Assembly: GCA_013151045.1 (NCBI GenBank)
Contig: JAADIY010000040.1
Span: 1 to 64,000 of the forward strand
Direction: 5' to 3'
Origin: Gammaproteobacteria bacterium
Lineage (GTDB): Bacteria > Pseudomonadota > Gammaproteobacteria > GCA-2400775
DNA length: 64,000 bases
The notes under the pieces were generated by a model. The model was not told the origin of the DNA and made no database searches. It worked only from the letters and a program-made list of their open reading frames with translations. Made by a program: the position numbers and the translations under genes. How positions within the stretch are numbered: position 1 is the stretch's first letter; every line of letters begins with the position of its first letter. Below, in pieces: positions 1 through 64,000 of this stretch.

Positions 1-2845
1 GTTGACGATTTTCATTGGCGATAGTGTTTAAGTCATCATCTTCGATAACAGTTTCGCTAACGCGATCAGCCAATTCGACATAAGTGCATTGCGTAGTGGG
101 GCGTTGCCAAAGTAGCGCATAGAAGGGAAGCTGTATTGATTCACCCATCATAACGTCGTCATAGCTTGCGCTGAAGCCGGTTTTATAATCAATGATAGTG
201 TCGCCACTATTATTGTTAGCATTGTTTGAATCAACACGGTCAATGCGACCTTTAATGCCGTATTGCTTATCGTTAGGTTCTATTTCGATGTAGTGCTCAA
301 CACCGTAGACGCTCCAATTAGCGGCGTGCTCAGTTTGCCAGTCTATATAGCTTGCGATGCCATTACGCCAACGCTCTAACCAAACACGGTGGAGAGTATT
401 GTCTTCAAGGTCAGCAGCGAAAACTTTGTCAGCGATAGTGTTTAACAAATCGATGCCAACTTGTCGTGATTCGATAGTTAAGATTGATGATAGAGGGCCA
501 GGGAGCCCTTTAACGTCGCTATGGAATGCTTGTAAACAGCGATGAACGAGTTCGCCGTAATCTGCTTTTTGTAAAGCTTCGCGTATTGGTTCCGGTGCTG
601 ATAAATGCAGACACTGGCCGGCATAAAAACGATAAGGACAGTTGATTAATTGCTGATAGGTATTGGCTGAATAACTAGTGGGCAACAGCGATTTATGCGC
701 ACTTGGAGCCGGCCGCATTAATTTTTCTGGTAGCGAGTTTTCTGCTTGGTCTGTTAGCACTAGATTACGTGCTGCAGTGCTCAGTGCGAGATCATGCAGA
801 TTGGTATCGTAGGCAAGTTGATGAAAAGCGTTGAGCAATTCAAACCACGGTGCCAGAGTTTGCGGTTCGCCAGTGTTATCGGTGGAATACGTCGCAAGAA
901 TATCAGGCGCAGATTCTAGTAGGCGGCGGAAATGATAAAAAGCCGTTTGTAGCTCATCTGTTTGTGTACGTAAGCCTAGTTCTCGACGCACTGATTGATT
1001 GAATAGCGGTGATGGCGAAGCCGTCATCGGTAAATGGTTAGCATCTGCCGCTGCGATCACCAGGCCATCAAATTGTTCTAGATTAGATTGATTAATCGGC
1101 AGTAAGGCGATGCCGCCCATGGTGCGACTAAGCTGAAAATAACTCTGTTCCAGTGCGCGAGCTAACCATTGGCGAAACTCAAGCCAAGTCATTCCCGCCA
1201 TTTGCGATTCGGGTATCGATTGCAAGGTTTGTAATTGTTCAATGATGTTTTGGCCAGCTTCGTCGTTTTGTAGCGTCGCGATTAAGCCAATGCGCTGCAT
1301 GCTCAGTTCAACAGTGTTTAATAACTCGCCTAAGCCAGTTTTATTTTTTGACTTGGCTATTGTTGTAATGGGTTGAGCAGCATGTTCTATTTCATCAAGC
1401 AACTCATTGAGCAATTGACTGGTATCAGTGTGTTGCCATTGCAGACGGCGTTGGCGTGAGCGGATATGAAACCGATAACGCGATAAATTAGACTGCACAT
1501 TCTCATGACGAATAATATCTTGCTCGAAACGAAAAACCGTATTCGACAAGGTGTCACGATCCCAATCCGGAAAAACGAATGGAGACTTAAGTAAATCAAG
1601 CAAGGGTTGGTAAGCAAAATCCTGTTCAATTAGGTTTAACCAACTATCTATCGCCGCCGCGGCGCTGGTGGTTGATAAAGCCCAGCCAGTATAGTCATTA
1701 ACAGTGAGCGAGAAACGCTCAAGTAGCGCGCGTACGCGTCTGGCTAGGCGACGATCTTCGGTGATGATGGCTAACCGTTGCTTGCCTTGTTGATGCCAAT
1801 GCGCAAGTTGTAGAGCAATGGCTTGTGCTTCATGTTCTGCGGTAGCATTTTTACATAAACGTAAACGATTTGCAGCTGGGCTTTGTGCATATGTTTTGGC
1901 AAAGTGTAAAGCGCGCTGTTTTATACCCATTTTCTCTTGTGTGGTTTTATCAAACGACATGGCATCAAAAGATGTGCTGTAGGCATTGTCGAGAAAATGA
2001 GTATAGCTAGAAGAGTTGTTTTCGACTTTTTGAAAATCGAACGCCTGAAGTATGGCTTGCAGTGCCACGGTGCTGTGTAGTTGATCATCACTAATCAAAT
2101 CAACGTTCTGGTCATTGGCGCTATCGCCGTGGACAAATAATGTTATCTGGTCATTAGCATCAAGGTGGCGTAGAAAATGTCGTTCTGAAGGCAAGAACCG
2201 ATGATAGCCGGCAATATAAAAAGTAGTAGAGTGGGGTTGTGTTGATAGTCGCTCTAGATTAGATCGATAAATAGTTTCACAATCCGCCATCTCGTAAGCA
2301 TCCAATTCTTCTTGGTATGCATGCCACAGTGTATGAACAATTTTGGCTTCGTGGCTAAGAGCTTGGGTATTTTGACTGTCATCTAAACCATAAGCCAGCG
2401 ACAGTGTTTCGGTGAAAGCGTGTTGATCCTGCGGCATTTCATAATGATTAGCACTAAGCTCGCTAAACAAAGTGAGTAAATTGTCGACTAAAAACCAAGT
2501 AGAGACAGCGCCAAATAATTCTTGTCGTTGGTCGAGTGCTTTATAGAGCAATAATTCACGAGCACGATCACTGATCAGTGTTTTATTACTATCGCTATGT
2601 TCGGCAACGTAGTCACGTAAGCTGCATACGGTTGGGCCGAGTATGCCTCGGTGGCCCAAGTTTGCAGCCTGGCTGAGCAATTCTCGGCGTAATTCAGAAA
2701 ACTGGTTGGGATTATTGAGTAAGACCGTAACGTGCGTCAGGTCAGGCAGAGAGGTTTCGTGTTCGCTAACAATGTGTTTGGCGAGAACCGCAATAGGGTT
2801 CTCACCATAGGCAATGAGTCGATGCGTTCCAGGGACATGTTGCAT
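1..2845 (-). CDS. AddB-like PD-(D/E)XK nuclease family DNA repair protein (3' end beyond window)
   Basis: This gene is absent from the ORF track because its stop lies outside the window. Reading the minus strand from the ATG at 2845 gives a protein starting MQHVPGTHRLIAYGENP; codons checked near 2.8, 1.07 and 0.18 kb are all in this frame. Near the window edge it shows the RecB-family nuclease signature GRIDRVD, then IIDYKTG, then IQLPFYALL, with the Asp and the D-x-K lysine present. The upstream ~800 residues look like the inactive helicase-like part of AddB-type proteins (FDGLVIAAADANHLP). Family members usually act with an AddA/RecB-like helicase in double-strand break repair; that partner would lie just outside the window. 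No clear Shine-Dalgarno precedes the ATG, so the exact start is uncertain. About 948 codons are visible. Confidence 0.85.
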   Translation of the reverse strand, partial: MQHVPGTHRLIAYGENPIAVLAKHIVSEHETSLPDLTHVTVLLNNPNQFSELRRELLSQAANLGHRGILGPTVCSLRDYVAEHSDSNKTLISDRARELLLYKALDQRQELFGAVSTWFLVDNLLTLFSELSANHYEMPQDQHAFTETLSLAYGLDDSQNTQALSHEAKIVHTLWHAYQEELDAYEMADCETIYRSNLERLSTQPHSTTFYIAGYHRFLPSERHFLRHLDANDQITLFVHGDSANDQNVDLISDDQLHSTVALQAILQAFDFQKVENNSSSYTHFLDNAYSTSFDAMSFDKTTQEKMGIKQRALHFAKTYAQSPAANRLRLCKNATAEHEAQAIALQLAHWHQQGKQRLAIITEDRRLARRVRALLERFSLTVNDYTGWALSTTSAAAAIDSWLNLIEQDFAYQPLLDLLKSPFVFPDWDRDTLSNTVFRFEQDIIRHENVQSNLSRYRFHIRSRQRRLQWQHTDTSQLLNELLDEIEHAAQPITTIAKSKNKTGLGELLNTVELSMQRIGLIATLQNDEAGQNIIEQLQTLQSIPESQMAGMTWLEFRQWLARALEQSYFQLSRTMGGIALLPINQSNLEQFDGLVIAAADANHLPMTASPSPLFNQSVRRELGLRTQTDELQTAFYHFRRLLESAPDILATYSTDNTGEPQTLAPWFELLNAFHQLAYDTNLHDLALSTAARNLVLTDQAENSLPEKLMRPAPSAHKSLLPTSYSANTYQQLINCPYRFYAGQCLHLSAPEPIREALQKADYGELVHRCLQAFHSDVKGLPGPLSSILTIESRQVGIDLLNTIADKVFAADLEDNTLHRVWLERWRNGIASYIDWQTEHAANWSVYGVEHYIEIEPNDKQYGIKGRIDRVDSNNANNNSGDTIIDYKTGFSASYDDVMMGESIQLPFYALLWQRPTTQCTYVELADRVSETVIEDDDLNTIANENRQ

Positions 2846-2883
2846 GCTAGGGGCGCACTGGCGAGTGCCGTCGTCCAGAAGGG

Positions 2884-3207
2884 TTAGCGCTCCAGAAGTG
2901 CGAGCTTGCCTTCTTTACCGTCCCATTCGTCAGCGTCTTCGGGAGAATCGATCATCTCAGTGATTACAGGCCAATCTTTGGCAAGATCAGCATTCAATTC
3001 GAGAAAGTGCGCCTGATCCTCAGGCAAATCATCTTCCGATACAATCGCGTCTACAGGACATTCTGGTTCGCACAAGGTGCAATCGATACATTCATCTGGA
3101 TCGATGACTAGAAAATTTGGCCCTTCATGAAAGCAATCGACTGGACAGACTTCCACACAGTCAGTGTGCTTACATTTAATGCAATTTTCCATTACAACAA
3201 AAGTCAT
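2884..3207 (-). CDS. fdxA: 7Fe ferredoxin FdxA
   Basis: The 107-residue protein matches Azotobacter-type seven-iron ferredoxins in length and throughout its sequence. Cysteines C9, C12, C17, C21, C40, C43, C46 and C50 occur in the motifs CIKCKHTDC and [12 protein letters not shown]. The one 'CxxxxC' arm binds a 3Fe-4S cluster and the rest a 4Fe-4S cluster in the family. The acidic C-terminal tail ending GKLALLER is also typical. It is a cytoplasmic low-potential electron carrier. A GGAG sits 6 bases upstream of the ATG. It lies 38 bases upstream of the AddB-like gene on the same strand; in other gammaproteobacteria fdxA often lies near mutS, which is not visible here. Confidence 0.95.
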
Positions 3208-3389
3208 CTTGTGCTCCGCTTTGAACTCTTAATATAAAGCCAGGTATTTTAATCGATTACACGTGGATTGACGAGTATTGCCGGGCTTTGAATCTAGTTT
3301 ATGGGGTTGATAGTGGTTTATTGCAAGTATGTGGGCCGCTAATTGCTCTATAAACGTTTGATTTTATTAGGCGTAAGCCCATTTCCAAG

Positions 3390-3551
3390 CTAATCATTTT
3401 TAAAGCAGACCAAGTTTAGTTCTGCTTCTTGCCACAACCAATAGGCAAACTTAGTGTGATCTTTCCAATTATCTCCGATTAGGGCATGGACAAATATAGT
3501 GAGATCTTGGCTATTGTCTTCCAGCCGTGGAATAAATGCTGCAAAACCCAT
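3390..3551 (-). pseudogene. Possible C-terminal fragment of an unknown gene
   Basis: A minus-strand frame reads MGFAAFIPRLEDNSQ and continues to a TAG at 3390 with plausible protein composition (VHALIGDNWKDH, AYWLWQEAEL). The same frame is open upstream of the ATG to about 3.63 kb and includes GPHPCWSCQ, but then meets a stop, so only about 75 codons are available. I do not recognise the family. It may be the tail of a decayed gene or a chance frame; an overlapping plus-strand ORF makes this undecided. Confidence 0.25.
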
Positions 3552-3598
3552 GGATCTAGAAGTAATTTGGCAACTCCAACATGGATGCGGACCAATTA

Positions 3599-3655
3599 AT
3601 TTAGGGGCTGTCTTCGATAGTGCAATTTATGTATTATCTGGGGCAGCCCCTAAAT
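3599..3655. repeat. 12-bp inverted repeat (ATTTAGGGGCTG arms)
   Basis: ATTTAGGGGCTG at 3599-3610 is the exact reverse complement of CAGCCCCTAAAT at 3644-3655, with 33 bases between. There is no T-run after either arm, so it is not a standard terminator. It could be the end of a small mobile element or a structured RNA. Confidence 0.5.
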
Positions 3656-3881
3656 GCAATAAATCAGATTCGCTTAAGATTGGTGTCTTGATTTATGGTG
3701 AAATTGTGGTTTCTCGCGTTGAAGTAGTTCAGGGTAACGGGGTAGATTTACTTGCCCCGATATTTTTCTAGGCCATAGTGGCTAGCATTAGTGGTAGCAT
3801 ATTAAACTAGCATAGTTCGTTTGCCATGCGCGCTGATGTTACTAAGTAAGCGGTATGGTTTAAGAGGGTTATCGAACAGCT

Positions 3882-4471
3882 ATGAGTGATACAAAGCAGC
3901 GACTGTTGGAGACTGCCAAAGATTTATTTATGGCGCGGGGTTATAACGCGGTGGGTACCAATGAGATATGTTTAACTGCTGGTGTTAACAAAGGCACTTT
4001 TTATCATTTTTACAAATCCAAGACGGATCTCGCTCTTGATGCTCTAGATAGCTATGGTAACGAATTTTGTGAAGCTTTCGAGCGGATTGTCAACTCTAAA
4101 GCTGCGCCGATTCGATTAAAAAGATCCAGCAAATCTTCAATATTCCGTATAAATCCAACAAGGCTTGGCAGGGAAAACATGGCTATGCTCAGGGATGCCT
4201 GGTTGGAAATTTGTCGCTGGAGCTTAGCACTATAGACGAGCGAGTCCGCAAACGGTTATTTGCAATCATGTCTCAATGGGGTAAGACGCTTATGCCTTTG
4301 GTAGACGAGCTTATCCAAAGCAAGGCTGTTTCACCTATTAATGTCGAGCAGGGCGCTATGGCATTGGTGAGTTATTTGCAGGGGTTGATCCTGATGGCAA
4401 AGACCAGTAATGATCCGAAAGTGATACAGCGACTCGGAAAAGGTGCGTTGAGTTTGCTCAAGGGTTTATGA
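3882..4471 (+). pseudogene. TetR/AcrR-family transcriptional regulator, frameshifted
   Basis: The first ORF (3882-4235) encodes the HTH domain (QRLLETAKDLFMARGYN, then GVNKGTFYHFYKSKTDL), typical of TetR N-termini. From about codon 80 it turns into nonsense, while the -1 frame continues as KKIQQIFNIPYKSNK, then HGYAQGCLVGNLSLEL, a normal TetR ligand domain running to 4471. The lesion maps to a run of five A at 4118-4122; a sixth A would restore one ORF of about 196 codons. This may be a true loss of function, an error in a homopolymer, or less likely programmed -1 slippage. A dyad typical of TetR operators lies at 5345 in front of the next gene on the same strand, so this was probably the local regulator. 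Confidence 0.85.
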
Positions 4472-4734
4472 GCTGTAGGGTAATTTTAAGTGGGTGCTAA
4501 TTGAGTGATGATGGCTCTGGATCGGTTTGTTTTCTTGTTTAATATAAAATAGAAAGATGATTGTAAAAATCAGTTCTCAATTTTGCTAATGTAGTTTTCT
4601 CGTGTCTCTTCTAGTATGGCGTCACTTGTTTTTTCGCTAGGTTCCGTTGTGAAATTTATTTTATCTATTGGAGCGCCGCTGCAAAATGTAGAAAAGCCCG
4701 AAAACGAGCGGCTACTTTTCTTCTAGATGAAATT

Positions 4735-5160
4735 TTTTGCATTCGGTGCCTGTCCATACAATAGTTTCTTCTGTCCAGCATTAGGCTGAATCGCTCTAAA
4801 CACGGGGCTTATTACTATGCAGCAAGTCGCCGAGTAGCTGACAGTCATGGACATTGGCCGCCGTGACGGTAACCGAATGAATCCGTTTTGCCTGGTTGTC
4901 TATGTCACATATACTTCTTTACCCTAAAGTGTTCGTTTTGAGCAGACCCTGATCACGGGCTTTATCTTTGTTCTTCGTTGATGTGAGAGTATCGATAATC
5001 GTCACGCCTATTACTGTGCCACGGTTTACTTTCAAACCGTTCTCCGCCAGATACACATTGACTAGCCGCAATATGTCATCAACCAAGTTATAGCATCGCC
5101 TTTCTTGCAGCTTTAGGTAATACGGCTTGATAACCTTGTTCGGCGTTTTTCAGGGGCGAC
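4735..5160 (-). pseudogene. Decayed IS5-family transposase
   Basis: Reading the minus strand, 4919-5137 is open and encodes LRLVNVYLAENGLKVNRG, followed by TIIDTLTSTKNKDKARD, which corresponds to the DDE transposase stretch of IS5-type elements (usual form: AEKGL, then GTIVDATII, then STKNKEKARD). It then ends in TAA and continues in another frame as KRIHSVTVTAANVHDCQLL followed by GDLLHSNKPRV. Two stops, TAG at 4796-4798 and TAA at 4781-4783, fall where the family has W and Y (VWGDSAY). Part of the N-terminal region is also missing. Together these show an old, inactive insertion. I could not find its terminal inverted repeats. Confidence 0.85.
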
Positions 5161-5342
5161 TCAATCCCTTTTTTTCTAGAAAGACTGTCGCGTAGATTTT
5201 TTATTGTGTTTCTTGAAAGCATCGGCGGTAAATTTTTGTTAGATCCGCGTTTGTTTTCTAATGGAATGATTTTCTGTCTTATCTCAAATTTTTGTAATTA
5301 TTTAGAGTGTCTTTAAATTATATTTAAGAAAGCAATAGTTTG

Positions 5343-5369
5343 TTGACCGACCGGTCTGTTACATGTAAG
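5343..5369 (+). promoter_or_regulatory. TetR-type operator dyad and likely promoter of the CMD-like operon
   Basis: GACCGACCGGTC at 5345-5356 is a GACC-N4-GGTC dyad, a form seen in several TetR-family operators. It overlaps a possible -35 box TTGACC (5343-5348); 17 bases later is a weak -10-like TAAGGT. The placement suggests repression of the downstream gene by the neighbouring TetR protein. No second copy was seen in front of tetR or the second CMD gene. Confidence 0.55.
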
Positions 5370-5406
5370 GTCGCTCTTGAATTTAAATAAAATAAGGAGT
5401 TCTTTT

Positions 5407-5976
5407 ATGTCTAAGTTTGAACAAATAGATCCTGTTGGGGCGTCTGGCAAAGTTGCTGAGGCTTTTAGTGAGGCTGAATCTCAATTTGGTGCAGTGATAA
5501 ATCTTTTTAAAGTGATGGGGTGTGCGCCAAATGTGCTAAACGGTGTGTTGGCTCTTAATAAAGAAATAGGAGTATCGATAGAGCTTAGTGGCAAAGAAGT
5601 TGAGCAGATTGCAATGTTGACTTCAGCTCTGAACCGTTGTGACTATTGCGTCAACGTCCATATGGCAGTTGGGAAGAGCGTTGGCTTGTCTAGTGACGAT
5701 TTGAATTCTGCAATGGAAGGAAAAGCAAGTGATGCCAAGATTCAAACATTATTGACCTTTGTTGATGAGGTGATTCGTAATAGAGGTTTGGTCAGCGATG
5801 AAACGCTTGGCAAAGTACAAAGTGCGGGATTTTCCAATAAAGCACTAATCGAGGCGATAGGCATTATTGGTTTTTATACAACACTACAATACATTCGCCA
5901 TGTTGCTAAGCCAGACCATGATTTCCCGATAGTATCAGAGTACGACGCTAAGGTGCACGGTATTGCTTTGAGTTGA
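5407..5976 (+). CDS. Carboxymuconolactone decarboxylase / AhpD-like family protein
   Basis: I place the start at the ATG at 5407, which has AAGGAG 8 bases upstream, not at the earlier TTG at 5377 used in the track. This gives 189 residues. The AhpD-type motif is complete: acidic EVEQIAMLTSALNR, then CDYCVNVHMAVG, i.e. C-x2-C-x3-H, as in peroxidase-related members that use a redox-active cysteine pair. The C-terminal part (LLTFVDEVIRNRGLVSDE) is typical of the same fold. Members reduce peroxides or decarboxylate/dehalogenate small substrates; the substrate here is unknown. It is the first gene after the TetR-like dyad and is 165 bases upstream of the IorA-like gene. Confidence 0.85.
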   Translation: MSKFEQIDPVGASGKVAEAFSEAESQFGAVINLFKVMGCAPNVLNGVLALNKEIGVSIELSGKEVEQIAMLTSALNRCDYCVNVHMAVGKSVGLSSDDLNSAMEGKASDAKIQTLLTFVDEVIRNRGLVSDETLGKVQSAGFSNKALIEAIGIIGFYTTLQYIRHVAKPDHDFPIVSEYDAKVHGIALS

Positions 5977-6141
5977 TTGTGCAATAAATCAAGGAGTTAG
6001 GGCTATAATATGGGCGACTGATTATTGTTATGTATATATGAATGTTAATGAGCATGTAGCAGCAGTATGCGCCATTCATTGGTTGTTCACTAATAAGTAT
6101 GTAAGTTGTTATTTGTTAAGTATGTCTAACGGAACTAAAAA

Positions 6142-7845
6142 ATGGATATTTTAGAAAGAGCATCGAGTTACCAAAATACGGAAATTGCAGAACAAAAACA
6201 TATTGTTTCTGGTTCGGAAGTTATTGCTGAAGTTATTAGGAAATTGGAAGAGCAGGGTGCAGTGACAATGGGGGTCCCAGGGACCCCAACTACAGACATT
6301 GTTGAATACCTTCAAAAACATGGATCTCAAGAAGAGTATTGGGTTGAAATGGATGAAGTTGACATGATGAGACAATTGGTTGGTATTAATGCCCTTGGGC
6401 GTACGACCATTGCTGTTATGAAGCACACGGGTTTTTCTTGTATTCAGGAACAGTTGGTTGTGTTGAGCAATTTAGATTTGAGAGCACCGTTGGTTCTGAT
6501 TATTGGTGATGAGCCTGGAGCGACATCGCAAATGGGGAATGATACTCGGTCTATGTGTGATTCTAGCTATATACCCATTATCGAACCATCTTTCAATAAT
6601 ATTGAAGAATGTTTTTCTTATTGTTTACAGTTATCGGCTCGATTAAGAAAGCCTGTCGTTTATCGGGTTGTTCCTAGAAGTGTTGCTCACTGTGGGGTTG
6701 CAAAAGAGATATCAATTACAGACTCTTTACATACAAATCATACATTTTCCAACAGAGACTATTATGCGTCAGAAGGTATGGTAATCGGCCGTTATACTTC
6801 AACCAAAACGTTATTAAATAATCTAAAGTTAGAAAAATTTCCAAAAATTAATTCTTTTATGCAAGCAGAATTGGAAATAGGTAATGAAACTAAGGCATTA
6901 GTGATTTCTGCCGGCGGTATAGCAGATCGCGTTAAAGTTATTATTAAGGGGGGATATAGCTTTTTGTCGCATCTAGAGATTAATACTGTCAGTCACCTTC
7001 CTGAGGCGATTCTTGCCGAGTTAGTGCCAAATTACGATGCAATATTAGTAATGGAAAGCTGGGAGCCTTATCTTGAAAGACGCATACGAGAATTTGTTCA
7101 ACGTATGAGTGGTGCTAACCACATAACAGTTTATGGTCGTGAACCACAAATTGAAGTTAACGCCAGCGAGGACGAATTAATAATGGGTGCGGGTGACATG
7201 TCCGATACTGAAATTGAGAATGTTATTAACGTTTTTTTGAGTGGTGGTACTGCTCAAGATATTACTACAACTTATCAGTCTCGATGTGGTGATCACAGTT
7301 TTTCAAGCAATGTTGATAGCCGTTTTCTGAATATTTTTGAAGCGTTTACCAATGCATCAAAAGCCATTAATAAATCTCCCGTTTTTTCGTTATCTACTGG
7401 TCGAACTCGCTACTCGGTTATGGATACTCAGTATGAACAGTATGTACAGTTTATGTCTCCTATGGGCAGTGAAGCGTTGACTTTGATTGGTTATTTAAAA
7501 TACGTAGAAAATATATCGTCGATATCCCCTTGTTTGATTATTGGGGATTATACATTTGCCCATAGCTCGTGGAAGGGTATTTCCGCATTGAACTTGCATA
7601 GAGCTAGAACAGGAGTGGTTGTTCCAGTTATTGTCATTGAGAATGGTGGGTCGAAAACTACCGGAGGACAATTAAACCATTCATTGCCAGCAGATATTGG
7701 TAGGCTTTTGGTAACCAATTGGGGGCATCGTTTTCTCGGAACAGTTTCGATTGATGACAAAATGTTGTTGAGAAGTAATATTGAGATGCTGATGGACCCA
7801 GCTACGGAAGAAGACATTTTAATTGTTAGGGCACTTGATTGCTAA
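6142..7845 (+). CDS. IorA-like thiamine diphosphate-dependent enzyme lacking the ferredoxin domain
   Basis: The 567-residue protein resembles the alpha subunit of indolepyruvate:ferredoxin oxidoreductase in its order of domains. The N-terminal domain carries GVPGTPTTDIVEYL and VEMDEVD (residues ~44-72), the place where the family has PGTPSSEI and the TPP-activating Glu. The central part has the DEPGATSQMGNDTR and LRKPVVYRVVPRS stretches. The C-terminal TPP domain (~385-560) has GDYTFAHSSWKG and IENGGSKTTGGQ, matching GDxxFxHS and the metal/TPP segment. Missing are the CPGCPHR-like motif and the whole C-terminal 2x[4Fe-4S] ferredoxin domain; no IorB beta subunit is nearby. It may therefore be a non-redox 2-oxoacid decarboxylase or carboligase; this is inference. 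The start has only a weak ribosome site. Confidence 0.75.
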   Translation: MDILERASSYQNTEIAEQKHIVSGSEVIAEVIRKLEEQGAVTMGVPGTPTTDIVEYLQKHGSQEEYWVEMDEVDMMRQLVGINALGRTTIAVMKHTGFSCIQEQLVVLSNLDLRAPLVLIIGDEPGATSQMGNDTRSMCDSSYIPIIEPSFNNIEECFSYCLQLSARLRKPVVYRVVPRSVAHCGVAKEISITDSLHTNHTFSNRDYYASEGMVIGRYTSTKTLLNNLKLEKFPKINSFMQAELEIGNETKALVISAGGIADRVKVIIKGGYSFLSHLEINTVSHLPEAILAELVPNYDAILVMESWEPYLERRIREFVQRMSGANHITVYGREPQIEVNASEDELIMGAGDMSDTEIENVINVFLSGGTAQDITTTYQSRCGDHSFSSNVDSRFLNIFEAFTNASKAINKSPVFSLSTGRTRYSVMDTQYEQYVQFMSPMGSEALTLIGYLKYVENISSISPCLIIGDYTFAHSSWKGISALNLHRARTGVVVPVIVIENGGSKTTGGQLNHSLPADIGRLLVTNWGHRFLGTVSIDDKMLLRSNIEMLMDPATEEDILIVRALDC

Positions 7846-7891
7846 ATAGTAAATTTTGGCTTGTCAATAACAAACGTTAAGGAGAGATTAT

Positions 7892-8830
7892 ATGATCATA
7901 GGGAAAAGTAAGTTACTAACTGCCATTCTATGCATGGCATCATTCGGCGTGGTTACGGCTGTATTAGGTGAAGATTATAATAATAGAGGGCGTCAGGTAT
8001 TTAAAATTGATGCACTTCCAACGACAGGGGTTAACGATTTATGCGGATCACCATTATTTGATTTCCCTTTTCGTTTTACGTTTGTTGGTGAGTATGACCC
8101 GTCACCAAATGCCACAGATGCTTTGCCTTTAACACAGGAAAGTTGTGCTAACAACGATTTGATTTTAGCGACAACTACTGATCCTGATTTTCAGGCCGCT
8201 AGTGTGCCAGAAGGTATACCACTCGATGCATCTTCTTTAAATAAAAATTTACCGCTTAATAGAGTTCCAACTATTATAAATATCAATTCAACGCGAGGCC
8301 AGGTGCCTTTTAGAAGAGATGTCCCATTGTCTCCGGTAATTGTTAATGGTGTTTCTAAAGAGAATATTACATTGGATGATTGGTTTGCAGCGAAGGCGAC
8401 TGCAATATTAATTTGCAGGCCTAATGGCACAGCAAGGCTTAAAACTAGATTTAAAAATCTAGTGCCGAATGGTATTTATACGATGTGGGAGATTTGGCGT
8501 ACTACTACTGATAGCGGTGGTGTCGGGTTGGCTGCTGTTCCAGTTGGTGGCGTACCAAATGTGTTTGTTGCAAATGGGCGTGGTTTTGGTCGGTATGCTC
8601 GTGAACTATCTGGTTGCCCTATGACAAATATAACGCCAGAAGGGGCGACCATGGCTTTCATAGATGTTGTTTACCATTCTGACGGCGGGGTTACTGGTGG
8701 GTTGCCGGGACTTGGTGGAACTGTAAGCACGTTTATTGATGAAAACGGTGCAGAATATGAAAGCACTCTACCTGTTGGCACTATTTCACATACTCAGCTT
8801 GTTTTTCCGATGATTGTTGATGAGCTATAG
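7892..8830 (+). CDS. Secreted protein of unknown function
   Basis: The 312-residue product begins with a signal peptide (KSKLLTAILCMASFGVV, with likely cleavage near LG-EDYNN), so it is exported. AAGGAG lies 7 bases before the ATG. The mature part is rich in Pro, Asn and Gly and has five or so cysteines (DLCGSP, ESCANN, ILICRPNG, LSGCPMTN) that may form disulfides in the periplasm. A beta-rich segment GTARLKTRFKNLVPNGIYT stands out. I do not recognise a family. It sits 46 bases after the IorA-like gene and is followed by a terminator-like hairpin, so it is probably the last gene of the operon starting at 5407. Confidence 0.7.
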   Translation: MIIGKSKLLTAILCMASFGVVTAVLGEDYNNRGRQVFKIDALPTTGVNDLCGSPLFDFPFRFTFVGEYDPSPNATDALPLTQESCANNDLILATTTDPDFQAASVPEGIPLDASSLNKNLPLNRVPTIININSTRGQVPFRRDVPLSPVIVNGVSKENITLDDWFAAKATAILICRPNGTARLKTRFKNLVPNGIYTMWEIWRTTTDSGGVGLAAVPVGGVPNVFVANGRGFGRYARELSGCPMTNITPEGATMAFIDVVYHSDGGVTGGLPGLGGTVSTFIDENGAEYESTLPVGTISHTQLVFPMIVDEL

Positions 8831-8952
8831 TTTTCGATGAATTACAAAAAAGCTTTGTTTTGCTAATTATTATATGATTTTTATGAGGAGCTATTAACAG
8901 AGCTCAGCGTAATATTATCGATAACATGTAGATACTGCTTATTTATAAAAAG

Positions 8953-8994
8953 GAGTCGCAAGTGTAAAAAGAACGCAATTGTGACTCTAATTTT
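8953..8994 (+). terminator. Rho-independent terminator-like hairpin
   Basis: GAGTCGCAA (8953-8961) pairs with TTGTGACTC (8979-8987), nine pairs with one G-T, loop of 17 bases, followed by TAATTTTTA. It lies after the secreted-protein gene and before the second CMD gene. An alternative is an RNA structure in the leader of the latter. Confidence 0.55.
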
Positions 8995-9128
8995 TATAGT
9001 AAATGTGATACCGCTGGAGAAGATAATCTGAAATGGTTGATCAATTTATTAATAATACTGGAAGTTTAGGAAAATGAAGCATAGAAGGCTTTGGAACTAC
9101 ACAAATTACACAGGGAGCTGAAAACTTA

Positions 9129-9737
9129 ATGAAAGAACCGAGAATAACGCCATTACCTTCTGCAGAAATGCGAAAAGACTGGTTAGATACGCTGGATAAG
9201 CTTCCAGGAAATGGTCTTAAGGGAAAACATGCACCGGTTAATGTTTTAGGCACGCTGATGAAACACACAAACTTAATTGGACATTATTTGGAGTATTGGG
9301 TTAGTGCAAAAAATGTTGCTGAGCTAAATGCTCGTGCGCAAGAGCTCATCATATTGCGAATTGCTATACACTATGATTGTGACTATGTGTGGGGGCACCA
9401 CGTCCCACCAGCATTGGAAAGTGGTCTTTCACGCGGAGAAATAGCATTAATCCCATTTGATATCAATGCTGAAGACTGGTCTTCCTGCGATCAAGTTTTA
9501 CTAAAGGCGACAGATGAACTGATTTTAAACCGAGCTATCAAGGATGGAACATGGGGTGAGCTTTCAACATATCTTAGTGAACACGAATGCTTGGATTTTA
9601 TTCACTTAGTAACGCAATATGTGTTTTTTTCTTCGGTTAACAACACATTTCAAGTTGAGCTTGAGCCAGGTATCGAGCGTATTCCTGCTGAAGATAATGT
9701 AAAAACTATCGTAGTTGCTGGGTTTGGGGCAAATTAG
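9129..9737 (+). CDS. Carboxymuconolactone decarboxylase family protein (second paralogue)
   Basis: This 202-residue protein belongs to a different branch of the CMD superfamily from the one at 5407. The helical core reads ARAQELIILRIAIHYDCDY followed by VWGHHVPPALESGL; related proteins have a C-x-YEW-x2-H motif at this place. It has a single Cys instead of a CxxC pair, so it cannot work by an AhpD-type disulfide. GGGAG lies 10-14 bases upstream of the ATG. It may have its own leader, since a terminator-like hairpin separates it from the preceding operon. Shared neighbourhood with the first CMD gene and the TPP enzyme suggests a common catabolic or detoxification route (inference). Confidence 0.8.
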   Translation: MKEPRITPLPSAEMRKDWLDTLDKLPGNGLKGKHAPVNVLGTLMKHTNLIGHYLEYWVSAKNVAELNARAQELIILRIAIHYDCDYVWGHHVPPALESGLSRGEIALIPFDINAEDWSSCDQVLLKATDELILNRAIKDGTWGELSTYLSEHECLDFIHLVTQYVFFSSVNNTFQVELEPGIERIPAEDNVKTIVVAGFGAN

Positions 9738-9759
9738 ATCAAATTAATATTCAAACTAA

Positions 9760-9850
9760 CGCTGACCACGCGGGAGAGAAAAGGCGGTTAGTCTCCGATA
9801 GTTTACGCTAAAATATTTTAGCGTAATTAAAAATCAAGCGGTCAGTAAGC
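9760..9850. repeat. Dispersed repeat, copy A
   Basis: CGCTGACC, GGAGAG and GGCGGTTAGTC..CGATAG are shared, in the same order and spacing, with copy B at 20702. In copy A a short form is closed by GCGGTCAG at 9839-9846, an inverted version of CTGACCAC at 9762-9769, so the two could be terminal inverted repeats of a small nonautonomous element. Confidence 0.5.
9803..9826. repeat. 24-bp perfect palindrome
   Basis: TTACGCTAAAAT is immediately followed by its exact reverse complement. There is no loop, so as RNA it would form a tight hairpin, and as DNA it is a candidate site for a dimeric protein. A second perfect palindrome, TTGCTTGCAAGCAA, follows at 9851-9864. Confidence 0.7.
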
Positions 9851-10282
9851 TTGCTTGCAAGCAATAAATATCTATGCAGATAGCACGTTTTACACTGGCT
9901 AGAAAAACACTTATTTGAATCTCAGATAAAAAGTTTAATAGAACCTTTGCACTAACGTTAATATGTATCGTTGTTATCAATTGCTAGGCTATCCATAAGT
10001 TTATTATTGAAGCTGTATATTGCGTGTTACAAATCGATACACACTGTTACCTTTACTGTAAAGTTTTGTTGAACGTTGTGTATGAACGTTGATAATAAGG
10101 CATTCCGATTTTACTTGTTTGACTCTATAGCGAATTAACCTACTATACATCTAGTAATAATGCTGACAACGGTCTTTTTCATGGTATTGATACTTATGAG
10201 CACTGTAAAACCTGCGCCATTATTGGTTTTTTGCCGCTTATTTACAATCGAATGGAAATAGGGCGCTTTTAGTTATTTGAGT

Positions 10283-10759
10283 ATGTCTGATTGTCTATAT
10301 ACAAATTTGGTGGAGGAAGACAGCCATTGGATGCAGCATGCATTAAGTTTAGCCAGGCGAGCAGAGCAAGAAGGTGAAGTGCCGGTCGGCGCGTGCATTG
10401 TTAAAGATGGACAGTTAGTCGCAGAAGGTTGGAATCAACCCATCGGTCACACAGACCCTACGGCACATGCGGAAGTCATGGCTATACGCGCAGCAGGGAA
10501 GGCGCTTGATAACTATCGGCTGCTTGATACAACCTTGTATGTCACTCTAGAGCCTTGTTCAATGTGTGCCGGCGCCATTATTCATGCGAGAATAAAACGG
10601 CTGGTTTATGCGGCGACAGATCCACGAGCGGGAGCTGCGGGCAGTGTCATTGATTTATTTTCAAATACCGCGTTTAATCATTGTGTTAGTGTCGAAGGTG
10701 GCCTAGCCGCAGATGATAGCGCACAGTTACTTAAAGCATTTTTTCGTAAACGTCGTTAG
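10283..10759 (+). CDS. tadA: tRNA-specific adenosine deaminase
   Basis: TadA converts A34 to inosine in the wobble position of tRNA-Arg(ACG). The zinc-binding deaminase signature is complete: HAEVMAIRAA with the catalytic Glu, and PCSMCAGAI with the two zinc cysteines. The track starts at a TTG (10277); I prefer the ATG two codons later, giving 158 residues, the usual length. No strong Shine-Dalgarno is visible for either. It is monocistronic as far as can be seen and convergent with mltF. Confidence 0.93.
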   Translation: MSDCLYTNLVEEDSHWMQHALSLARRAEQEGEVPVGACIVKDGQLVAEGWNQPIGHTDPTAHAEVMAIRAAGKALDNYRLLDTTLYVTLEPCSMCAGAIIHARIKRLVYAATDPRAGAAGSVIDLFSNTAFNHCVSVEGGLAADDSAQLLKAFFRKRR

Positions 10760-10947
10760 AGCAACTAAGCGAAATTGTTTGATATTACGTGCTAAGACAC
10801 GGCATCTTGCATTGGCTGATTATTTGCGGCGAGAAAATACTATGATGGAGATACTCAGCGCAACGCAAAGTGCAGTGTTTTCCTGATATTGAAACTTTAG
10901 TATATAAGAATTGGAAAAGCGTTCTGGAAGAAGCTTAGCTTTCTAGT

Positions 10948-12366
10948 TTAAGAGGCTTCTTCAAAGCGAATAGAAGAGGCTTGTAGAGGACTATAAGTTC
11001 CCCTTAGCTGATCGTAAAACTCTCTAATGTTTGTCACATAGGAGACGGCTTCTTTGCCTCGAGCATAGCCATGACGCGTGGAGGAGTGCCAGCGTCGTTG
11101 TTGAAGTAAAGGTAAGGTTTCTTTTACATCGAGCCATTTATTGCGATCGCCTCCACGCTCTTCGGCAAGAATTTGTGCGTCTCGTACATGGCCAAGGCCA
11201 ACATTGTAGGCAGCGAGTGCCAGCCAAGTGAGGTCAGGCTCCGTTACAGAATTTTTTAATGCCCCTTTGAGCTGGCTAAAGTATTTAGCGCCACCCCAAA
11301 TACTTTGTACGGGGTCAAGTCGGCTTTTTACACCTAATTGTTCAGCGGTTGGTAGTGTTAGCATCATAATGCCACGCACCCCAGTAGGGGACTTGGCTTG
11401 AGAGCGCCAATGTGACTCTTGATAGCCAATAGCAGCCAACAATTGCCAGTCGATACCGTAGCGAGCACCTGCTTGGATGAAAAATGGCTCAAATTTCGGT
11501 AAGCGCTGCTGACGATGTTGGTTAAACCATTTGGTTTCAACATAATCAAAGTTATTTAGGTGGCCATAATAGCGTTCTAGTAGCTCATTCATCTCACCGC
11601 TGGTCTTTAAATCTTTAATAAACTGATTGGCGGCTAAAAATAGGCTGTCATCCTCAGATTTTGGGAAAGCCCAAGCTAGAGATTCCGGCTCTGTCAGGTC
11701 GAATGCCACGCGTAGTTCTGGGTAAAGGCGACGATTTAGCGTGAGCGTGTTTGAATCGGCAATAGTTAAGTCGAGCTCTTTACGCCATACGCGATCGAGC
11801 ATTTCTTCTTCATCGCTATCGGTGCTTTCTTGCCAAGTAAGTTTTGAATTCTCGTTCTTTAAATTGTTGAGTAATTCGGCATGGCTGCTGCCAGCAATGA
11901 CGGCAAATTTTTGGTCAGCTATATCACTAAGGCTTTTTGGTTTTTTATTTGTTGAGCGATAGATAAGTTGTTGAGTGACTTCTTGGTAAGGTTCAGAAAA
12001 ACGAACTAAATTTTTTCTATCCTCAGTCACAGTTAGGCCTGCTGCAGCGAAATGAACTTCGCCGTTAGCGGCCATTGGAATAACTTCTTGTAGATTGCCG
12101 GAAACAATTAAGCTTAGTTCTGCGTCCAGTGAATTGGCGAAGCGTTTGAGTAGTTCGTATTCAAGACCAGCAGGGCCATCATTGCCTTCGTAATAGGTGG
12201 TAGCGCTATTTCGAGTAACAACAACAAGTTGTTTGGAATCTTTAATTTGTTGCAATGCAGAGGTTGATTGGTTGCACGCAGATAGACTTAAGCTTGCTGC
12301 AACGGCTAATGATAATAGCCAGGGTGCAGAACGCTTTGTCGTGCTAAGTGCAGGAATAACAGCCAT
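10948..12366 (-). CDS. mltF: Membrane-bound lytic murein transglycosylase F
   Basis: The 472-residue protein has a signal peptide with a lipobox LSAC (Cys31), so it is probably an outer-membrane lipoprotein. Residues ~43-270 form a periplasmic solute-binding (SBP_bac_3) domain (KQLVVVTRNSATTYYEG, GLEYELLKRFA), and ~295-430 form a family 1 SLT lysozyme-like domain, with the catalytic Glu in AAIGYQESHW and the family's GVRGIMMLT and AAYNVGLGHV motifs. This two-domain order is diagnostic for MltF, which cleaves peptidoglycan glycan strands to 1,6-anhydro ends. Upstream on the other strand is tRNA-Ser. Confidence 0.93.
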   Translation of the reverse strand: MAVIPALSTTKRSAPWLLSLAVAASLSLSACNQSTSALQQIKDSKQLVVVTRNSATTYYEGNDGPAGLEYELLKRFANSLDAELSLIVSGNLQEVIPMAANGEVHFAAAGLTVTEDRKNLVRFSEPYQEVTQQLIYRSTNKKPKSLSDIADQKFAVIAGSSHAELLNNLKNENSKLTWQESTDSDEEEMLDRVWRKELDLTIADSNTLTLNRRLYPELRVAFDLTEPESLAWAFPKSEDDSLFLAANQFIKDLKTSGEMNELLERYYGHLNNFDYVETKWFNQHRQQRLPKFEPFFIQAGARYGIDWQLLAAIGYQESHWRSQAKSPTGVRGIMMLTLPTAEQLGVKSRLDPVQSIWGGAKYFSQLKGALKNSVTEPDLTWLALAAYNVGLGHVRDAQILAEERGGDRNKWLDVKETLPLLQQRRWHSSTRHGYARGKEAVSYVTNIREFYDQLRGTYSPLQASSIRFEEAS

Positions 12367-12511
12367 CTAAGACCCATTGGTGTAGAATTGATTACCATCT
12401 TGAGCAGGTAGTTAAGCAATCAACCCTGCTTGAGTGAGATTTTATCCTAACATAGCTAAGCGTCAATTTCCAGGCGCTTGATGTTGTTTGTCTCTATTTT
12501 GTAGGGATTTT

Positions 12512-12601
12512 GGAGGGGTACCGAAGCGGTCACAACGGCTCCGACTCGAAATCGGCTGGGGGTTTTGCCCCACGTGGGTTCGAATCCCACCCTCTCCGCC
12601 A
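12512..12601 (+). tRNA. tRNA-Ser(CGA)
   Basis: A 7-bp acceptor stem (GGAGGGG / CCTCTCC), D stem CCG/CGG, anticodon loop CTCGAAA with anticodon CGA at 12547-12549, a long variable arm (GGGGGTTTTGCCCC) and TTCGAAT T-loop can all be drawn. The encoded CCA is at 12599-12601. The long variable arm and anticodon identify a class II serine tRNA reading UCG. The outermost anticodon stem pair is a T-C mismatch. Confidence 0.95.
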
Positions 12602-12636
12602 CTCTAATTTTAGTTATTAATATTTGGGGGAGAAAA

Positions 12637-13509
12637 ATGTTTGATGCAATAAAAAATAATTTTCTTGTGCCATTTGATGGTAGTTTTTCTGTGGAAAATA
12701 GCCTAACAAAAATAGATGGTCTGAGTTATAAAAAAAAGTCTTATCAAGAAACGCTAGCACAGTTAAATGAGCGCATTGATGTTGACCAAAGAATGCTATA
12801 CGCACAAGATAAGCATTCAGTGTTGTTGGTGTTTCAAGCTATGGATGCTGCCGGTAAAGACAGTACTATTCGTGCAGTGACAAGAGGCATTAATCCCGCA
12901 GGTTGTCAGGTCTTTAGTTTTAAGCAGCCGTCGAAAGAAGAGCTGGATCATGATTATCTTTGGCGTACCGCGAAACGCATGCCAGAGCGTGGTCGAATCG
13001 GTGTTTTCAACCGTAGTTACTATGAAGAGGTGCTTGTCGTTCGTGTCCATCCCGAATATTTATCTTATCAGCGATTGCCCAATATGGCTCCTGAGGTAGA
13101 ATTATGGTCGCAGCGCTACGAGTCAATTCGCCAGCATGAGCAGCATTTGGCGCGTAATGGTACGGTAATCCTTAAATTTTGGTTAAATGTTTCTAAAGAG
13201 GAGCAAAAACAGCGTTTTTTAGCGCGAATCGACACGCCAGAGAAGAATTGGAAGTTTTCATCGTCAGATGTCGAAGAGCGCCAGCATTGGGATGAATACA
13301 TGGTGGCTTATCAAGATGCGTTAAACGAAACTTCCAGGCCGTGGGCACCCTGGTATGCTATCCCTGCTGACGATAAGCGTGTGATGCGTATTAAGGTCGC
13401 AGAGATTGTCGCGCAGGCGTTGGAGTCGCTAGATTTAAAATATCCAACATTAAGTGAAAGTAAAATGAATGAATTACGACAGATTAGGGAAGGTCTGGTT
13501 AGTCAATAG
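12637..13509 (+). CDS. ppk2: Polyphosphate kinase 2 family protein
   Basis: PPK2 enzymes transfer phosphate between polyphosphate and nucleotides. The P-loop reads AMDAAGKDSTI, the lid region PERGRIGVFNRSYYEEVLV and the Walker B-like part follow in family order. I place the start at the ATG at 12637, with GGGGGAG 5 bases upstream; the track's earlier start lies inside the tRNA-Ser gene and is impossible. This gives 290 residues, a single-domain PPK2. The residue set FNRSYYE and the Asp/Lys of the P-loop are intact. Whether it acts on ADP, AMP or GDP cannot be told from the sequence. It is 35 bases after the tRNA and may be cotranscribed with it. Confidence 0.9.
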   Translation: MFDAIKNNFLVPFDGSFSVENSLTKIDGLSYKKKSYQETLAQLNERIDVDQRMLYAQDKHSVLLVFQAMDAAGKDSTIRAVTRGINPAGCQVFSFKQPSKEELDHDYLWRTAKRMPERGRIGVFNRSYYEEVLVVRVHPEYLSYQRLPNMAPEVELWSQRYESIRQHEQHLARNGTVILKFWLNVSKEEQKQRFLARIDTPEKNWKFSSSDVEERQHWDEYMVAYQDALNETSRPWAPWYAIPADDKRVMRIKVAEIVAQALESLDLKYPTLSESKMNELRQIREGLVSQ

Positions 13510-13534
13510 AACAAAGAGTATGGGGGGGAAGAGA

Positions 13535-14089
13535 ATGTTTGCCAGCGATGTTGTTGGGCGCGCAATAAGCGTTTTTTTGTTATTAGCTTTAGTTTCATTT
13601 TTTCAAGTAAGCCAGGCTGACGATAGAATCAGCATTGGTATTGGTGATGCCAATGAAGATATAGAGGTATTTCGTATTGGTTTGCAGCGAGATTTTAGTA
13701 AACGCTGGTTGCGAGATCGTTCCTGGGGGCTAAGCGGTTTTTGGGAGCTCAGTGTTAGTCGCTGGGATAGTGTCGGTGATGATGACTCAATTAATGCAGT
13801 AGCATTTTCACCGGTATTTACTTGTTCGCCAAATCGTTCTACTGGCTTTAAACCTTATATTGAAGGTGGTATAGGCATTGCGTTCATCTCTGATACTGAA
13901 CTGGGTGCACGTGATTTTTCAACGAGCTTTCAATTTGAAGACCGTATTGGTGTAGGTATTCTTTTTGGAAGACAGCAGCAGCATGATCTCAATTTTAAAT
14001 TTTTGCATTATTCTAATGCTGATATAGAAATGCCTAATGATGGTATTGATATTTTTATGCTGAGCTACGGCTATGCTTTTTCAAGCTAG
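13535..14089 (+). CDS. pagL: PagL-type lipid A 3-O-deacylase
   Basis: The ATG at 13535, with a strong GGGGGGGAAG ribosome site, gives 184 residues; the longer track start overlaps ppk2. A signal peptide ends at SQA-DD. The mature protein is an 8-strand outer-membrane barrel type, and the C-terminal part has FKFLHYSNADIEMPNDGID, which holds the catalytic His-Ser pair and the conserved SNA..PN.GID of PagL. A downstream Glu for the triad is plausible but not certain. It removes an acyl chain from lipid A, remodelling the outer membrane. It starts 25 bases after ppk2, probably in one transcript. Confidence 0.88.
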   Translation: MFASDVVGRAISVFLLLALVSFFQVSQADDRISIGIGDANEDIEVFRIGLQRDFSKRWLRDRSWGLSGFWELSVSRWDSVGDDDSINAVAFSPVFTCSPNRSTGFKPYIEGGIGIAFISDTELGARDFSTSFQFEDRIGVGILFGRQQQHDLNFKFLHYSNADIEMPNDGIDIFMLSYGYAFSS

Positions 14090-14219
14090 GCTCATATAAA
14101 CAAGTAAGCAGCTAATGGTGCTCAGGATAAAAAGCAGAGCCTTTTATGCATGATGGTATAGTGTTCGCAACACAAATTGAATAACCACTATTGTCATCAT
14201 CATCGTGGTGGCGCGCATC

Positions 14220-15005
14220 ATGAATAGAATTGCTTTAGGCGTAGAATACAATGGCACTCACTTTAAAGGGTGGGAGAGCCAGCCCAATCAGCGCACCGTT
14301 CAAGGTTGCTTAGAAACCGCCTTGAGTAAAGTCGCCAATACCGAAACTAAAACCATAGCGGCTGGCCGAACCGATGCAGGTGTGCACGCGCTTGGCCAAG
14401 TTGTGCATTTTGATACTGAGCTGTCACGTGATCCGTATAACTGGATGCTAGGCGTGACCTCAAGTTTGCCTAAAGATATCTCTGTACATTGGGCGCAACC
14501 CGTCGATAATGAGTTTCATGCGCGCTTTAGTGCCCTAACGCGTCGCTATCGATATTTGCTGCTTAATCGTCGAGCGCGACCAGGTGTTTTGCCAGCGGCT
14601 GTTAGCTGGCATCCGCGGCCACTTAATGAGTCATTGATGAATGAGGCCGCACAAAGCTTATTAGGCAAGCACGATTTCAGTGCGTTTCGCACCTCATCGT
14701 GTCAGGCACACACTGCTATTCGTACTATTGTTGATATTAAGGTAACTCGCTATAACGAAACTATCGTTATCGAAGTTGAGGCGAATGCGTTTTTACACAA
14801 TATGGTACGTATTATCGCTGGGATGCTCATCGCTATAGGTGAGGGCGCGCAGCAGGTATCGTGGGCAGCGGAGCTGCTGGCGTGTAAAGACCGCCGCCAG
14901 GGCGGGACTACTGCAACGCCGGACGGGCTGTATTTGGTGTCGGTGAGTTATCCGCAATTGGCACAACTACCGCAGCGTGATAATAGCCTGGGCTTTCATC
15001 TCTAA
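14220..15005 (+). CDS. truA: tRNA pseudouridine(38-40) synthase
   Basis: TruA makes pseudouridine in the anticodon arm of many tRNAs. The catalytic Asp is in AGRTDAGVHALGQVVHFD; the other family motifs RYRYLLLN and FLHNMVRIIAGML are present. I prefer the ATG at 14220 over the GTG at 14205, giving 261 residues. It heads the conserved run truA-trpF-trpB-trpA-accD known from many gammaproteobacteria. Confidence 0.94.
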   Translation: MNRIALGVEYNGTHFKGWESQPNQRTVQGCLETALSKVANTETKTIAAGRTDAGVHALGQVVHFDTELSRDPYNWMLGVTSSLPKDISVHWAQPVDNEFHARFSALTRRYRYLLLNRRARPGVLPAAVSWHPRPLNESLMNEAAQSLLGKHDFSAFRTSSCQAHTAIRTIVDIKVTRYNETIVIEVEANAFLHNMVRIIAGMLIAIGEGAQQVSWAAELLACKDRRQGGTTATPDGLYLVSVSYPQLAQLPQRDNSLGFHL

Positions 15006-15067
15006 GCCTAGCTCTATGTTGGGCTTTATTCTGTGCTCTAAGCCATTGATAGTGCTGGATGGTACAA

Positions 15068-15103
15068 GCCACAATCTGTTATTCTTACGCGTTTGATTGT
15101 GGC
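15068..15103 (+). promoter_or_regulatory. Hairpin in the truA-trpF intergenic region
   Basis: GCCACAATC (15068-15076) and GATTGTGGC (15095-15103) pair perfectly with an 18-base loop, 30 bases before trpF. No T-run follows, so it is more likely a leader structure or an operator than a terminator. I see no Trp-rich leader peptide. Confidence 0.35.
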
Positions 15104-15133
15104 AACTAGGTCAGTTGCTTCATGGTGTGATCA

Positions 15134-15775
15134 ATGCGTACGCGAGTCAAATATTGTGGAATTACACGGGCAGAAGACGCGCGCATAGCCGCTGAGCTCG
15201 GTGTCGATGCGATAGGTTTAGTTTTTTATCCGCCTAGTCCGCGGTCAGTATCGATAGAGCAAGCGCGCGCGATTGTCGCGGCAGTGCCAGCTTTTGTCAC
15301 CACTGTTGCATTGTTTGTCGATCCGGAAATCGAAGCAGTCGAATTAGTTTTAACAGAACTCCCTATCGACTTATTGCAATTTCATGGCGATGAAAGCGCT
15401 GAAGAGTGCGAAAGTTATGATTGGCCTTATATCAAGGCGGTGCGTATGCGCGAAGGCACTGATCTGGTAGCGATTTCAGTAGAACATAAACAAGCGCGTG
15501 GATTATTGCTAGACAGTTATAAGGCCGGTGTCGCAGGTGGAACAGGCGAAACCTTCGATTGGGCAAGAGTTTCCAGTGATGATGAAGGCGAAGATGCAGA
15601 CGAATGTAATAGCCGCATCATACTTGCCGGTGGTTTAACGCCGGACAATGTGGGTACAGCAATCGAACAAGTACAGCCTTTTGCGGTCGATGTCAGTGGC
15701 GGTATTGAATCGGCCAAGGGCATCAAAGATGCGGAAAAAATGAAAGCTTTTATGCGGAGTGTGAGTAGTGCCTAA
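15134..15775 (+). CDS. trpF: Phosphoribosylanthranilate isomerase
   Basis: TrpF catalyses the Amadori rearrangement in tryptophan synthesis. [11 protein letters not shown] carries the catalytic Cys and [13 protein letters not shown] the catalytic Asp and the phosphate-binding GG; the barrel has normal length (213 residues). Its end overlaps the GTG start of trpB by 8 bases, so the two are translationally coupled. Confidence 0.95.
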
Positions 15776-17012
15776 AGACGCAGTAAAAATAGACAGTCAT
15801 AACAGCGATTTTGATGAATTGCTGAACCTGCCTGATGAGGGCGGCCACTTTGGCCCTTACGGAGGCTGTTATGCCGCCGAAACCTTGATGGCGCCGATTG
15901 ATGAATTACGCGAAGCCTACGAGCATTATCGCAACGACCCCGATTTTATGGCGGAAATGGATTCTGATTTCAGTCAGTTCGTCGGGCGCCCATCGCCGCT
16001 CTATCACGCCGAACGTTGGTCAAAGAGTATCGGTGGCGCGCAAATTTACTTTAAGCGCGAAGACTTGAATCATACCGGCGCACACAAAGTAAATAATACC
16101 GTTGGCCAAGCATTATTAGCCAAACGCATGGGTAAAACACGAATCATTGCAGAAACCGGTGCCGGTCAACATGGCGTGGCAACAGCAACGGTTTGTGCGC
16201 GCATGGGTTTAGATTGTGTCATCTACATGGGCTCAGAAGACATTAAGCGCCAAATGATCAATGTTTTTCGTATGAAATTATTAGGTGCAGAAGTTATTGG
16301 AGTAGAGTCAGGTTCCAAGACCTTAAAAGACGCATTGAATGAAGCGATGCGTGACTGGGTCACTAACGTTGATGACACCTTCTATATTATTGGCACTGTC
16401 GCAGGCCCGCATCCTTACCCAGCAATGGTACGCGACTTCCAATCGATTATTGGCCGTGAAGCCAGAGAGCAAGCCTTAGAGCAGACCGGTAAATTGCCCG
16501 CAGCGCTAGTTGCGTGTGTTGGCGGTGGCTCTAATGCAATGGGTTTATTTTACCCATTTATAGGTGACCACGAAGTAGAGTTAATTGGAGTTGAAGCAGC
16601 AGGAGACGGTCTAGAAACTGGTCGCCATGCAGCGCCTTTAAATGCGGGTCGGCCAGGTGTTTTACATGGTAACCGTACCTATTTAATGGAAACTGATTCA
16701 GGGCAAATTATTGAAACGCATTCTGTTTCAGCCGGCTTAGATTATCCCGGTGTTGGCCCAGAGCATGCCTGGTTAAAAGATTGTGGCCGTGCGCAATACG
16801 CTGCGGCGACTGATATTGAAGCGCTTGACGCCTTTCATGAAGTGACGCGAACAGAAGGCATCATGCCAGCACTCGAAACTAGCCATGCCCTAGCGCATAC
16901 GAAAAAAATAGCGCGCGATTATGACAAAGACGCAATGATAATTGTCAGCTTGTCAGGACGTGGTGATAAAGACATTCACACCGTGGCAGCGCACGAAGGG
17001 ATAGAAATATGA
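15768..17012 (+). CDS. trpB: Tryptophan synthase beta subunit
   Basis: TrpB condenses indole with serine. The PLP lysine is in [17 protein letters not shown], the phosphate-binding glycine loop is GGGSNAMG, and [13 protein letters not shown] follows the family pattern. The 414 residues are slightly longer than usual owing to a hydrophilic N-terminal lead. The start is GTG, overlapping trpF; the stop overlaps the ATG of trpA by 4 bases (ATGA). Confidence 0.96.
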
Positions 17013-17818
17013 GCCGCATCACCGCATGTTTTGCCAAGTTAGCCGAAACCAATCGTCAAGCGCTGATACCGTTTGTTACCGCCGGTGACCCAGAGCCAGG
17101 AATAACCGTAGAGCTAATGCATGCTATGGTAAAAGCCGGTGCCGATATTGTCGAGTTAGGCGTACCGTTCTCAGACCCAATGGCAGATGGCCCCGTTATT
17201 CAGCGAGCAAGTGAGCGCGCTCTAGAACATAATGTCAGCTTGCATGATGTGTTGGCAATGGTAAAAAGTTTTCGCCAAACTAATAACGATACACCCGTTG
17301 TGTTAATGGGCTATCTCAATCCGATAGAGGCCATGGGTTATGAAGCTTTCGCTGAGAACGCAGCCAATGCTGGCGTCGACGGTGCCTTAACCGTTGACTT
17401 GCCGCCAGAAGAAGCACAAGGCCTGGTTGCAGAACTCAAAGCAAGAAATGTAGACCCCATCTTTTTGTTAGCACCCACTAGCAATGCAGGCCGTATTGCT
17501 AGTGTCGATGCCTTGGCGGGTGGTTTTATCTATTATGTATCACTAAAAGGTGTTACTGGCGCGGCGAATCTTGATATTGATTCAGTCAAAAGCAAGCTTG
17601 CTGAAATACGCGAAATTAGCAAATTACCACTAGGTGTCGGTTTTGGTGTTAGAGAACCTGCTGATGCGGCAAATCTAGCATCAATCGCTGATGCCGTGAT
17701 TGTTGGTAGCACACTGGTCAAGATAGTTGAGGCAAATGCAGCCCAGCCTGATAAGATACCAGGCATAATTAGTGAAACATTAAGTAAATTTCGTTACGCC
17801 ATGGATAATGCAGCATAA
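17009..17818 (+). CDS. trpA: Tryptophan synthase alpha subunit
   Basis: TrpA cleaves indole-3-glycerol phosphate and passes indole to TrpB. The catalytic Glu and Asp are in [18 protein letters not shown]. The barrel is complete at 269 residues, with the phosphate loop [10 protein letters not shown]. It is coupled to trpB by ATGA overlap and lies 57 bases before accD. Confidence 0.96.
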
Positions 17819-17875
17819 GTTTAACGCTGATAAAAAATTTAAGAATATAAGTATTATTTTAAAGAGTGAAGCTGA

Positions 17876-18754
17876 ATGAGTTGGTTTGAGAAATTATTGC
17901 CCTCGCGTATTCGTACTGAAGGCGGTTCAAAAAAAACAGTCCCAGAAGGGCTCTGGTCTCAATGTCCAAAATGTAATGCTATACTCTATCGCGCAGAATT
18001 AGAACGTAACGCCAGCGTTTGTACTAAATGCGATCATCACCATCGTATTGGAGCGAGAAGACGCCTAGATTTGTTTCTTGATGAAAACGATCGCGAAGAA
18101 ATCGCAGCCGATCTACAACCGATTGATGTGCTGAATTTTAAAGACAGTAAAAAATACAAAGACCGCCTCGTTCAAGCACAAAAAAATACCGAAGAAAATG
18201 ACGCATTAGTCGTCATGAAGGGTAAGTTGAAAGGCTTGCCTGTCGTAGCCACCGCGTTTGAATTCTCCTTTATGGGGGGATCAATGGGTTCAGTTGTAGG
18301 TGAACGTTTTGTTCGTGCGGCGGCGGCGGCTGAAGAAGCCTCGTGTCCCTTAATCTGCTTTTCTGCCAGTGGTGGTGCGCGCATGCAAGAGGCTTTGATC
18401 TCTTTAATGCAAATGGCCAAAACCAGTGCAGCCTTAGCCAGTCTTTCTGGAAAAGGCGTGCCCTTTGTTTCCGTCTTAACCGATCCAACCATGGGTGGAG
18501 TATCAGCCAGCTTAGCCATGCTAGGTGATATCAACGTGGGTGAGCCTAACGCGCTAATTGGCTTTGCCGGTCCACGAGTCATTGAGCAAACTGTTCGTGA
18601 AACTTTGCCTGAAGGGTTTCAGCGTAGTGAGTTTTTGCTTGATCATGGTGCGATTGATATGATTGTCGATCGTCGTCAAATGCGAGATAAATTGCATTCG
18701 ATTTTGTCTATGTTGTCACCGCCGGTGGTATCGGGGGATGTTGTTGAGTCTTAG
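17876..18754 (+). CDS. accD: Acetyl-CoA carboxylase carboxyltransferase beta subunit
   Basis: AccD forms the carboxyltransferase with AccA in the first step of fatty acid synthesis. The N-terminal zinc ribbon has CPKC and CTKC, and the crotonase-type core carries [10 protein letters not shown] and [11 protein letters not shown]. Length (292) is normal. In related genomes folC follows directly; here about 4.2 kb of extra DNA intervenes. Confidence 0.96.
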
Positions 18755-19163
18755 GACACCCGTCATTCCCTTATATTTGATTATCTTTTCTATTATTGTT
18801 TTTCGCCTTTATGGTGAGTTACTTTTGAGACTGAAAGTAAGTAAAAGTCTTGCTCCCATGTGTTAGCCGCCTTATAGGCGGTACCTTCTACATTGAACCA
18901 AATGCACGTGCTGCGGAACTCGCGGCAAAAAGAACCGCTCAAACAATCCTCGCTCTCGTCGCGCATATTGGTTCAATATAAAGGCTGATGAAAAGGTCGC
19001 GAAACACAATGCGAGCTTGCTCGTGATTAGATGAATGATGTTAGGTATATAATGGCAGCTTGGTGATAAGCAGCCGCAGTATAACTAAGCTGTCATGCTT
19101 TGCGAAAGCTCCACCATCATACGATGTCAGTATTAATTACAATTATTATTTTTTAAGGAATCT
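18755..19163. other. Left margin of the accD-folC insertion, no gene
   Basis: No credible ORF. A short hairpin GCCGCC-TTATA-GGCGGT (18866-18882) lacks a T-run. Next is a longer inverted repeat (separate entry), and then AT-rich DNA that must contain the promoter of the phosphotransferase gene at 19164. Confidence 0.6.
18892..18977. repeat. 11-bp inverted repeat enclosing about 65 bp
   Basis: ATTGAACCAAT (18892-18902) is the exact reverse complement of ATTGGTTCAAT (18967-18977). The enclosed sequence is GC-richer than the surroundings. The layout resembles a small palindromic repetitive element at the edge of the insertion; I see no second copy in this window. Confidence 0.5.
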
Positions 19164-19808
19164 ATGACTACAGATAATACAGAATTACAACCTACTATCA
19201 TTTCGTTTGTAAAGGACCTCCCTAACTTAGCTTCACTGGCTGGGTTAGCCTGCACAATATTAGCTATCTACTTCAGTATATTGGGAGTTTATTACGTAGC
19301 TATGATTGGCATGATTTGGGCGGTTGCTTTTGATTGGGCTGACGGGTTAATTGCACGAAGAATGAAAGGAAGGACTGGGAATGACCGAGCATTTGGCGGG
19401 CAACTTGATGTATTAATTGACATTGTTAGTTATGGGGTTACTCCTGCAATTCTGCTGATGAGTTATGGGAAATTTGAACCTATTTTTTTAATCGGCGCTT
19501 TTTTTGTGCTCGCAGCAAGTGCGATAAGATTAAGTTATTTTAGTGTGTTCGGTCTTGCTGGTGGGTCTAAATACACAGGGCTAGCACTGGATAATAATAA
19601 TATCATTCTGGTTTTTGTATTTATATTTGAAAGCATTTTAAGTCCCGGTATGTTTTCTGTGATTTTTTATATTTCTGTTTTGGGGCTTGCCGTTTTAAAT
19701 GTATCTCAAATAAAAACGCCGAAGCTTTCTGGAAATCGAATTAACGTCTACGCTCTTGCTGCTTATACTCTTGCGATAACTGGAATTTACGGGTGGAAAC
19801 TTTTATAA
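19164..19808 (+). CDS. CDP-alcohol phosphatidyltransferase family membrane protein
   Basis: The 214-residue protein has about six membrane segments and the family active site: DWADGLIARRM followed by FGGQLDVLID, i.e. DG-x2-AR ... G-x3-D-x3-D with all three metal-binding Asp. The spacer between AR and the next G is 12 residues, while classic PssA/PgsA proteins have 8. Closest in look to phosphatidylserine synthase type, but the actual head group is unknown. It is 51 bases upstream of a cytidylyltransferase gene, so the two may make a CDP-activated head group and attach it to lipid or polyol. It is foreign to the accD-folC context. Confidence 0.85.
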   Translation: MTTDNTELQPTIISFVKDLPNLASLAGLACTILAIYFSILGVYYVAMIGMIWAVAFDWADGLIARRMKGRTGNDRAFGGQLDVLIDIVSYGVTPAILLMSYGKFEPIFLIGAFFVLAASAIRLSYFSVFGLAGGSKYTGLALDNNNIILVFVFIFESILSPGMFSVIFYISVLGLAVLNVSQIKTPKLSGNRINVYALAAYTLAITGIYGWKLL

Positions 19809-19859
19809 ATATCTGCGATACAAATAATTTTTTTAAATGATAGGAGTGTAATTAGTACA

Positions 19860-20300
19860 ATGGTTGTATATACGGTAGGTACATTTGATTTATTACATGT
19901 AGGGCATCTTGCTTTATTAAAGTACTGTAAAACATTAGGTGATGTTGTGGCGGTTGGTGTGGCTTCTGATAAGGCAGTAAACTCTTATAAGCCTAATGTG
20001 CCAATTATTCCGCTCGAAGAGCGAATGGAAATGCTAAAAGCATTGCGATGTGTTGAAATTGTGAGACCTTACTACGAACTTGAATATGTGTCCGCTTGTA
20101 AAGAATTAAAGCCTGATATTTTTGTTATTGGCGAGGATTGGGGAGATCAGCCGCATAATATTGATGTAGAATCTTATTTGCATGATGCGGGCAGTAAAAT
20201 CATTCAAGTCAGTTATAACCCAAAAACATCTTCTACAAAAATAAAACAAAATGTCATTGCTCAATCTCATAGAGGCACGTATCTCGCTCAAGAAATTTAG
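19860..20300 (+). CDS. Cytidylyltransferase (glycerol-3-phosphate / phosphoethanolamine type)
   Basis: This 146-residue protein is a single nucleotidyltransferase domain with GTFDLLHVGHLALL (the HxGH motif) near the N-terminus, and NPKTSSTKIK in place of the RTxGISTT motif near the C-terminus. These are the hallmarks of CTP:glycerol-3-phosphate, phosphocholine or phosphoethanolamine cytidylyltransferases; the family cannot be told apart by eye. A GGAG lies upstream. Paired with the CDP-alcohol phosphotransferase before it, it probably supplies the CDP-activated substrate (inference). Confidence 0.85.
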   Translation: MVVYTVGTFDLLHVGHLALLKYCKTLGDVVAVGVASDKAVNSYKPNVPIIPLEERMEMLKALRCVEIVRPYYELEYVSACKELKPDIFVIGEDWGDQPHNIDVESYLHDAGSKIIQVSYNPKTSSTKIKQNVIAQSHRGTYLAQEI

Positions 20301-20326
20301 TGAAAACATCAAAAACATAATAAGCT

Positions 20327-20660
20327 TTAGCCTTCTTCTTTTTCTGGAAAAAAGTTTCTCCTGCTAAAGTAGGCACCAGGAGGCGTGAGGCTATTGATGC
20401 TTTTGTGACAATGATAATAAGGGCTCTCTATTAATTCATGGGCGAGTATCTTGAGTCCTAAGTCCGCCATCTCTACGTCAAAAATTTTGGTACCCCAAGA
20501 GTACTTCCTTAGCAATGCTACCGCATTCCCTCAGGGCGTAATAGCTCCACTATTACCTGCGATTTTCTCCTTAATCTGGCAAATTTGGGTTCTCAATCCG
20601 TCTCGCCCAGAATTAATAGAGGTGCCTATAATATTTGATGGGCTGGCCGGTTTCGTGCTC
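20327..20660 (-). pseudogene. Decayed gene fragment of unknown family, one in-frame TGA
   Basis: The minus-strand frame reads NIIGTSINSGRDGLRTQ, KEKIAGNSGAITP, then TGA (20531-20533), then GNAVALLRKYSWGTKIFDVE and on to a stop at 20327. Both halves look like protein and share one frame, so the TGA is probably a point mutation in an older gene. I do not recognise the family. Confidence 0.4.
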
Positions 20661-20701
20661 TAAATGGCTTGGTAGATAATCGTTATTTAAGAGCGCGCAG
20701 T

Positions 20702-20981
20702 CGCTGACCTCCAAGGAGAGTGAAGTAGAGGCGGTTAGTCCCTGATAGTCAGCACTAGTTGCCGTAGAGCCATTGAGGGAATCATGATGAAGTGTTTGCG
20801 AGTCGCGTAACGGCAATATGTAAGACGTTATCGTGACGGACGCAGGGCGGTCGGGTCCTGAGGCTGTTGCGTACTTAGAACCCTGTGGGTTCATTAAATA
20901 TTCATTCCTTCCAGTTATGTCATAAACGAGTCGATTTTGCACAGGGAAATGCGAAATCTATCCCGAGATAGCGACACAATC
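20702..20981. repeat. Dispersed repeat, copy B (longest form)
   Basis: Starts CGCTGACCTCCAAGGAGAG, contains GGCGGTTAGTCCCTGATAG like copy A, and ends with GAGTCGATTTTG, then GATAGCGACACAATCG like copy C at 41373. About 200 bases in the middle are absent from copy C. A minus-strand 109-codon ORF of the track (20613-20942) spans it and probably is not a gene. Confidence 0.55.
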
Positions 20982-20999
20982 GCATAGCTAATAGTTTGT

Positions 21000-22334
21000 T
21001 TACATATCATCCATGCCCATGTCCATTTCCCCATCGCTTCCTGTATGACTTTTCATAAACAGTTTTTGAGCAATGATGATAATAACAAAACCTATAACCG
21101 ATACGGCGATCACCAAAGGGTCTGTTTCTAATTTTAGTAAAACAAATGTTGTCAAAATAACAACATCAAAAATAATGGCAACAACTGGAATAACAGAGTT
21201 AAAATTCAACGTACCTCGTAAATGACGCACCAACCCCCAATGCACTGCAATATCCATTAATAAGTAAAATATTGCACCAATAGCTGCGATTCTGGTTAGA
21301 TCAAATAAAACTGTTATTGTCATTGCTAACAAAACAGTGAATATTAAGGCTGAGCTTGTGCCTTTCTTTTTTACAAGGCCGGGTACCTGCTTCATCATTC
21401 CAAGCATTCCCAATAATCTCGAAGCAGAAAAAACACTGGCGAAAACACCTGAAACGGTTGCCACTATCGCAATAAACACAGTAACCCATAAACCTATATC
21501 TCCAAACACTGGGCGTGCAGCTTCGGCAATCGCGTAGTCTTTGGCTTTTACGATGGCATCAACACCAAGGTTCGCACCAACAGAAATTGCGAGAGTGACA
21601 TAAATGATGATGCAAATTGTAATTGAAATAACAATAGAGCGGCCAACATTACGAGTTGGATCAACGATATCCCCACCTTGGTTGGTTATGGTGGTAAACC
21701 CTTTATAGGCTAGCACCGCTAATGCTAGTGCGGCTAAGAAGTTAGTCGTCATTGACATATTATCTGTGCCAGCAGGTAGATTCATTTCAAGTGGCGCGAT
21801 AACGCCTACCGATAAGCCGACAATGGCAAGAATAGCAAGCCCTACAATCTTAATGGCTGCCGTGATATTGGCAGTTGCCTCGATAATTTTATTGCCGGAA
21901 ATATTGACGACAAATGCCACGGCAATGAGCGCCACTGCTAATATAGTTACGAGTATGCTGCTGCTATCAATGTCAAACAATCGCAAACTATAAGCGCCAA
22001 ATGTTTTTGCTACCAGGCTTTCTGCTATCACCATCGATACATACATTAGCAGAGAGAAAGTGCCCGTAATAACACCTGGCCCATAAGATTTTCTTAGGAA
22101 TTTTGCGACACCACCAGAAGATGGGTAAGCATTCGAAAATTTAACATAAGAATAAGCGCTTAACCCACTAACAATGCCACCGGCAATAAGAGCCAAAGGG
22201 AATAACTCGCCCACCAATTCTGCAATTTGCCCCATCAATACAAATATTCCCGCACCGATCATCACTCCGGTGCCTAAAGAGACTGAGCCTAAAAGCGATA
22301 ATTTTTCAGTCTCTTTTTGCTGCATATTTTCCAT
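21000..22334 (-). CDS. APC-superfamily amino acid permease
   Basis: The 444-residue protein has roughly twelve hydrophobic segments and the APC hallmark at its first helix (LGTGVMIGAGIFVLMGQ), with PSSGGVAKFLRKSYGP in the next loops and GFTTITNQGGDIVDPTRN in the middle. It is an inner-membrane secondary transporter of amino acids or amines; the substrate is not readable. The tail is Met/Asp-rich (GEMDMGMDDM), possibly a metal-binding or disordered end. It lies within the accD-folC insertion, opposite in strand to the flanking operon. Confidence 0.88.
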   Translation of the reverse strand: MENMQQKETEKLSLLGSVSLGTGVMIGAGIFVLMGQIAELVGELFPLALIAGGIVSGLSAYSYVKFSNAYPSSGGVAKFLRKSYGPGVITGTFSLLMYVSMVIAESLVAKTFGAYSLRLFDIDSSSILVTILAVALIAVAFVVNISGNKIIEATANITAAIKIVGLAILAIVGLSVGVIAPLEMNLPAGTDNMSMTTNFLAALALAVLAYKGFTTITNQGGDIVDPTRNVGRSIVISITICIIIYVTLAISVGANLGVDAIVKAKDYAIAEAARPVFGDIGLWVTVFIAIVATVSGVFASVFSASRLLGMLGMMKQVPGLVKKKGTSSALIFTVLLAMTITVLFDLTRIAAIGAIFYLLMDIAVHWGLVRHLRGTLNFNSVIPVVAIIFDVVILTTFVLLKLETDPLVIAVSVIGFVIIIIAQKLFMKSHTGSDGEMDMGMDDM

Positions 22335-22433
22335 TATAAATACCTATAATGTAGCGCGTAAAATAGTTCAAAATATAAATTAGCTATTACCAAAACGAAT
22401 CTACAGTGATGGCGCATGCCGGAATTATATTAC

Positions 22434-22528
22434 ATTTAACGTTTGCAAGAACTTGACCGGTTTTACACAGAGCATAGCGATAGCGCCGCAGCGTGTAAAA
22501 CCGGTCAACGTTAGTTGACTTGTTAGGG
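22434..22528 (+). repeat. attC-like recombination site or long hairpin
   Basis: A 16-bp perfect inverted repeat (TTGACCGGTTTTACAC at 22453-22468 and its complement at 22493-22508) with a 24-base loop is framed by ATTTAAC (22434-22440) on the left and GTTAGGG (22522-22528) on the right. These fit RYYYAAC and, except for its last base, GTTRRRY, the core sites of integron cassettes; the 95-base span is within attC size. A truncated cassette-type antitoxin follows directly. No integrase is in the window, so this would be an isolated site; a simple hairpin element is the alternative. Confidence 0.4.
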
Positions 22529-22551
22529 CTCTGCCGCTATTACGTGCGGTT

Positions 22552-22737
22552 GTGGAGCGAGTAGTTACGCAACATTTGCCGCTTAAAGTTACGTGTAGAA
22601 GTGGTGATGATTTTGTTGTTTTGAGTGCTGACGATTGGGGGCCTGAACAAGAAACATTATATGTTTTGCAAAACAATGATTTAATGAAGAAAATTGCAGC
22701 TTCAGTTGTAACAAATACAAAAGGAAGAAGATGCTAA
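22552..22737 (+). pseudogene. Truncated Phd/YefM-family antitoxin remnant
   Basis: The frame contains LPLKVTCRSGDDFVVLSADD and ETLYVLQNNDLMKKIA, which match the middle and C-terminal core of YefM-type antitoxins common in integron cassettes. The N-terminal ~20 residues of the family are missing (the open frame runs into the attC-like site), and the C-terminal end goes out of frame after TKG. No toxin gene follows. It is therefore a decayed piece of a toxin-antitoxin cassette. Confidence 0.7.
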
Positions 22738-22784
22738 GGTGAAGAGAAACAGATAAACTTATTTCAGGGCATGGCATTCTCCTT

Positions 22785-22808
22785 CTTTCATTTCTTCTGA
22801 AATGAAAG
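22785..22808. other. Perfect 10-bp hairpin
   Basis: CTTTCATTTC and GAAATGAAAG pair around a TTCT loop. No T-run follows on the plus strand, so it is at best a processing or weak termination signal ahead of folC. Confidence 0.45.
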
Positions 22809-22944
22809 TGTCACTTATGTCGGCAGTCTATATATTATTAAAAGTAACTCGTTCAAGAAGGGCGAAAAACAATAATAAAGAAAGATAAAAAACTTCCTGC
22901 TAATATAACCCTTCATAAACAAAGCAACGAAAACCACTACTCTG

Positions 22945-24228
22945 ATGCGTTTCCAGACCCTTGACCAATGGCTACATTGGCAAGAAACCCTAAACCCTAA
23001 AAAAATTGATTTAATGCTTGATCGTGTTAAGGCTGTGCTTGCGAGTATGGATCTTGCTAAGCCACCTTACACAGTGATTACCGTTGCCGGTACGAATGGT
23101 AAAGGCTCGTGTGTGGCTTTGTTGTCGGCGATGTTACGCGCTGGGGGATATAAAGTTGGGGCTTATACCTCGCCGCATATATTGCGTTATAACGAGCGGG
23201 TGATGGTTGCTGGTGTTGCGGCGTCGGATGAGGTCTTGTGTGCAAGCTTTGAGCGGATTGATCTGGCGCGGGGTGATACGCCTTTAACTTATTTTGAGTT
23301 TGGTACTTTGGCGGCGATTGATATTTTTGCGCAGTCGCAGGTTGATGTGGCGATTTTGGAAGTCGGTTTGGGGGGGCGTTTAGACGCGACTAATGCAGTG
23401 GATACCGATGCGGCCTTGATTGCTAGTATTAGTATTGATCATGTGTCGTGGTTGGGTGATAACCGCGAGTTGATTGGTTTTGAAAAGGCGGGTGTATTGC
23501 GTACTGATCGGCCTGCTATCTGTGGTGATTTTGATCCGCCCATGAGTGTGCGCCGTGTTGCTGAAGAATTGGGTGCGCAGTGGTGGGGTGCTAACGAGCA
23601 GTTTGGTTATCGAAAGGAGCTTGATAGCTGGACGTGGTGGTCGTCAGATGAGCATGGTAAGGCTAAGCAGCGTAATACTTTGCCGTTTCCGGCTTTGCGT
23701 GGTGAGGTGCAGTTGGCGAACGCTTCGGCTTCGATTGCGGTACTAGAAAGCTTGGCTGATCGTTTTCCTTTGTCGCAGTCGGACATTCGAGCAGGCTTAC
23801 AGGGTGTAAATTTGCCTGCGCGTTTTCAAGTGGTGCCTGCACCGGTGGCGCGTATCTATGATGTCGCGCATAACCCGGCGGCTGCTTTGGAACTGGCTAA
23901 GCGTTTAGATAGCTTGCCAAGCAGTGATAAGACTTTCGCTGTGACCAGTATTTTTGCTGATAAAGACATTGCCGGTGTGATGGCGCCTTTGCTAGATAAG
24001 GTTGATGCCTGGCATATTTTTGCGCTGGATGCTGAGCGTGCGGTGTCGCTGGATACCTTGAGTACGGTATTACTGGAGTCGGGTGCCAAGCAACTCGACA
24101 GTCATGAAAGTGCTGCTGATGCTTGGCAGGCGGTACTGGCTGAGGCTGTAGAGGGTGATCGTATTCTAGTTTTCGGTTCTTTTTATACCGTGGCGGCCAT
24201 TATGCCTTTGGATGACGCGCTCGAATAA
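22945..24228 (+). CDS. folC: Bifunctional folylpolyglutamate / dihydrofolate synthase
   Basis: FolC adds glutamate to dihydropteroate and to tetrahydrofolates. The Mur-ligase ATP loop TVAGTNGKGSCVALL is near residue 50, followed by GAYTSPHILRYNERV, FEFGTLAAIDIF and EVGLGGRLDATN; the C-terminal domain has YDVAHNPAA. Length (427) is normal. It resumes the conserved order (folC-SPOR-cvpA-purF) interrupted after accD. Confidence 0.95.
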   Translation: MRFQTLDQWLHWQETLNPKKIDLMLDRVKAVLASMDLAKPPYTVITVAGTNGKGSCVALLSAMLRAGGYKVGAYTSPHILRYNERVMVAGVAASDEVLCASFERIDLARGDTPLTYFEFGTLAAIDIFAQSQVDVAILEVGLGGRLDATNAVDTDAALIASISIDHVSWLGDNRELIGFEKAGVLRTDRPAICGDFDPPMSVRRVAEELGAQWWGANEQFGYRKELDSWTWWSSDEHGKAKQRNTLPFPALRGEVQLANASASIAVLESLADRFPLSQSDIRAGLQGVNLPARFQVVPAPVARIYDVAHNPAAALELAKRLDSLPSSDKTFAVTSIFADKDIAGVMAPLLDKVDAWHIFALDAERAVSLDTLSTVLLESGAKQLDSHESAADAWQAVLAEAVEGDRILVFGSFYTVAAIMPLDDALE

Positions 24229-24382
24229 CCTCTTGGTTCGTCTCTAATCAGCTTGGTTTAATAGGAGCTTATAGGATTTGTTTGGGGTGAGCCTCAGTTA
24301 ATTTTAATCAATTCTGAGTAATATTATTTCCGGCAATAATGGTATCATTGCGGCTCAGCATTGATTGGCATATCTCGGTACT

Positions 24383-24979
24383 ATGGCGAAGGCAAGCAGC
24401 CCACAAACTAGCGGTACGACTAAGCAACGCATCGTAGGTACCGCCGTCTTGGTGGCATTATTTATCATTATTGTTTTGATTCTGCCTAGTCGTGAAGATG
24501 AAGAAGTTGAGGTATTGCAGCGCGTTGAGATTCCACCTAAGCCTGCTGATCTTAAAGTCAAAGTGCTACCGATTGAAAAACCTAAGCCACCACGCCGCTT
24601 TACGATTCCCAAAGACCTGCCTGCTGAGCCTGTTTCGGATAAGCCTAAACCCGTAAAAGAACCTCAGGCGGTTAAGGCTGAGCCTGTAAAAGAACCTGCG
24701 GTGGCTAAAGCTCGGCCTGAACCAGCGACTAATGATGGTGGAAAATGGGTGATTCAGGTTGGTAGCTTTTCTAGCGCTGAAAACGCTAATGCCTTGTATG
24801 ATCGTCTTAAGGCTGATAACTACAAGGTTTTTGTTGACCAAATTACGGTTGCGGGTGTGCCAAGCCACCGTGTGTTGGTTGGCCCTAACCCTGACCGAGC
24901 TAAGCTTGAGCCATTTAAAGTGAAGTTAGAAAAACTGTTGGATGCGCCAGCTATTATTAAATCTTATGTGGCCGAATAG
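24383..24979 (+). CDS. SPOR-domain protein (DedD-like)
   Basis: One N-terminal membrane helix (TAVLVALFIIIVLIL), a Pro/Lys/Glu-rich periplasmic linker with repeated KPVKEP-like units, and a C-terminal SPOR domain (KWVIQVGSFSSAENANAL, then VPSHRVLVGP) that binds denuded peptidoglycan at the division septum. This is the DedD layout, and the position between folC and cvpA agrees. The track starts at a TTG (24365); the ATG at 24383 fits better and gives 198 residues. Confidence 0.9.
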   Translation: MAKASSPQTSGTTKQRIVGTAVLVALFIIIVLILPSREDEEVEVLQRVEIPPKPADLKVKVLPIEKPKPPRRFTIPKDLPAEPVSDKPKPVKEPQAVKAEPVKEPAVAKARPEPATNDGGKWVIQVGSFSSAENANALYDRLKADNYKVFVDQITVAGVPSHRVLVGPNPDRAKLEPFKVKLEKLLDAPAIIKSYVAE

Positions 24980-25009
24980 TTGTGAATTTTTAGCCTGCGG
25001 TAATTTTTG

Positions 25010-25513
25010 ATGATTTGGGTCGACTACATCATTATTGCCATCATCGTTGTTTCAACGTTGATCAGTTTGATTAGGGGTTTTGTTCAGCAAGTTATTTCAT
25101 TAGTCAGTTGGGTATTGGCCTTTGGTTTGGCGTTGAAGTTTGGCCCTGATTTGTCGCTGCATTTAACTGAATATATTGCTCTAGAGGCTGCGCGTCAGGC
25201 TTTGGCGTTTTTCCTGATTTTTATTACGGTGGTCTTAACAGGCGCCATTATTGGCAAAATTGCCTCGAAGCTGATTAGCGCGGTGCACCTGAGTTTGGGT
25301 GACCGTTTACTGGGTTTGATATTTGGTGCTGCGCGCGGCGTTATTATTGTACTGACAGTAACGTTTTTCATTGGGATTAGTCCCTTGGCCAATGAAGGAT
25401 GGTGGGAGCAGTCGATGTTACTGGGATACAGCCGCGAGTTATTAGCGGTGGTTTTGGGATGGATGCCCGAAAACTTTAGTGAGACTGCGTTTCAACGACT
25501 ACGGTCTTTATAG
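25010..25513 (+). CDS. cvpA: CvpA family inner-membrane protein
   Basis: Four hydrophobic segments and the start MIWVDYIIIAIIVVSTLISL with IRGFVQQVISLVSW are typical of CvpA, a small inner-membrane protein linked to colicin V production and envelope tolerance to bile or purine metabolism. The ATG at 25010 is preferred over the TTG directly before it. It is 30 bases after the SPOR gene and upstream of purF, as in E. coli. Confidence 0.93.
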   Translation: MIWVDYIIIAIIVVSTLISLIRGFVQQVISLVSWVLAFGLALKFGPDLSLHLTEYIALEAARQALAFFLIFITVVLTGAIIGKIASKLISAVHLSLGDRLLGLIFGAARGVIIVLTVTFFIGISPLANEGWWEQSMLLGYSRELLAVVLGWMPENFSETAFQRLRSL

Positions 25514-25523
25514 GGTAAGCAAG

Positions 25524-25553
25524 CTTTCGCTGTAGCGGTCGATACAGCGAAGG
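25524..25553 (+). promoter_or_regulatory. Hairpin in the cvpA-purF gap
   Basis: TTCGCTGTA and TACAGCGAA pair (9 bp, extendable to 11 with a G-T) around an 8-base loop. No T-run follows. It may be an mRNA-processing or regulatory structure; a PurR-like site was not evident. Confidence 0.4.
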
Positions 25554-25655
25554 TAAGTGTAAAAATGTTGGGAAGTTGTAAGAAACGCCAAATTGACGAC
25601 GTTTTCTTACTCTATTCCAAGTTAAAATACGCATTCTACTGGCGAGGATTATTGC

Positions 25656-27167
25656 ATGTGCGGAGTTGTTGGCATTGTTGCCAAAGACAAAGTTAATCAG
25701 TCTATTTATGACGCGTTAACGGTTTTACAGCATCGCGGGCAAGATGCCGCGGGTATTATGACAGCCGATGATAATCATCTCTTTTTACATAAGAAGAATG
25801 GTTTGGTTCGTGATGTCTTCCGCACTCGCCATATGGCCGAATTAAAAGGCAATATTGGTATCGGTCATGTTCGTTATCCAACAGCAGGCTGTGATTCTTC
25901 TGCTGAAGCGCAACCATTTTTTGTTAACTCACCGTACGGTATAGCACTAGGCCATAACGGTAACCTGGTTAACGTCAAAGAACTAAAAGAAGCATTATTC
26001 CGTGAAGGCTTGCGTCATATCAATACGCAGTCTGATTCTGAAGTACTGCTCAATGTCTTAGCTCACGAACTACAACAGATCGGTAAATTGGTACTTGAAG
26101 AAGGCGACATTTTTGATGCTGTCGCTGGCGTTGCGCGTCGCTGCAAAGGTGCTTATGCAACCGTAGCCATGATTATGGGTTACGGTATTGTTGCTTTTCG
26201 TGATGAATACGGCATTCGCCCATTGGTTTACGGTAAGCGTAAAACCAAAAAAGGCGTGGAATACATGGTAGCGTCTGAAAGCGTTGCACTAGATGTACTA
26301 GGTTTTGAGTTTGTTCGCGATGTACAGCCAGGTGAAGCCATTTTTATTAGTACCACTGGCAAAATATCATCTCGTCAGTGCGTGCCAGCAAAAATGCATT
26401 CACCGTGTTTATTTGAATATGTCTATTTAGCACGACCTGATTCAATTATCGATAACATTTCAGTCTATAAGGCCCGCCTGCGTATGGGTGAGACTTTGGC
26501 TGAGAAGATATTGAAATTACGTCCTGATCACGATATTGATGTGGTCATCCCGATTCCTGACACTAGTCGTACAGCCGCATTGCCCTTGGCTTATAAGCTT
26601 GGTGTCAAATACCGTGAAGGTTTTATTAAGAACCGTTATATTGGCCGTACCTTTATTATGCCTGGCCAAAAACAACGTAAAAAATCGGTTAAACAAAAAC
26701 TTAATGCGATTGGCTTAGAGTTTAAAGGCAAGAATGTACTGTTGGTTGATGATTCTATTGTCCGTGGCACAACCTCTAAGAAAATCATTCAAATGGCACG
26801 CGCCGCCGGTGCTAATAAAGTGTATTTTGCTTCTGCAGCGCCGCCGGTTCGTTATCCGAATGTCTACGGTATAGATATGCCTGTTGCCAGTGAGTTAATT
26901 GCTCATAATCGTAGTGAAGATGAAATTGCTCAATCGCTAGGTGCTGATTGGTTGATCTATCAAGATTTAGAAGATCTTGAGAAAGCTGTGCACTCTAAGA
27001 AAAAAGACAATATTGATCGTTTTGAGACCTCTTGTTTTAACGCTGATTACATCAGTGGTGATATTGATAAGGAATATTTGCAAGGTCTTGAGGATATGCG
27101 TAACGATAACTCGAAGAAAAAACGCTCATCGAAAGTGACGCGCATTGATTTTTACAATGCATCATAG
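25656..27167 (+). CDS. purF: Amidophosphoribosyltransferase
   Basis: PurF makes phosphoribosylamine, the first step of purine synthesis. The mature N-terminus begins with the catalytic Cys2 (MCGVVGIV), followed by the glutamine amidotransferase domain ([28 protein letters not shown]), then the phosphoribosyltransferase domain with [14 protein letters not shown]. The 503 residues match the enterobacterial type, without a propeptide or Fe-S cluster cysteines. Confidence 0.97.
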
Positions 27168-27223
27168 AAATTGTTTACTGCGGTTTATTATCTGTGAAAT
27201 TAGTTGGCGAGATTAATTGCTGC

Positions 27224-27252
27224 TTGACACCTGCTAGATATAGAAATAAGCT
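27224..27252 (+). promoter_or_regulatory. Likely sigma-70 promoter of the metZ leader
   Basis: A perfect -35 box TTGACA (27224-27229) is followed after 17 bases by TAAGCT (27247-27252), a weak -10. Transcription would begin at about 27258, exactly where the SAM-II aptamer starts. Confidence 0.55.
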
Positions 27253-27256
27253 TTAA

Positions 27257-27317
27257 TTGCGCCGGATTTGAAAACTCAGCTTGCGGGCGCGTAATAAATG
27301 CAGCTAAAGCGAGGGGA
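27257..27317 (+). ncRNA. SAM-II riboswitch aptamer
   Basis: The sequence follows the SAM-II (metA motif) pattern. P1 is GCGCC (27259-27263) with GGCGC (27286-27290); the loop begins GGATTTGAAAAC; the highly conserved 3' strand reads GTAATAAATGCAGCTAAA, then GCGAGGGG. Pairing of CTC (27275-27277) with GAG (27311-27313) gives the H-type pseudoknot. It stands in front of metZ, a usual SAM-II target. SAM-II is best known from alphaproteobacteria and marine metagenomes, so its presence in a gammaproteobacterium is noteworthy. Confidence 0.88.
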
Positions 27318-27369
27318 CCCGCTTTAGTTATTCCTGCCTTAAGGCTTGGATAAACAAGCGGGTTTTTTT
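27304..27369 (+). terminator. SAM-II expression platform: antiterminator and intrinsic terminator
   Basis: ACCCGCTT (27317-27324) pairs with AAGCGGGT (27356-27363), followed by seven T: an intrinsic terminator whose loop holds a smaller GCC-TTAA-GGC stem. Alternatively CTAAAGCG (27304-27311), which is part of the aptamer, can pair with CGCTTTAG (27320-27327) and block the terminator. The two pairings exclude each other. With SAM bound the aptamer keeps 27304-27313, so the terminator can form and metZ is off. Confidence 0.8.
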
Positions 27370-27408
27370 ATGCTCGCAGTTAATATTAAATCGAACGTGA
27401 GGTTGGTA

Positions 27409-28599
27409 ATGGACAAAAACTTGTCTGAATTAGGTATTAATACACGAGCAGTGCGCGTAGGCACTTCACGTTCTCATGAAGGTGAGCACAGTGAGTCAAT
27501 TTACACGACATCGAGTTTTATCTGTGACAGTGCCGATCAAGCCGCAGCGCGTTTTTCCGGTGCAGAGCCCGGTAATCTTTATTCGCGGTTTACTAATCCT
27601 AGTGTACGTATGTTTGAAGAGCGCTTGGCATCAATGGAAGGTGGTGAGTGTGCTGTGGGTACGAGTTCAGGTATGGCAGCAATCAATGCTGTCATGATGG
27701 GGCTGCTGAAATCAGGTGACCATGTCGTTTGTTCGTTAAATGTTTTTGGTTCAACCATATTACTGTTTAAAAACATCTTGTCGCGTTTTGGTGTTGAGGC
27801 GAGTTTTGTGTCACTGGTCGATACCCAAGCATGGCGTGGTGCGGTGCAGCCGAATACGCGTTTATTGTTTCTCGAAACGCCTGGCAACCCCTTAACAGAA
27901 GTCGGTGATCTTGAAGCCTTGGCAGCGATTGCTCATGACAATGACGCCTTATTGGTCGTCGATAATTGTTTTTGTTCGCCAGCATTACAACGGCCACTGG
28001 AGTTTGGTGCGGATATCGTTGTTCATTCCGCCACTAAGTATATTGATGGTCAAGGGCGCGGCTTGGGTGGTGCAGTAGTCGGATCAAAAGCCTTGGTTGG
28101 TGGTGATGTTTATACCTATACTCGTACTACTGGGCCGACGATGAGCCCGTTTAACGCGTGGATATTCCTCCATGGTCTTGAAACTTTAGCAGTACGCATG
28201 CGTGGACATTGTGAAAACGCGATGGCAGTAGCGCAATGGTTAGATAAACAGCCAGCAGTAGCAAAAGTGAATTACCCAGGCTTAGAAACCCATCCTCAAC
28301 ATGAGTTAGCTAAGAAGCAGCAATCCGGGTTTGGTGGTATTGTTTCATTCGAAGTCAAAGGTGGTCAGGACGATGCGTGGAAAGTGATTAATAACACGCA
28401 ATTCATTTCGATCACAGCAAACCTGGGTGATGTGAAAAGCACGATCACGCATCCTGCAACGACAACGCATGGTCGCTTAAGCGAGGAAGATAGAGCCTTA
28501 GCCGGTATCACTCGATCATTGGTTAGGGTATCTGTTGGTCTTGAAGACGCAGACGACTTAATTGCCGATTTAGATCGTGGTCTTTCACAGCTTAGCTAG
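27409..28599 (+). CDS. metZ: O-succinylhomoserine sulfhydrylase
   Basis: MetZ makes homocysteine directly from O-succinylhomoserine and sulfide with PLP. The PLP lysine is in HSATKYIDGQGRGLGG; ETPGNPLTEVGD and the terminal THGRLSEEDRA are typical of the Cys/Met metabolism family. I choose the ATG at 27409, which has GTGAGG 6 bases upstream; the track start (27346) lies inside the terminator hairpin. This gives 396 residues, the usual length. It is controlled by the SAM-II leader. purF-metZ order is conserved in Pseudomonas. Confidence 0.93.
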   Translation: MDKNLSELGINTRAVRVGTSRSHEGEHSESIYTTSSFICDSADQAAARFSGAEPGNLYSRFTNPSVRMFEERLASMEGGECAVGTSSGMAAINAVMMGLLKSGDHVVCSLNVFGSTILLFKNILSRFGVEASFVSLVDTQAWRGAVQPNTRLLFLETPGNPLTEVGDLEALAAIAHDNDALLVVDNCFCSPALQRPLEFGADIVVHSATKYIDGQGRGLGGAVVGSKALVGGDVYTYTRTTGPTMSPFNAWIFLHGLETLAVRMRGHCENAMAVAQWLDKQPAVAKVNYPGLETHPQHELAKKQQSGFGGIVSFEVKGGQDDAWKVINNTQFISITANLGDVKSTITHPATTTHGRLSEEDRALAGITRSLVRVSVGLEDADDLIADLDRGLSQLS

Positions 28600-28617
28600 A
28601 TTGATTTGATAAAGACC

Positions 28618-29847
28618 ATGTCGGCTCATTTGAACCTGTTGGCAATTGTAGCAGCAGGTTTGAAGAGTGTTGATGGTGAAGTCTGTGTTGGTCATGCCCT
28701 AAACCAAGCAAATACAGGCCAGGGTAGTGTCGGTATTGTTGCCATTGGTAAAGCATCGGTTGCTATGGCAGAAGGAGCATGGGCTTATTTTGGTAGCCGC
28801 ATCGTTTCTGGTTTGGTGATTGCTAAAGAGCAGATGAATGATGTTGTATTACCTTCAGTAATTCAATGCCACATTGGTGGTCACCCTATCCCCGATCAAC
28901 GCAGTCTCGATGCAGGCGAGTTGTTGATTCGCTATCTTGAAAAATCGCCCTCAGATATTGAATTGGTTTTCTTAATATCGGGTGGTGCATCGGCATTGGT
29001 AGAAGTGTTAGCTGATGATGTTTCCCTTGATCAATTGCAAAGCCTCAATCGTTGGTTGTTAACTTCTAGTCTTGATATCACACATGTGAATGTACTGCGC
29101 CAATGTGTGTCGCGTATTAAAGCAGGTCGCTTAGCAAAGGTTATTCGTGCATCGCAGGTCAGTAGTTTGCTGATGTCTGATGTGCCGGCTAACGACATGG
29201 CAATTATTGGTTCAGGATTGCTAACCGCATCATCACCCAGCGTGAGCTTTGATGGTTTGCCTGATGAGATAAGACAGTATTGTTCTAATCAACCGCCTAG
29301 ACCGGCACTAAATGATAAAAAAATTACTTCTATTAGGCAGAAAATTGTCGCTGATATTAATGTAGCGTTGAGTACTATGGCAGCGACTGCTGAAGCACTC
29401 AGTTATGTGGTACATCGTCACGATAAGGTAATGAATGGCGATGTCAACGATTGGGTGGATTATATCGTTAGCTATTTAGATAGCGCGCCTAAAGGTTTAC
29501 ATTGTTGGGGTGGTGAAACCACTATTGAGTTACCTAAACTATCGGGGCAAATAGGTTGTGGCGGTCGTAATACGCATATGGCCTTGGAGTTGGCAGTACG
29601 GCTTGCTGGTGTAGAAGATGTGATTGTTGTTTGTGTTGCAACCGACGGTGATGATGGTTGTAGTGGCTATGCTGGCGCAATCATCAATGGTAAGACTTTA
29701 TCTGATAAAGGTATTACCATTGATCTGGCGCGTCATGCGCTGAATGCTGCGGATTCTGCAACCTTGTTGAAGCAGACGAGTGCTTTGCTCACATATCCAA
29801 AAGGTCGTAGCAATGTCGCAGATATTTTTTTATTGCTTAAGTCTTAA
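28618..29847 (+). CDS. Glycerate 2-kinase, DUF4147/MOFRL type
   Basis: The protein carries VGIVAIGKASVAMAEGAW near the N-terminus, FLISGGASALVEVL, the loop LRQCVSRIKAGRLAK (usually LSxIKGGxLA) and a C-terminal MOFRL domain (VCVATDGDDGCSGYAGA). This is the GckA/TtuD type kinase that phosphorylates glycerate at C2. It starts 18 bases after metZ, so it probably shares the riboswitch-controlled transcript. I choose the ATG at 28618 over the TTG at 28606, giving 409 residues. Confidence 0.88.
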   Translation: MSAHLNLLAIVAAGLKSVDGEVCVGHALNQANTGQGSVGIVAIGKASVAMAEGAWAYFGSRIVSGLVIAKEQMNDVVLPSVIQCHIGGHPIPDQRSLDAGELLIRYLEKSPSDIELVFLISGGASALVEVLADDVSLDQLQSLNRWLLTSSLDITHVNVLRQCVSRIKAGRLAKVIRASQVSSLLMSDVPANDMAIIGSGLLTASSPSVSFDGLPDEIRQYCSNQPPRPALNDKKITSIRQKIVADINVALSTMAATAEALSYVVHRHDKVMNGDVNDWVDYIVSYLDSAPKGLHCWGGETTIELPKLSGQIGCGGRNTHMALELAVRLAGVEDVIVVCVATDGDDGCSGYAGAIINGKTLSDKGITIDLARHALNAADSATLLKQTSALLTYPKGRSNVADIFLLLKS

Positions 29848-29869
29848 TGCTTATTTTTAAGCTTAATGA

Positions 29870-31501
29870 CTAAACGATCAATGTTGGCTCATTAAGTCCA
29901 GTGAGCTCGTTGATTTTTGCTAGAGTGCGAGAAATCTTAGCAACGTCGGCCAGGGCAACCTGAGTATCGAGGTGCTGTTTTTCAGGTTCGGGTTCAAAGC
30001 GTTCAAGATAGACGCGTAGCGTTGCGCCTTCGGTGCTTGTACCTGATAAACGATAAATTATGCGAATCTCATTATCCAAAACAATACGTAAGCCCTGATT
30101 TTCACTAAGGCTATTGTCGACTGGGTCTAGGTAGCAAAAGTTATCGCCACTAAGAATAGTGTGCCCTTCTACCTTTTTTCCGCTTAGCTGCGGTAATTGT
30201 TCGCTGAGGTGGGCAAGAACATCTTCACCTTGTTGCAAGCTGACACCTTCGTAATCATGACGGCAATAATAGTGTCGACCAAAAGCGCGCCAATGTTGGT
30301 GCACGATATCGCGCACAGATTGCTGACGCTCTGCGAGTATATTGAGCCAAAATAATACTGCCCAAATCCCGTCTTTTTCACGTAAATGATCTGAACCAGT
30401 GCCAAAGCTTTCTTCACCACAGAAGGTGATCATACGGTTATCGAGCAGGTTGCCAAAATATTTCCAACCTGTTGGTGTCTCAAAACATTCTATGCCCATA
30501 TAAGCAGCGACACGATCGACAGCGCGGCTGGTCGGCATTGAGCGAGCGATACCGGTGATACCTTCGCGGTAACCAGGTATGCGACTGGCATTGGCGGCAA
30601 TAATGGCGAGGCTGTCACCAGGGCTAACCATAAGTTGTCTGCCCATAATCATATTGCGATCACCATCGCCGTCAGAAGCTGCCCCAAAGTCGGGTGCATC
30701 GGGTGCAAACATATGCGCATAGAGCTCAGAAGCGTACATCGGATTGGGGTCGGGATGGCCGCCGCCAAAATCTTCTAATGGCTGTGCTCTAACCACACTG
30801 CCGTGGTTGGCGCCAAGTTTCTTTTCAAATATCTCTTTAGCATAAGGGCCAGTAACGGCATGCATCGCATCAAAGCGTATGTGAAATGCACCGGAATTAA
30901 AGAGGTTATGGATGCGATCAAAATCGAATAAATGTTCCATAAGACTACAATATTCAGCAACGGAGTCGACGATGCTGATCTCGGTATTGCCGATTCTCTC
31001 ATCGCCTAAGGTGCTAAGATCAATATCATTGAATTCCGTAATTTTGTACTCAGTGATTTCACAGGCGGCGTGATAGAACTTATCGCTGAGTTCGGTATTA
31101 GCTGGACCACCGTTAGAGCTATTAAATTTAATGCCGAAGTCTGCTTCGGGGCCGCCAGGATTATGGCTGGCGCTAAGAATGATGCCACCGTCGGCACGCA
31201 GTTTACGTATCAAATACGATGCAGCTGGCGTCGATAAAATACCATTTTGGCCAATAAATAGTTTGGCAATGCCGTTAGCGACAGCCATGCGCAGAATGAT
31301 TTGGATGGCTTCGCGGTTATAAAAACGGCCATCACCACCGAGTACCAAGGTTTTGCCGGTCGCATCGATGGTATTAAATAGGGATTGTATAAAGTTTTCC
31401 AGATAGTTTTCTTGCTGGAAATGCTTAACTTTTTTACGTAAGCCTGACGTTCCTGCTTTTTGGTCTGAATAGGCCCGAGTTTTTCGGTTTATGATGTTAA
31501 T
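29870..31501 (-). CDS. pgm: Phosphoglucomutase (alpha-D-glucose phosphate-specific), apparent ATT start
   Basis: Pgm interconverts glucose 1- and 6-phosphate. The catalytic serine loop is LSASHNPGGPEADFGIKFN, the metal loop ASDGDGDRNM, and the C-terminal phosphate loop RLSGTSTEGATLR. The track begins at an internal TTG (31348) and loses about 50 conserved residues. The frame continues upstream as INRKTRAYSDQKAGTSGLRK, needed for the first domain, and reaches an in-frame TAA with no ATG, GTG or TTG on the way. The only well-placed start is ATT at 31501, 7 bases after GGAG. It then has 543 residues, close to the 546 of E. coli Pgm. Confidence 0.9.
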   Translation of the reverse strand: MNIINRKTRAYSDQKAGTSGLRKKVKHFQQENYLENFIQSLFNTIDATGKTLVLGGDGRFYNREAIQIILRMAVANGIAKLFIGQNGILSTPAASYLIRKLRADGGIILSASHNPGGPEADFGIKFNSSNGGPANTELSDKFYHAACEITEYKITEFNDIDLSTLGDERIGNTEISIVDSVAEYCSLMEHLFDFDRIHNLFNSGAFHIRFDAMHAVTGPYAKEIFEKKLGANHGSVVRAQPLEDFGGGHPDPNPMYASELYAHMFAPDAPDFGAASDGDGDRNMIMGRQLMVSPGDSLAIIAANASRIPGYREGITGIARSMPTSRAVDRVAAYMGIECFETPTGWKYFGNLLDNRMITFCGEESFGTGSDHLREKDGIWAVLFWLNILAERQQSVRDIVHQHWRAFGRHYYCRHDYEGVSLQQGEDVLAHLSEQLPQLSGKKVEGHTILSGDNFCYLDPVDNSLSENQGLRIVLDNEIRIIYRLSGTSTEGATLRVYLERFEPEPEKQHLDTQVALADVAKISRTLAKINELTGLNEPTLIV

Positions 31502-31910
31502 TATTATTCTCCGAAATTAGCTGTGGATATTGCATATTGCTTTAAGTTTGGTTCATATCGAGGCATAAATAGAACGACAAATACTGCTTCTGTCGCTTGC
31601 ATTTATGCAGGCTAAGCAACTGATTTATAAAGTATTATGCGAAATTATTACAGACTTTGTAAGGCATTATAACCGGGAATTGCAGCTAGGCTCTAGTAGG
31701 TGAATAGATATCTTTAAGCCGCTAGCGCTCAAAGTGTGAATAGTTGTTTAGGTTGTTTCGCTATGTTTTAGTCAAAGAGAGTCTTTTGTTAGCTTTGGTG
31801 TAGACCTTCAATATACGTGTAAAATCCGCATTCTCTATTGATTTATCCATGGTTAGCCCCCATTGCATAGACCAGATAACACACCAGATAACGTTTAGGA
31901 GATAGCCAGA
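31502..31910. other. Divergent pgm-htpG intergenic region
   Basis: No ORF. The right end holds a heat-shock-type promoter for htpG (separate entry); the left end holds the pgm ribosome site. The middle is AT-rich without recognisable repeats. Confidence 0.6.
31838..31865 (+). promoter_or_regulatory. Sigma-32-like promoter of htpG
   Basis: TTGATT (31838-31843) and CCCCATTG (31858-31865), separated by 14 bases, resemble the heat-shock consensus CTTGAAA-N(11-16)-CCCCATnT. htpG is a classic sigma-32 target, and its start lies 46 bases downstream. Confidence 0.6.
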
Positions 31911-33815
31911 ATGACCGTAGCGGAAAATAAAGAGACATTAGGTTTTGAGGCCGAAGTAAAACAGATCCTCGATCTGATGATTCACTCGGTTTATTCAGAT
32001 AAAGAAATATTTTTACGAGAATTAATTTCAAACGCATCGGATGCCTGCGATAAATTGCGTTTTGAGTCTGTCAGCGATGATTCACTCATGCAAGACGATG
32101 CTGAATTGAAAATTCGTATAGAGATAGACAAAAAGAAAAAAACCGTATCAGTGATTGATAACGGTGTTGGTATGAGCCGCGATGAAGTGATCAGCAATAT
32201 CGGTACTATCGCACGTTCTGGAACGAAGAAGTTTTTTGAGTCGTTAACCGGTGATCAAGCCAAAGACAGTAATTTGATCGGTCAATTTGGTGTTGGTTTT
32301 TATTCAGCATTTATTGTTGCTGATGAAGTAACGGTGTTGACTCGTCGTGCTGGCCAAGATGCAGATACGGGTATTAAGTGGCAGTCTACGGGTGACGGTG
32401 AATATACCCTAGAAAATGTTGAACGTGAAACCCGCGGTACTGAAATAATTCTGCATATTCGTAAAGAGATGAAAGAATTTTTAGAAGCCATTCGTTTGCA
32501 AACGATTATACGTAAATATTCTGATCACATTTCGCTACCTATTCTGATGAAAAAGGAAAAAAGCGAAGAAGATAAAGATGCGGAAGACAAGGGTGAAGAA
32601 TACGAAGCGGTCAATAAAGCAGCAGCTTTATGGGCGCGTCCGAAAAAAGATATTAGTGAAGAAGAGCATAACGAATTCTATAAACATATTTCTCACGATT
32701 ATGATGATCCGCTTGCCTGGACGCACAACCATGTAGAAGGGCGCAGCTCATACACCAGCTTATTGTATATACCGAAACGCGCGCCTTTTGATTTATGGGA
32801 TAAAAATACTAAGCACGGCGTGAAGCTCTATGTTCGCCGCGTGTTTATCATGGATGACGCTGAGCAATTATTACCTGAGTACCTACGTTTTGTTCGTGGT
32901 GTGATTGATTCCAATGATTTACCGTTGAATATGTCACGAGAGCTTTTACAACGTGACAAAACCATTGATTCAATACGTACAGCTTCGATCAAGCGTATTT
33001 TGGCTTTGCTTGAAGGTATGGCGAAGAAGGACCAAGAAAAGTACGCTAATTTTTGGGGTGAATTTGGTGCAGTATTAAAAGAAGGTGTTATCTCAGATCA
33101 CGATTACCGTGACCGCCTTGCTAAATTGTTGCGTTTTGCAACAACTAAGGGCGATGGTGAGAAACAAAGTGTTTCACTTGAAGACTATGTTGGTCGTATG
33201 CAAGAAGGCCAAGATAAAATCTACTACGTTTCTGCAGAGAGCTATAGTGCAGCGGTAAACAGCCCGCATCTTGAGATATTCCGCGATAAAGATATCGAAG
33301 TGATTATATTGCACGATCGCATCGATGAATGGTTGGTCAATCACCTGACCGATTTTGAAGAAAAGCAATTACAGTCGGTTGCTAAAGGCGCTTTAGATTT
33401 AGGTGATAGTAAAGAAGAAGATAAAGAGAAAGTTGAAAAAGCAGAAGGTGAATACAAAAGCCTTATTGAAAAAGCGCAAGAGACTTTGGGTGAGAAAGTT
33501 AAAGCAGTGCGCATAACTAATCGTCTCACTAAGTCGCCGGCTTGTTTAGTCGCTGATGAGCATGATATGGGCGCTAATATGCAGCGTATATTGAGTGCGG
33601 TGGGTCAAGCAGCGCCAATGAGTAAACCTGTTCTTGAAATCAACCCAGATCATGATTTATTAATTAGGTTGCGTGACGAGAGCGATGATAAGCGTTTTGA
33701 TGATTGGGTTAATGTCTTGTTTGATCAAGCGCTATTGGCAGAAGGTGGCCAGTTAGAAGATCCGGCTACGTATGTGTCACGGATGAATGACTTATTGTTA
33801 GAGCTTAGTAAGTAG
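31911..33815 (+). CDS. htpG: Molecular chaperone HtpG (Hsp90)
   Basis: The GHKL ATPase domain is complete: [38 protein letters not shown]. The middle domain includes [21 protein letters not shown] and [10 protein letters not shown]; the C-terminal dimerisation domain follows. Length 634 is normal, with a charged linker ([15 protein letters not shown]). AGGAGA precedes the ATG by 8 bases. Confidence 0.97.
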
Positions 33816-33852
33816 TCATTATTCAAATTCGATTCGCTATCAAGGTGTCGCA

Positions 33853-34296
33853 ATGAGACCGGTAACACCTTTGATTGCTGTCGATGCCATTATTGAATTG
33901 GCCGACCGCCCTGGTCGGCCAATTGTTCTTATAGAGCGCAAGTATCCGCCGTATGGCTGGGCCATACCCGGTGGCTTTGTTGATGTTGGTGAAAGTCTCG
34001 AAGCGGCAACTGTACGCGAAGCCTTAGAAGAAACCTCATTAGCAATTCAATTAAAGGCATTATTAGGCTGTTATTCTGATCCGGCGCGAGATCACCGCGG
34101 ACATACTGTCAGCGCTATTTATGTTGCTGAAGCGACCGGAAATCCGGTGGCGCAAGACGATGCTAAGGCATTAGCCGTGTTTAATATTGACGATGAGTTG
34201 CCGCAGTTAGCGTTTGATCACCAGCAAGTATTGCTCGACTACCGAGATTATCTCGCGGGAAATCGTGGCGTGCCGATTAATTTCCCTAAAAATTAG
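33853..34296 (+). CDS. Nudix hydrolase
   Basis: The Nudix box is GFVDVGESLEAATVREALEE-TSLAI, matching G-x5-E-x7-REUxEExGU except for Thr in place of the last Gly. The protein has 147 residues, and the lead IVLIERKYPPYGWAIPGG is typical of ADP-ribose or ADP-glucose pyrophosphatases and MutT-like enzymes that act on nucleoside diphosphate derivatives. The substrate is not readable. It is 38 bases after htpG. Confidence 0.88.
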   Translation: MRPVTPLIAVDAIIELADRPGRPIVLIERKYPPYGWAIPGGFVDVGESLEAATVREALEETSLAIQLKALLGCYSDPARDHRGHTVSAIYVAEATGNPVAQDDAKALAVFNIDDELPQLAFDHQQVLLDYRDYLAGNRGVPINFPKN

Positions 34297-34322
34297 AACG
34301 GCAAATTAAAACAGATAGTACT

Positions 34323-35135
34323 TTAGGCTTGGCTATCTTCAATTTTAGAGATGAGTTTATCTATAAACTTATCTTCTAATTTGAGTAATTCTTTTAACTC
34401 ATCTAATGATTCAGGGAAGCTTTCACCTTTGCTTAAGGGATCGCAGTCAATTTGATTCAGTATCAAATGTGCGCTGGCAACAATGGTGTGAATATAGTCT
34501 TCTTCGCTTTCGGGTTGGCTTACTTTCTCACGTTGATGGACAGCGCTCAAAATTGACTTTAGCAAATCGGGCAAGCGTAATTGACCAGCAAGATGCAGAG
34601 TGACCTGGTCATGGGTAATGCCTAAACTTTCCTTCTCAATAGCTTCAAGTGATTGTTCTTCATCTATCGCACGTTGATATACTGTTTCGTACTCGTCACC
34701 AAGGTTGGTGGATAACACTAGCGCACCAAGGTCATGAATTAAGCCGACAAACTCAGCATCATCAGCGACGGTAGGTTTAATTTTAATGGCGATGAGTTTG
34801 CAGAGCATGGCAACTAACTGCGCATGCTTCCATACGGCATTGTTGACTGCGCTATTAGCGTTGCTTACTGCGCGTAAGGTTGCCATCACAACGGCACTGC
34901 GGACATTTTTAAGCCCAAGCATGGTAAGAGCATTAGGGACGTTAGTGATCTCTTCACGGCGGCGATAGAGAGGTGAGTTCGCGTAGCGAATTACGGTGCT
35001 TGCAAGTGCCGGATCTTGCATGATCTTTTCTTCTATCTTATGAATATCAGGGTCGTCGACTGATACCAGCTCCATGACCTCAAGTCCCTGAGGTGAAACT
35101 CCTGGCATTTCCAATTGTGAAATATTTACGCCCAT
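34323..35135 (-). CDS. HDOD domain protein
   Basis: The 270 residues form a single HDOD domain (QDPALASTVIRYANSPLYR, then LTMLGLKNVRSAVVMATLR; FVGLIHDLGALVLSTN), a catalytically dead HD-like fold found in signalling proteins that link to two-component or c-di-GMP circuits. No receiver or EAL domain is attached. The output is unknown. It lies downstream of the GH100 gene on the same strand with 29 bases between. Confidence 0.85.
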   Translation of the reverse strand: MGVNISQLEMPGVSPQGLEVMELVSVDDPDIHKIEEKIMQDPALASTVIRYANSPLYRRREEITNVPNALTMLGLKNVRSAVVMATLRAVSNANSAVNNAVWKHAQLVAMLCKLIAIKIKPTVADDAEFVGLIHDLGALVLSTNLGDEYETVYQRAIDEEQSLEAIEKESLGITHDQVTLHLAGQLRLPDLLKSILSAVHQREKVSQPESEEDYIHTIVASAHLILNQIDCDPLSKGESFPESLDELKELLKLEDKFIDKLISKIEDSQA

Positions 35136-35164
35136 TTTAACTCCAAATTATTGTTATTTTTTAT

Positions 35165-36532
35165 TTAGAATATGATCGATTCAAATGTGCCGACACTATC
35201 AGGGTTTTCTAATAGCTGATGCGAAATAATAATGGCTGTGGCCGACCAAACCTGATGAAGGTTGGCGCGCCGACCAATTAAAGACCCTGTTTGGCCATCA
35301 TAATATTCAGGCCACTCATCGTTATGCAGACGATCAATGCATAATTCAAAAGCGCGTTCTGCAAGGTGTGCACGACCGGTACGAATAGCCGCCCCAGTGA
35401 AGGCCCACATTAACGTTGGCCAGCTGCCACCGTTGTGATATGACCAAGGCACGTTTTTGGGGTCTGCACCGGTACGGAACTCCCATTCTTTACCAAACAT
35501 AGCTGGGTAGCACAGTTTCATCGGCATTTCGCCCATGATGTCGTCCCAGCGTGATTCACATAAGTTCATGATCTGATCGGCTTGTTCATCAGTGGTTAAA
35601 CCAAATAAAATAGCCAGCAAATTGCCTAAAGAGAAAAAGCGAAAATCGATTCGGCTAGGCCCTACATTACCAACCATATAACCACTACCGTCTTTTATCC
35701 AGCCATCGAGCCAGTGGGGAATGCTCTGCGGGAAGATATTTAAGACATTCACCGCATCAAGTCCGAACTCCTCGCCCTTATAACGATGAATTTCATTAAG
35801 TCGATTCACATCCAGCCAATAAAACAAACGCACATAAGAACGAAGAGTTTGTAAGCGTTTTTGAATGACGCCTAAGAGGTTTTCATTTTCTTCGTTATGA
35901 ATGAGTAATTCTTGCGCAGAAACTAGAGTGCCATAAAATAGTGCTTCGATTTCCAGCGGATGACCATAGACTCCCATGCGACGATCAATCATGAAAGAGG
36001 CATCAGGAACAAGTAGCGCAGGTGAGGTAACAAAAGTCTCGTGTAAATACAATTGCAGAACCAAACGAATCGCTTGTTGAAAATCCGGTGCATGGGCAAC
36101 TTTAATATCGCCCTTACTGATAACGTAGGCGCGTAATAAAATGATCCACCACATTGCAGAGTCAACAGGTGCAACGCGGCCAATAGCACGATCACCAAAA
36201 TCAGCTACTAATTCTTCAGAGCCGTCTTCACAATGTATCACTTTAAAACTTGCTGGCATTAGGCCAACTGCATGACGATGACCTTCCATCTCCACTTGCT
36301 GACCTTGCAGGTGCATCACAGAGCGTAAAAAGTTAAGAACGATTTCGTCACGGCCATCCATCATAAAGACTAATGCCGAGGGAACAAAATCACGGACGAA
36401 ACATTCAGAGTAGTTTTCAGCTTCGGACTCAGATGAGCACGCAGCGAGTGTGCCGACAGGATTACCTTGCCAATATAAAATTGAGCGCTCTAACAACTCA
36501 TAAGCAGACTCAATTGCAGGCCGTACCTTCAT
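35165..36532 (-). CDS. Alkaline/neutral invertase, glycoside hydrolase family 100
   Basis: Hydrolyses sucrose to glucose and fructose in the cytoplasm. The 455-residue protein has no signal peptide and is collinear with cyanobacterial and plant GH100 enzymes: ECFVRDFVPSALVFMM, DRAIGRVAPVDSAMWWIILL, DASFMIDRRMGVYGHPLEI, PWSYHNGGSWPTLMWAF and an acidic ending. The conserved acidic residues (RDF and APVDS) are in place. GH100 is best known from cyanobacteria and plants, so this copy may have been acquired; see findings. It is divergent to hemH. Confidence 0.9.
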   Translation of the reverse strand: MKVRPAIESAYELLERSILYWQGNPVGTLAACSSESEAENYSECFVRDFVPSALVFMMDGRDEIVLNFLRSVMHLQGQQVEMEGHRHAVGLMPASFKVIHCEDGSEELVADFGDRAIGRVAPVDSAMWWIILLRAYVISKGDIKVAHAPDFQQAIRLVLQLYLHETFVTSPALLVPDASFMIDRRMGVYGHPLEIEALFYGTLVSAQELLIHNEENENLLGVIQKRLQTLRSYVRLFYWLDVNRLNEIHRYKGEEFGLDAVNVLNIFPQSIPHWLDGWIKDGSGYMVGNVGPSRIDFRFFSLGNLLAILFGLTTDEQADQIMNLCESRWDDIMGEMPMKLCYPAMFGKEWEFRTGADPKNVPWSYHNGGSWPTLMWAFTGAAIRTGRAHLAERAFELCIDRLHNDEWPEYYDGQTGSLIGRRANLHQVWSATAIIISHQLLENPDSVGTFESIIF

Positions 36533-36757
36533 AATGTATATCCCTGTCGATTAGCTAATAAATGAGAGTTAACTAATTGATTAAAACAATGATTTTCAAC
36601 CTTGTGCTTGTATAATATCAACACCATGCTTCCTTGTGTTATCGTTCTTTAGTCGGTTAATAAGGGGTGACTTGATAGTTACTTAATCGGTATACGAAAG
36701 CGACACTTGAATAAGACATCATTATCAACAAATCGGTCATCAGACAGTTTACTCACT

Positions 36758-37844
36758 ATGCAGCAAAAAATCCCCGTTACAGGAATATTGATTACCAACC
36801 TAGGTACACCGGATGCGCCTACCGCGAGCGCATTGCGTCGTTATCTTGGCGAGTTTTTATGGGATAAGCGTGTTGTAGAAATACCCCGACCCATATGGTG
36901 GTTAATATTGCATGGCATTATTTTGCGTACCCGCCCAGCGAAATCGGCAGAAGCCTACAAAAGTGTCTGGACAGAAGGCGGATCGCCACTAATGGTCAAT
37001 GGTATTGGTCAAAAAGAAGCGCTGCAAAAGAGACTAACCGAACGCTTTACTGGCCCAGTGATCGTTGAGCTCGCCATGCGTTATGGCCAGCCATCGATAG
37101 AATCAGGTTTAGAGAAATTACGCGATGCCGGTGCGCAACGAATTTTAGTGTTGCCACTGTATCCACAATATTCAGCCGCAACAACGGCATCCACCTTTGA
37201 TGCCGTGGCCAACACACTAAAAAAATGGCGTTGGGTGCCAGAGCTGCGTTTTGTTCAGCACTATCATGACTCGCCGAGTTACATTCAAGCCATAGTGAAC
37301 AGCATAGAAGAGAACTGGCAAGAGAATGGTCGCGCTGACAAGTTGGTATTTTCTTTTCACGGCATGCCAAAACGCACCTTGCTTGCCGGTGATCCCTACC
37401 ATTGCGAGTGTCAAAAAACCGCGCGTTTAGTGGCTGAAAAACTAAATCTAAATAAAGACGATTACTTAGTCAGTTTTCAATCACTGTTTGGTAAAGAAGA
37501 GTGGTTAAAACCCTATACCGATGAAACCTTAAAACGCTTGTCCGCCGAAGGCTTGAAATCACTTGATATCGCCTGCCCCGGTTTTTCATCTGACTGCGTC
37601 GAAACGCTAGAAGAAATCATGATTGAGAATAAAGGCTAAAGGCTACTTTATTGAAGGTGGCGGCGAGCGCTTTAACTATATTTCCTGCCTCAATGTTCGC
37701 CAAGACCACATTACCGCACTAGAAGACGTTATCGTTAATCACACACAAGGTTGGGCAGAAACGAGTGCCGACTGGAATCAAGCTGATGCGGAGCAAGCTT
37801 TAGCAAATAGTCAGGGTCGTGGGCGTGAGATGGGTGCAGTTTAA
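36758..37844 (+). pseudogene. hemH: Ferrochelatase with a 7-bp duplication frameshift
   Basis: HemH inserts iron into protoporphyrin IX, the last step of haem synthesis. The main ORF has the family motifs TNLGTPDAPT, EGGSPL, LPLYPQYS, the active-site His in LVFSFHGMP and the Glu in SDCVETLEEI. It stops at 37639, but the next frame continues as GYFIEGGGERFNYI, then CLNVRQDHITAL, the expected C-terminus. The cause is visible: AAAGGCT is present twice in tandem (37631-37637 and 37638-37644). Removing one copy restores an uninterrupted frame of 359 residues. The truncated product keeps the two catalytic residues but loses about 65 C-terminal ones. I prefer the ATG at 36758 over the TTG at 36707. 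Confidence 0.9.
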
Positions 37845-37879
37845 AGTGTATCTATATTTCATTGTATATGGAGAAAATC

Positions 37880-38491
37880 ATGGAAGAATTTTTGAGGAGT
37901 AATTTGGTAATAATCGCTGTATTGACCGGATTGACCGGTTTGTTTTCTTTAGCTATGAAAGTTTGGCAATACTGGTTGTCACGAAAAGTGAAAATACGTT
38001 TTGATTCTAATCTTGTATGCACTGATGAGGGTGGTTTTTTAGCCCATATTTTAGTTCATAGTAAAAGTCAGCGTGATATACAAGTGCAAGCTGTTAGATT
38101 TGATTTGAAAGTTTGGGATCAATCGCCGAGGCTTGAAGTCGATGGGATTCTCAAAGTTCATAGAGTGCTAGGTATGTTATTTGATCGAGAAGGTACTTGG
38201 TATTTTCCTAGTGATTCTTCACTCAGTGATGAAAGAAATAGACTTCCATATTCACTTGGGGATCATCACACTATGTCGGTTGCTATAGATTTAGATGAAA
38301 TGATGGAAGAGTATTTTAGCTATGGAGAAGGGGGATGTTTTGGGAATAGATTATTGTTTAAATTTGAAATGTTATTTTTGACTGTAGTTGTTAATACACA
38401 AAGAGAAAAGCCGTTCAAATTTTTGGTGAACAGAGAAATAAGACACTATTTGTATGAGAAATACAAAGATGATCCTAGGGTGTTAAAGTGA
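37880..38491 (+). CDS. Membrane-anchored protein of unknown function
   Basis: I choose the ATG at 37880, with GGAG 6 bases upstream, over the earlier TTG and ATG, giving 203 residues. It has one N-terminal membrane helix (SNLVIIAVLTGLTGLFSLAM) followed by a basic stretch WLSRKVKIRF and a soluble, beta-rich domain that would lie on the cytoplasmic or periplasmic side. I do not recognise the family. It is between hemH and lpxH (convergent, only 3 bases to lpxH). Its AT-rich codon use differs from its neighbours, suggesting acquisition. Confidence 0.65.
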   Translation: MEEFLRSNLVIIAVLTGLTGLFSLAMKVWQYWLSRKVKIRFDSNLVCTDEGGFLAHILVHSKSQRDIQVQAVRFDLKVWDQSPRLEVDGILKVHRVLGMLFDREGTWYFPSDSSLSDERNRLPYSLGDHHTMSVAIDLDEMMEEYFSYGEGGCFGNRLLFKFEMLFLTVVVNTQREKPFKFLVNREIRHYLYEKYKDDPRVLK

Positions 38492-38494
38492 TTT

Positions 38495-39229
38495 TTAAAT
38501 CATCAATTTTTGCAACTCACACCCACTAGCATCCGCATAAACCTGACTTCCTTGCTCATACCAATCCCCGAGCACGATACGTTTAGCGGGTTTGCCATCA
38601 ACTTCAATCGCATGCACCTGAGGGCGATGGGTGTGCCCCATAATCATCTGCGAGACATTGTGCTCACGTAGCATTGCAATGACGGCGTCCTGATTGACGT
38701 CCATGATCTCCATCGATTTTTCTTTGTTCGCTGCTTGGCTGCCGGCACGGTATTCTTTACCTTTGGCAATGCGTTCTTCAATCGATAAAGCCATTAGTTG
38801 TTCTAGCGTTTGTGGGTTACGGATATAAGCACGAAAGGCTTGGTAATCGACATCGTCGGTACAGAGTAGGTCGCCATGAGTGAGTAAGGTCGGTGTGCCG
38901 TATAGGTCAATAACGCAGGGATCGTTCAACAATTTACAGCCGCATGCCTTAGCAAACTCATCACCAATTAAAAAATCACGATTGCCATGCATAAAGTAAA
39001 CAGGAATGCCGCGATCGCTAATAGACCGTATTGCATTGATAATGACATCATGAGCAGGAGTGATAGCATCATCACCTAACCAAATTTCGAACAAGTCGCC
39101 GAGAATATACAAAGCTTCAGCGCGTGGAGCGCTATTTTGCATAAAAGATAAGAATTGCTGAGAGATATCTGGCCGATCTGCAGCCAAGTGCAGATCGGAG
39201 ATAAAGAGCGTGTGAGCGGAATCGCTCAT
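38495..39229 (-). CDS. lpxH: UDP-2,3-diacylglucosamine diphosphatase
   Basis: LpxH cleaves UDP-2,3-diacylglucosamine to lipid X in lipid A synthesis. The calcineurin-type metal motifs are all present: ISDLHLAADRP, LGDLFEIWLGDD, MHGNRDFLIGD, LTHGDLLCTDD and MGHTHRP. Length (244) is normal. It sits 22 bases after the ppiB-like gene on the same strand, an order common in gammaproteobacteria. Confidence 0.95.
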   Translation of the reverse strand: MSDSAHTLFISDLHLAADRPDISQQFLSFMQNSAPRAEALYILGDLFEIWLGDDAITPAHDVIINAIRSISDRGIPVYFMHGNRDFLIGDEFAKACGCKLLNDPCVIDLYGTPTLLTHGDLLCTDDVDYQAFRAYIRNPQTLEQLMALSIEERIAKGKEYRAGSQAANKEKSMEIMDVNQDAVIAMLREHNVSQMIMGHTHRPQVHAIEVDGKPAKRIVLGDWYEQGSQVYADASGCELQKLMI

Positions 39230-39251
39230 TGATTAATGCGCGTACTGCTGC

Positions 39252-39830
39252 TTAATCGATTAAACGTACCTTGGTCATAATCACAGGCTCAGTCGGTACA
39301 TTGCCATGACCTAAGTGACTGCCGGTGGCGACTTTGCGAATTTTATCAACTACGTCCATGCCATGAGTGACTTTACCGAATACGGTATAACCCCAGCCGC
39401 TACCATTAGGTGCGGTAAAGTTAAGGAAGTCATTTTTTACGACATTTATAAAAAACTGCGATGTCGCTGAATGTGGATCGTTAGTACGAGCCATGGCCAC
39501 TGTGCCACGCTCATTGCTTAAGCCATTATTGGCTTCGTTTTTAATCGGATCCATGGTGTCTTTTTCGCTGAAGTCTTCATTCATACCACCACCTTGAATC
39601 ATGAAAGTTTCCATGACACGGTGAAATAAGGTGCCGTCATAATGGCCTTTTTCAACGTATTTTAAGAAATTATCAACAGTGATCGGTGCGTTAACGCGAT
39701 CGAGCTCAAGCGTAATTTCACCATGATTGGTTACGATAGATACAACAGGGTTGGCGGCATCAGCTGACACAGTAAGACTCCCACATAAAGAGATAAGAAA
39801 AAGCGCAATAGAGAGGATAATTCGATTCAT
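39252..39830 (-). CDS. Cyclophilin-type peptidyl-prolyl isomerase, exported
   Basis: The 192-residue protein has a signal peptide (ILSIALFLISLCGSLTVSADA) and a cyclophilin domain with FHRVMETFMIQGG, NERGTVAMART and TSQFFINVVKN. It therefore acts on proline bonds of periplasmic proteins, as PpiA does. It is divergent from gltX with 111 bases between, which must hold both promoters. Confidence 0.92.
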   Translation of the reverse strand: MNRIILSIALFLISLCGSLTVSADAANPVVSIVTNHGEITLELDRVNAPITVDNFLKYVEKGHYDGTLFHRVMETFMIQGGGMNEDFSEKDTMDPIKNEANNGLSNERGTVAMARTNDPHSATSQFFINVVKNDFLNFTAPNGSGWGYTVFGKVTHGMDVVDKIRKVATGSHLGHGNVPTEPVIMTKVRLID

Positions 39831-39941
39831 TACACACCATCATTCGCATAAAATAAGAAAGGCGCATTATAATCACTTTTTATCGAACCTGTGCTGAATA
39901 GCGTGCGGTTTGCCAAATAGATACTAAATAATGAGTCAATA

Positions 39942-41363
39942 ATGCCAGCAGCCAGCAGTAGCACTAACACAGTCGTCACCCGATTTGCCCCCAGCCCCAC
40001 CGGTTTTGTCCATTTGGGTAATATCCGCACCGCCTTATTCAATGTCTTGCTCAGTGGCAAGCATGGTGGCGATTTCTTGTTGCGTATTGAGGATACCGAC
40101 CAAGAGCGCAGTAAAGACGAATTTACCGCAGCATTGATGGTGGATATGCGCTGGCTCGGCCTAGATTGGGCGCAGGGTCCGACGGACGATGATGGTAAGC
40201 CAGGTGAGTATCACCAGTCACAGCGGCTCGGACTCTATCAAGAGTATTACGACAAGCTTGAAGCAGTTGGCAGTGCCTACCCCTGTTTTTGTAGTGCAGA
40301 GCGCTTGGCCGTATTAAGAAAAACCCAGTTATCAGCCGGACAACCACCACGCTATGACGGCATTTGCGCTAATCTCAGTAAAGAAGAAGTAGCGAAAAAA
40401 ATAGCAGAAGGTCAAAAACCGACACTGCGTTTTCGCGTGCCGAAATCTGAAGAAGTGACGTTTCCCGACCTCGTGCGCGGTGAGCAGCGTTTTAATAGCG
40501 ATGATATTGGCGATTTTATAATTCGTCGTGGAGACGGCACACCTGCCTTCTTTTTTACTAATGCCGTTGACGACGGTCTAATGAACGTCACCCATGTTTT
40601 GCGTGGTGATGATCATCTTACCAATACACCAAGGCAATTAATGATTCTTAATGCATTGGGTATACGCCACCCCGAGTATGGCCATATTTCCTTAATTATT
40701 GGTAATGACGGAGCGCCTTTATCAAAACGTAACGGCAGCATGGGTATTCGTGAAATGCGTGATCAAGGTTATTTCCCAGAGGCCGTGGTTAATTACTTGG
40801 CGCGCTTAGGTCATTATTATGCTGATAACAGTTTTATGACGGTTGAGGAATTGTCAGCGCAATTTGATGCTAGTCATTTGGGTAAAGCTCCAGCACATTT
40901 CGATATGACACAACTACAACATTGGCAAAAAGAAGCGCTAAACGCGGCAGACGACGATACCGTTTGGCAATGGTTAGGTGAGTCAGTGTACAAGCATGTC
41001 CCCGCAGATAAAAAAGCACTCTTTCTAAAAGCTGTTAAACCAAATATCAGTAATTCCGAACAAGGTGTCGAATGGGCTACAGTATTTTTTGGTGATGAAT
41101 TGCTAATAGAAGACGATGCAAAAACAGCAATCGATGAAGCGGGCAGTGAATTTTATGAAATCGCTACAACAGTCTTCGCTGAAGAGGCTGATTTTAAAGC
41201 AGCGATTAAAACCATAGGCAAACAAGCAGGTAAAAAAGGCAAAGCTTTGTTTTGGCCAATTCGCGCTGCACTAACAGGTAAAGTGCATGGGCCGGAAATG
41301 TCAGATTTGGCGTTGTTGTTGGGGGTGGATGAAATTGTGGCTAGATGTAAGAGGGCGAGATAG
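39942..41363 (+). CDS. gltX: Glutamate--tRNA ligase
   Basis: A class I synthetase: the HIGH motif appears as PSPTGFVHLGNIRTA and the KMSKS motif as PLSKRNGS, with RIEDTDQERS, DDGLMNVTHVLRGDDHL and NYLARLGHYY in family order. The anticodon-binding domain follows, for 473 residues. The KMSKS variant is of the LSKR form. It may be the only or one of two gltX genes; the window does not tell. It charges tRNA-Glu for translation and for haem synthesis by the C5 route. Confidence 0.93.
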   Translation: MPAASSSTNTVVTRFAPSPTGFVHLGNIRTALFNVLLSGKHGGDFLLRIEDTDQERSKDEFTAALMVDMRWLGLDWAQGPTDDDGKPGEYHQSQRLGLYQEYYDKLEAVGSAYPCFCSAERLAVLRKTQLSAGQPPRYDGICANLSKEEVAKKIAEGQKPTLRFRVPKSEEVTFPDLVRGEQRFNSDDIGDFIIRRGDGTPAFFFTNAVDDGLMNVTHVLRGDDHLTNTPRQLMILNALGIRHPEYGHISLIIGNDGAPLSKRNGSMGIREMRDQGYFPEAVVNYLARLGHYYADNSFMTVEELSAQFDASHLGKAPAHFDMTQLQHWQKEALNAADDDTVWQWLGESVYKHVPADKKALFLKAVKPNISNSEQGVEWATVFFGDELLIEDDAKTAIDEAGSEFYEIATTVFAEEADFKAAIKTIGKQAGKKGKALFWPIRAALTGKVHGPEMSDLALLLGVDEIVARCKRAR

Positions 41364-41759
41364 GGGTTTTCTTACGCTGACCGCCAAGGAGAGCGAATCG
41401 AAGGTGAGTCGATTTTGTGCATCAACGTATATAATTTATCACAGGTAGCGACACTATCGTAACGAAAGAGCAGTCGTTTAAATGGCTTCATGTTCATGAA
41501 ACATGGCTGTCTGAAGCTGAAATAGCAGCTGACGATTATAGTTTTTAAAATTTAAAGATATTTTTTGGAAACTTTCGAATAAAGTGTTTTTCACTTGATC
41601 TATGTATAGCAGTAGCGATTCGTTCTTAGATTGATATAACACTCTAATTCAAAATAAATTCATCCTTCGTACTGCCGATACAGTAAGAGCATGATCTATG
41701 GCTCGGTGCTGGCGGTTTGCTAGCGAAATCTCAAATCGTTAAATAAGGAATAGGTGAGT
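41364..41759. other. Gene-free stretch with repeat copy C and a gene tail
   Basis: It contains dispersed-repeat copy C (41373-41460) and a short open tail ending at 41548 that reads TKEQSFKWLHVHETWLSEAE; this looks like the C-terminus of a lost gene of unknown family. The rest holds the promoter of the DUF1538 gene. Confidence 0.55.
41373..41460. repeat. Dispersed repeat, copy C (deleted form)
   Basis: Begins TACGCTGACCGCCAAGGAGA and ends GTAGCGACACTATCG; the ends match copy B at 20702-20981, but the ~200 internal bases, including GGCGGTTAGTC, are missing. Confidence 0.55.
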
Positions 41760-43661
41760 ATGTCGTCTTCACAATCTAACGTTACGCAGGTTCGCGTTAG
41801 CACTTTAGATACGATTAAGATTATTTGGCCGTATGTTGCCGAAAACTTTATGAATCAGGTTAAGAGTATCTGGTTCATTGTTGCCTACCTGGTTTTTTTT
41901 CAAATCGCAATTTTGCAATTGCCGCTGGTTTATACCTTAACCATCGCTATTGGTATTTTTATTGTCGCCTTAGGTCTGATGTTTTTTATGGAAGGCCTAC
42001 GGCTAGGCTTAATGCCATTGGGCGAAACCATTGGCGCTGTATTGCCACGTAACGCCCCGCTTTGGGGCGTTTTGTCTTTTGCATTTCTATTAGGTATCGG
42101 CGCGACTTTCGCTGAGCCTGCTATCGCGGTGTTACGCAGTGCGGGCGCAGGAGTGTTACCGAACCAGGCACCATTACTTTATAGCTTGTTGAATGATTTT
42201 GCTAATCAGCTCGTGACCGTAGTGGGTATCGGTGTTGGGGTTGCCGTTATGCTTGGCGTTTTGCGTTTTTATTATGGTTGGTCTTTAAAGGTATTGATCA
42301 TTCCTGGTGTGCTGCTGTTAATTACCTTGACCTTAATTGCCCAGAGTAATGAAGTCATGCAGCCGGTTTTGGGCTTGGCCTGGGATTGTGGTGCGGTGAC
42401 TACTGGGCCAGTGACAGTGCCGTTGGTATTGGCTTTAGGTATCGGTGTTTGCCGTGTGCTAGGCGATGGCGATACCAGTAATGCAGGCTTTGGTATTGTC
42501 ACCTTGGCATCGTTGTTTCCGATATTGGCGGTGTTAAGTTTAAGTTTCTACCATTATTATGCGGCGGACTATTATGGTGCCAAGAATTATGAAGGTGAGC
42601 TTGTTGAAATAGTCAGTGAGGACAACACTCAGCAGCTTAATAATGATAATGAAATTGATCATACAACGGCTTTTACCCAAGAAGAATTTCAACTTTTTGT
42701 TGCGAAGGGTAAATACGATGGTGACTACACTCTACGTTTTGAAGGTGGCGATCAACGTTTAGAAGGTGGTCGTATCTTAGTTGAAGATGCGGTGATTGTT
42801 TTAGAAAAACCTAAAGCTGAAAGAGCTGACATTATTAGTGATAAGAAATGGGATCCAAATGCAAATATTGGTGAGGGTTTTCGTGAGGCTTTACTAACAT
42901 CATTGCGTGCGATTCTCCCGCTATGTGTGTTTTTAGTTTTGGCACTGTGGTTTTTATTAAGGCGCAGTGGTGAGAAATTTAAACTTACCGAAGAGTTAAC
43001 GATTGGTATTGTTTTCGCGCTTATTGGTATGGCTTTGTTTATTTTGGGTATTTTGTTAGGTCTTACGCCTTTGGGTTTGCAATTAGGTAGTAATATTCCA
43101 ACGACATTTGCCAGCCTCACTCCTTGGGGGCTACAGGGTAGTGAAGGCCCATTATTTGAAACCGAGTTTATTGGCAAGCTGGTAGCAATTTGTTTTGGAT
43201 TTTTTCTTGGATACGGTGCGACTCTGGCTGAGCCTGCTTTAAATGCATTAGGCTCTACCGTTGAGAAAATAACGGTAGGATCATTTAAAAAGAGTATGTT
43301 GATGCAGTCCGTTGCTATTGGCGTTGGTTTGGGTATCGCTACGGGTGTATTGAAAATTGCTTACAATATTCCCTTGGCCTATTTGTTGATCCCGCCGTAT
43401 CTCTTATTATTAGTATTAACCTGGATTTCATCCGAAGAATTTGTCAACTTTGGTTGGGATAGTGCGGGTGTGACAACCGGTCCGATTACAGTCCCTTTGG
43501 TATTGGCTATGGGATTGGGGATAGGTAGCGCTGTGCCGGGTGTGACGGATGGTTTCGGTATTCTCGCACTCGCCTCTGTTGGGCCAATCATTACTGTGTT
43601 GACTGTTGGTTTGATTGTTAAGCGGACACAAAGTAGTGGTATTGGCGAGGTGAAAGTATGA
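41760..43661 (+). CDS. DUF1538 integral membrane protein (duplicated)
   Basis: The protein (633 residues from the ATG at 41760; GTG at 41754 is an alternative) has two homologous halves, each with about six to seven membrane segments. Paired motifs repeat: GLRLGLMPLGETIG and LLGLTPLGLQLGS; GATFAEPAIAVLR and GATLAEPALNALG; DCGAVTTGPVTVPLVLALG and DSAGVTTGPITVPLVLAMG. A hydrophilic linker (~275-375) separates them. This is the DUF1538 architecture, a putative transporter with inverted or tandem repeats. It overlaps by 4 bases (ATGA) the PII-like gene, so the pair probably works together, with the PII-like protein gating transport (inference). Confidence 0.88.
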   Translation: MSSSQSNVTQVRVSTLDTIKIIWPYVAENFMNQVKSIWFIVAYLVFFQIAILQLPLVYTLTIAIGIFIVALGLMFFMEGLRLGLMPLGETIGAVLPRNAPLWGVLSFAFLLGIGATFAEPAIAVLRSAGAGVLPNQAPLLYSLLNDFANQLVTVVGIGVGVAVMLGVLRFYYGWSLKVLIIPGVLLLITLTLIAQSNEVMQPVLGLAWDCGAVTTGPVTVPLVLALGIGVCRVLGDGDTSNAGFGIVTLASLFPILAVLSLSFYHYYAADYYGAKNYEGELVEIVSEDNTQQLNNDNEIDHTTAFTQEEFQLFVAKGKYDGDYTLRFEGGDQRLEGGRILVEDAVIVLEKPKAERADIISDKKWDPNANIGEGFREALLTSLRAILPLCVFLVLALWFLLRRSGEKFKLTEELTIGIVFALIGMALFILGILLGLTPLGLQLGSNIPTTFASLTPWGLQGSEGPLFETEFIGKLVAICFGFFLGYGATLAEPALNALGSTVEKITVGSFKKSMLMQSVAIGVGLGIATGVLKIAYNIPLAYLLIPPYLLLLVLTWISSEEFVNFGWDSAGVTTGPITVPLVLAMGLGIGSAVPGVTDGFGILALASVGPIITVLTVGLIVKRTQSSGIGEVKV

Positions 43662-44812
43662 CCAGCTTTCATGAGTACAATAATATTTCTATTGTTACTG
43701 CTATTATTCCGCAGCACCGAGCACAAGCAATACTTAAAAAAATATACGATAACTATGGTTATACTGCATTGCAGTTTGATGCGCGTGGCACGCTCGCACA
43801 TGACCGCTGGTATCAAGCATTTATACCTATGGTTAATCCAGAAAATGAATATTTACAATTTATTGTCTCCAGTGACAATGTAGATGATTTTATGAGCTAC
43901 TTGGTTGGGGTTGCTCAGTTACATTTACCGGGTGCTGGTGGGGCTTATTCTACTCCTTGTTTAAGTTATGCTAGTGACAGTGAAAAATTTGTTAATCGAT
44001 CTGATGTGGTTTCGAAAGATATTGTTGAGCAACCGATAAACTTCAAAAAAAATCTGTCTGTTGTCTTCGCTTTGATTCAGTCTGGGCGTACCGAGCCAGC
44101 TATTCGTGCGGCAATGCAGGCTGGGTCGCACGGTCCAATTGTCTATTATGCTGAGGGGCGTGGCACACGTGACCGTATGGGTTGGTTAAAAATCACAAAA
44201 AAACCTTATGAAGAAGTCATTATGACGATGGTCGATAAGGTAGATAAAGACTCTGTTATTGATGCCATTGTTAATGCTGGAAATATTAACGTGCCAGGTG
44301 GAGGGATATTGTATGACTTGCCTGTATCGAAGGGCATTGTTAATTTTCCGACATCGATGGGTAAACGTAGCGCATTGGCGACCACACATCAGGTGGTGGC
44401 CGCGTTAGATGAGCTAATGGGTGGTTCTGATTGGCGTGATAGAAGAGCTCTGGCTAGAGATGATAAGCAGTTGGGTGGTGAGGGCAGTTCGACAAATGGT
44501 GGAAATACTTGTTTGTTGCGTATCCTAGTGCCGCGTAAATACGTTCATACCATTATGGACGCCGCCATAGAATTTGGTGCACCTGGTACTAATGTGACTT
44601 ATGTGAAAAAATTAGCAAGTCATGCCGATGCTGATGAATCAGGCTTTATTATGCATGAGGAGATGGGTTTTATTCGTATGGTGTTACCGCAGTCACTGTC
44701 TATAAAAATTCGCGATAATTTAAAATATTATTGTACGGAGCATGATATTAATAACGTGCTGATTTGTGAGCTTGCGGTTAATAAAGTGATTCGCTATCGA
44801 AGCGAGCAATAA
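43658..44812 (+). CDS. Protein with three PII-like domains
   Basis: The 384-residue protein is made of three PII (GlnB)-like ferredoxin-fold units: residues ~10-105 (ISIVTAIIPQHRAQAILKK, GAGGAYSTPC), ~130-240 (LSVVFALIQSGRTEPAIRAA, then GRGTRD and NVPGGGILY) and ~285-380 (LLRILVPRKYVHTIMDAAI). The GRGT segment of the second unit is in the place of the PII T-loop; the third lacks it. PII proteins form trimers, so three units in one chain might build a pseudo-trimer. It is coupled to the DUF1538 gene by ATGA overlap. Ligand (nucleotide or other) is unknown. Confidence 0.78.
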   Translation: MTSFHEYNNISIVTAIIPQHRAQAILKKIYDNYGYTALQFDARGTLAHDRWYQAFIPMVNPENEYLQFIVSSDNVDDFMSYLVGVAQLHLPGAGGAYSTPCLSYASDSEKFVNRSDVVSKDIVEQPINFKKNLSVVFALIQSGRTEPAIRAAMQAGSHGPIVYYAEGRGTRDRMGWLKITKKPYEEVIMTMVDKVDKDSVIDAIVNAGNINVPGGGILYDLPVSKGIVNFPTSMGKRSALATTHQVVAALDELMGGSDWRDRRALARDDKQLGGEGSSTNGGNTCLLRILVPRKYVHTIMDAAIEFGAPGTNVTYVKKLASHADADESGFIMHEEMGFIRMVLPQSLSIKIRDNLKYYCTEHDINNVLICELAVNKVIRYRSEQ

Positions 44813-44864
44813 GGTCTAATGAATATCGCTGTTTCTCTATGCGAGTTCGTTAAGAGAGTAAGTA

Positions 44865-45251
44865 TTAGTCCCAAGAGTTGTCATAACCGAATTTTCTTAC
44901 CAGGGACTGGGATACGCGTTTGAAATCTTGTAATGAATTAGTAACTTGAAGCCCAGTCAATTCATATTCGGGATTGACGTCAGGTTTGTGCCAGCGAACT
45001 TCAGCTTCAAATATAACGCTGTGAGGTATTTGAAGATTGTTAGGTATCTTAAATGTTAGCTGTTTATAGGTTTCTTGTTTTAGGTTTTTGATGCTGGTTA
45101 ACATAAAGCCTTGCGTTGATATATCGACAAGCTTGCCAAGCTCCTCACCAGAGGCCGTATCGATAACGGCGATATTGAAAATTAATTGATGGCGTTTGCG
45201 AAGGCGGAGGTTGTCATGACTATCGTGATCGATATCTATAAGCTCGGCCAT
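44865..45251 (-). CDS. PilZ domain protein
   Basis: The 128-residue protein has RLRKRHQLIFNI, matching the RxxxR c-di-GMP-binding loop, and VDISTQGFML, matching D/NxSxxG. These two motifs bind c-di-GMP in PilZ domains; both are intact. There are no other domains. It is in the same strand and 35 bases after a second PilZ gene. Confidence 0.85.
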   Translation of the reverse strand: MAELIDIDHDSHDNLRLRKRHQLIFNIAVIDTASGEELGKLVDISTQGFMLTSIKNLKQETYKQLTFKIPNNLQIPHSVIFEAEVRWHKPDVNPEYELTGLQVTNSLQDFKRVSQSLVRKFGYDNSWD

Positions 45252-45286
45252 TTTTTGTTTTCTGTTGGTGATTGGTTGTTACTAAT

Positions 45287-45658
45287 TTAATTTTGTCGAT
45301 GCGCAATCATAGCTTCGAGTTCTCGATTGAGCAGATTGCTGTCGCCTAAGTTCAATTCAATTATTCGTCTAAGTGTGGATGCAGATTCAGGTGCGATGTG
45401 ATCGCAACATACACCTATGAGGTTGTCATGAATATGTTTGACGGTTGCATCGTATTGAATAGGCTCATGTTCACATCCCATATCGATAGTGACCTCACAG
45501 GCGTCACCAACATTTAGTTTGCAGTGATCAGGGGATTTACTTAGTGCACCATTCAGTGAGATATCGATGAGCTTGCCATCGATATTGAGGTTGTTACGTT
45601 TGATAATGACGCGGGCATCGAAGTCGATGCGGGTGAAATGACGTTTTTCATCAGCCAT
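45287..45658 (-). CDS. PilZ domain protein
   Basis: Similar size (123 residues) and layout: KRHFTRIDFDARV carries the arginine loop and IDISLNGALSKS the DxSxxG motif. Sequence similarity to the neighbouring PilZ protein is low beyond these motifs, so they are not a recent duplication. It lies 14 bases after dapE and is probably the next gene of its transcript. Confidence 0.87.
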   Translation of the reverse strand: MADEKRHFTRIDFDARVIIKRNNLNIDGKLIDISLNGALSKSPDHCKLNVGDACEVTIDMGCEHEPIQYDATVKHIHDNLIGVCCDHIAPESASTLRRIIELNLGDSNLLNRELEAMIAHRQN

Positions 45659-45672
45659 GGCAGGCCCCCTAA

Positions 45673-46815
<1,143 letters not shown>

Positions 46816-47169
46816 TTATTTTCCAAAGTGCTCTTCATAGTCTGCTTCTTTGAAGCCAATATGCAGCTCGTTATTTAACTCTAATACGGGACGCTTAATG
46901 ATGGCAGGTTGTTCGACTAATAAATCAGCTATGGCTGATTTTGTACTGACTACTTTTTGTCCATCATCAAGTTTACGCCAGGTGGTGCCGCGACGATTGA
47001 CCAAGATATCTTGGTCAATCATTTTCAGCCATTGACTGACTTTTGTTTTGGTTAGGCCGTCAGCACGAAAATCGTGAAAGTCATAGTTGACGCCATTATC
47101 ATCTAACCAACGTCGCGCTTTACGTACGGTGTCGCAGTTTTTAATGCCATAGAGAGTGATGTTTGCCAT
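46816..47169 (-). CDS. yffB: ArsC/Spx-family reductase-like protein YffB
   Basis: The 117 residues starting MANITLYGIKNCDTVRKARRW form an ArsC-like thioredoxin fold with a single N-terminal Cys (KNCDTV). The longer start in the track (47226) would overlap dapD and is not needed. Proteins of this type sit next to dapE in many gammaproteobacteria; their role is not settled, though glutathione-dependent reduction has been proposed. It begins 4 bases after dapD. Confidence 0.9.
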   Translation of the reverse strand: MANITLYGIKNCDTVRKARRWLDDNGVNYDFHDFRADGLTKTKVSQWLKMIDQDILVNRRGTTWRKLDDGQKVVSTKSAIADLLVEQPAIIKRPVLELNNELHIGFKEADYEEHFGK

Positions 47170-47173
47170 ATTT

Positions 47174-47995
47174 TTAGATGTCGCGTAGTAGTTCGTTAAT
47201 ACCGACTTTGCTGCGTGTTTGTGCATCCACTTGTTTAACTATGACTGCGCAGTAAAGACTGTATGTGCCGTCTTTTGAAGGTAGATTCCCGGATACTACA
47301 ACAGCACCAGCAGGAATGCGGCCATAAGTGATTTCACCCGTCATGCGGTTGAAGATTTTTGTACTCTTACCAATGTAAACACCCATTGATATCACCGCGC
47401 CTTCTTCGACGATAACGCCTTCGACGACTTCTGAGCGTGCGCCGATAAAGCAATTGTCTTCAATAATTGTTGGGCTGGCTTGCAGTGGTTCTAATACGCC
47501 GCCGATACCAACACCACCGGAAAGATGAACGTTTTTACCAATTTGCGCACATGAACCGACAGTTGACCAGGTATCGACCATGGTGCCGCTGTCGATGTAG
47601 GCGCCAATGTTGACGTATGACGGCATTAATATTGCGCCAGGTGCGATATAAGAGCCGTGGCGCGCCGTTGCAGGTGGCACGACGCGAACGCCTGATTCAC
47701 GAAAATCACGTGAGTTCATATCTTGGAATTTAGAATCAACTTTATCGTAATAATTGGTAAAGCCACCTTTGACGAATTCGTTGTCGTGGATACGGAAAGA
47801 AAGCAGCACGGCTTTTTTTAGCCATTCGTTAACGACCCATTCGCCGTCGATTTTTTCAGCAACGCGTGCGCTGCCGCTGTTCAGTTGTGCCATAGCTTCG
47901 CTGACGGCTTCTTTTACGTGGGTATCTACTGCGCGTGGGGTGATTTCTGCGCGTCTTTCAAAAGCTTCTTCGATAGTTGCTTTAATATCGCTCAT
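47174..47995 (-). CDS. dapD: Tetrahydrodipicolinate N-succinyltransferase
   Basis: DapD succinylates tetrahydrodipicolinate. The left-handed beta helix is visible in repeated hexapeptides ([56 protein letters not shown]). Length (273) is that of the short enterobacterial type. It heads the dapD-yffB-dapE run, 73 bases after dapC. Confidence 0.96.
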
Positions 47996-48068
47996 TGGTT
48001 TGCTCTCCTAAATAGTAGTAAATCAGTCATTAAATTTTTTTGCCCATTTTATGGGTTTTGAAAATGAT

Positions 48069-49292
48069 TTATTGCTTGATGCAATCGCGGATGCGCTTAG
48101 CGGCATCAACACATTGTTCGAGATCGGCGACCAGTGCGACTCGAATAAAACCGCAGCCAGGGTTTACGCCATCACTTTTGCGAGAAAGATAGCTGCCGGG
48201 CAATACGGTGACATTATATTGTTGATAGAGCTGCTTGGCGAATTGTGTGTCAGATCGTTGCCAATCTTTATTACTTGAGCGGCTATCCCCAGGTCGATTA
48301 TCTAAGTTAAGCCAGAGATAAAAACCGGCATCGGGTTCAACAATATTGATGTCATGTTTGAGAATATCAATTACCGCGGCAAACTTTTCTGTATAGAGTC
48401 GGCGATTTTCAATGACGTGTGCGTTGTCTTGCCAGGCTATTGCACTAGCATGTTGTGATGGCGGTGACATAGCAGAACCGTGGTACGTACGGTATTGCAA
48501 AAACGAGTTAATTAACTTAGCGTCGCCAGCGACGAAGCCTGAACGTAAGCCTGGAGCGTTGGAGCGTTTAGACAGGCTATGAAAAACGAGGCAATTTCTA
48601 AAGTCACTACGACCGATAGATTGTGCTACTTCGAGTAAGCCGACGGGTGGCGTTCCGTTGGTTGGATAAATCTCAGCGTAGCACTCATCTGCAACAATGG
48701 TGAAATCATATAGATCGCTGAGTTCGATTAGGCGCTTTAACAGTGGTGCCGGTGCAACGGTACCGCTGGGATTGCCGGGGCTGCATAAGTAGATTAACTG
48801 ACACTGCTGCCATTGTTCTTTGCTAACGTTTTCGATGTCAGGGAGAAAGCCATTTTCACGGGTTGTGTTGAGATAAACAGCTTGGGCGCCAGCTAGCAGG
48901 GCGGCACCTTCGTATATTTGGTAAAACGGGTTTGGCATCAGCACAGCAGCCTCTTTTTCTACAAGACATTGCGCGATGGCAAAGAGCGCTTCGCGTGTGC
49001 CGTTTACCGGTAATATTTGGCTATCTGAGTTGATAGTGCCAAGCTGATAGCGCGTTGTTAAATACCCTGCAATAGCGTTACGGAGTTCATCACTACCTTT
49101 AGTTAAAGGGTAATTTGCTAGCTTATCTAATTCACTAATAAGAGCATTTTTAATCAAGTCTGGCGTTGGGTGTTTAGGTTCACCAATAGAGAGATTGATC
49201 GGCGCATAACTCTCATTTGGCACAGCATCGCCAAATAATGCGCGCATGCGCTGAAACGGGTATGGTTGTAAATTGTTTAACCCTGGATTCAT
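48069..49292 (-). CDS. dapC: Succinyldiaminopimelate transaminase
   Basis: A class I/II PLP aminotransferase with the DapC-type start MNPGLNNLQPYPFQRM. PLP lysine is in SLSKRSNAPGLRSGF, with SPGNPSGTVAP and VADECYAEIY upstream. Length 407. It supplies the substrate for DapE with DapD, and the gene order glnD-dapC-dapD is the Pseudomonas one. Confidence 0.93.
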   Translation of the reverse strand: MNPGLNNLQPYPFQRMRALFGDAVPNESYAPINLSIGEPKHPTPDLIKNALISELDKLANYPLTKGSDELRNAIAGYLTTRYQLGTINSDSQILPVNGTREALFAIAQCLVEKEAAVLMPNPFYQIYEGAALLAGAQAVYLNTTRENGFLPDIENVSKEQWQQCQLIYLCSPGNPSGTVAPAPLLKRLIELSDLYDFTIVADECYAEIYPTNGTPPVGLLEVAQSIGRSDFRNCLVFHSLSKRSNAPGLRSGFVAGDAKLINSFLQYRTYHGSAMSPPSQHASAIAWQDNAHVIENRRLYTEKFAAVIDILKHDINIVEPDAGFYLWLNLDNRPGDSRSSNKDWQRSDTQFAKQLYQQYNVTVLPGSYLSRKSDGVNPGCGFIRVALVADLEQCVDAAKRIRDCIKQ

Positions 49293-49366
49293 AGTTCTGT
49301 TGGAATGTGTTTGGAGCGCTAAAAGCCGCCCATTATAGCGTTTTACAGAGCATTACGTATTTATAA

Positions 49367-50293
49367 ATGACAAACTCACCCCTTAACGACTTAGATACCG
49401 GCTCAGGTTTGACTTATATTTTTGCTGTATTGGCTTTGCTTGCGTCTGCGACGCTATGGGGTACGATTTGGTATCCACTACGTTTACTGCAAGAGCAAGG
49501 TTTAGAGGGGTTGTGGTGTGCTTTGCTTATGTATGGCACAGCATTAGTAGTAAGTATTCCTTGGTGGGCGCGCCATCGTGCCGCGTTTTTTCGGCGACCG
49601 CTGGTTTTAGCCTGGTTAGGGCTTGCTAGTGGTTGGGCCAATATTGCGTTTATCTTGGCAGTGATTGATGGCGAGGTCGTTAGAGTGACTTTACTATTTT
49701 TTCTTTATCCGATTTGGGCGACTTTGATAGGGCGGTTTGTGCTGCGTGAACAGATGTCTGTGCGAGCTTGGCTTGGGTTTGCAATAGCTGTCGCAGGCGC
49801 TCTAATTATGATGTGGAACCCGGATTTGGACAATCCCTTGCCACGCGATAACAATGATTGGCTAGCATTGTCTGCGGGTGTTGCCTTTGCAGTGTCAGCG
49901 GCGATTGTTAGAAGTCTTGATGAGGTTGACGTGGTACCAAAAACGATTGTTGTGTGGGCGGGTGTGGTTGTGGTTGCGGCAATATGGCTGTTGATCGATG
50001 CGGCTGAGTTTCCGGCGTTAGAGGGTAAGATTTACATGGCGGCTGTTTTGCTTGGTTTGTTTGCAACAGTGGCGATGACATTGCTCGTGCAATACGGTTT
50101 TCATCATGTGCCGGTATCTCGCTCTTCCGTTATTTTATTGTTTGAACTTGTTGCTGGCGCATTATCTGCTTACTGGTTGGCGAACGAGATACCGGTCACT
50201 AATGAGTGGTTAGGTGGGGTGGTGATTGTGTTAGGTGCGTGGTTGGTTTTGACTGTATCTGATATTGACGGTGGTGACAAAAAAACCGTTTAA
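49367..50293 (+). CDS. EamA/DMT family transporter
   Basis: The 308-residue protein has ten membrane segments in two EamA halves (SATLWGTIWYPLRLL; LFFLYPIWATLIGRFVLRE; VSRSSVILLFELVAGALSA). It is a drug/metabolite-type exporter of unknown substrate. It is placed on the plus strand between glnD and dapC, with its last 4 bases overlapping the end of glnD, so it interrupts the otherwise minus-strand run. Confidence 0.88.
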   Translation: MTNSPLNDLDTGSGLTYIFAVLALLASATLWGTIWYPLRLLQEQGLEGLWCALLMYGTALVVSIPWWARHRAAFFRRPLVLAWLGLASGWANIAFILAVIDGEVVRVTLLFFLYPIWATLIGRFVLREQMSVRAWLGFAIAVAGALIMMWNPDLDNPLPRDNNDWLALSAGVAFAVSAAIVRSLDEVDVVPKTIVVWAGVVVVAAIWLLIDAAEFPALEGKIYMAAVLLGLFATVAMTLLVQYGFHHVPVSRSSVILLFELVAGALSAYWLANEIPVTNEWLGGVVIVLGAWLVLTVSDIDGGDKKTV

Positions 50294-52923
50294 TTTTTAT
50301 CTTCATCTAGAGCAGTTATTATTTCGTTTTTCAGTGTTTCTAATAATTTTTCGTCGGTAATGGCTTCATCATTTTCGTCCTCTAATGCGAATAAATCTTC
50401 GACCCTTTCGCCAAGGGTCGCGATTTTCGCAATGCGTGCTGTGATATTGTGTTGCGTCAGCGTTTGCGCAATCCGTGACAAAATTCCAGGTTGGTCAATG
50501 GTGACTACTTCCATAATAGTGCGCTCATTTTGCGGGTCGCTTGAAAAGGTCACTTGAGTGGGCTTTTTAAATGCGCGTAAACGCCGTTGTTGTCGACGTC
50601 GCACTGGTGCCCATTCATTAGAAGGTGTTGATAGATTCTTTCTTAAATGGTTTTCTATTTCTTCATCGCTCATTGCAACAGAATCATCATGGTCGTCATC
50701 GGCTAAAATGGTGTAACTATTGATGACATAATTATCTTTAGTCGTGTAAATTGCCGCGTCATGAATACTGATACCAAGTTTTTCCAGAGCTGTGGTGTTA
50801 GCTGCGAAAGGATCGATTAGTTCTGGGTCGCTGTAGGTAAAAATTTTGGTATCTTTGTTTTGACCGATTTTGCTAACCATGACAAAAGGCACATGAGAGT
50901 TGTCGACGATTTTGATCATGGCTTGCGTTTGCCAGGCGACTTCTTCTGCGCTATTACGCAAGAAATATTCGTCTTCGAGATGAGACCACTGTCTTTTAGC
51001 TAATTTCTCGCTGACGTTATTGGCTTCAAGTAAGGCTAGAGCAAGGCGTTTAACGTGTCTGATTAAGCTTTCACGGTCAAGTGGGTTGTCAAGCCCACGA
51101 AAGAGAGCGCGGCGTGTTAATGCATAGAGCTCTTGTAATAAGGAAGCACGCCAGTTATTCCAAAGTTTTGGGTTGGTGCCGCGTATATCGCCAACGGTTA
51201 ACAAATACAAATAGTCTAAATGTGTTTGATCGCCAACGATATGAGCGAATTCGGCAATGGTGTCGGGATCGCTAATGTCTTTACGTTGCGCTGTCATTGA
51301 CATGGTTAAGTGATTTTTCACTAACCACGCAACAAATTCAGTATCGTAGTTACTTAAACCATGATGAAGGCAAAATTCACGTGCGTCTTGTTCGCCTAAG
51401 GCGGAATGATCGCCGCCGCGGCCTTTGCCTATGTCGTGGAATAATCCACCTAAATAAAGTATTTCTGGTTTAGGTAGTGATAAGGCTATTTGGCTGCACA
51501 AGGGCAGTTCATCTTGGTGTGCTTCGACAAAAAATCGTCTAAGGTTCCTTACAACAGTTAGGATATGTTCGTCTACTGTGTAGATATGAAATAAATCGAA
51601 CTGCATTTGTCCAACAAGGTTGGCAAAGCTGGGTAAGTAGGCGGCTAATACACCATAGCTGTGCATGCGTCTTAATTCATGGCTGATGCCTTGCGGTTGG
51701 CGAATAATTTCCATGAATAGTGAACGATTGCCAAGATCGGCGCGGAACTCATCATCAATCAAATAACAATGTTGTCGAACTAACCGTATTGTTGATGCGC
51801 GCACACCATTGAGTTTGGGGTTTTGCTGTAAGACTAAAAATATTTCGAGTAAGGCTGATGAGTGATTGATGAATACTCGATCATGAGTTACTTCCAAAAA
51901 GCCATCGCGTTCTTGAAAGCGTCGATTCAAGTTATTTACTCTGTTATCAGAGCTATCATAAAGAATCGCTTCACTAAAAAGTTGCAATAACATTTCATTG
52001 AGACGGCTGAGTTCTTTTATGGTGCGATAGTAGTGCATCATAAAAAGTTCTACTGCTCGTTTGTGCTTGCCGTTTTTATAGCCTAGCGTTGCGGCAAGTT
52101 CAGTTTGGTGATCGAAGAGTAGTCGATCTTCTTCACGATTAGCTATCAGGTGTAAAGCAAAGCGCACTTGCCAGAGAAAGTTTTGCGCGGCGACAAGATC
52201 GCTGTGTTCTGATTGGGTAAGGAATCCATGCGTGACGAGGTCATGGAGGTTTTCTGCATCAAAGTGACGCTTAGTGACCCAGGCAATGATATGGATGTCG
52301 CGCAAGCCGCCGGGACCGTCTTTGACATTAGGTTCCAGACTATAGGCAGAATCACCATACTTATGGTGGCGTAACTGTTGTTCTTGTAATTTTGCTTTGA
52401 AAAAAACTTTGTCAGGCCAAATATGTTCAGGGGATATCCATGCTTGCAGCTGTACGTAGAGCGATTTGCTGCCGAGGATAAACCGCGATTCGACGAGATT
52501 GGTAATAGTGGAAACGTCTTTTCGTGCTTCTGAAACGCAATAGTCGACAGTTCTTACGCTGTGTCCTACCTCGATACCCATGTCCCAGCAAAAACTAATA
52601 AATGCAGAGATGGCATCGTTGTGTTGCTCGTGATAATCGTTGGCAAGGAGTATGAGTATGTCTATGTCGGAATGCGGAAATAGCTCACCGCGGCCATATC
52701 CACCAACAGCGATAAGTGCAATATCATCACTATTTTGCGAGATGAATTTCGCCCAGACTAAAGAAAGTAATTGATCAGTTTCTTTTGCATGAACGTAAAC
52801 GAGCTCGGATGCAAGCGCACCGTTGTTGAAACGTTTTCGTATTGATTCTTTGATCTTGCCGAGTTTGCTGCGAAACTCGGCAAGATCAGGGTGAGTGGTT
52901 TGATTAACCGCAGGGCCGCTCAT
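50290..52923 (-). CDS. glnD: Bifunctional uridylyltransferase / uridylyl-removing enzyme
   Basis: GlnD senses glutamine and uridylylates or deuridylylates PII (GlnB/GlnK). The nucleotidyltransferase site is GGYGRGELFPHSDIDILI, the HD hydrolase site GLFHDIGKGRGGDHSALG, and two C-terminal ACT domains end the 877 residues (ERTIMEVVTIDQPGILSR). All motifs are intact. Length is normal. The window also has a PII-like protein at 43.7 kb, but that one lacks a standard uridylylation tyrosine loop as far as I can see. Confidence 0.96.
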   Translation of the reverse strand: MSGPAVNQTTHPDLAEFRSKLGKIKESIRKRFNNGALASELVYVHAKETDQLLSLVWAKFISQNSDDIALIAVGGYGRGELFPHSDIDILILLANDYHEQHNDAISAFISFCWDMGIEVGHSVRTVDYCVSEARKDVSTITNLVESRFILGSKSLYVQLQAWISPEHIWPDKVFFKAKLQEQQLRHHKYGDSAYSLEPNVKDGPGGLRDIHIIAWVTKRHFDAENLHDLVTHGFLTQSEHSDLVAAQNFLWQVRFALHLIANREEDRLLFDHQTELAATLGYKNGKHKRAVELFMMHYYRTIKELSRLNEMLLQLFSEAILYDSSDNRVNNLNRRFQERDGFLEVTHDRVFINHSSALLEIFLVLQQNPKLNGVRASTIRLVRQHCYLIDDEFRADLGNRSLFMEIIRQPQGISHELRRMHSYGVLAAYLPSFANLVGQMQFDLFHIYTVDEHILTVVRNLRRFFVEAHQDELPLCSQIALSLPKPEILYLGGLFHDIGKGRGGDHSALGEQDAREFCLHHGLSNYDTEFVAWLVKNHLTMSMTAQRKDISDPDTIAEFAHIVGDQTHLDYLYLLTVGDIRGTNPKLWNNWRASLLQELYALTRRALFRGLDNPLDRESLIRHVKRLALALLEANNVSEKLAKRQWSHLEDEYFLRNSAEEVAWQTQAMIKIVDNSHVPFVMVSKIGQNKDTKIFTYSDPELIDPFAANTTALEKLGISIHDAAIYTTKDNYVINSYTILADDDHDDSVAMSDEEIENHLRKNLSTPSNEWAPVRRRQQRRLRAFKKPTQVTFSSDPQNERTIMEVVTIDQPGILSRIAQTLTQHNITARIAKIATLGERVEDLFALEDENDEAITDEKLLETLKNEIITALDEDKN

Positions 52924-52964
52924 AGATTTTTATATGATATCGTTTTGAAGGAGTGAGTCCAAGG

Positions 52965-53741
52965 CTAGATATCGTCTTCTGGCCGCTTAGTTAGCACATC
53001 AAACCCATCATCGGTGACGAGTATAGTATGTTCCCATTGTGTCGAGATGCTACGATCTCGAGTGATGACGGTCCAGTTGTCGGCAAGTAATTTTATACCG
53101 CGTTTACCAACATTGAGCATGGGCTCGATGGTGAAGGTCATACCGGTTTCTAGTGGCATACCTGTATTAGGTTCACCGTAATGTAAAACTTGCGGCTCTT
53201 CATGAAATTTTTTGCCAATGCCGTGACCGCAATACTCGCGGACGACAGACATATTGTTTGATTCGGCATGTTTTTGAATGGCGTTGCCGATATCGCCTAA
53301 GCGAATACCTGGCTTGACCATCTCAATGCCCAAGCGCATAGCATCATAAGAGACTTTGCAAGCTCGCTTCGCCATAATAGAAGGTTCGCCGACATAGAAC
53401 ATTTTACTTGTGTCACCGTGATATCCATCTTTGATGACGGTCACGTCAATATTGATGATGTCGCCATTTTTTAATTTTTTGTCACTAGGGATACCATGGC
53501 AGACTACGTGATTGACTGAAGTGCAGATCGATTTTGGGAAGCCATGATAATTTAGCGGTGCAGGTATGGCCTTTTGCTCCTGGGTAATAAAATCGTGGCA
53601 AATTTGATCAAGCTCGTCTGTTGTTACGCCAGCTGTGACATGTGGGCGAATCATATGTAGGACATCAGCAGCTAGCCGGCCCGCAATGCGCATTTTTTCT
53701 ATTTCGTTGGTTGTTTTTATAATGACAGGCATGGTTCTCAT
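52965..53741 (-). CDS. map: Methionine aminopeptidase type I
   Basis: Map removes the N-terminal Met from new proteins. Metal ligands are visible in NIDVTVIKDGYHGDTSKMF, CGHGIGKKFHEEP, TIEPML and WEHTILV. The start may be the ATG at 53741 or the internal one at 53732 (MPVIIKTTNEIEKMR), which fits the family better. It is divergent from rpsB, the usual gammaproteobacterial arrangement. Confidence 0.95.
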   Translation of the reverse strand: MRTMPVIIKTTNEIEKMRIAGRLAADVLHMIRPHVTAGVTTDELDQICHDFITQEQKAIPAPLNYHGFPKSICTSVNHVVCHGIPSDKKLKNGDIINIDVTVIKDGYHGDTSKMFYVGEPSIMAKRACKVSYDAMRLGIEMVKPGIRLGDIGNAIQKHAESNNMSVVREYCGHGIGKKFHEEPQVLHYGEPNTGMPLETGMTFTIEPMLNVGKRGIKLLADNWTVITRDRSISTQWEHTILVTDDGFDVLTKRPEDDI

Positions 53742-53839
53742 TAAAATTCAATAGCTTATGGCTGCTTTTGAAGGCAAAGCAACGGTTAACTTCGCATTCT
53801 AACCTTACAGGCCGGTAGGCGCCATTATTGGCGTAAATA

Positions 53840-54034
53840 TTGAGTTTTCTCCTCTATATATGGTATAAGTCTCGCGCCGAATGCCTTTGCGGTATCGGTA
53901 CACACCGGTAACACTTGCTTGTTGCCATACTATGACACACACATTTCGTCACATTGACTGGGGTGCTGAATGGTTCGCTATTTGGTCGGTTGATGGGGAA
54001 TGTGGAGGCTTAACCCTAAACAGAGGAAATTAAT
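53840..54034 (+). promoter_or_regulatory. rpsB promoter and long leader
   Basis: TTGAGT (53840-53845), 18 bases, then an extended -10 TGGTATAAG (53861-53869), gives a credible promoter for the rpsB operon with a leader of about 160 bases. The leader has short palindromes (CGGTATCGGTACACACCGGT region) and ends with GGCTTAACCC, then AGAGGAAATTAATATG. In gammaproteobacteria the rpsB leader is bound by S2 for autoregulation (established); a match here is inferred, not shown. Confidence 0.6.
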
Positions 54035-54904
54035 ATGCCTAACGTCTCAATGCGTGAGATGCTGGAGGCTGGTGTTCATTTCGGCCATCAGACTCGCTAC
54101 TGGAATCCCCAGATGGCGCCTTATATCTTTGGCGCTCGTAACAAAATTCATATCATTAACTTAGAAAAGACCTTGCCATTATTCAATGATGCATTGAACT
54201 TTATTGGCAGCTTGGCTGCGCGTAAGGGCAAAATTCTGTTTGTTGGTACTAAGCGTGCCGCGTCAGAAATCATTGCTCAAGAAGCCGAACGCTGTGGTTG
54301 CCCCTATGTTGATCGCCGCTGGTTGGGTGGTATGTTGACGAATTTCAAAACCATCAAGCAATCAGTTCGTCGTTTGAAAGAGCTGGATGCGATGGAAGAA
54401 GACGGTCGTATGAACCGCTTCAATAAGAAAGAAGCACTTGGCTTAAGCCGCGAGCGTGCTAAATTGCAAGCAGGCTTGGCCGGCATTAAGAATATGGTTG
54501 GTCTTCCTGACGCGATGTTTGTTGTTGATGTTGGTTATGAAAAGAACGCTGTAGCTGAAGCGGTGAAGTTGGGTATTCCGGTCATCGGAATTGTTGATAC
54601 TAACAACAAGATGGATGGCATTGATTATGTTATTCCAGGGAACGATGATGCTATTCGCGCTGTTCAGCTTTATGTTGCTAGTGCTGCGGATGCCGTATTA
54701 GAAGGCCGTTTATCGCTCGCCCAAACCCAGGGTGGTAGTGGTGACGAGTTTGTTGAAGTTGATGCTAGCGGTGAAGTCGCTGTTAATACTGTTAAGAAAA
54801 AAGTGAAAAAAACTGTAAAGAAAGAAGCTGATGCTGCGCCAGAGGTTGCTGCGAAAGCACCTGTTGCTACGGAAGCGCCAGCCGCTGCCGAATCAGCCAG
54901 CTGA
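54035..54904 (+). CDS. rpsB: 30S ribosomal protein S2
   Basis: [47 protein letters not shown] and [13 protein letters not shown] are the S2 family landmarks. The body is as expected, but the protein (289 residues) has a C-terminal extension of about 45 residues, rich in Lys, Val and Ala ([12 protein letters not shown], then [16 protein letters not shown]). AGAGG lies 8 bases upstream. First gene of the rpsB-tsf-pyrH-frr operon. Confidence 0.97.
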
Positions 54905-54930
54905 GTCTTAATTACTTAATTTTATATATG

Positions 54931-54979
54931 TAAGTACTTACTGGGGTTGCGTTCATCGTGCCCCAGTAATATGTACTTA
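54931..54979 (+). promoter_or_regulatory. rpsB-tsf intergenic hairpin
   Basis: TTACTGGGG (54938-54946) pairs perfectly with CCCCAGTAA (54961-54969), and TAAGTAC (54931-54937) with GTACTTA (54973-54979) extends the stem past a small bulge. No T-run follows. In E. coli an attenuator between rpsB and tsf lowers tsf expression; this may be its counterpart. Confidence 0.6.
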
Positions 54980-55010
54980 AGAATAGTAGTGTTTTTGTGA
55001 GGAAAGGTTA

Positions 55011-55895
55011 ATGAGTGTATCTGCTGCGATGGTCAAAGAACTGCGCGAGCGTACTAGTCTTGGCATGCTTGAATGTAAAAAGGCATTGACTGAAACTGGT
55101 GGTGATATCGACGCTGCCGTCGAGTTGTTGCGTAAATCTGGTCAGGCTAAAGCTGATAAAAAAGCAGGTCGTATTGCTGCGGAAGGTCGCATTGTGCAGC
55201 TGATTAGCGATGACGGTAAAACTGCTGCAATTGTAGAAGTAAACTGTGAGACTGATTTCGTTGGTAACGGCGATGAGTTTGGAGAGTTTGTTGGCGTAAT
55301 TGCGCAACGCGTGGTTACTGATACTCCAGCTGATGTTGAGGCTTTGTCGCAATTGGCGTTTGATGCGGGTAAGAGCATTGAAGAGCGTCGTAAAGAAATG
55401 GTCACTAAGTTGGGTGAAAACATTTCAATACGCCGTTTCCAACGTTTTGAAAGTGATGGTGGCCAACTAGACGGTTATATGCATGGTGTTCGCATCGGTG
55501 TATTGGTTGATATTGCTCCCGGCAATACAACTTTAGGTAAAGACGTTGCGATGCATATTGCAGCAAGTCACCCTATCGCTATATCTGAAGATGATGTTGA
55601 TGCTGATGCCTTGGCTAAAGAGAAAGAAATCTTTGAAGTGCAAGCAGCTGAGAGCGGTAAGCCAGCAGAAATTATTGAGAAAATGGTTGCCGGCCGTATT
55701 CGTAAGTTTTTGGCCGAAGTGACATTACTAGGCCAGTCATTTGTTAAAGACCCAGACCTTTCGGTAGCTAAGTTATTGGATAAAAGTAATAGCAGTGTTA
55801 AGCAATTTGTTCGTTTCGAAGTGGGTGAAGGGATCGAGAAAAAAGTCGAAAATTTTGCTGAAGAAGTGGCCGCACAAGTTGCTCAAAGTAAGTAA
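55011..55895 (+). CDS. tsf: Elongation factor Ts
   Basis: EF-Ts exchanges nucleotide on EF-Tu. The N-terminal LRERTSLGMLECKKALTE and the ETDFVGNGDEF (TDFV) motifs are standard, and length (294) is normal. GAGGAAAGG lies upstream of the ATG. Confidence 0.97.
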   Translation: MSVSAAMVKELRERTSLGMLECKKALTETGGDIDAAVELLRKSGQAKADKKAGRIAAEGRIVQLISDDGKTAAIVEVNCETDFVGNGDEFGEFVGVIAQRVVTDTPADVEALSQLAFDAGKSIEERRKEMVTKLGENISIRRFQRFESDGGQLDGYMHGVRIGVLVDIAPGNTTLGKDVAMHIAASHPIAISEDDVDADALAKEKEIFEVQAAESGKPAEIIEKMVAGRIRKFLAEVTLLGQSFVKDPDLSVAKLLDKSNSSVKQFVRFEVGEGIEKKVENFAEEVAAQVAQSK

Positions 55896-55929
55896 TCATT
55901 ACTAATAAATAGGTAGCTGGAATAGTTTA

Positions 55930-56655
55930 ATGAGCGAATCCCATAAGGTTCCATCGTATAAGCGTATTGTCCTTAAGTTAAGTGGCGAAGCCTTGATGGG
56001 CGATGAAGACTATGGGATTAAGCCTGAAGTTATTAAGCGCTTAGCCACTGAAGTTGCCGAAGTTGTTCGTGCCGGCGTTGAAGTGGGTCTGGTGATTGGC
56101 GGTGGCAACATTTTTCGTGGTGCTGGTTTGGCGGCAGCGGGCATGGAACGTGTGTCTGCTGATCACATGGGTATGTTGGCAACTGTTATTAACGCGCTTG
56201 CTATGCAAGATGCCTTGGAACGCCTTGATACCAATACACGAGTGATGTCTGCACTACAGATCAATGAAGTCTGCGAGCAATATATCCGTCGCCGAGCAGT
56301 GCGCCATCTTGAAAAAGGGCGCGTGGTGATCTTTGCTGCAGGAACCGGCAACCCATTTTTTACCACAGATTCTGCTGCTAGTTTACGCAGTGTTGAAGTC
56401 GGTGCAGAATTGGTCTTGAAGGCGACAAAAGTTGATGGCGTTTATAATGCTGACCCAATGAAAGATAAAACGGCTGTACGTTATGACCGTTTAGGCTACG
56501 ACCAGGTTATCGAAGAAAAGTTAGGCGTTATGGATACCACGGCAATAGTGTTATGTCGTGACTATGGTATGCCTTTGCGGATATTCGACATTAATGACGA
56601 AGGCGCATTGATGAAAATTATACATGGCGAAGATAAAGGCACGTTGGTGTGCTAG
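55930..56655 (+). CDS. pyrH: UMP kinase
   Basis: Phosphorylates UMP to [44 protein letters not shown] and [13 protein letters not shown] are the amino acid kinase-fold motifs. Length 241. 34 bases after tsf, as in most gammaproteobacteria. Confidence 0.97.
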
Positions 56656-56674
56656 GTGGGGATAGGGCAAGGTT

Positions 56675-57232
56675 ATGATAGAGGAAATTAAACAAGATGC
56701 TTCTTCACGTATGGAGAAGAGTATTGAGTCATTTCGCCACAATTTATCTAAATTGCGCACGGGCCGTGCCAATGCAAGTCTGCTTGACCAGGTGATCGTC
56801 TCTTATTACGGTTCTGATGTGCCGCTTAGCCAAGCTGCTACGGTGTCAGTTGCTGACGCGCGTATGCTCAATGTAACGCCATGGGAAAAAGATTTGGTCC
56901 CCGTTATTGAAAAAGCGATTTTAGCATCTGGACTTGGTTTGAACCCTTCTACGTCGGGAAGTGTGATTCGTATCGCCTTGCCACCGTTAACTGAAGAGCG
57001 TCGCCGCGACATGGTTAAAATTGTTAAGGCAGAAGCAGAAAATGCAAGAATTTCATTACGTAACATTCGACGTGATGCCAACGGTGACTTTAAAGAGCTG
57101 CTAAAAGAAAAAGAAATCACCGAAGACGAAGAGCGTGGAGCAGAAGAAGGTATCCAAAAAATAACGGATAAGTTTGTTGCTCAAGTAGAAAAAATAATGG
57201 AAGAGAAAGAAGCAGATTTGCTCGAAGTATAA
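56675..57232 (+). CDS. frr: Ribosome recycling factor
   Basis: The 185-residue protein is a full [54 protein letters not shown]. With EF-G it splits the post-termination ribosome. 19 bases after pyrH. Confidence 0.97.
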
Positions 57233-57289
57233 CTTTAGTTGGCATTTCCTCGTCTGATTCAGATAAAAATCCACGGTTCTTGATTAGAC

Positions 57290-58057
57290 ATGGCATCGAC
57301 ACTAGAACAAGGCAGTCAAATCGTAGAGAAATCACTATTACCTAGTCATGTTGCCATTATTATGGACGGTAATGGTCGTTGGGCTCAGCAGCGTGGTAAG
57401 CCACGCGTCATGGGTCATCGTTCAGGTATAGCATCAGTTCGGGCAGTCATTGAGAGTAGTGCGCGTAAACAAATTGATGTCTTAACTCTCTTCGCATTCA
57501 GCAGTGAAAATTGGCGTCGCCCTCAGGACGAAGTGGGCTTGCTGATGAAGTTGTTTATCGAAGCCATACAATCAGAAGGTAAAAAGCTCCATGAAAACCG
57601 TGTTCGCCTCCGAGTTATTGGTGACGTATCGGCATTTTCTCAACCGTTGCAAGATCAAATTGCCGAGATAGAAACACTGACCCAAAATAATGATGGTTTG
57701 CTAGTGAATATTGCAGCCAACTACGGTGGCCATTGGGAAATAATACAGGCAGTTCGTCAGTTAGCAGATCAAGTTAAGTCTGGCGAGATCGATGTTGCTG
57801 ATATCAATAATGAATTGATCACTAAGTCCCTAGCTTTAGGTGATGTAGTACCACCGGATCTTTTTATTAGAACGGGTGGTGAACAACGTATTAGTAATTT
57901 CTTGTTATGGCATTTGGCTTATACCGAGCTGTATTTTACTGATACTTTATGGCCAGATTTTGACGATGATGCTTACGATTTGGCATTGGAGTGTTTTGCC
58001 GGGCGTCAGCGTCGTTTTGGGCGAATTGCTGAACAGCTTGGATCGGATAAGGTTTAG
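57290..58057 (+). CDS. uppS: Undecaprenyl diphosphate synthase
   Basis: A cis-prenyltransferase producing the C55 carrier for peptidoglycan and O-antigen. Catalytic Asp and the phosphate loop are in IIMDGNGRWAQQRGKPRV, with FAFSSENWRRP and RTGGEQRISNFLLWHLAY later. Length 255. The stop TAG shares its last base with the GTG start of cdsA. Confidence 0.96.
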   Translation: MASTLEQGSQIVEKSLLPSHVAIIMDGNGRWAQQRGKPRVMGHRSGIASVRAVIESSARKQIDVLTLFAFSSENWRRPQDEVGLLMKLFIEAIQSEGKKLHENRVRLRVIGDVSAFSQPLQDQIAEIETLTQNNDGLLVNIAANYGGHWEIIQAVRQLADQVKSGEIDVADINNELITKSLALGDVVPPDLFIRTGGEQRISNFLLWHLAYTELYFTDTLWPDFDDDAYDLALECFAGRQRRFGRIAEQLGSDKV

Positions 58058-58887
58058 TGTTAAAGCAACGCATTATTACTGCCGCCGTTCTTGTTCCACT
58101 AATAATACTTTGTGTGCTTAAGGCGCCTACAGAAATCGTTGCCCTGGTATTTGCTGCTATCGTAATCGCCGGTGCTTGGGAATGGGGAGCTTTGCTTAAG
58201 TTGACTCGAAGTGTTCGCATCGTTTTTCTATCTGCGCTTACTTTGACGATTGCATTGAGTTATTTTTGGTCGTTGCAACAGAGTGCCTACATCTGGGCGG
58301 TATTAGCATTCGCCTGCTTGCTTTGGTTAGTGTTAATAGTTTCTATAGTGGCGATTCAACGCCGCGGCCTTATTCATGCCGGGCTGCCATCGGCACAGTA
58401 TTTTTTTTTGGGACTATTTTTGCTTACTTTCGCGTGGTTAGCGGCCTTGTCGTTGCATAGTATTCCAGAGTTTGGTCCGGCTTTATTGTTATATGTTTTT
58501 GGCTTGGTTTGGTTGGCCGACGCGGGTGCTTATTTCGCTGGTCGTCAGTGGGGGAAAGATAAGCTCGCGAGTAACATTAGCCCCGGTAAAACATGGCAGG
58601 GTTTGTATGGTGCCTTAGCTATCACTTTGTTCTACGCTCTTGTCGTTGCCTGGTATTTTGATTTTACTGCAACAACTTATGCGGCTTTTGTCATATTATC
58701 TCTGGTTGTTGTGGTGTTTTCCGTATTTGGGGATTTATTTGAAAGTCTCATTAAGCGTCGAGCTGGTGTGAAAGATAGCGGCCAACTGTTGCCAGGGCAC
58801 GGCGGTGTATTGGATCGTATTGATAGTTTGCTGGCAGCTTTGCCTGTTATGGCTTTTGGTTTGACGCTTGTTGAGTTCGTAAAATGA
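58057..58887 (+). CDS. cdsA: Phosphatidate cytidylyltransferase
   Basis: CdsA makes CDP-diacylglycerol. It has about seven to eight membrane helices and the C-terminal signature SLIKRRAGVKDSGQLLPGHG. The start is GTG, overlapping the uppS stop by one base; length 276. The end overlaps dxr by 4 bases (ATGA). Confidence 0.95.
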   Translation: MLKQRIITAAVLVPLIILCVLKAPTEIVALVFAAIVIAGAWEWGALLKLTRSVRIVFLSALTLTIALSYFWSLQQSAYIWAVLAFACLLWLVLIVSIVAIQRRGLIHAGLPSAQYFFLGLFLLTFAWLAALSLHSIPEFGPALLLYVFGLVWLADAGAYFAGRQWGKDKLASNISPGKTWQGLYGALAITLFYALVVAWYFDFTATTYAAFVILSLVVVVFSVFGDLFESLIKRRAGVKDSGQLLPGHGGVLDRIDSLLAALPVMAFGLTLVEFVK

Positions 58888-60086
58888 TCGGCGTAACCAT
58901 ATTGGGTTCAACAGGTTCGATAGGCGTCAGCACACTTGATGTGATTCGCAGCAATGAAGGCGCTTATCGTGTTATCGCCTTAAGCGCCAATACTGATGTT
59001 GATGGCTTGTATCAACAATGCTTGGAATTTCAACCTAAGTTTGCTGTGATGGCCAATGCTGATTCAGCGACCGAGCTGCAAACTAAATTACGCAGTTACG
59101 GCAGTAACACGCAAGTGGATAGCGGTAATGATGGCTTAGAATGTATCGCAAGTCTAAGCGAAGTGGACTGCGTTATGGCAGCTATTGTTGGTGCTGCAGG
59201 CTTGCAACCTACTTTAGCGGCAGCGCGTGCGGGTAAACGTATTTTGCTTGCAAACAAAGAAGCCTTAGTGATGTCAGGCCATATTTTTATGGATACCATT
59301 AAACATCATCAAGTTGAGTTGCTACCCATCGATAGCGAGCATAATGCGATTTTTCAATGTATGCCCCAAGATAATGGAACGGGGCAATATGCTGATTTTG
59401 AAAGCAGCGGTATAGAAAAAATTCTTTTGACAGCTTCAGGTGGCCCTTTTCGCAAGATGGACATGGCTGCGCTGCGCTCGGTAACGCCAGACCAGGCTTG
59501 TGCGCATCCCAATTGGGATATGGGTCGTAAAATCTCAGTTGATTCAGCAACAATGATGAATAAGGGGCTAGAGGTTATTGAGGCGTGTTGGTTGTTTGAT
59601 ACTCATCCTGATCTGATCGAAGTGGTGGTTCATCCGCAAAGTATTGTTCATTCCATGGTTGAATACCGCGACGGATCTATTTTGGCGCAGTTGGGTAGCC
59701 CAGATATGCGTACACCTATCGCGTATGGTTTGGCGTGGCCGCAGCGTATTGAGTCGGGTGTGAAACGGTTGGATTTAGTGAGCATGGGCTCACTGGATTT
59801 TGAAGCACCTGATCTTGAGCGATTTCCCTGTCTTGCACTAGCCTACCGTGCGGCAGCAGCAGCAGACACGACTAGCGCGATTATGAATGCCGCAAATGAA
59901 GTTGCCGTTGACGCTTTTTTGCGTAATGAACTTAGTTTCCTTGGAATTGCCAAAGTCATTGCTCAAGTCATGGATGAGTTGCCGGCACATGCTGCAAGTG
60001 ATCTTGACGCTATATTGGCGGATGATCACGCAGCACGAGAGTTCACAAAGGATATTATTGTCACTTGTAAAGGCTTAGTTTCCTGA
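58884..60086 (+). CDS. dxr: 1-deoxy-D-xylulose 5-phosphate reductoisomerase
   Basis: Dxr commits DXP to the MEP isoprenoid route. NADPH loop GSTGSIGVSTLDV, LLANKEALVMSG, metal/substrate residues in IDSEHNAIFQCM and NWDMGRKISVDSATMMNKGLE. Length 400. It ends directly before rseP. Confidence 0.96.
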   Translation: MIGVTILGSTGSIGVSTLDVIRSNEGAYRVIALSANTDVDGLYQQCLEFQPKFAVMANADSATELQTKLRSYGSNTQVDSGNDGLECIASLSEVDCVMAAIVGAAGLQPTLAAARAGKRILLANKEALVMSGHIFMDTIKHHQVELLPIDSEHNAIFQCMPQDNGTGQYADFESSGIEKILLTASGGPFRKMDMAALRSVTPDQACAHPNWDMGRKISVDSATMMNKGLEVIEACWLFDTHPDLIEVVVHPQSIVHSMVEYRDGSILAQLGSPDMRTPIAYGLAWPQRIESGVKRLDLVSMGSLDFEAPDLERFPCLALAYRAAAAADTTSAIMNAANEVAVDAFLRNELSFLGIAKVIAQVMDELPAHAASDLDAILADDHAAREFTKDIIVTCKGLVS

Positions 60087-61451
60087 ATGGTTAATATTCT
60101 TCAATACATTTTGTGGTTTGTAGTTGCTATTGCCATCTTGGTGACGGTGCACGAATTTGGTCATTACTGGGTAGCTAAAAAACTTGGCGTTAAAGTATTG
60201 CGTTTTTCAATTGGTTTTGGCCGGCCTTTATATTCCTGGCGTCGCGGCCCAGACAACATAGAATATGTTATTGCCGCTATTCCTCTTGGTGGTTACGTAA
60301 AAATGCTTGATGAGGGTGAAGGTGAGGTTGATCCCGCTGAGCAGCATCGAGCTTTTAATCGCCAATCGCTAAAGACCCGATTTGCGGTAGTGTCTGCTGG
60401 CCCGATGGCTAATTTTCTTTTTGCTATTTTTGCCTACGCATTAATGTTTATTGTTGGCATTCCAGCTGTGAAGCCTGTAATTGGCGATATCGTTGAAGAT
60501 TCTATTGCAGGTCATGCGGGTTTGTCTGCTGGATCCACTATTGTTTCGATCGCTGGCGAGCGAACTGAGAGTTGGCAGCAGGTTAACGCAGAGTTGCTCG
60601 ATCATTTGTTTGATTCAATACCTTTAGAAATTGTTGCCGAAGACGCCAACCAAGTGCATAGCACGTATGAGTTGCCGCTACTGGGTTTTGCCGCTGAGTT
60701 AGAGCGTGGTGATCTTTTAACTCAGCTCGGTATCAAACCGTTTAGACCGAGCGTACCTGCGACGATTGATCAAGTGTTAGAAGGTGGTGCAGCCGAGCTT
60801 GCTGGGTTGCAAAAGGGCGATACAATCATTGCTGCTGACGGTCAGTCTATAGTTGACTGGTTGGCGTGGGTTGATGTGGTATCTAGCAGCCCCGGTGAAC
60901 CGCTGTTGATTGAAGTGTTGCGAAGTGAGCAGCCGTTGAACTTAGAGCTGACACCGAAAGAAACAGAGCGTAACGGAGTTGTTGTTGGTTTTATTGGTGC
61001 GTCGGTGTTTGTGCCTGAGGGTTTGATGCAGGAGCACCGAACAATTATCCAATATTCGCCGTTTGAATCATTGTGGCATGGCGTTGAAAAGACATGGTCG
61101 ATTTCTGCACTTACGATTAAGTTTTTGTTTAATATGATCATAGGTAATGCCTCGGTTGATAATTTGAGCAGTCCAATCAGCATCGCCCAATATGCCGGTC
61201 AATCAGCGAGTGCGGGTTGGTTACCCTTTGTCAGCTTTTTAGCTGTGGTCAGTATTAGTTTGGGTGTATTGAATCTATTGCCTGTGCCGATACTTGACGG
61301 TGGCCATTTGTTTTATTACATGCTGGAAATGGTGACCGGAAAACCACCTTCTGAGAGAGTTCAGGCAGTTGGTCAACAAGCCGGCATTATCCTTATAATT
61401 ATGTTAATGTCGGTGGCTTTATACAATGACATCTCCCATATATTGGGTTGA
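60087..61451 (+). CDS. rseP: Site-2 protease RseP
   Basis: An intramembrane zinc metalloprotease that cuts RseA in the envelope stress response. HEFGHYWVAKKLGV carries HExxH; two PDZ domains occupy the middle (GDTIIAADGQSIVDW in the second); NLLPVPILDGGHLFYY carries the third metal ligand (LDG). Length 454 is normal. It starts with no gap after dxr and overlaps bamA. Confidence 0.95.
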   Translation: MVNILQYILWFVVAIAILVTVHEFGHYWVAKKLGVKVLRFSIGFGRPLYSWRRGPDNIEYVIAAIPLGGYVKMLDEGEGEVDPAEQHRAFNRQSLKTRFAVVSAGPMANFLFAIFAYALMFIVGIPAVKPVIGDIVEDSIAGHAGLSAGSTIVSIAGERTESWQQVNAELLDHLFDSIPLEIVAEDANQVHSTYELPLLGFAAELERGDLLTQLGIKPFRPSVPATIDQVLEGGAAELAGLQKGDTIIAADGQSIVDWLAWVDVVSSSPGEPLLIEVLRSEQPLNLELTPKETERNGVVVGFIGASVFVPEGLMQEHRTIIQYSPFESLWHGVEKTWSISALTIKFLFNMIIGNASVDNLSSPISIAQYAGQSASAGWLPFVSFLAVVSISLGVLNLLPVPILDGGHLFYYMLEMVTGKPPSERVQAVGQQAGIILIIMLMSVALYNDISHILG

Positions 61452-63772
61452 TTATTAGAATTCGATTCGTGAGATATTTTTCTACTTTTTTTGGCTGTTT
61501 TTGTGGCCTGTTTTTGTTCGTTGCAGTTGCGTATGCCGACTTTTCGCCTTTTGAAATAGAAGATATTGAGTTCGAAGGCCTCCAGCGTGTCACGGTTGGT
61601 ACGGTGCTGAGCTACCTGTCATTGAAAACAGGTGAGCGTATTGATGTTGCACGTGCGCAAGACGCAATTCGTGCGCTCTATCAGACCGGTTTCTTTAGCG
61701 ATGTTCGCCTTGCTCGGCGTGGTGGAGTGTTGGTTGTCGATGTCACTGAACGGCCATCCGTGGCTCGTGTTGATATCCTAGGCAATGATGAAATTGAGGA
61801 TGAGATATTATTAGATGGCTTGAAATCGATTGGTTTATCTGGCGGTCAGGTTTTTGATCCATCAATTCTTGAGCGCGTAGAAGTTGAATTGAGGCGCCAA
61901 TATTTTGCCCGAGGCATGTATAGCGTCACGATTGAATCTGATGTTGAAGAGCTTGATCTCAATAGACGAGCTGTTGAGATCATTGTTAATGAAGGCCCTA
62001 TTGCCAAGATTCGCAATATCAATATTGTTGGTAACCGCGTTTTCAGCGAAAAGAAATTATTAAACCAATTTCAGCTAGGCGACCCAGCTTGGTATGCCTT
62101 TTTAAGTTCGCGTGACCAGTATTCGCGACAAAAACTTTCTGGGGATCTTGAAGCTTTACGCTCGTATTATCTTGATCGAGGCTATATTGATTTTGATATC
62201 ACATCGACACAAGTCAGTATCAGTCCAAATAGAAAAGATATTTTTGTAGTCATTAACATGACTGAAGGTGAGCAATTCACCGTCTCTGAAACCGATGTCG
62301 CTGGTGATTTAGTGGTAGAGCGGGATGAATTGTTACCGTTGATTACGCTTGATTCAGGAGATATTTTTTCTCGGCAGGTGGCGACAGCATCATCTTCGCA
62401 ATTGTCTGAGCGCTTGGGTAATGACGGTTATGCGTTTGCCAACGTTAATGCCGTTCCTGATATTGATAGAACAAATAATACCGTCAAAGTGACATTTGTC
62501 GTGGACCCAGGTCGACGTGCTTATGTTCGTCGAATCAATGTGTTTGGTAACGCAAAAACTGAAGACGAAGTGCTAAGACGCGAAATGCGCCAGATTGAAG
62601 GTAGCGCGATGTCGACTGAAAAAATCAATCGCTCGCGTGTTCGTCTACAACGATTAGGATTCTTCGAGTCGGTTAACGTTGAAACCGTTCCTGTTGTCGG
62701 TGTTGACGATGAAGTCGATGTTAATTTTAGTGTCACCGAATTACCGTCGGGCAATTTATTGGCGGGTGCTGGGTTTTCTCAGTCTCAAGGTTTGTTGCTG
62801 AATTTTAGTATTAGCCAGGATAATTTCCTTGGCACGGGTAAACGTGTAACGGCAGCAGTTAATACAAGTCAAGTTAATACCTTGTATAGCTTTGGCTATA
62901 CTAATCCTTATTACACTATTGATGGTGTGAGTAGAGGGTTTAACTTTAGTTTTCGTGATACCGATACTGATAACGCACTTAACGTCGCGCGTTTTACCGC
63001 TGACGTGTCTGGAGTCAATGTGGTCTATGGCTTTCCGTTAACGGAAAACAGCCGTTGGAATTTGTCATTAGGTTATGAAGATATTTCGGTGGATTCAACT
63101 CCTGATACACCGCAATCCTATTTAGACTTTCTTAATGAGAACGGCGATGATTTTGGTAGTGTGCAGCTCATCACCTCGTGGACTTATGATACGCGTAATC
63201 GCGCACTCTTAGCCACGCGTGGCACGATGCAGCGGTTTTCATTGGAATTAGGTGCTAACGACCTTAATTATTATAAGCTTTCTTCGCGCAGTGAATTGTT
63301 GCGGCCGTTAACTAAGAATCTGGGGTTATTGTTGCAGAGTGAAGTATCGATTGGTGATGGTTTTGGTGGCACTACTGAGCTACCGTTTTTTGAGAATTAT
63401 TTTGCCGGTGGTGTGAATTCAGTGCGTGGTTATGAGGCTAACTCTCTGGGCCCACGTGAGCCTAGAGGTTTATCTGGGCAATTAGATGCGATTGGTGGGG
63501 CTTTTGAGTTGACGGGTAGTGCTCAGATAATTTTGCCAGTGCCGTTTGTGGAGAACTCTAATTCCTTGAGAATTAGTGGTTTTTTTGATTTTGGCAATAT
63601 TTATTCAACGTTTAGTGACTTTGAGGCGTCAGAATTGAGATATTCTGCTGGTGTCGCTATGTTATGGTTGTCCCCATTGGGGCCATTGACGTTTAGCTTA
63701 GGTAGAGCGTTGAATGAAGAAGAGGGCGATCAGACTGAAGTGTTTCAGTTTGCGCTTGGTACCTTTTTCTAG
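61448..63772 (+). CDS. bamA: Outer membrane protein assembly factor BamA
   Basis: The 774 residues hold a signal peptide (FLFVAVAYA-DFSPFEIEDI), five POTRA domains (~25-420) and a C-terminal 16-strand barrel with VRGYEANSLGP, the VRGF-type motif of lid loop 6. It inserts beta-barrel proteins into the outer membrane. The start is a TTG overlapping the rseP stop; a GTG 7 codons later is an alternative. The last residue is Phe (FALGTFF), the usual sorting signal. Confidence 0.95.
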   Translation: MIIRIRFVRYFSTFFGCFCGLFLFVAVAYADFSPFEIEDIEFEGLQRVTVGTVLSYLSLKTGERIDVARAQDAIRALYQTGFFSDVRLARRGGVLVVDVTERPSVARVDILGNDEIEDEILLDGLKSIGLSGGQVFDPSILERVEVELRRQYFARGMYSVTIESDVEELDLNRRAVEIIVNEGPIAKIRNINIVGNRVFSEKKLLNQFQLGDPAWYAFLSSRDQYSRQKLSGDLEALRSYYLDRGYIDFDITSTQVSISPNRKDIFVVINMTEGEQFTVSETDVAGDLVVERDELLPLITLDSGDIFSRQVATASSSQLSERLGNDGYAFANVNAVPDIDRTNNTVKVTFVVDPGRRAYVRRINVFGNAKTEDEVLRREMRQIEGSAMSTEKINRSRVRLQRLGFFESVNVETVPVVGVDDEVDVNFSVTELPSGNLLAGAGFSQSQGLLLNFSISQDNFLGTGKRVTAAVNTSQVNTLYSFGYTNPYYTIDGVSRGFNFSFRDTDTDNALNVARFTADVSGVNVVYGFPLTENSRWNLSLGYEDISVDSTPDTPQSYLDFLNENGDDFGSVQLITSWTYDTRNRALLATRGTMQRFSLELGANDLNYYKLSSRSELLRPLTKNLGLLLQSEVSIGDGFGGTTELPFFENYFAGGVNSVRGYEANSLGPREPRGLSGQLDAIGGAFELTGSAQIILPVPFVENSNSLRISGFFDFGNIYSTFSDFEASELRYSAGVAMLWLSPLGPLTFSLGRALNEEEGDQTEVFQFALGTFF

Positions 63773-63783
63773 TGAGGTGTGAT

Positions 63784-64000
63784 TTGATTAATCGTTTTTT
63801 TATGCAGGTTTTTGTGTTTTGCTTGGTCAGTGTGTTTGCAACCACGGCATTGGCAGAAGCAAAAATTGGTTTCGTTAACCCTATTAAAGTTTTAGAGCAA
63901 GCGCCGCAAGCGGTGACTGCGCGTGAAAAATTAGAAACAGACTTTCAGCCACGTAAAGATGAAATTATTTCAGCGCAAAAGAAAGTGCAAAAACTCGAAC
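63784..64000 (+). CDS. skp: OmpH/Skp periplasmic chaperone (5' part, cut by window)
   Basis: The gene follows bamA as in most gammaproteobacteria. It begins with a TTG (63784) 4 bases after GAGGTG; the ATG at 63802 is an alternative without a ribosome site. A signal peptide VFVFCLVSVFATTALA is followed by EAKIGFVNPIKVLEQAPQA and the beginning of the coiled-coil arm. Skp carries unfolded outer-membrane proteins to BamA. About 72 codons are visible. Confidence 0.9.
   Translation, partial: MINRFFMQVFVFCLVSVFATTALAEAKIGFVNPIKVLEQAPQAVTAREKLETDFQPRKDEIISAQKKVQKLE

What the first reader, a model, noticed from the sequence alone, without database searches (positions are those of the whole stretch)
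37631..37644. hemH truncated by a perfect 7-bp tandem duplication
Seen: AAAGGCTAAAGGCT; one copy removed gives a normal 359-residue ferrochelatase whose C-terminus is still well conserved, so the event is recent. Known: HemH is usually needed for haem. Inference: either the shorter protein still works (catalytic His and Glu are kept), another hemH or coproporphyrin route exists, or the repeat can expand and contract reversibly.
Basis: seen in the sequence. Interest (0 to 1): 0.65.

Follow-up and report, generated by a model that had tools for sequence, protein, structure and literature searches.

The report
Frameshifted hemH, probably an assembly error
A haem-making gene in this environmental bacterial draft genome is cut short by a 7-letter repeat, but the same genome carries several similar small breaks in other conserved genes, so this is probably an assembly error or a chance mutation rather than new biology.

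Summary
AAAGGCTAAAGGCT lies at 37631-37644. It stops hemH at 293 codons; with one copy fewer the frame runs to 359 residues, as in four congeners. The truncated form is unlikely to work. A predicted full-length congener model shows that the cut falls inside the helix carrying the catalytic Glu and removes the last strand and C-terminal helices. No ferrochelatase examined ends there. There is no second hemH and no HemQ in the genome, while HemE, HemF, HemJ and a haem-copper oxidase are present.

The lesion is not alone. A TetR gene in the same window is broken by a 5-bp tandem duplication (4108-4117). A congener comparison found five broken genes in about 355 (hemH, ccoO, a cytochrome c gene, mutM, cheX), against none in about 361 the other way (p about 0.03). 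Three of them lie within 9 kb. The scaffolds contain short N gaps. Uncollapsed overlaps at scaffold joins explain this best (about 0.5); real slippage mutation is the main rival (about 0.37). Recoding, a working short form and an evolved phase switch are poorly supported. Read mapping would settle it.

The parts
36758..37639 (+). hemH (ferrochelatase) as assembled: 293 codons, stop TAA at 37637-37639
   Evidence: TIGR00109 278.6 bits over a cut-off of 124.6; PF00762 354.9 bits, profile 2-282 of 317
37631..37644 (+). perfect 7-bp tandem duplication AAAGGCT x2 that shifts the frame and brings TAA into frame
   Evidence: absent from four congeners
37623..37844 (+). frameshifted C-terminal part of ferrochelatase; only possible early start is TTG 37623
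   Evidence: profile 279-316 of 317; matches all congener tails
37358..37360 (+). catalytic His201 codon (human H263)
   Evidence: alignment to human ferrochelatase chains
37601..37603 (+). catalytic Glu282 codon (human E343), on the helix that the truncation cuts
3882..4471 (+). second gene of the window broken in the same way: TetR-family regulator, N-terminal domain in one frame (to 4235), C-terminal domain in another
   Evidence: PF00440 in 3882-4232, PF16925 in 4118-4468
4108..4117 (+). perfect 5-bp tandem duplication CGATT x2 at the point where the TetR frame shifts

Best explanation
The lesion is one of several small frame-breaking indels that this draft assembly carries in otherwise conserved genes. 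The most economical cause is the assembly: where two contig ends with a short true overlap (5-7 bp) were joined without collapsing it, the overlap stands twice and a gene is thrown out of frame. On this view the living organism has an intact 359-residue hemH with one AAAGGCT and makes haem by the ordinary protoporphyrin route. Shown: the duplication, the frame, the single copy, the other lesions and their excess over congeners. Inferred: that the cause is a join rather than a mutation.
For: Two genes of the window are broken by perfect short tandem duplications: hemH (7 bp) and a TetR gene (5 bp). In about 940 kb of this genome compared with about 1060 kb of congeners, five of about 355 orthologous genes are broken by small indels in G000 (hemH, ccoO, a cytochrome c gene, mutM, cheX) and none of about 361 in the reverse direction, Fisher p 0.03. 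Three lie within 9 kb on contig C43 (25.66, 30.56, 34.0 kb), as expected for a poorly assembled stretch. The recent lesions look like uncollapsed overlaps: ATTGG x2 in the cytochrome c gene, GTGAG-GTGAA in mutM, and a short garbled stretch in ccoO; none found is the +1 or -1 slip usual in spontaneous frameshifts (general knowledge). The contigs hold N gaps of 11, 24, 32 and 125 bases, so paired-read scaffold joins probably exist. Function argues the same way: single hemH, no HemQ, HemE/HemF/HemJ and a haem-copper oxidase present, no haem receptor over the curated cut-off.
Against: No reads could be examined. Perfect 5-7 bp tandem duplications are also what replication slippage makes. The p value is modest, and the survey was not random: contigs with haem and oxidase genes were fetched first. 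cheX has several lesions and looks truly decayed. N runs may also be stretches withheld by the operators rather than scaffold gaps. The window lineage has slightly more tail changes than expected (5 in 67 against 3 in 292), which would fit an older real truncation, but the contrast with the sister lineage (2 against 7) is not significant (p 0.15).
Confidence: 0.5

Rival explanations
1. A real, recent slippage mutation: strand slippage on the 2-bp microhomology in TAAAGGCTA duplicated 7 bp in the sampled population and inactivated hemH. The allele is a minority or short-lived one, or is maintained by haem from neighbours; exact loss of one copy restores the gene.
For: Perfect tandem copies with 2-bp flanking homology; tail otherwise conserved, dN 0.076 against dS 1.88 to the nearest congener; cheX shows that at least one gene of this genome is truly decaying; excess of tail changes on this branch.
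Against: hemH is the only ferrochelatase gene, HemQ is absent and a haem-copper oxidase is kept; no haem receptor over its cut-off; clustering of similar lesions in conserved genes suggests an assembly cause.
Confidence: 0.37
2. The gene is broken in DNA but the product is made or works: the 293-residue form is active, or the tail is supplied by a +1 frameshift at GGC-TAA (two extra residues, Lys-Gly) or as a separate 73-residue chain from TTG 37623.
For: Catalytic His and Glu lie in the first part; a +1 shift gives a 361-residue protein with only Lys-Gly added; the tail frame has a TTG upstream of the stop.
Against: The predicted truncated form loses confidence exactly at the Glu helix (last three blocks 72, 56, 51 against 89, 83, 94 in the full-length congener model), and the last strand and C-terminal helices are missing. 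None of 97 relatives ends before position 327, and no other listed match in the class sample stops before profile position 312. GGC-U is a poor +1 slip site, with no homopolymer or prfB-like signal (sequence and general knowledge). The arrangement exists in no congener, so nothing evolved.
Confidence: 0.09
3. A phase-variable switch: the repeat expands and contracts to turn haem synthesis on and off.
For: A tandem repeat whose unit is not a multiple of three, inside an ORF.
Against: Only two copies, absent from all congeners; contingency loci normally have long tracts and surface or defence functions (general knowledge); the other lesions have different units and sites.
Confidence: 0.03
4. Collapsed small insertion element: an element with 5-7 bp target duplications sits in these genes in the cell and was dropped by the assembler, leaving the target duplication.
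For: Duplication lengths of 5, 5 and 7 bp are in the range of target-site duplications.
Against: Lengths differ, no element was seen, and paired reads could hardly bridge a full-length element.
Confidence: 0.01

Closest known systems
Proteobacterial ferrochelatase HemH (TIGR00109, PF00762)
   Same: Residues 1-292 match the family over nearly all conserved columns, catalytic His and Glu included; the full-length congener model matches human and Bacillus ferrochelatase structures.
   Different: As assembled, the last 66 residues (helix end, last strand, C-terminal helices) are out of frame.
Frameshift by short tandem duplication (replication slippage)
   Same: Perfect 7-bp direct repeat with 2-bp flanking homology, not a multiple of three; exact loss of one copy restores the frame.
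   Different: Seen in one draft assembly only, without reads; similar lesions recur in the same assembly.
Phase-variable simple sequence repeats (contingency loci)
   Same: Tandem repeat in an ORF with a unit not divisible by three.
   Different: Two copies only, no relative carries it, housekeeping gene.

Membership tests
Ferrochelatase HemH (TIGR00109) | score over the curated cut-off | tested here: met
   278.6 bits against a cut-off of 124.6
Ferrochelatase HemH (TIGR00109) | catalytic His and Glu present | tested here: met
   His201 and Glu282 align with human H263 and E343
Ferrochelatase HemH (TIGR00109) | complete C-terminal part in the same reading frame | tested here: not met
   profile match ends at 282 of 317; the rest is in another frame
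Ferrochelatase HemH (TIGR00109) | enzyme activity of the assembled form | not testable with these tools
   needs complementation or assay
Coproporphyrin-dependent haem route | HemQ (chlorite dismutase family, PF06778) in the genome | tested here: not met
   no match in this genome or four congeners; controls rang
Classical protoporphyrin route | HemE, coproporphyrinogen oxidase (HemF) and a protoporphyrinogen oxidase (HemJ) present | tested here: met
Phase-variable repeat locus | multi-copy tract whose copy number varies between strains or relatives | tested here: not met
   two copies here, one in each of four congeners; no strain data
Programmed +1 frameshift | conserved slip site and stimulatory signal in relatives | tested here: not met
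   congeners have an uninterrupted frame and no such site
Assembly join artefact | no single read spans the duplicated overlap | not testable with these tools
   no reads are held; indirect signs only

The most novel reading that the evidence does not exclude
The lesions are real and functionally linked: this lineage is losing haem-based respiration now, with hemH, ccoO (its haem-c motif CWWCH destroyed), a cytochrome c gene and the repair gene mutM all freshly broken while most other haem genes are intact, and several of the lesions could still revert because they are tandem duplications.
Probability: 0.06. Interest if true: 0.5.

Novelty: not a real feature. Interest (0 to 1): 0.13.

Why it matters
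Mainly as a caution. A broken essential gene in a metagenome-assembled genome can look like a biological puzzle, but a check of its neighbours against congeners shows that the same assembly breaks other conserved genes in similar ways. If read mapping showed the lesions to be real, the genome would be a rare snapshot of haem and oxidase genes failing together.

Tried and rejected
Second hemH: none in a 95%-complete genome. HemQ route: absent. Exogenous haem: TonB receptors exist but none passes the haem-receptor cut-off. Natural C-terminal shortening: none in 97 relatives or in the class survey. Programmed recoding: no slip signal, no conservation. A shared scar sequence GTGAGGTGA at three lesions (mutM, cheX, ccoO): looked striking, but in cheX it aligns to homologous sequence with point changes, and GAGGTG is not enriched in this genome, so it was dropped. 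CAAATCA x2 at C43 65358 (rdgB end): read by hand, the native frame is intact, so it is chance. C20 8170 and C8 3369: start or neighbouring-gene differences, not lesions. Exact pattern for other copies of the site in viral contigs: none.

Full report
What is in the sequence. hemH starts at ATG 36758 and, as assembled, ends at TAA 37637-37639 after 293 codons. AAAGGCTAAAGGCT stands at 37631-37644; with one copy fewer the frame runs to 37844 and gives 359 residues. The tail is in the +1 frame (37623-37844). Pfam's ferrochelatase profile is matched to position 282 by the main ORF and from 279 to 316 by the tail ORF. Perfect 7-bp tandem repeats are not unusual in a window of this size (six places), so the repeat alone means little; the comparison with relatives is what identifies a duplication.

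Relatives. The window lies on contig 30 of a 1.95-Mb, 62-contig genome, 95% complete. Four congeners (G001-G004) are held; three of them match named gammaproteobacterial metagenome-assembled genomes (NORP163, NORP174, S146_98). NORP163 comes from the North Pond subseafloor aquifer (PMC9426424). All four have a 359-360 residue hemH without the duplication. In a class sample 170 of 184 genomes have hemH, and every listed match except this one reaches profile position 312 or beyond (not all matches were listed). None of 97 aligned relatives ends before position 327 of the window protein.

Age. The tail is under constraint: dN 0.076 and dS 1.88 to the nearest congener, against 0.037 and 1.63 for the first 290 codons; tails evolve faster than bodies in all congener pairs. 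Polarised on the congeners, the window branch has 3 changes in the first 292 residues and 5 in the 67-residue tail, the sister branch 7 and 2. The first ratio taken alone departs from even (p 0.007), the contrast between branches does not (p 0.15). All ten columns of the tail that are at least 80% conserved are kept. So the break is probably young, with a weak hint of some time without selection.

Would the short form work? His201 and Glu282 correspond to human H263 and E343. In the model of the full-length congener protein (mean pLDDT 91.7) the helix carrying the Glu spans 281-297, followed by strand 302-306 and helices 313-326 and 339-355; the model of the 293-residue window protein loses confidence over its last 23 residues, that is, at the Glu helix. 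The congener model matches human and Bacillus ferrochelatases. Inference: the short form is probably unstable or inactive.

Does the organism need it? hemH is single. HemE, HemF and HemJ are present, HemQ is absent, and a complete haem-copper oxidase subunit I is present. No TonB receptor passes the haem-receptor cut-off. A fixed null allele would be hard to sustain.

Not alone. Reading the rest of the window showed a TetR regulator split at 4108-4117 by CGATT x2, with its N-terminal domain in one frame and its C-terminal domain in another. A first check of some 24 kb of comparable genes around hemH had found no other break, so the survey was widened to about 940 kb of this genome and about 1060 kb of congeners, mainly G002. 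Of about 355 orthologous genes, five are broken in this genome: hemH; ccoO (C43 25.66 kb, in the haem-c motif CWWCH); a cytochrome c gene (C43 30.56 kb, ATTGG x2); mutM (C43 34.0 kb, GTGAG-GTGAA, 5 extra bases); and cheX (C54 66.5 kb, several lesions, a decayed gene). The gene names ccoO, mutM and cheX are read from the protein sequences, not from a family search. In the reverse direction none of about 361 is broken; Fisher p 0.03. The sampling was not random: oxidase and haem contigs were fetched first.

Interpretation. Three lesions in 9 kb, duplications of differing short units, conserved and mutually dependent genes broken at once, and small N gaps that suggest scaffold joins fit uncollapsed contig overlaps best. 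Real slippage is close behind: such duplications are natural, and one gene (cheX) is truly decayed. The choice cannot be closed without reads. Recoding, a working short form and an evolved phase switch each fail on conservation or structure.

Verdict. If it is real, it is an ordinary loss-of-function frameshift.

Noticed in passing
window 3882-4471: TetR regulator broken by a perfect 5-bp tandem duplication (CGATT x2 at 4108-4117); congeners have only distant TetR matches (22-37%), so the gene is particular to this lineage among those held.
   Followed up: yes
G000 contig C43, about 25.6-34.1 kb (L132): Three frame breaks within 9 kb: ccoO (haem-c motif lost), a cytochrome c gene (ATTGG x2) and mutM (5 extra bases). 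Intact in congener G002.
   Followed up: partly
window 37862-38491: A 205-209 residue ORF, with a hydrophobic N-terminus by eye, lies between hemH and lpxH; G001, G002 and G004 have about 20-100 bp there and G003 unrelated DNA. No Pfam, PHROGs or PADLOC match.
   Followed up: partly
window 35165-36532: GH100 (alkaline/neutral invertase) gene that is 95% identical in protein across congeners, well above its neighbours (about 75-89%).
   Followed up: no
G000 contig C33, 40250-44422: One open frame of 1471 residues appears to hold two TonB receptors in a row; a fusion or a lost stop.
   Followed up: no
L125 (G031 contig C3, 1500-5500): Another gammaproteobacterium (1.7 Mb, complete) has a hemH with several stops, apparently a pseudogene.
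   Followed up: no
G000 contig C54, about 66.2-66.6 kb (L178): cheX homologue with a deletion of about 50 bp and several stops, a decayed gene.
   Followed up: partly
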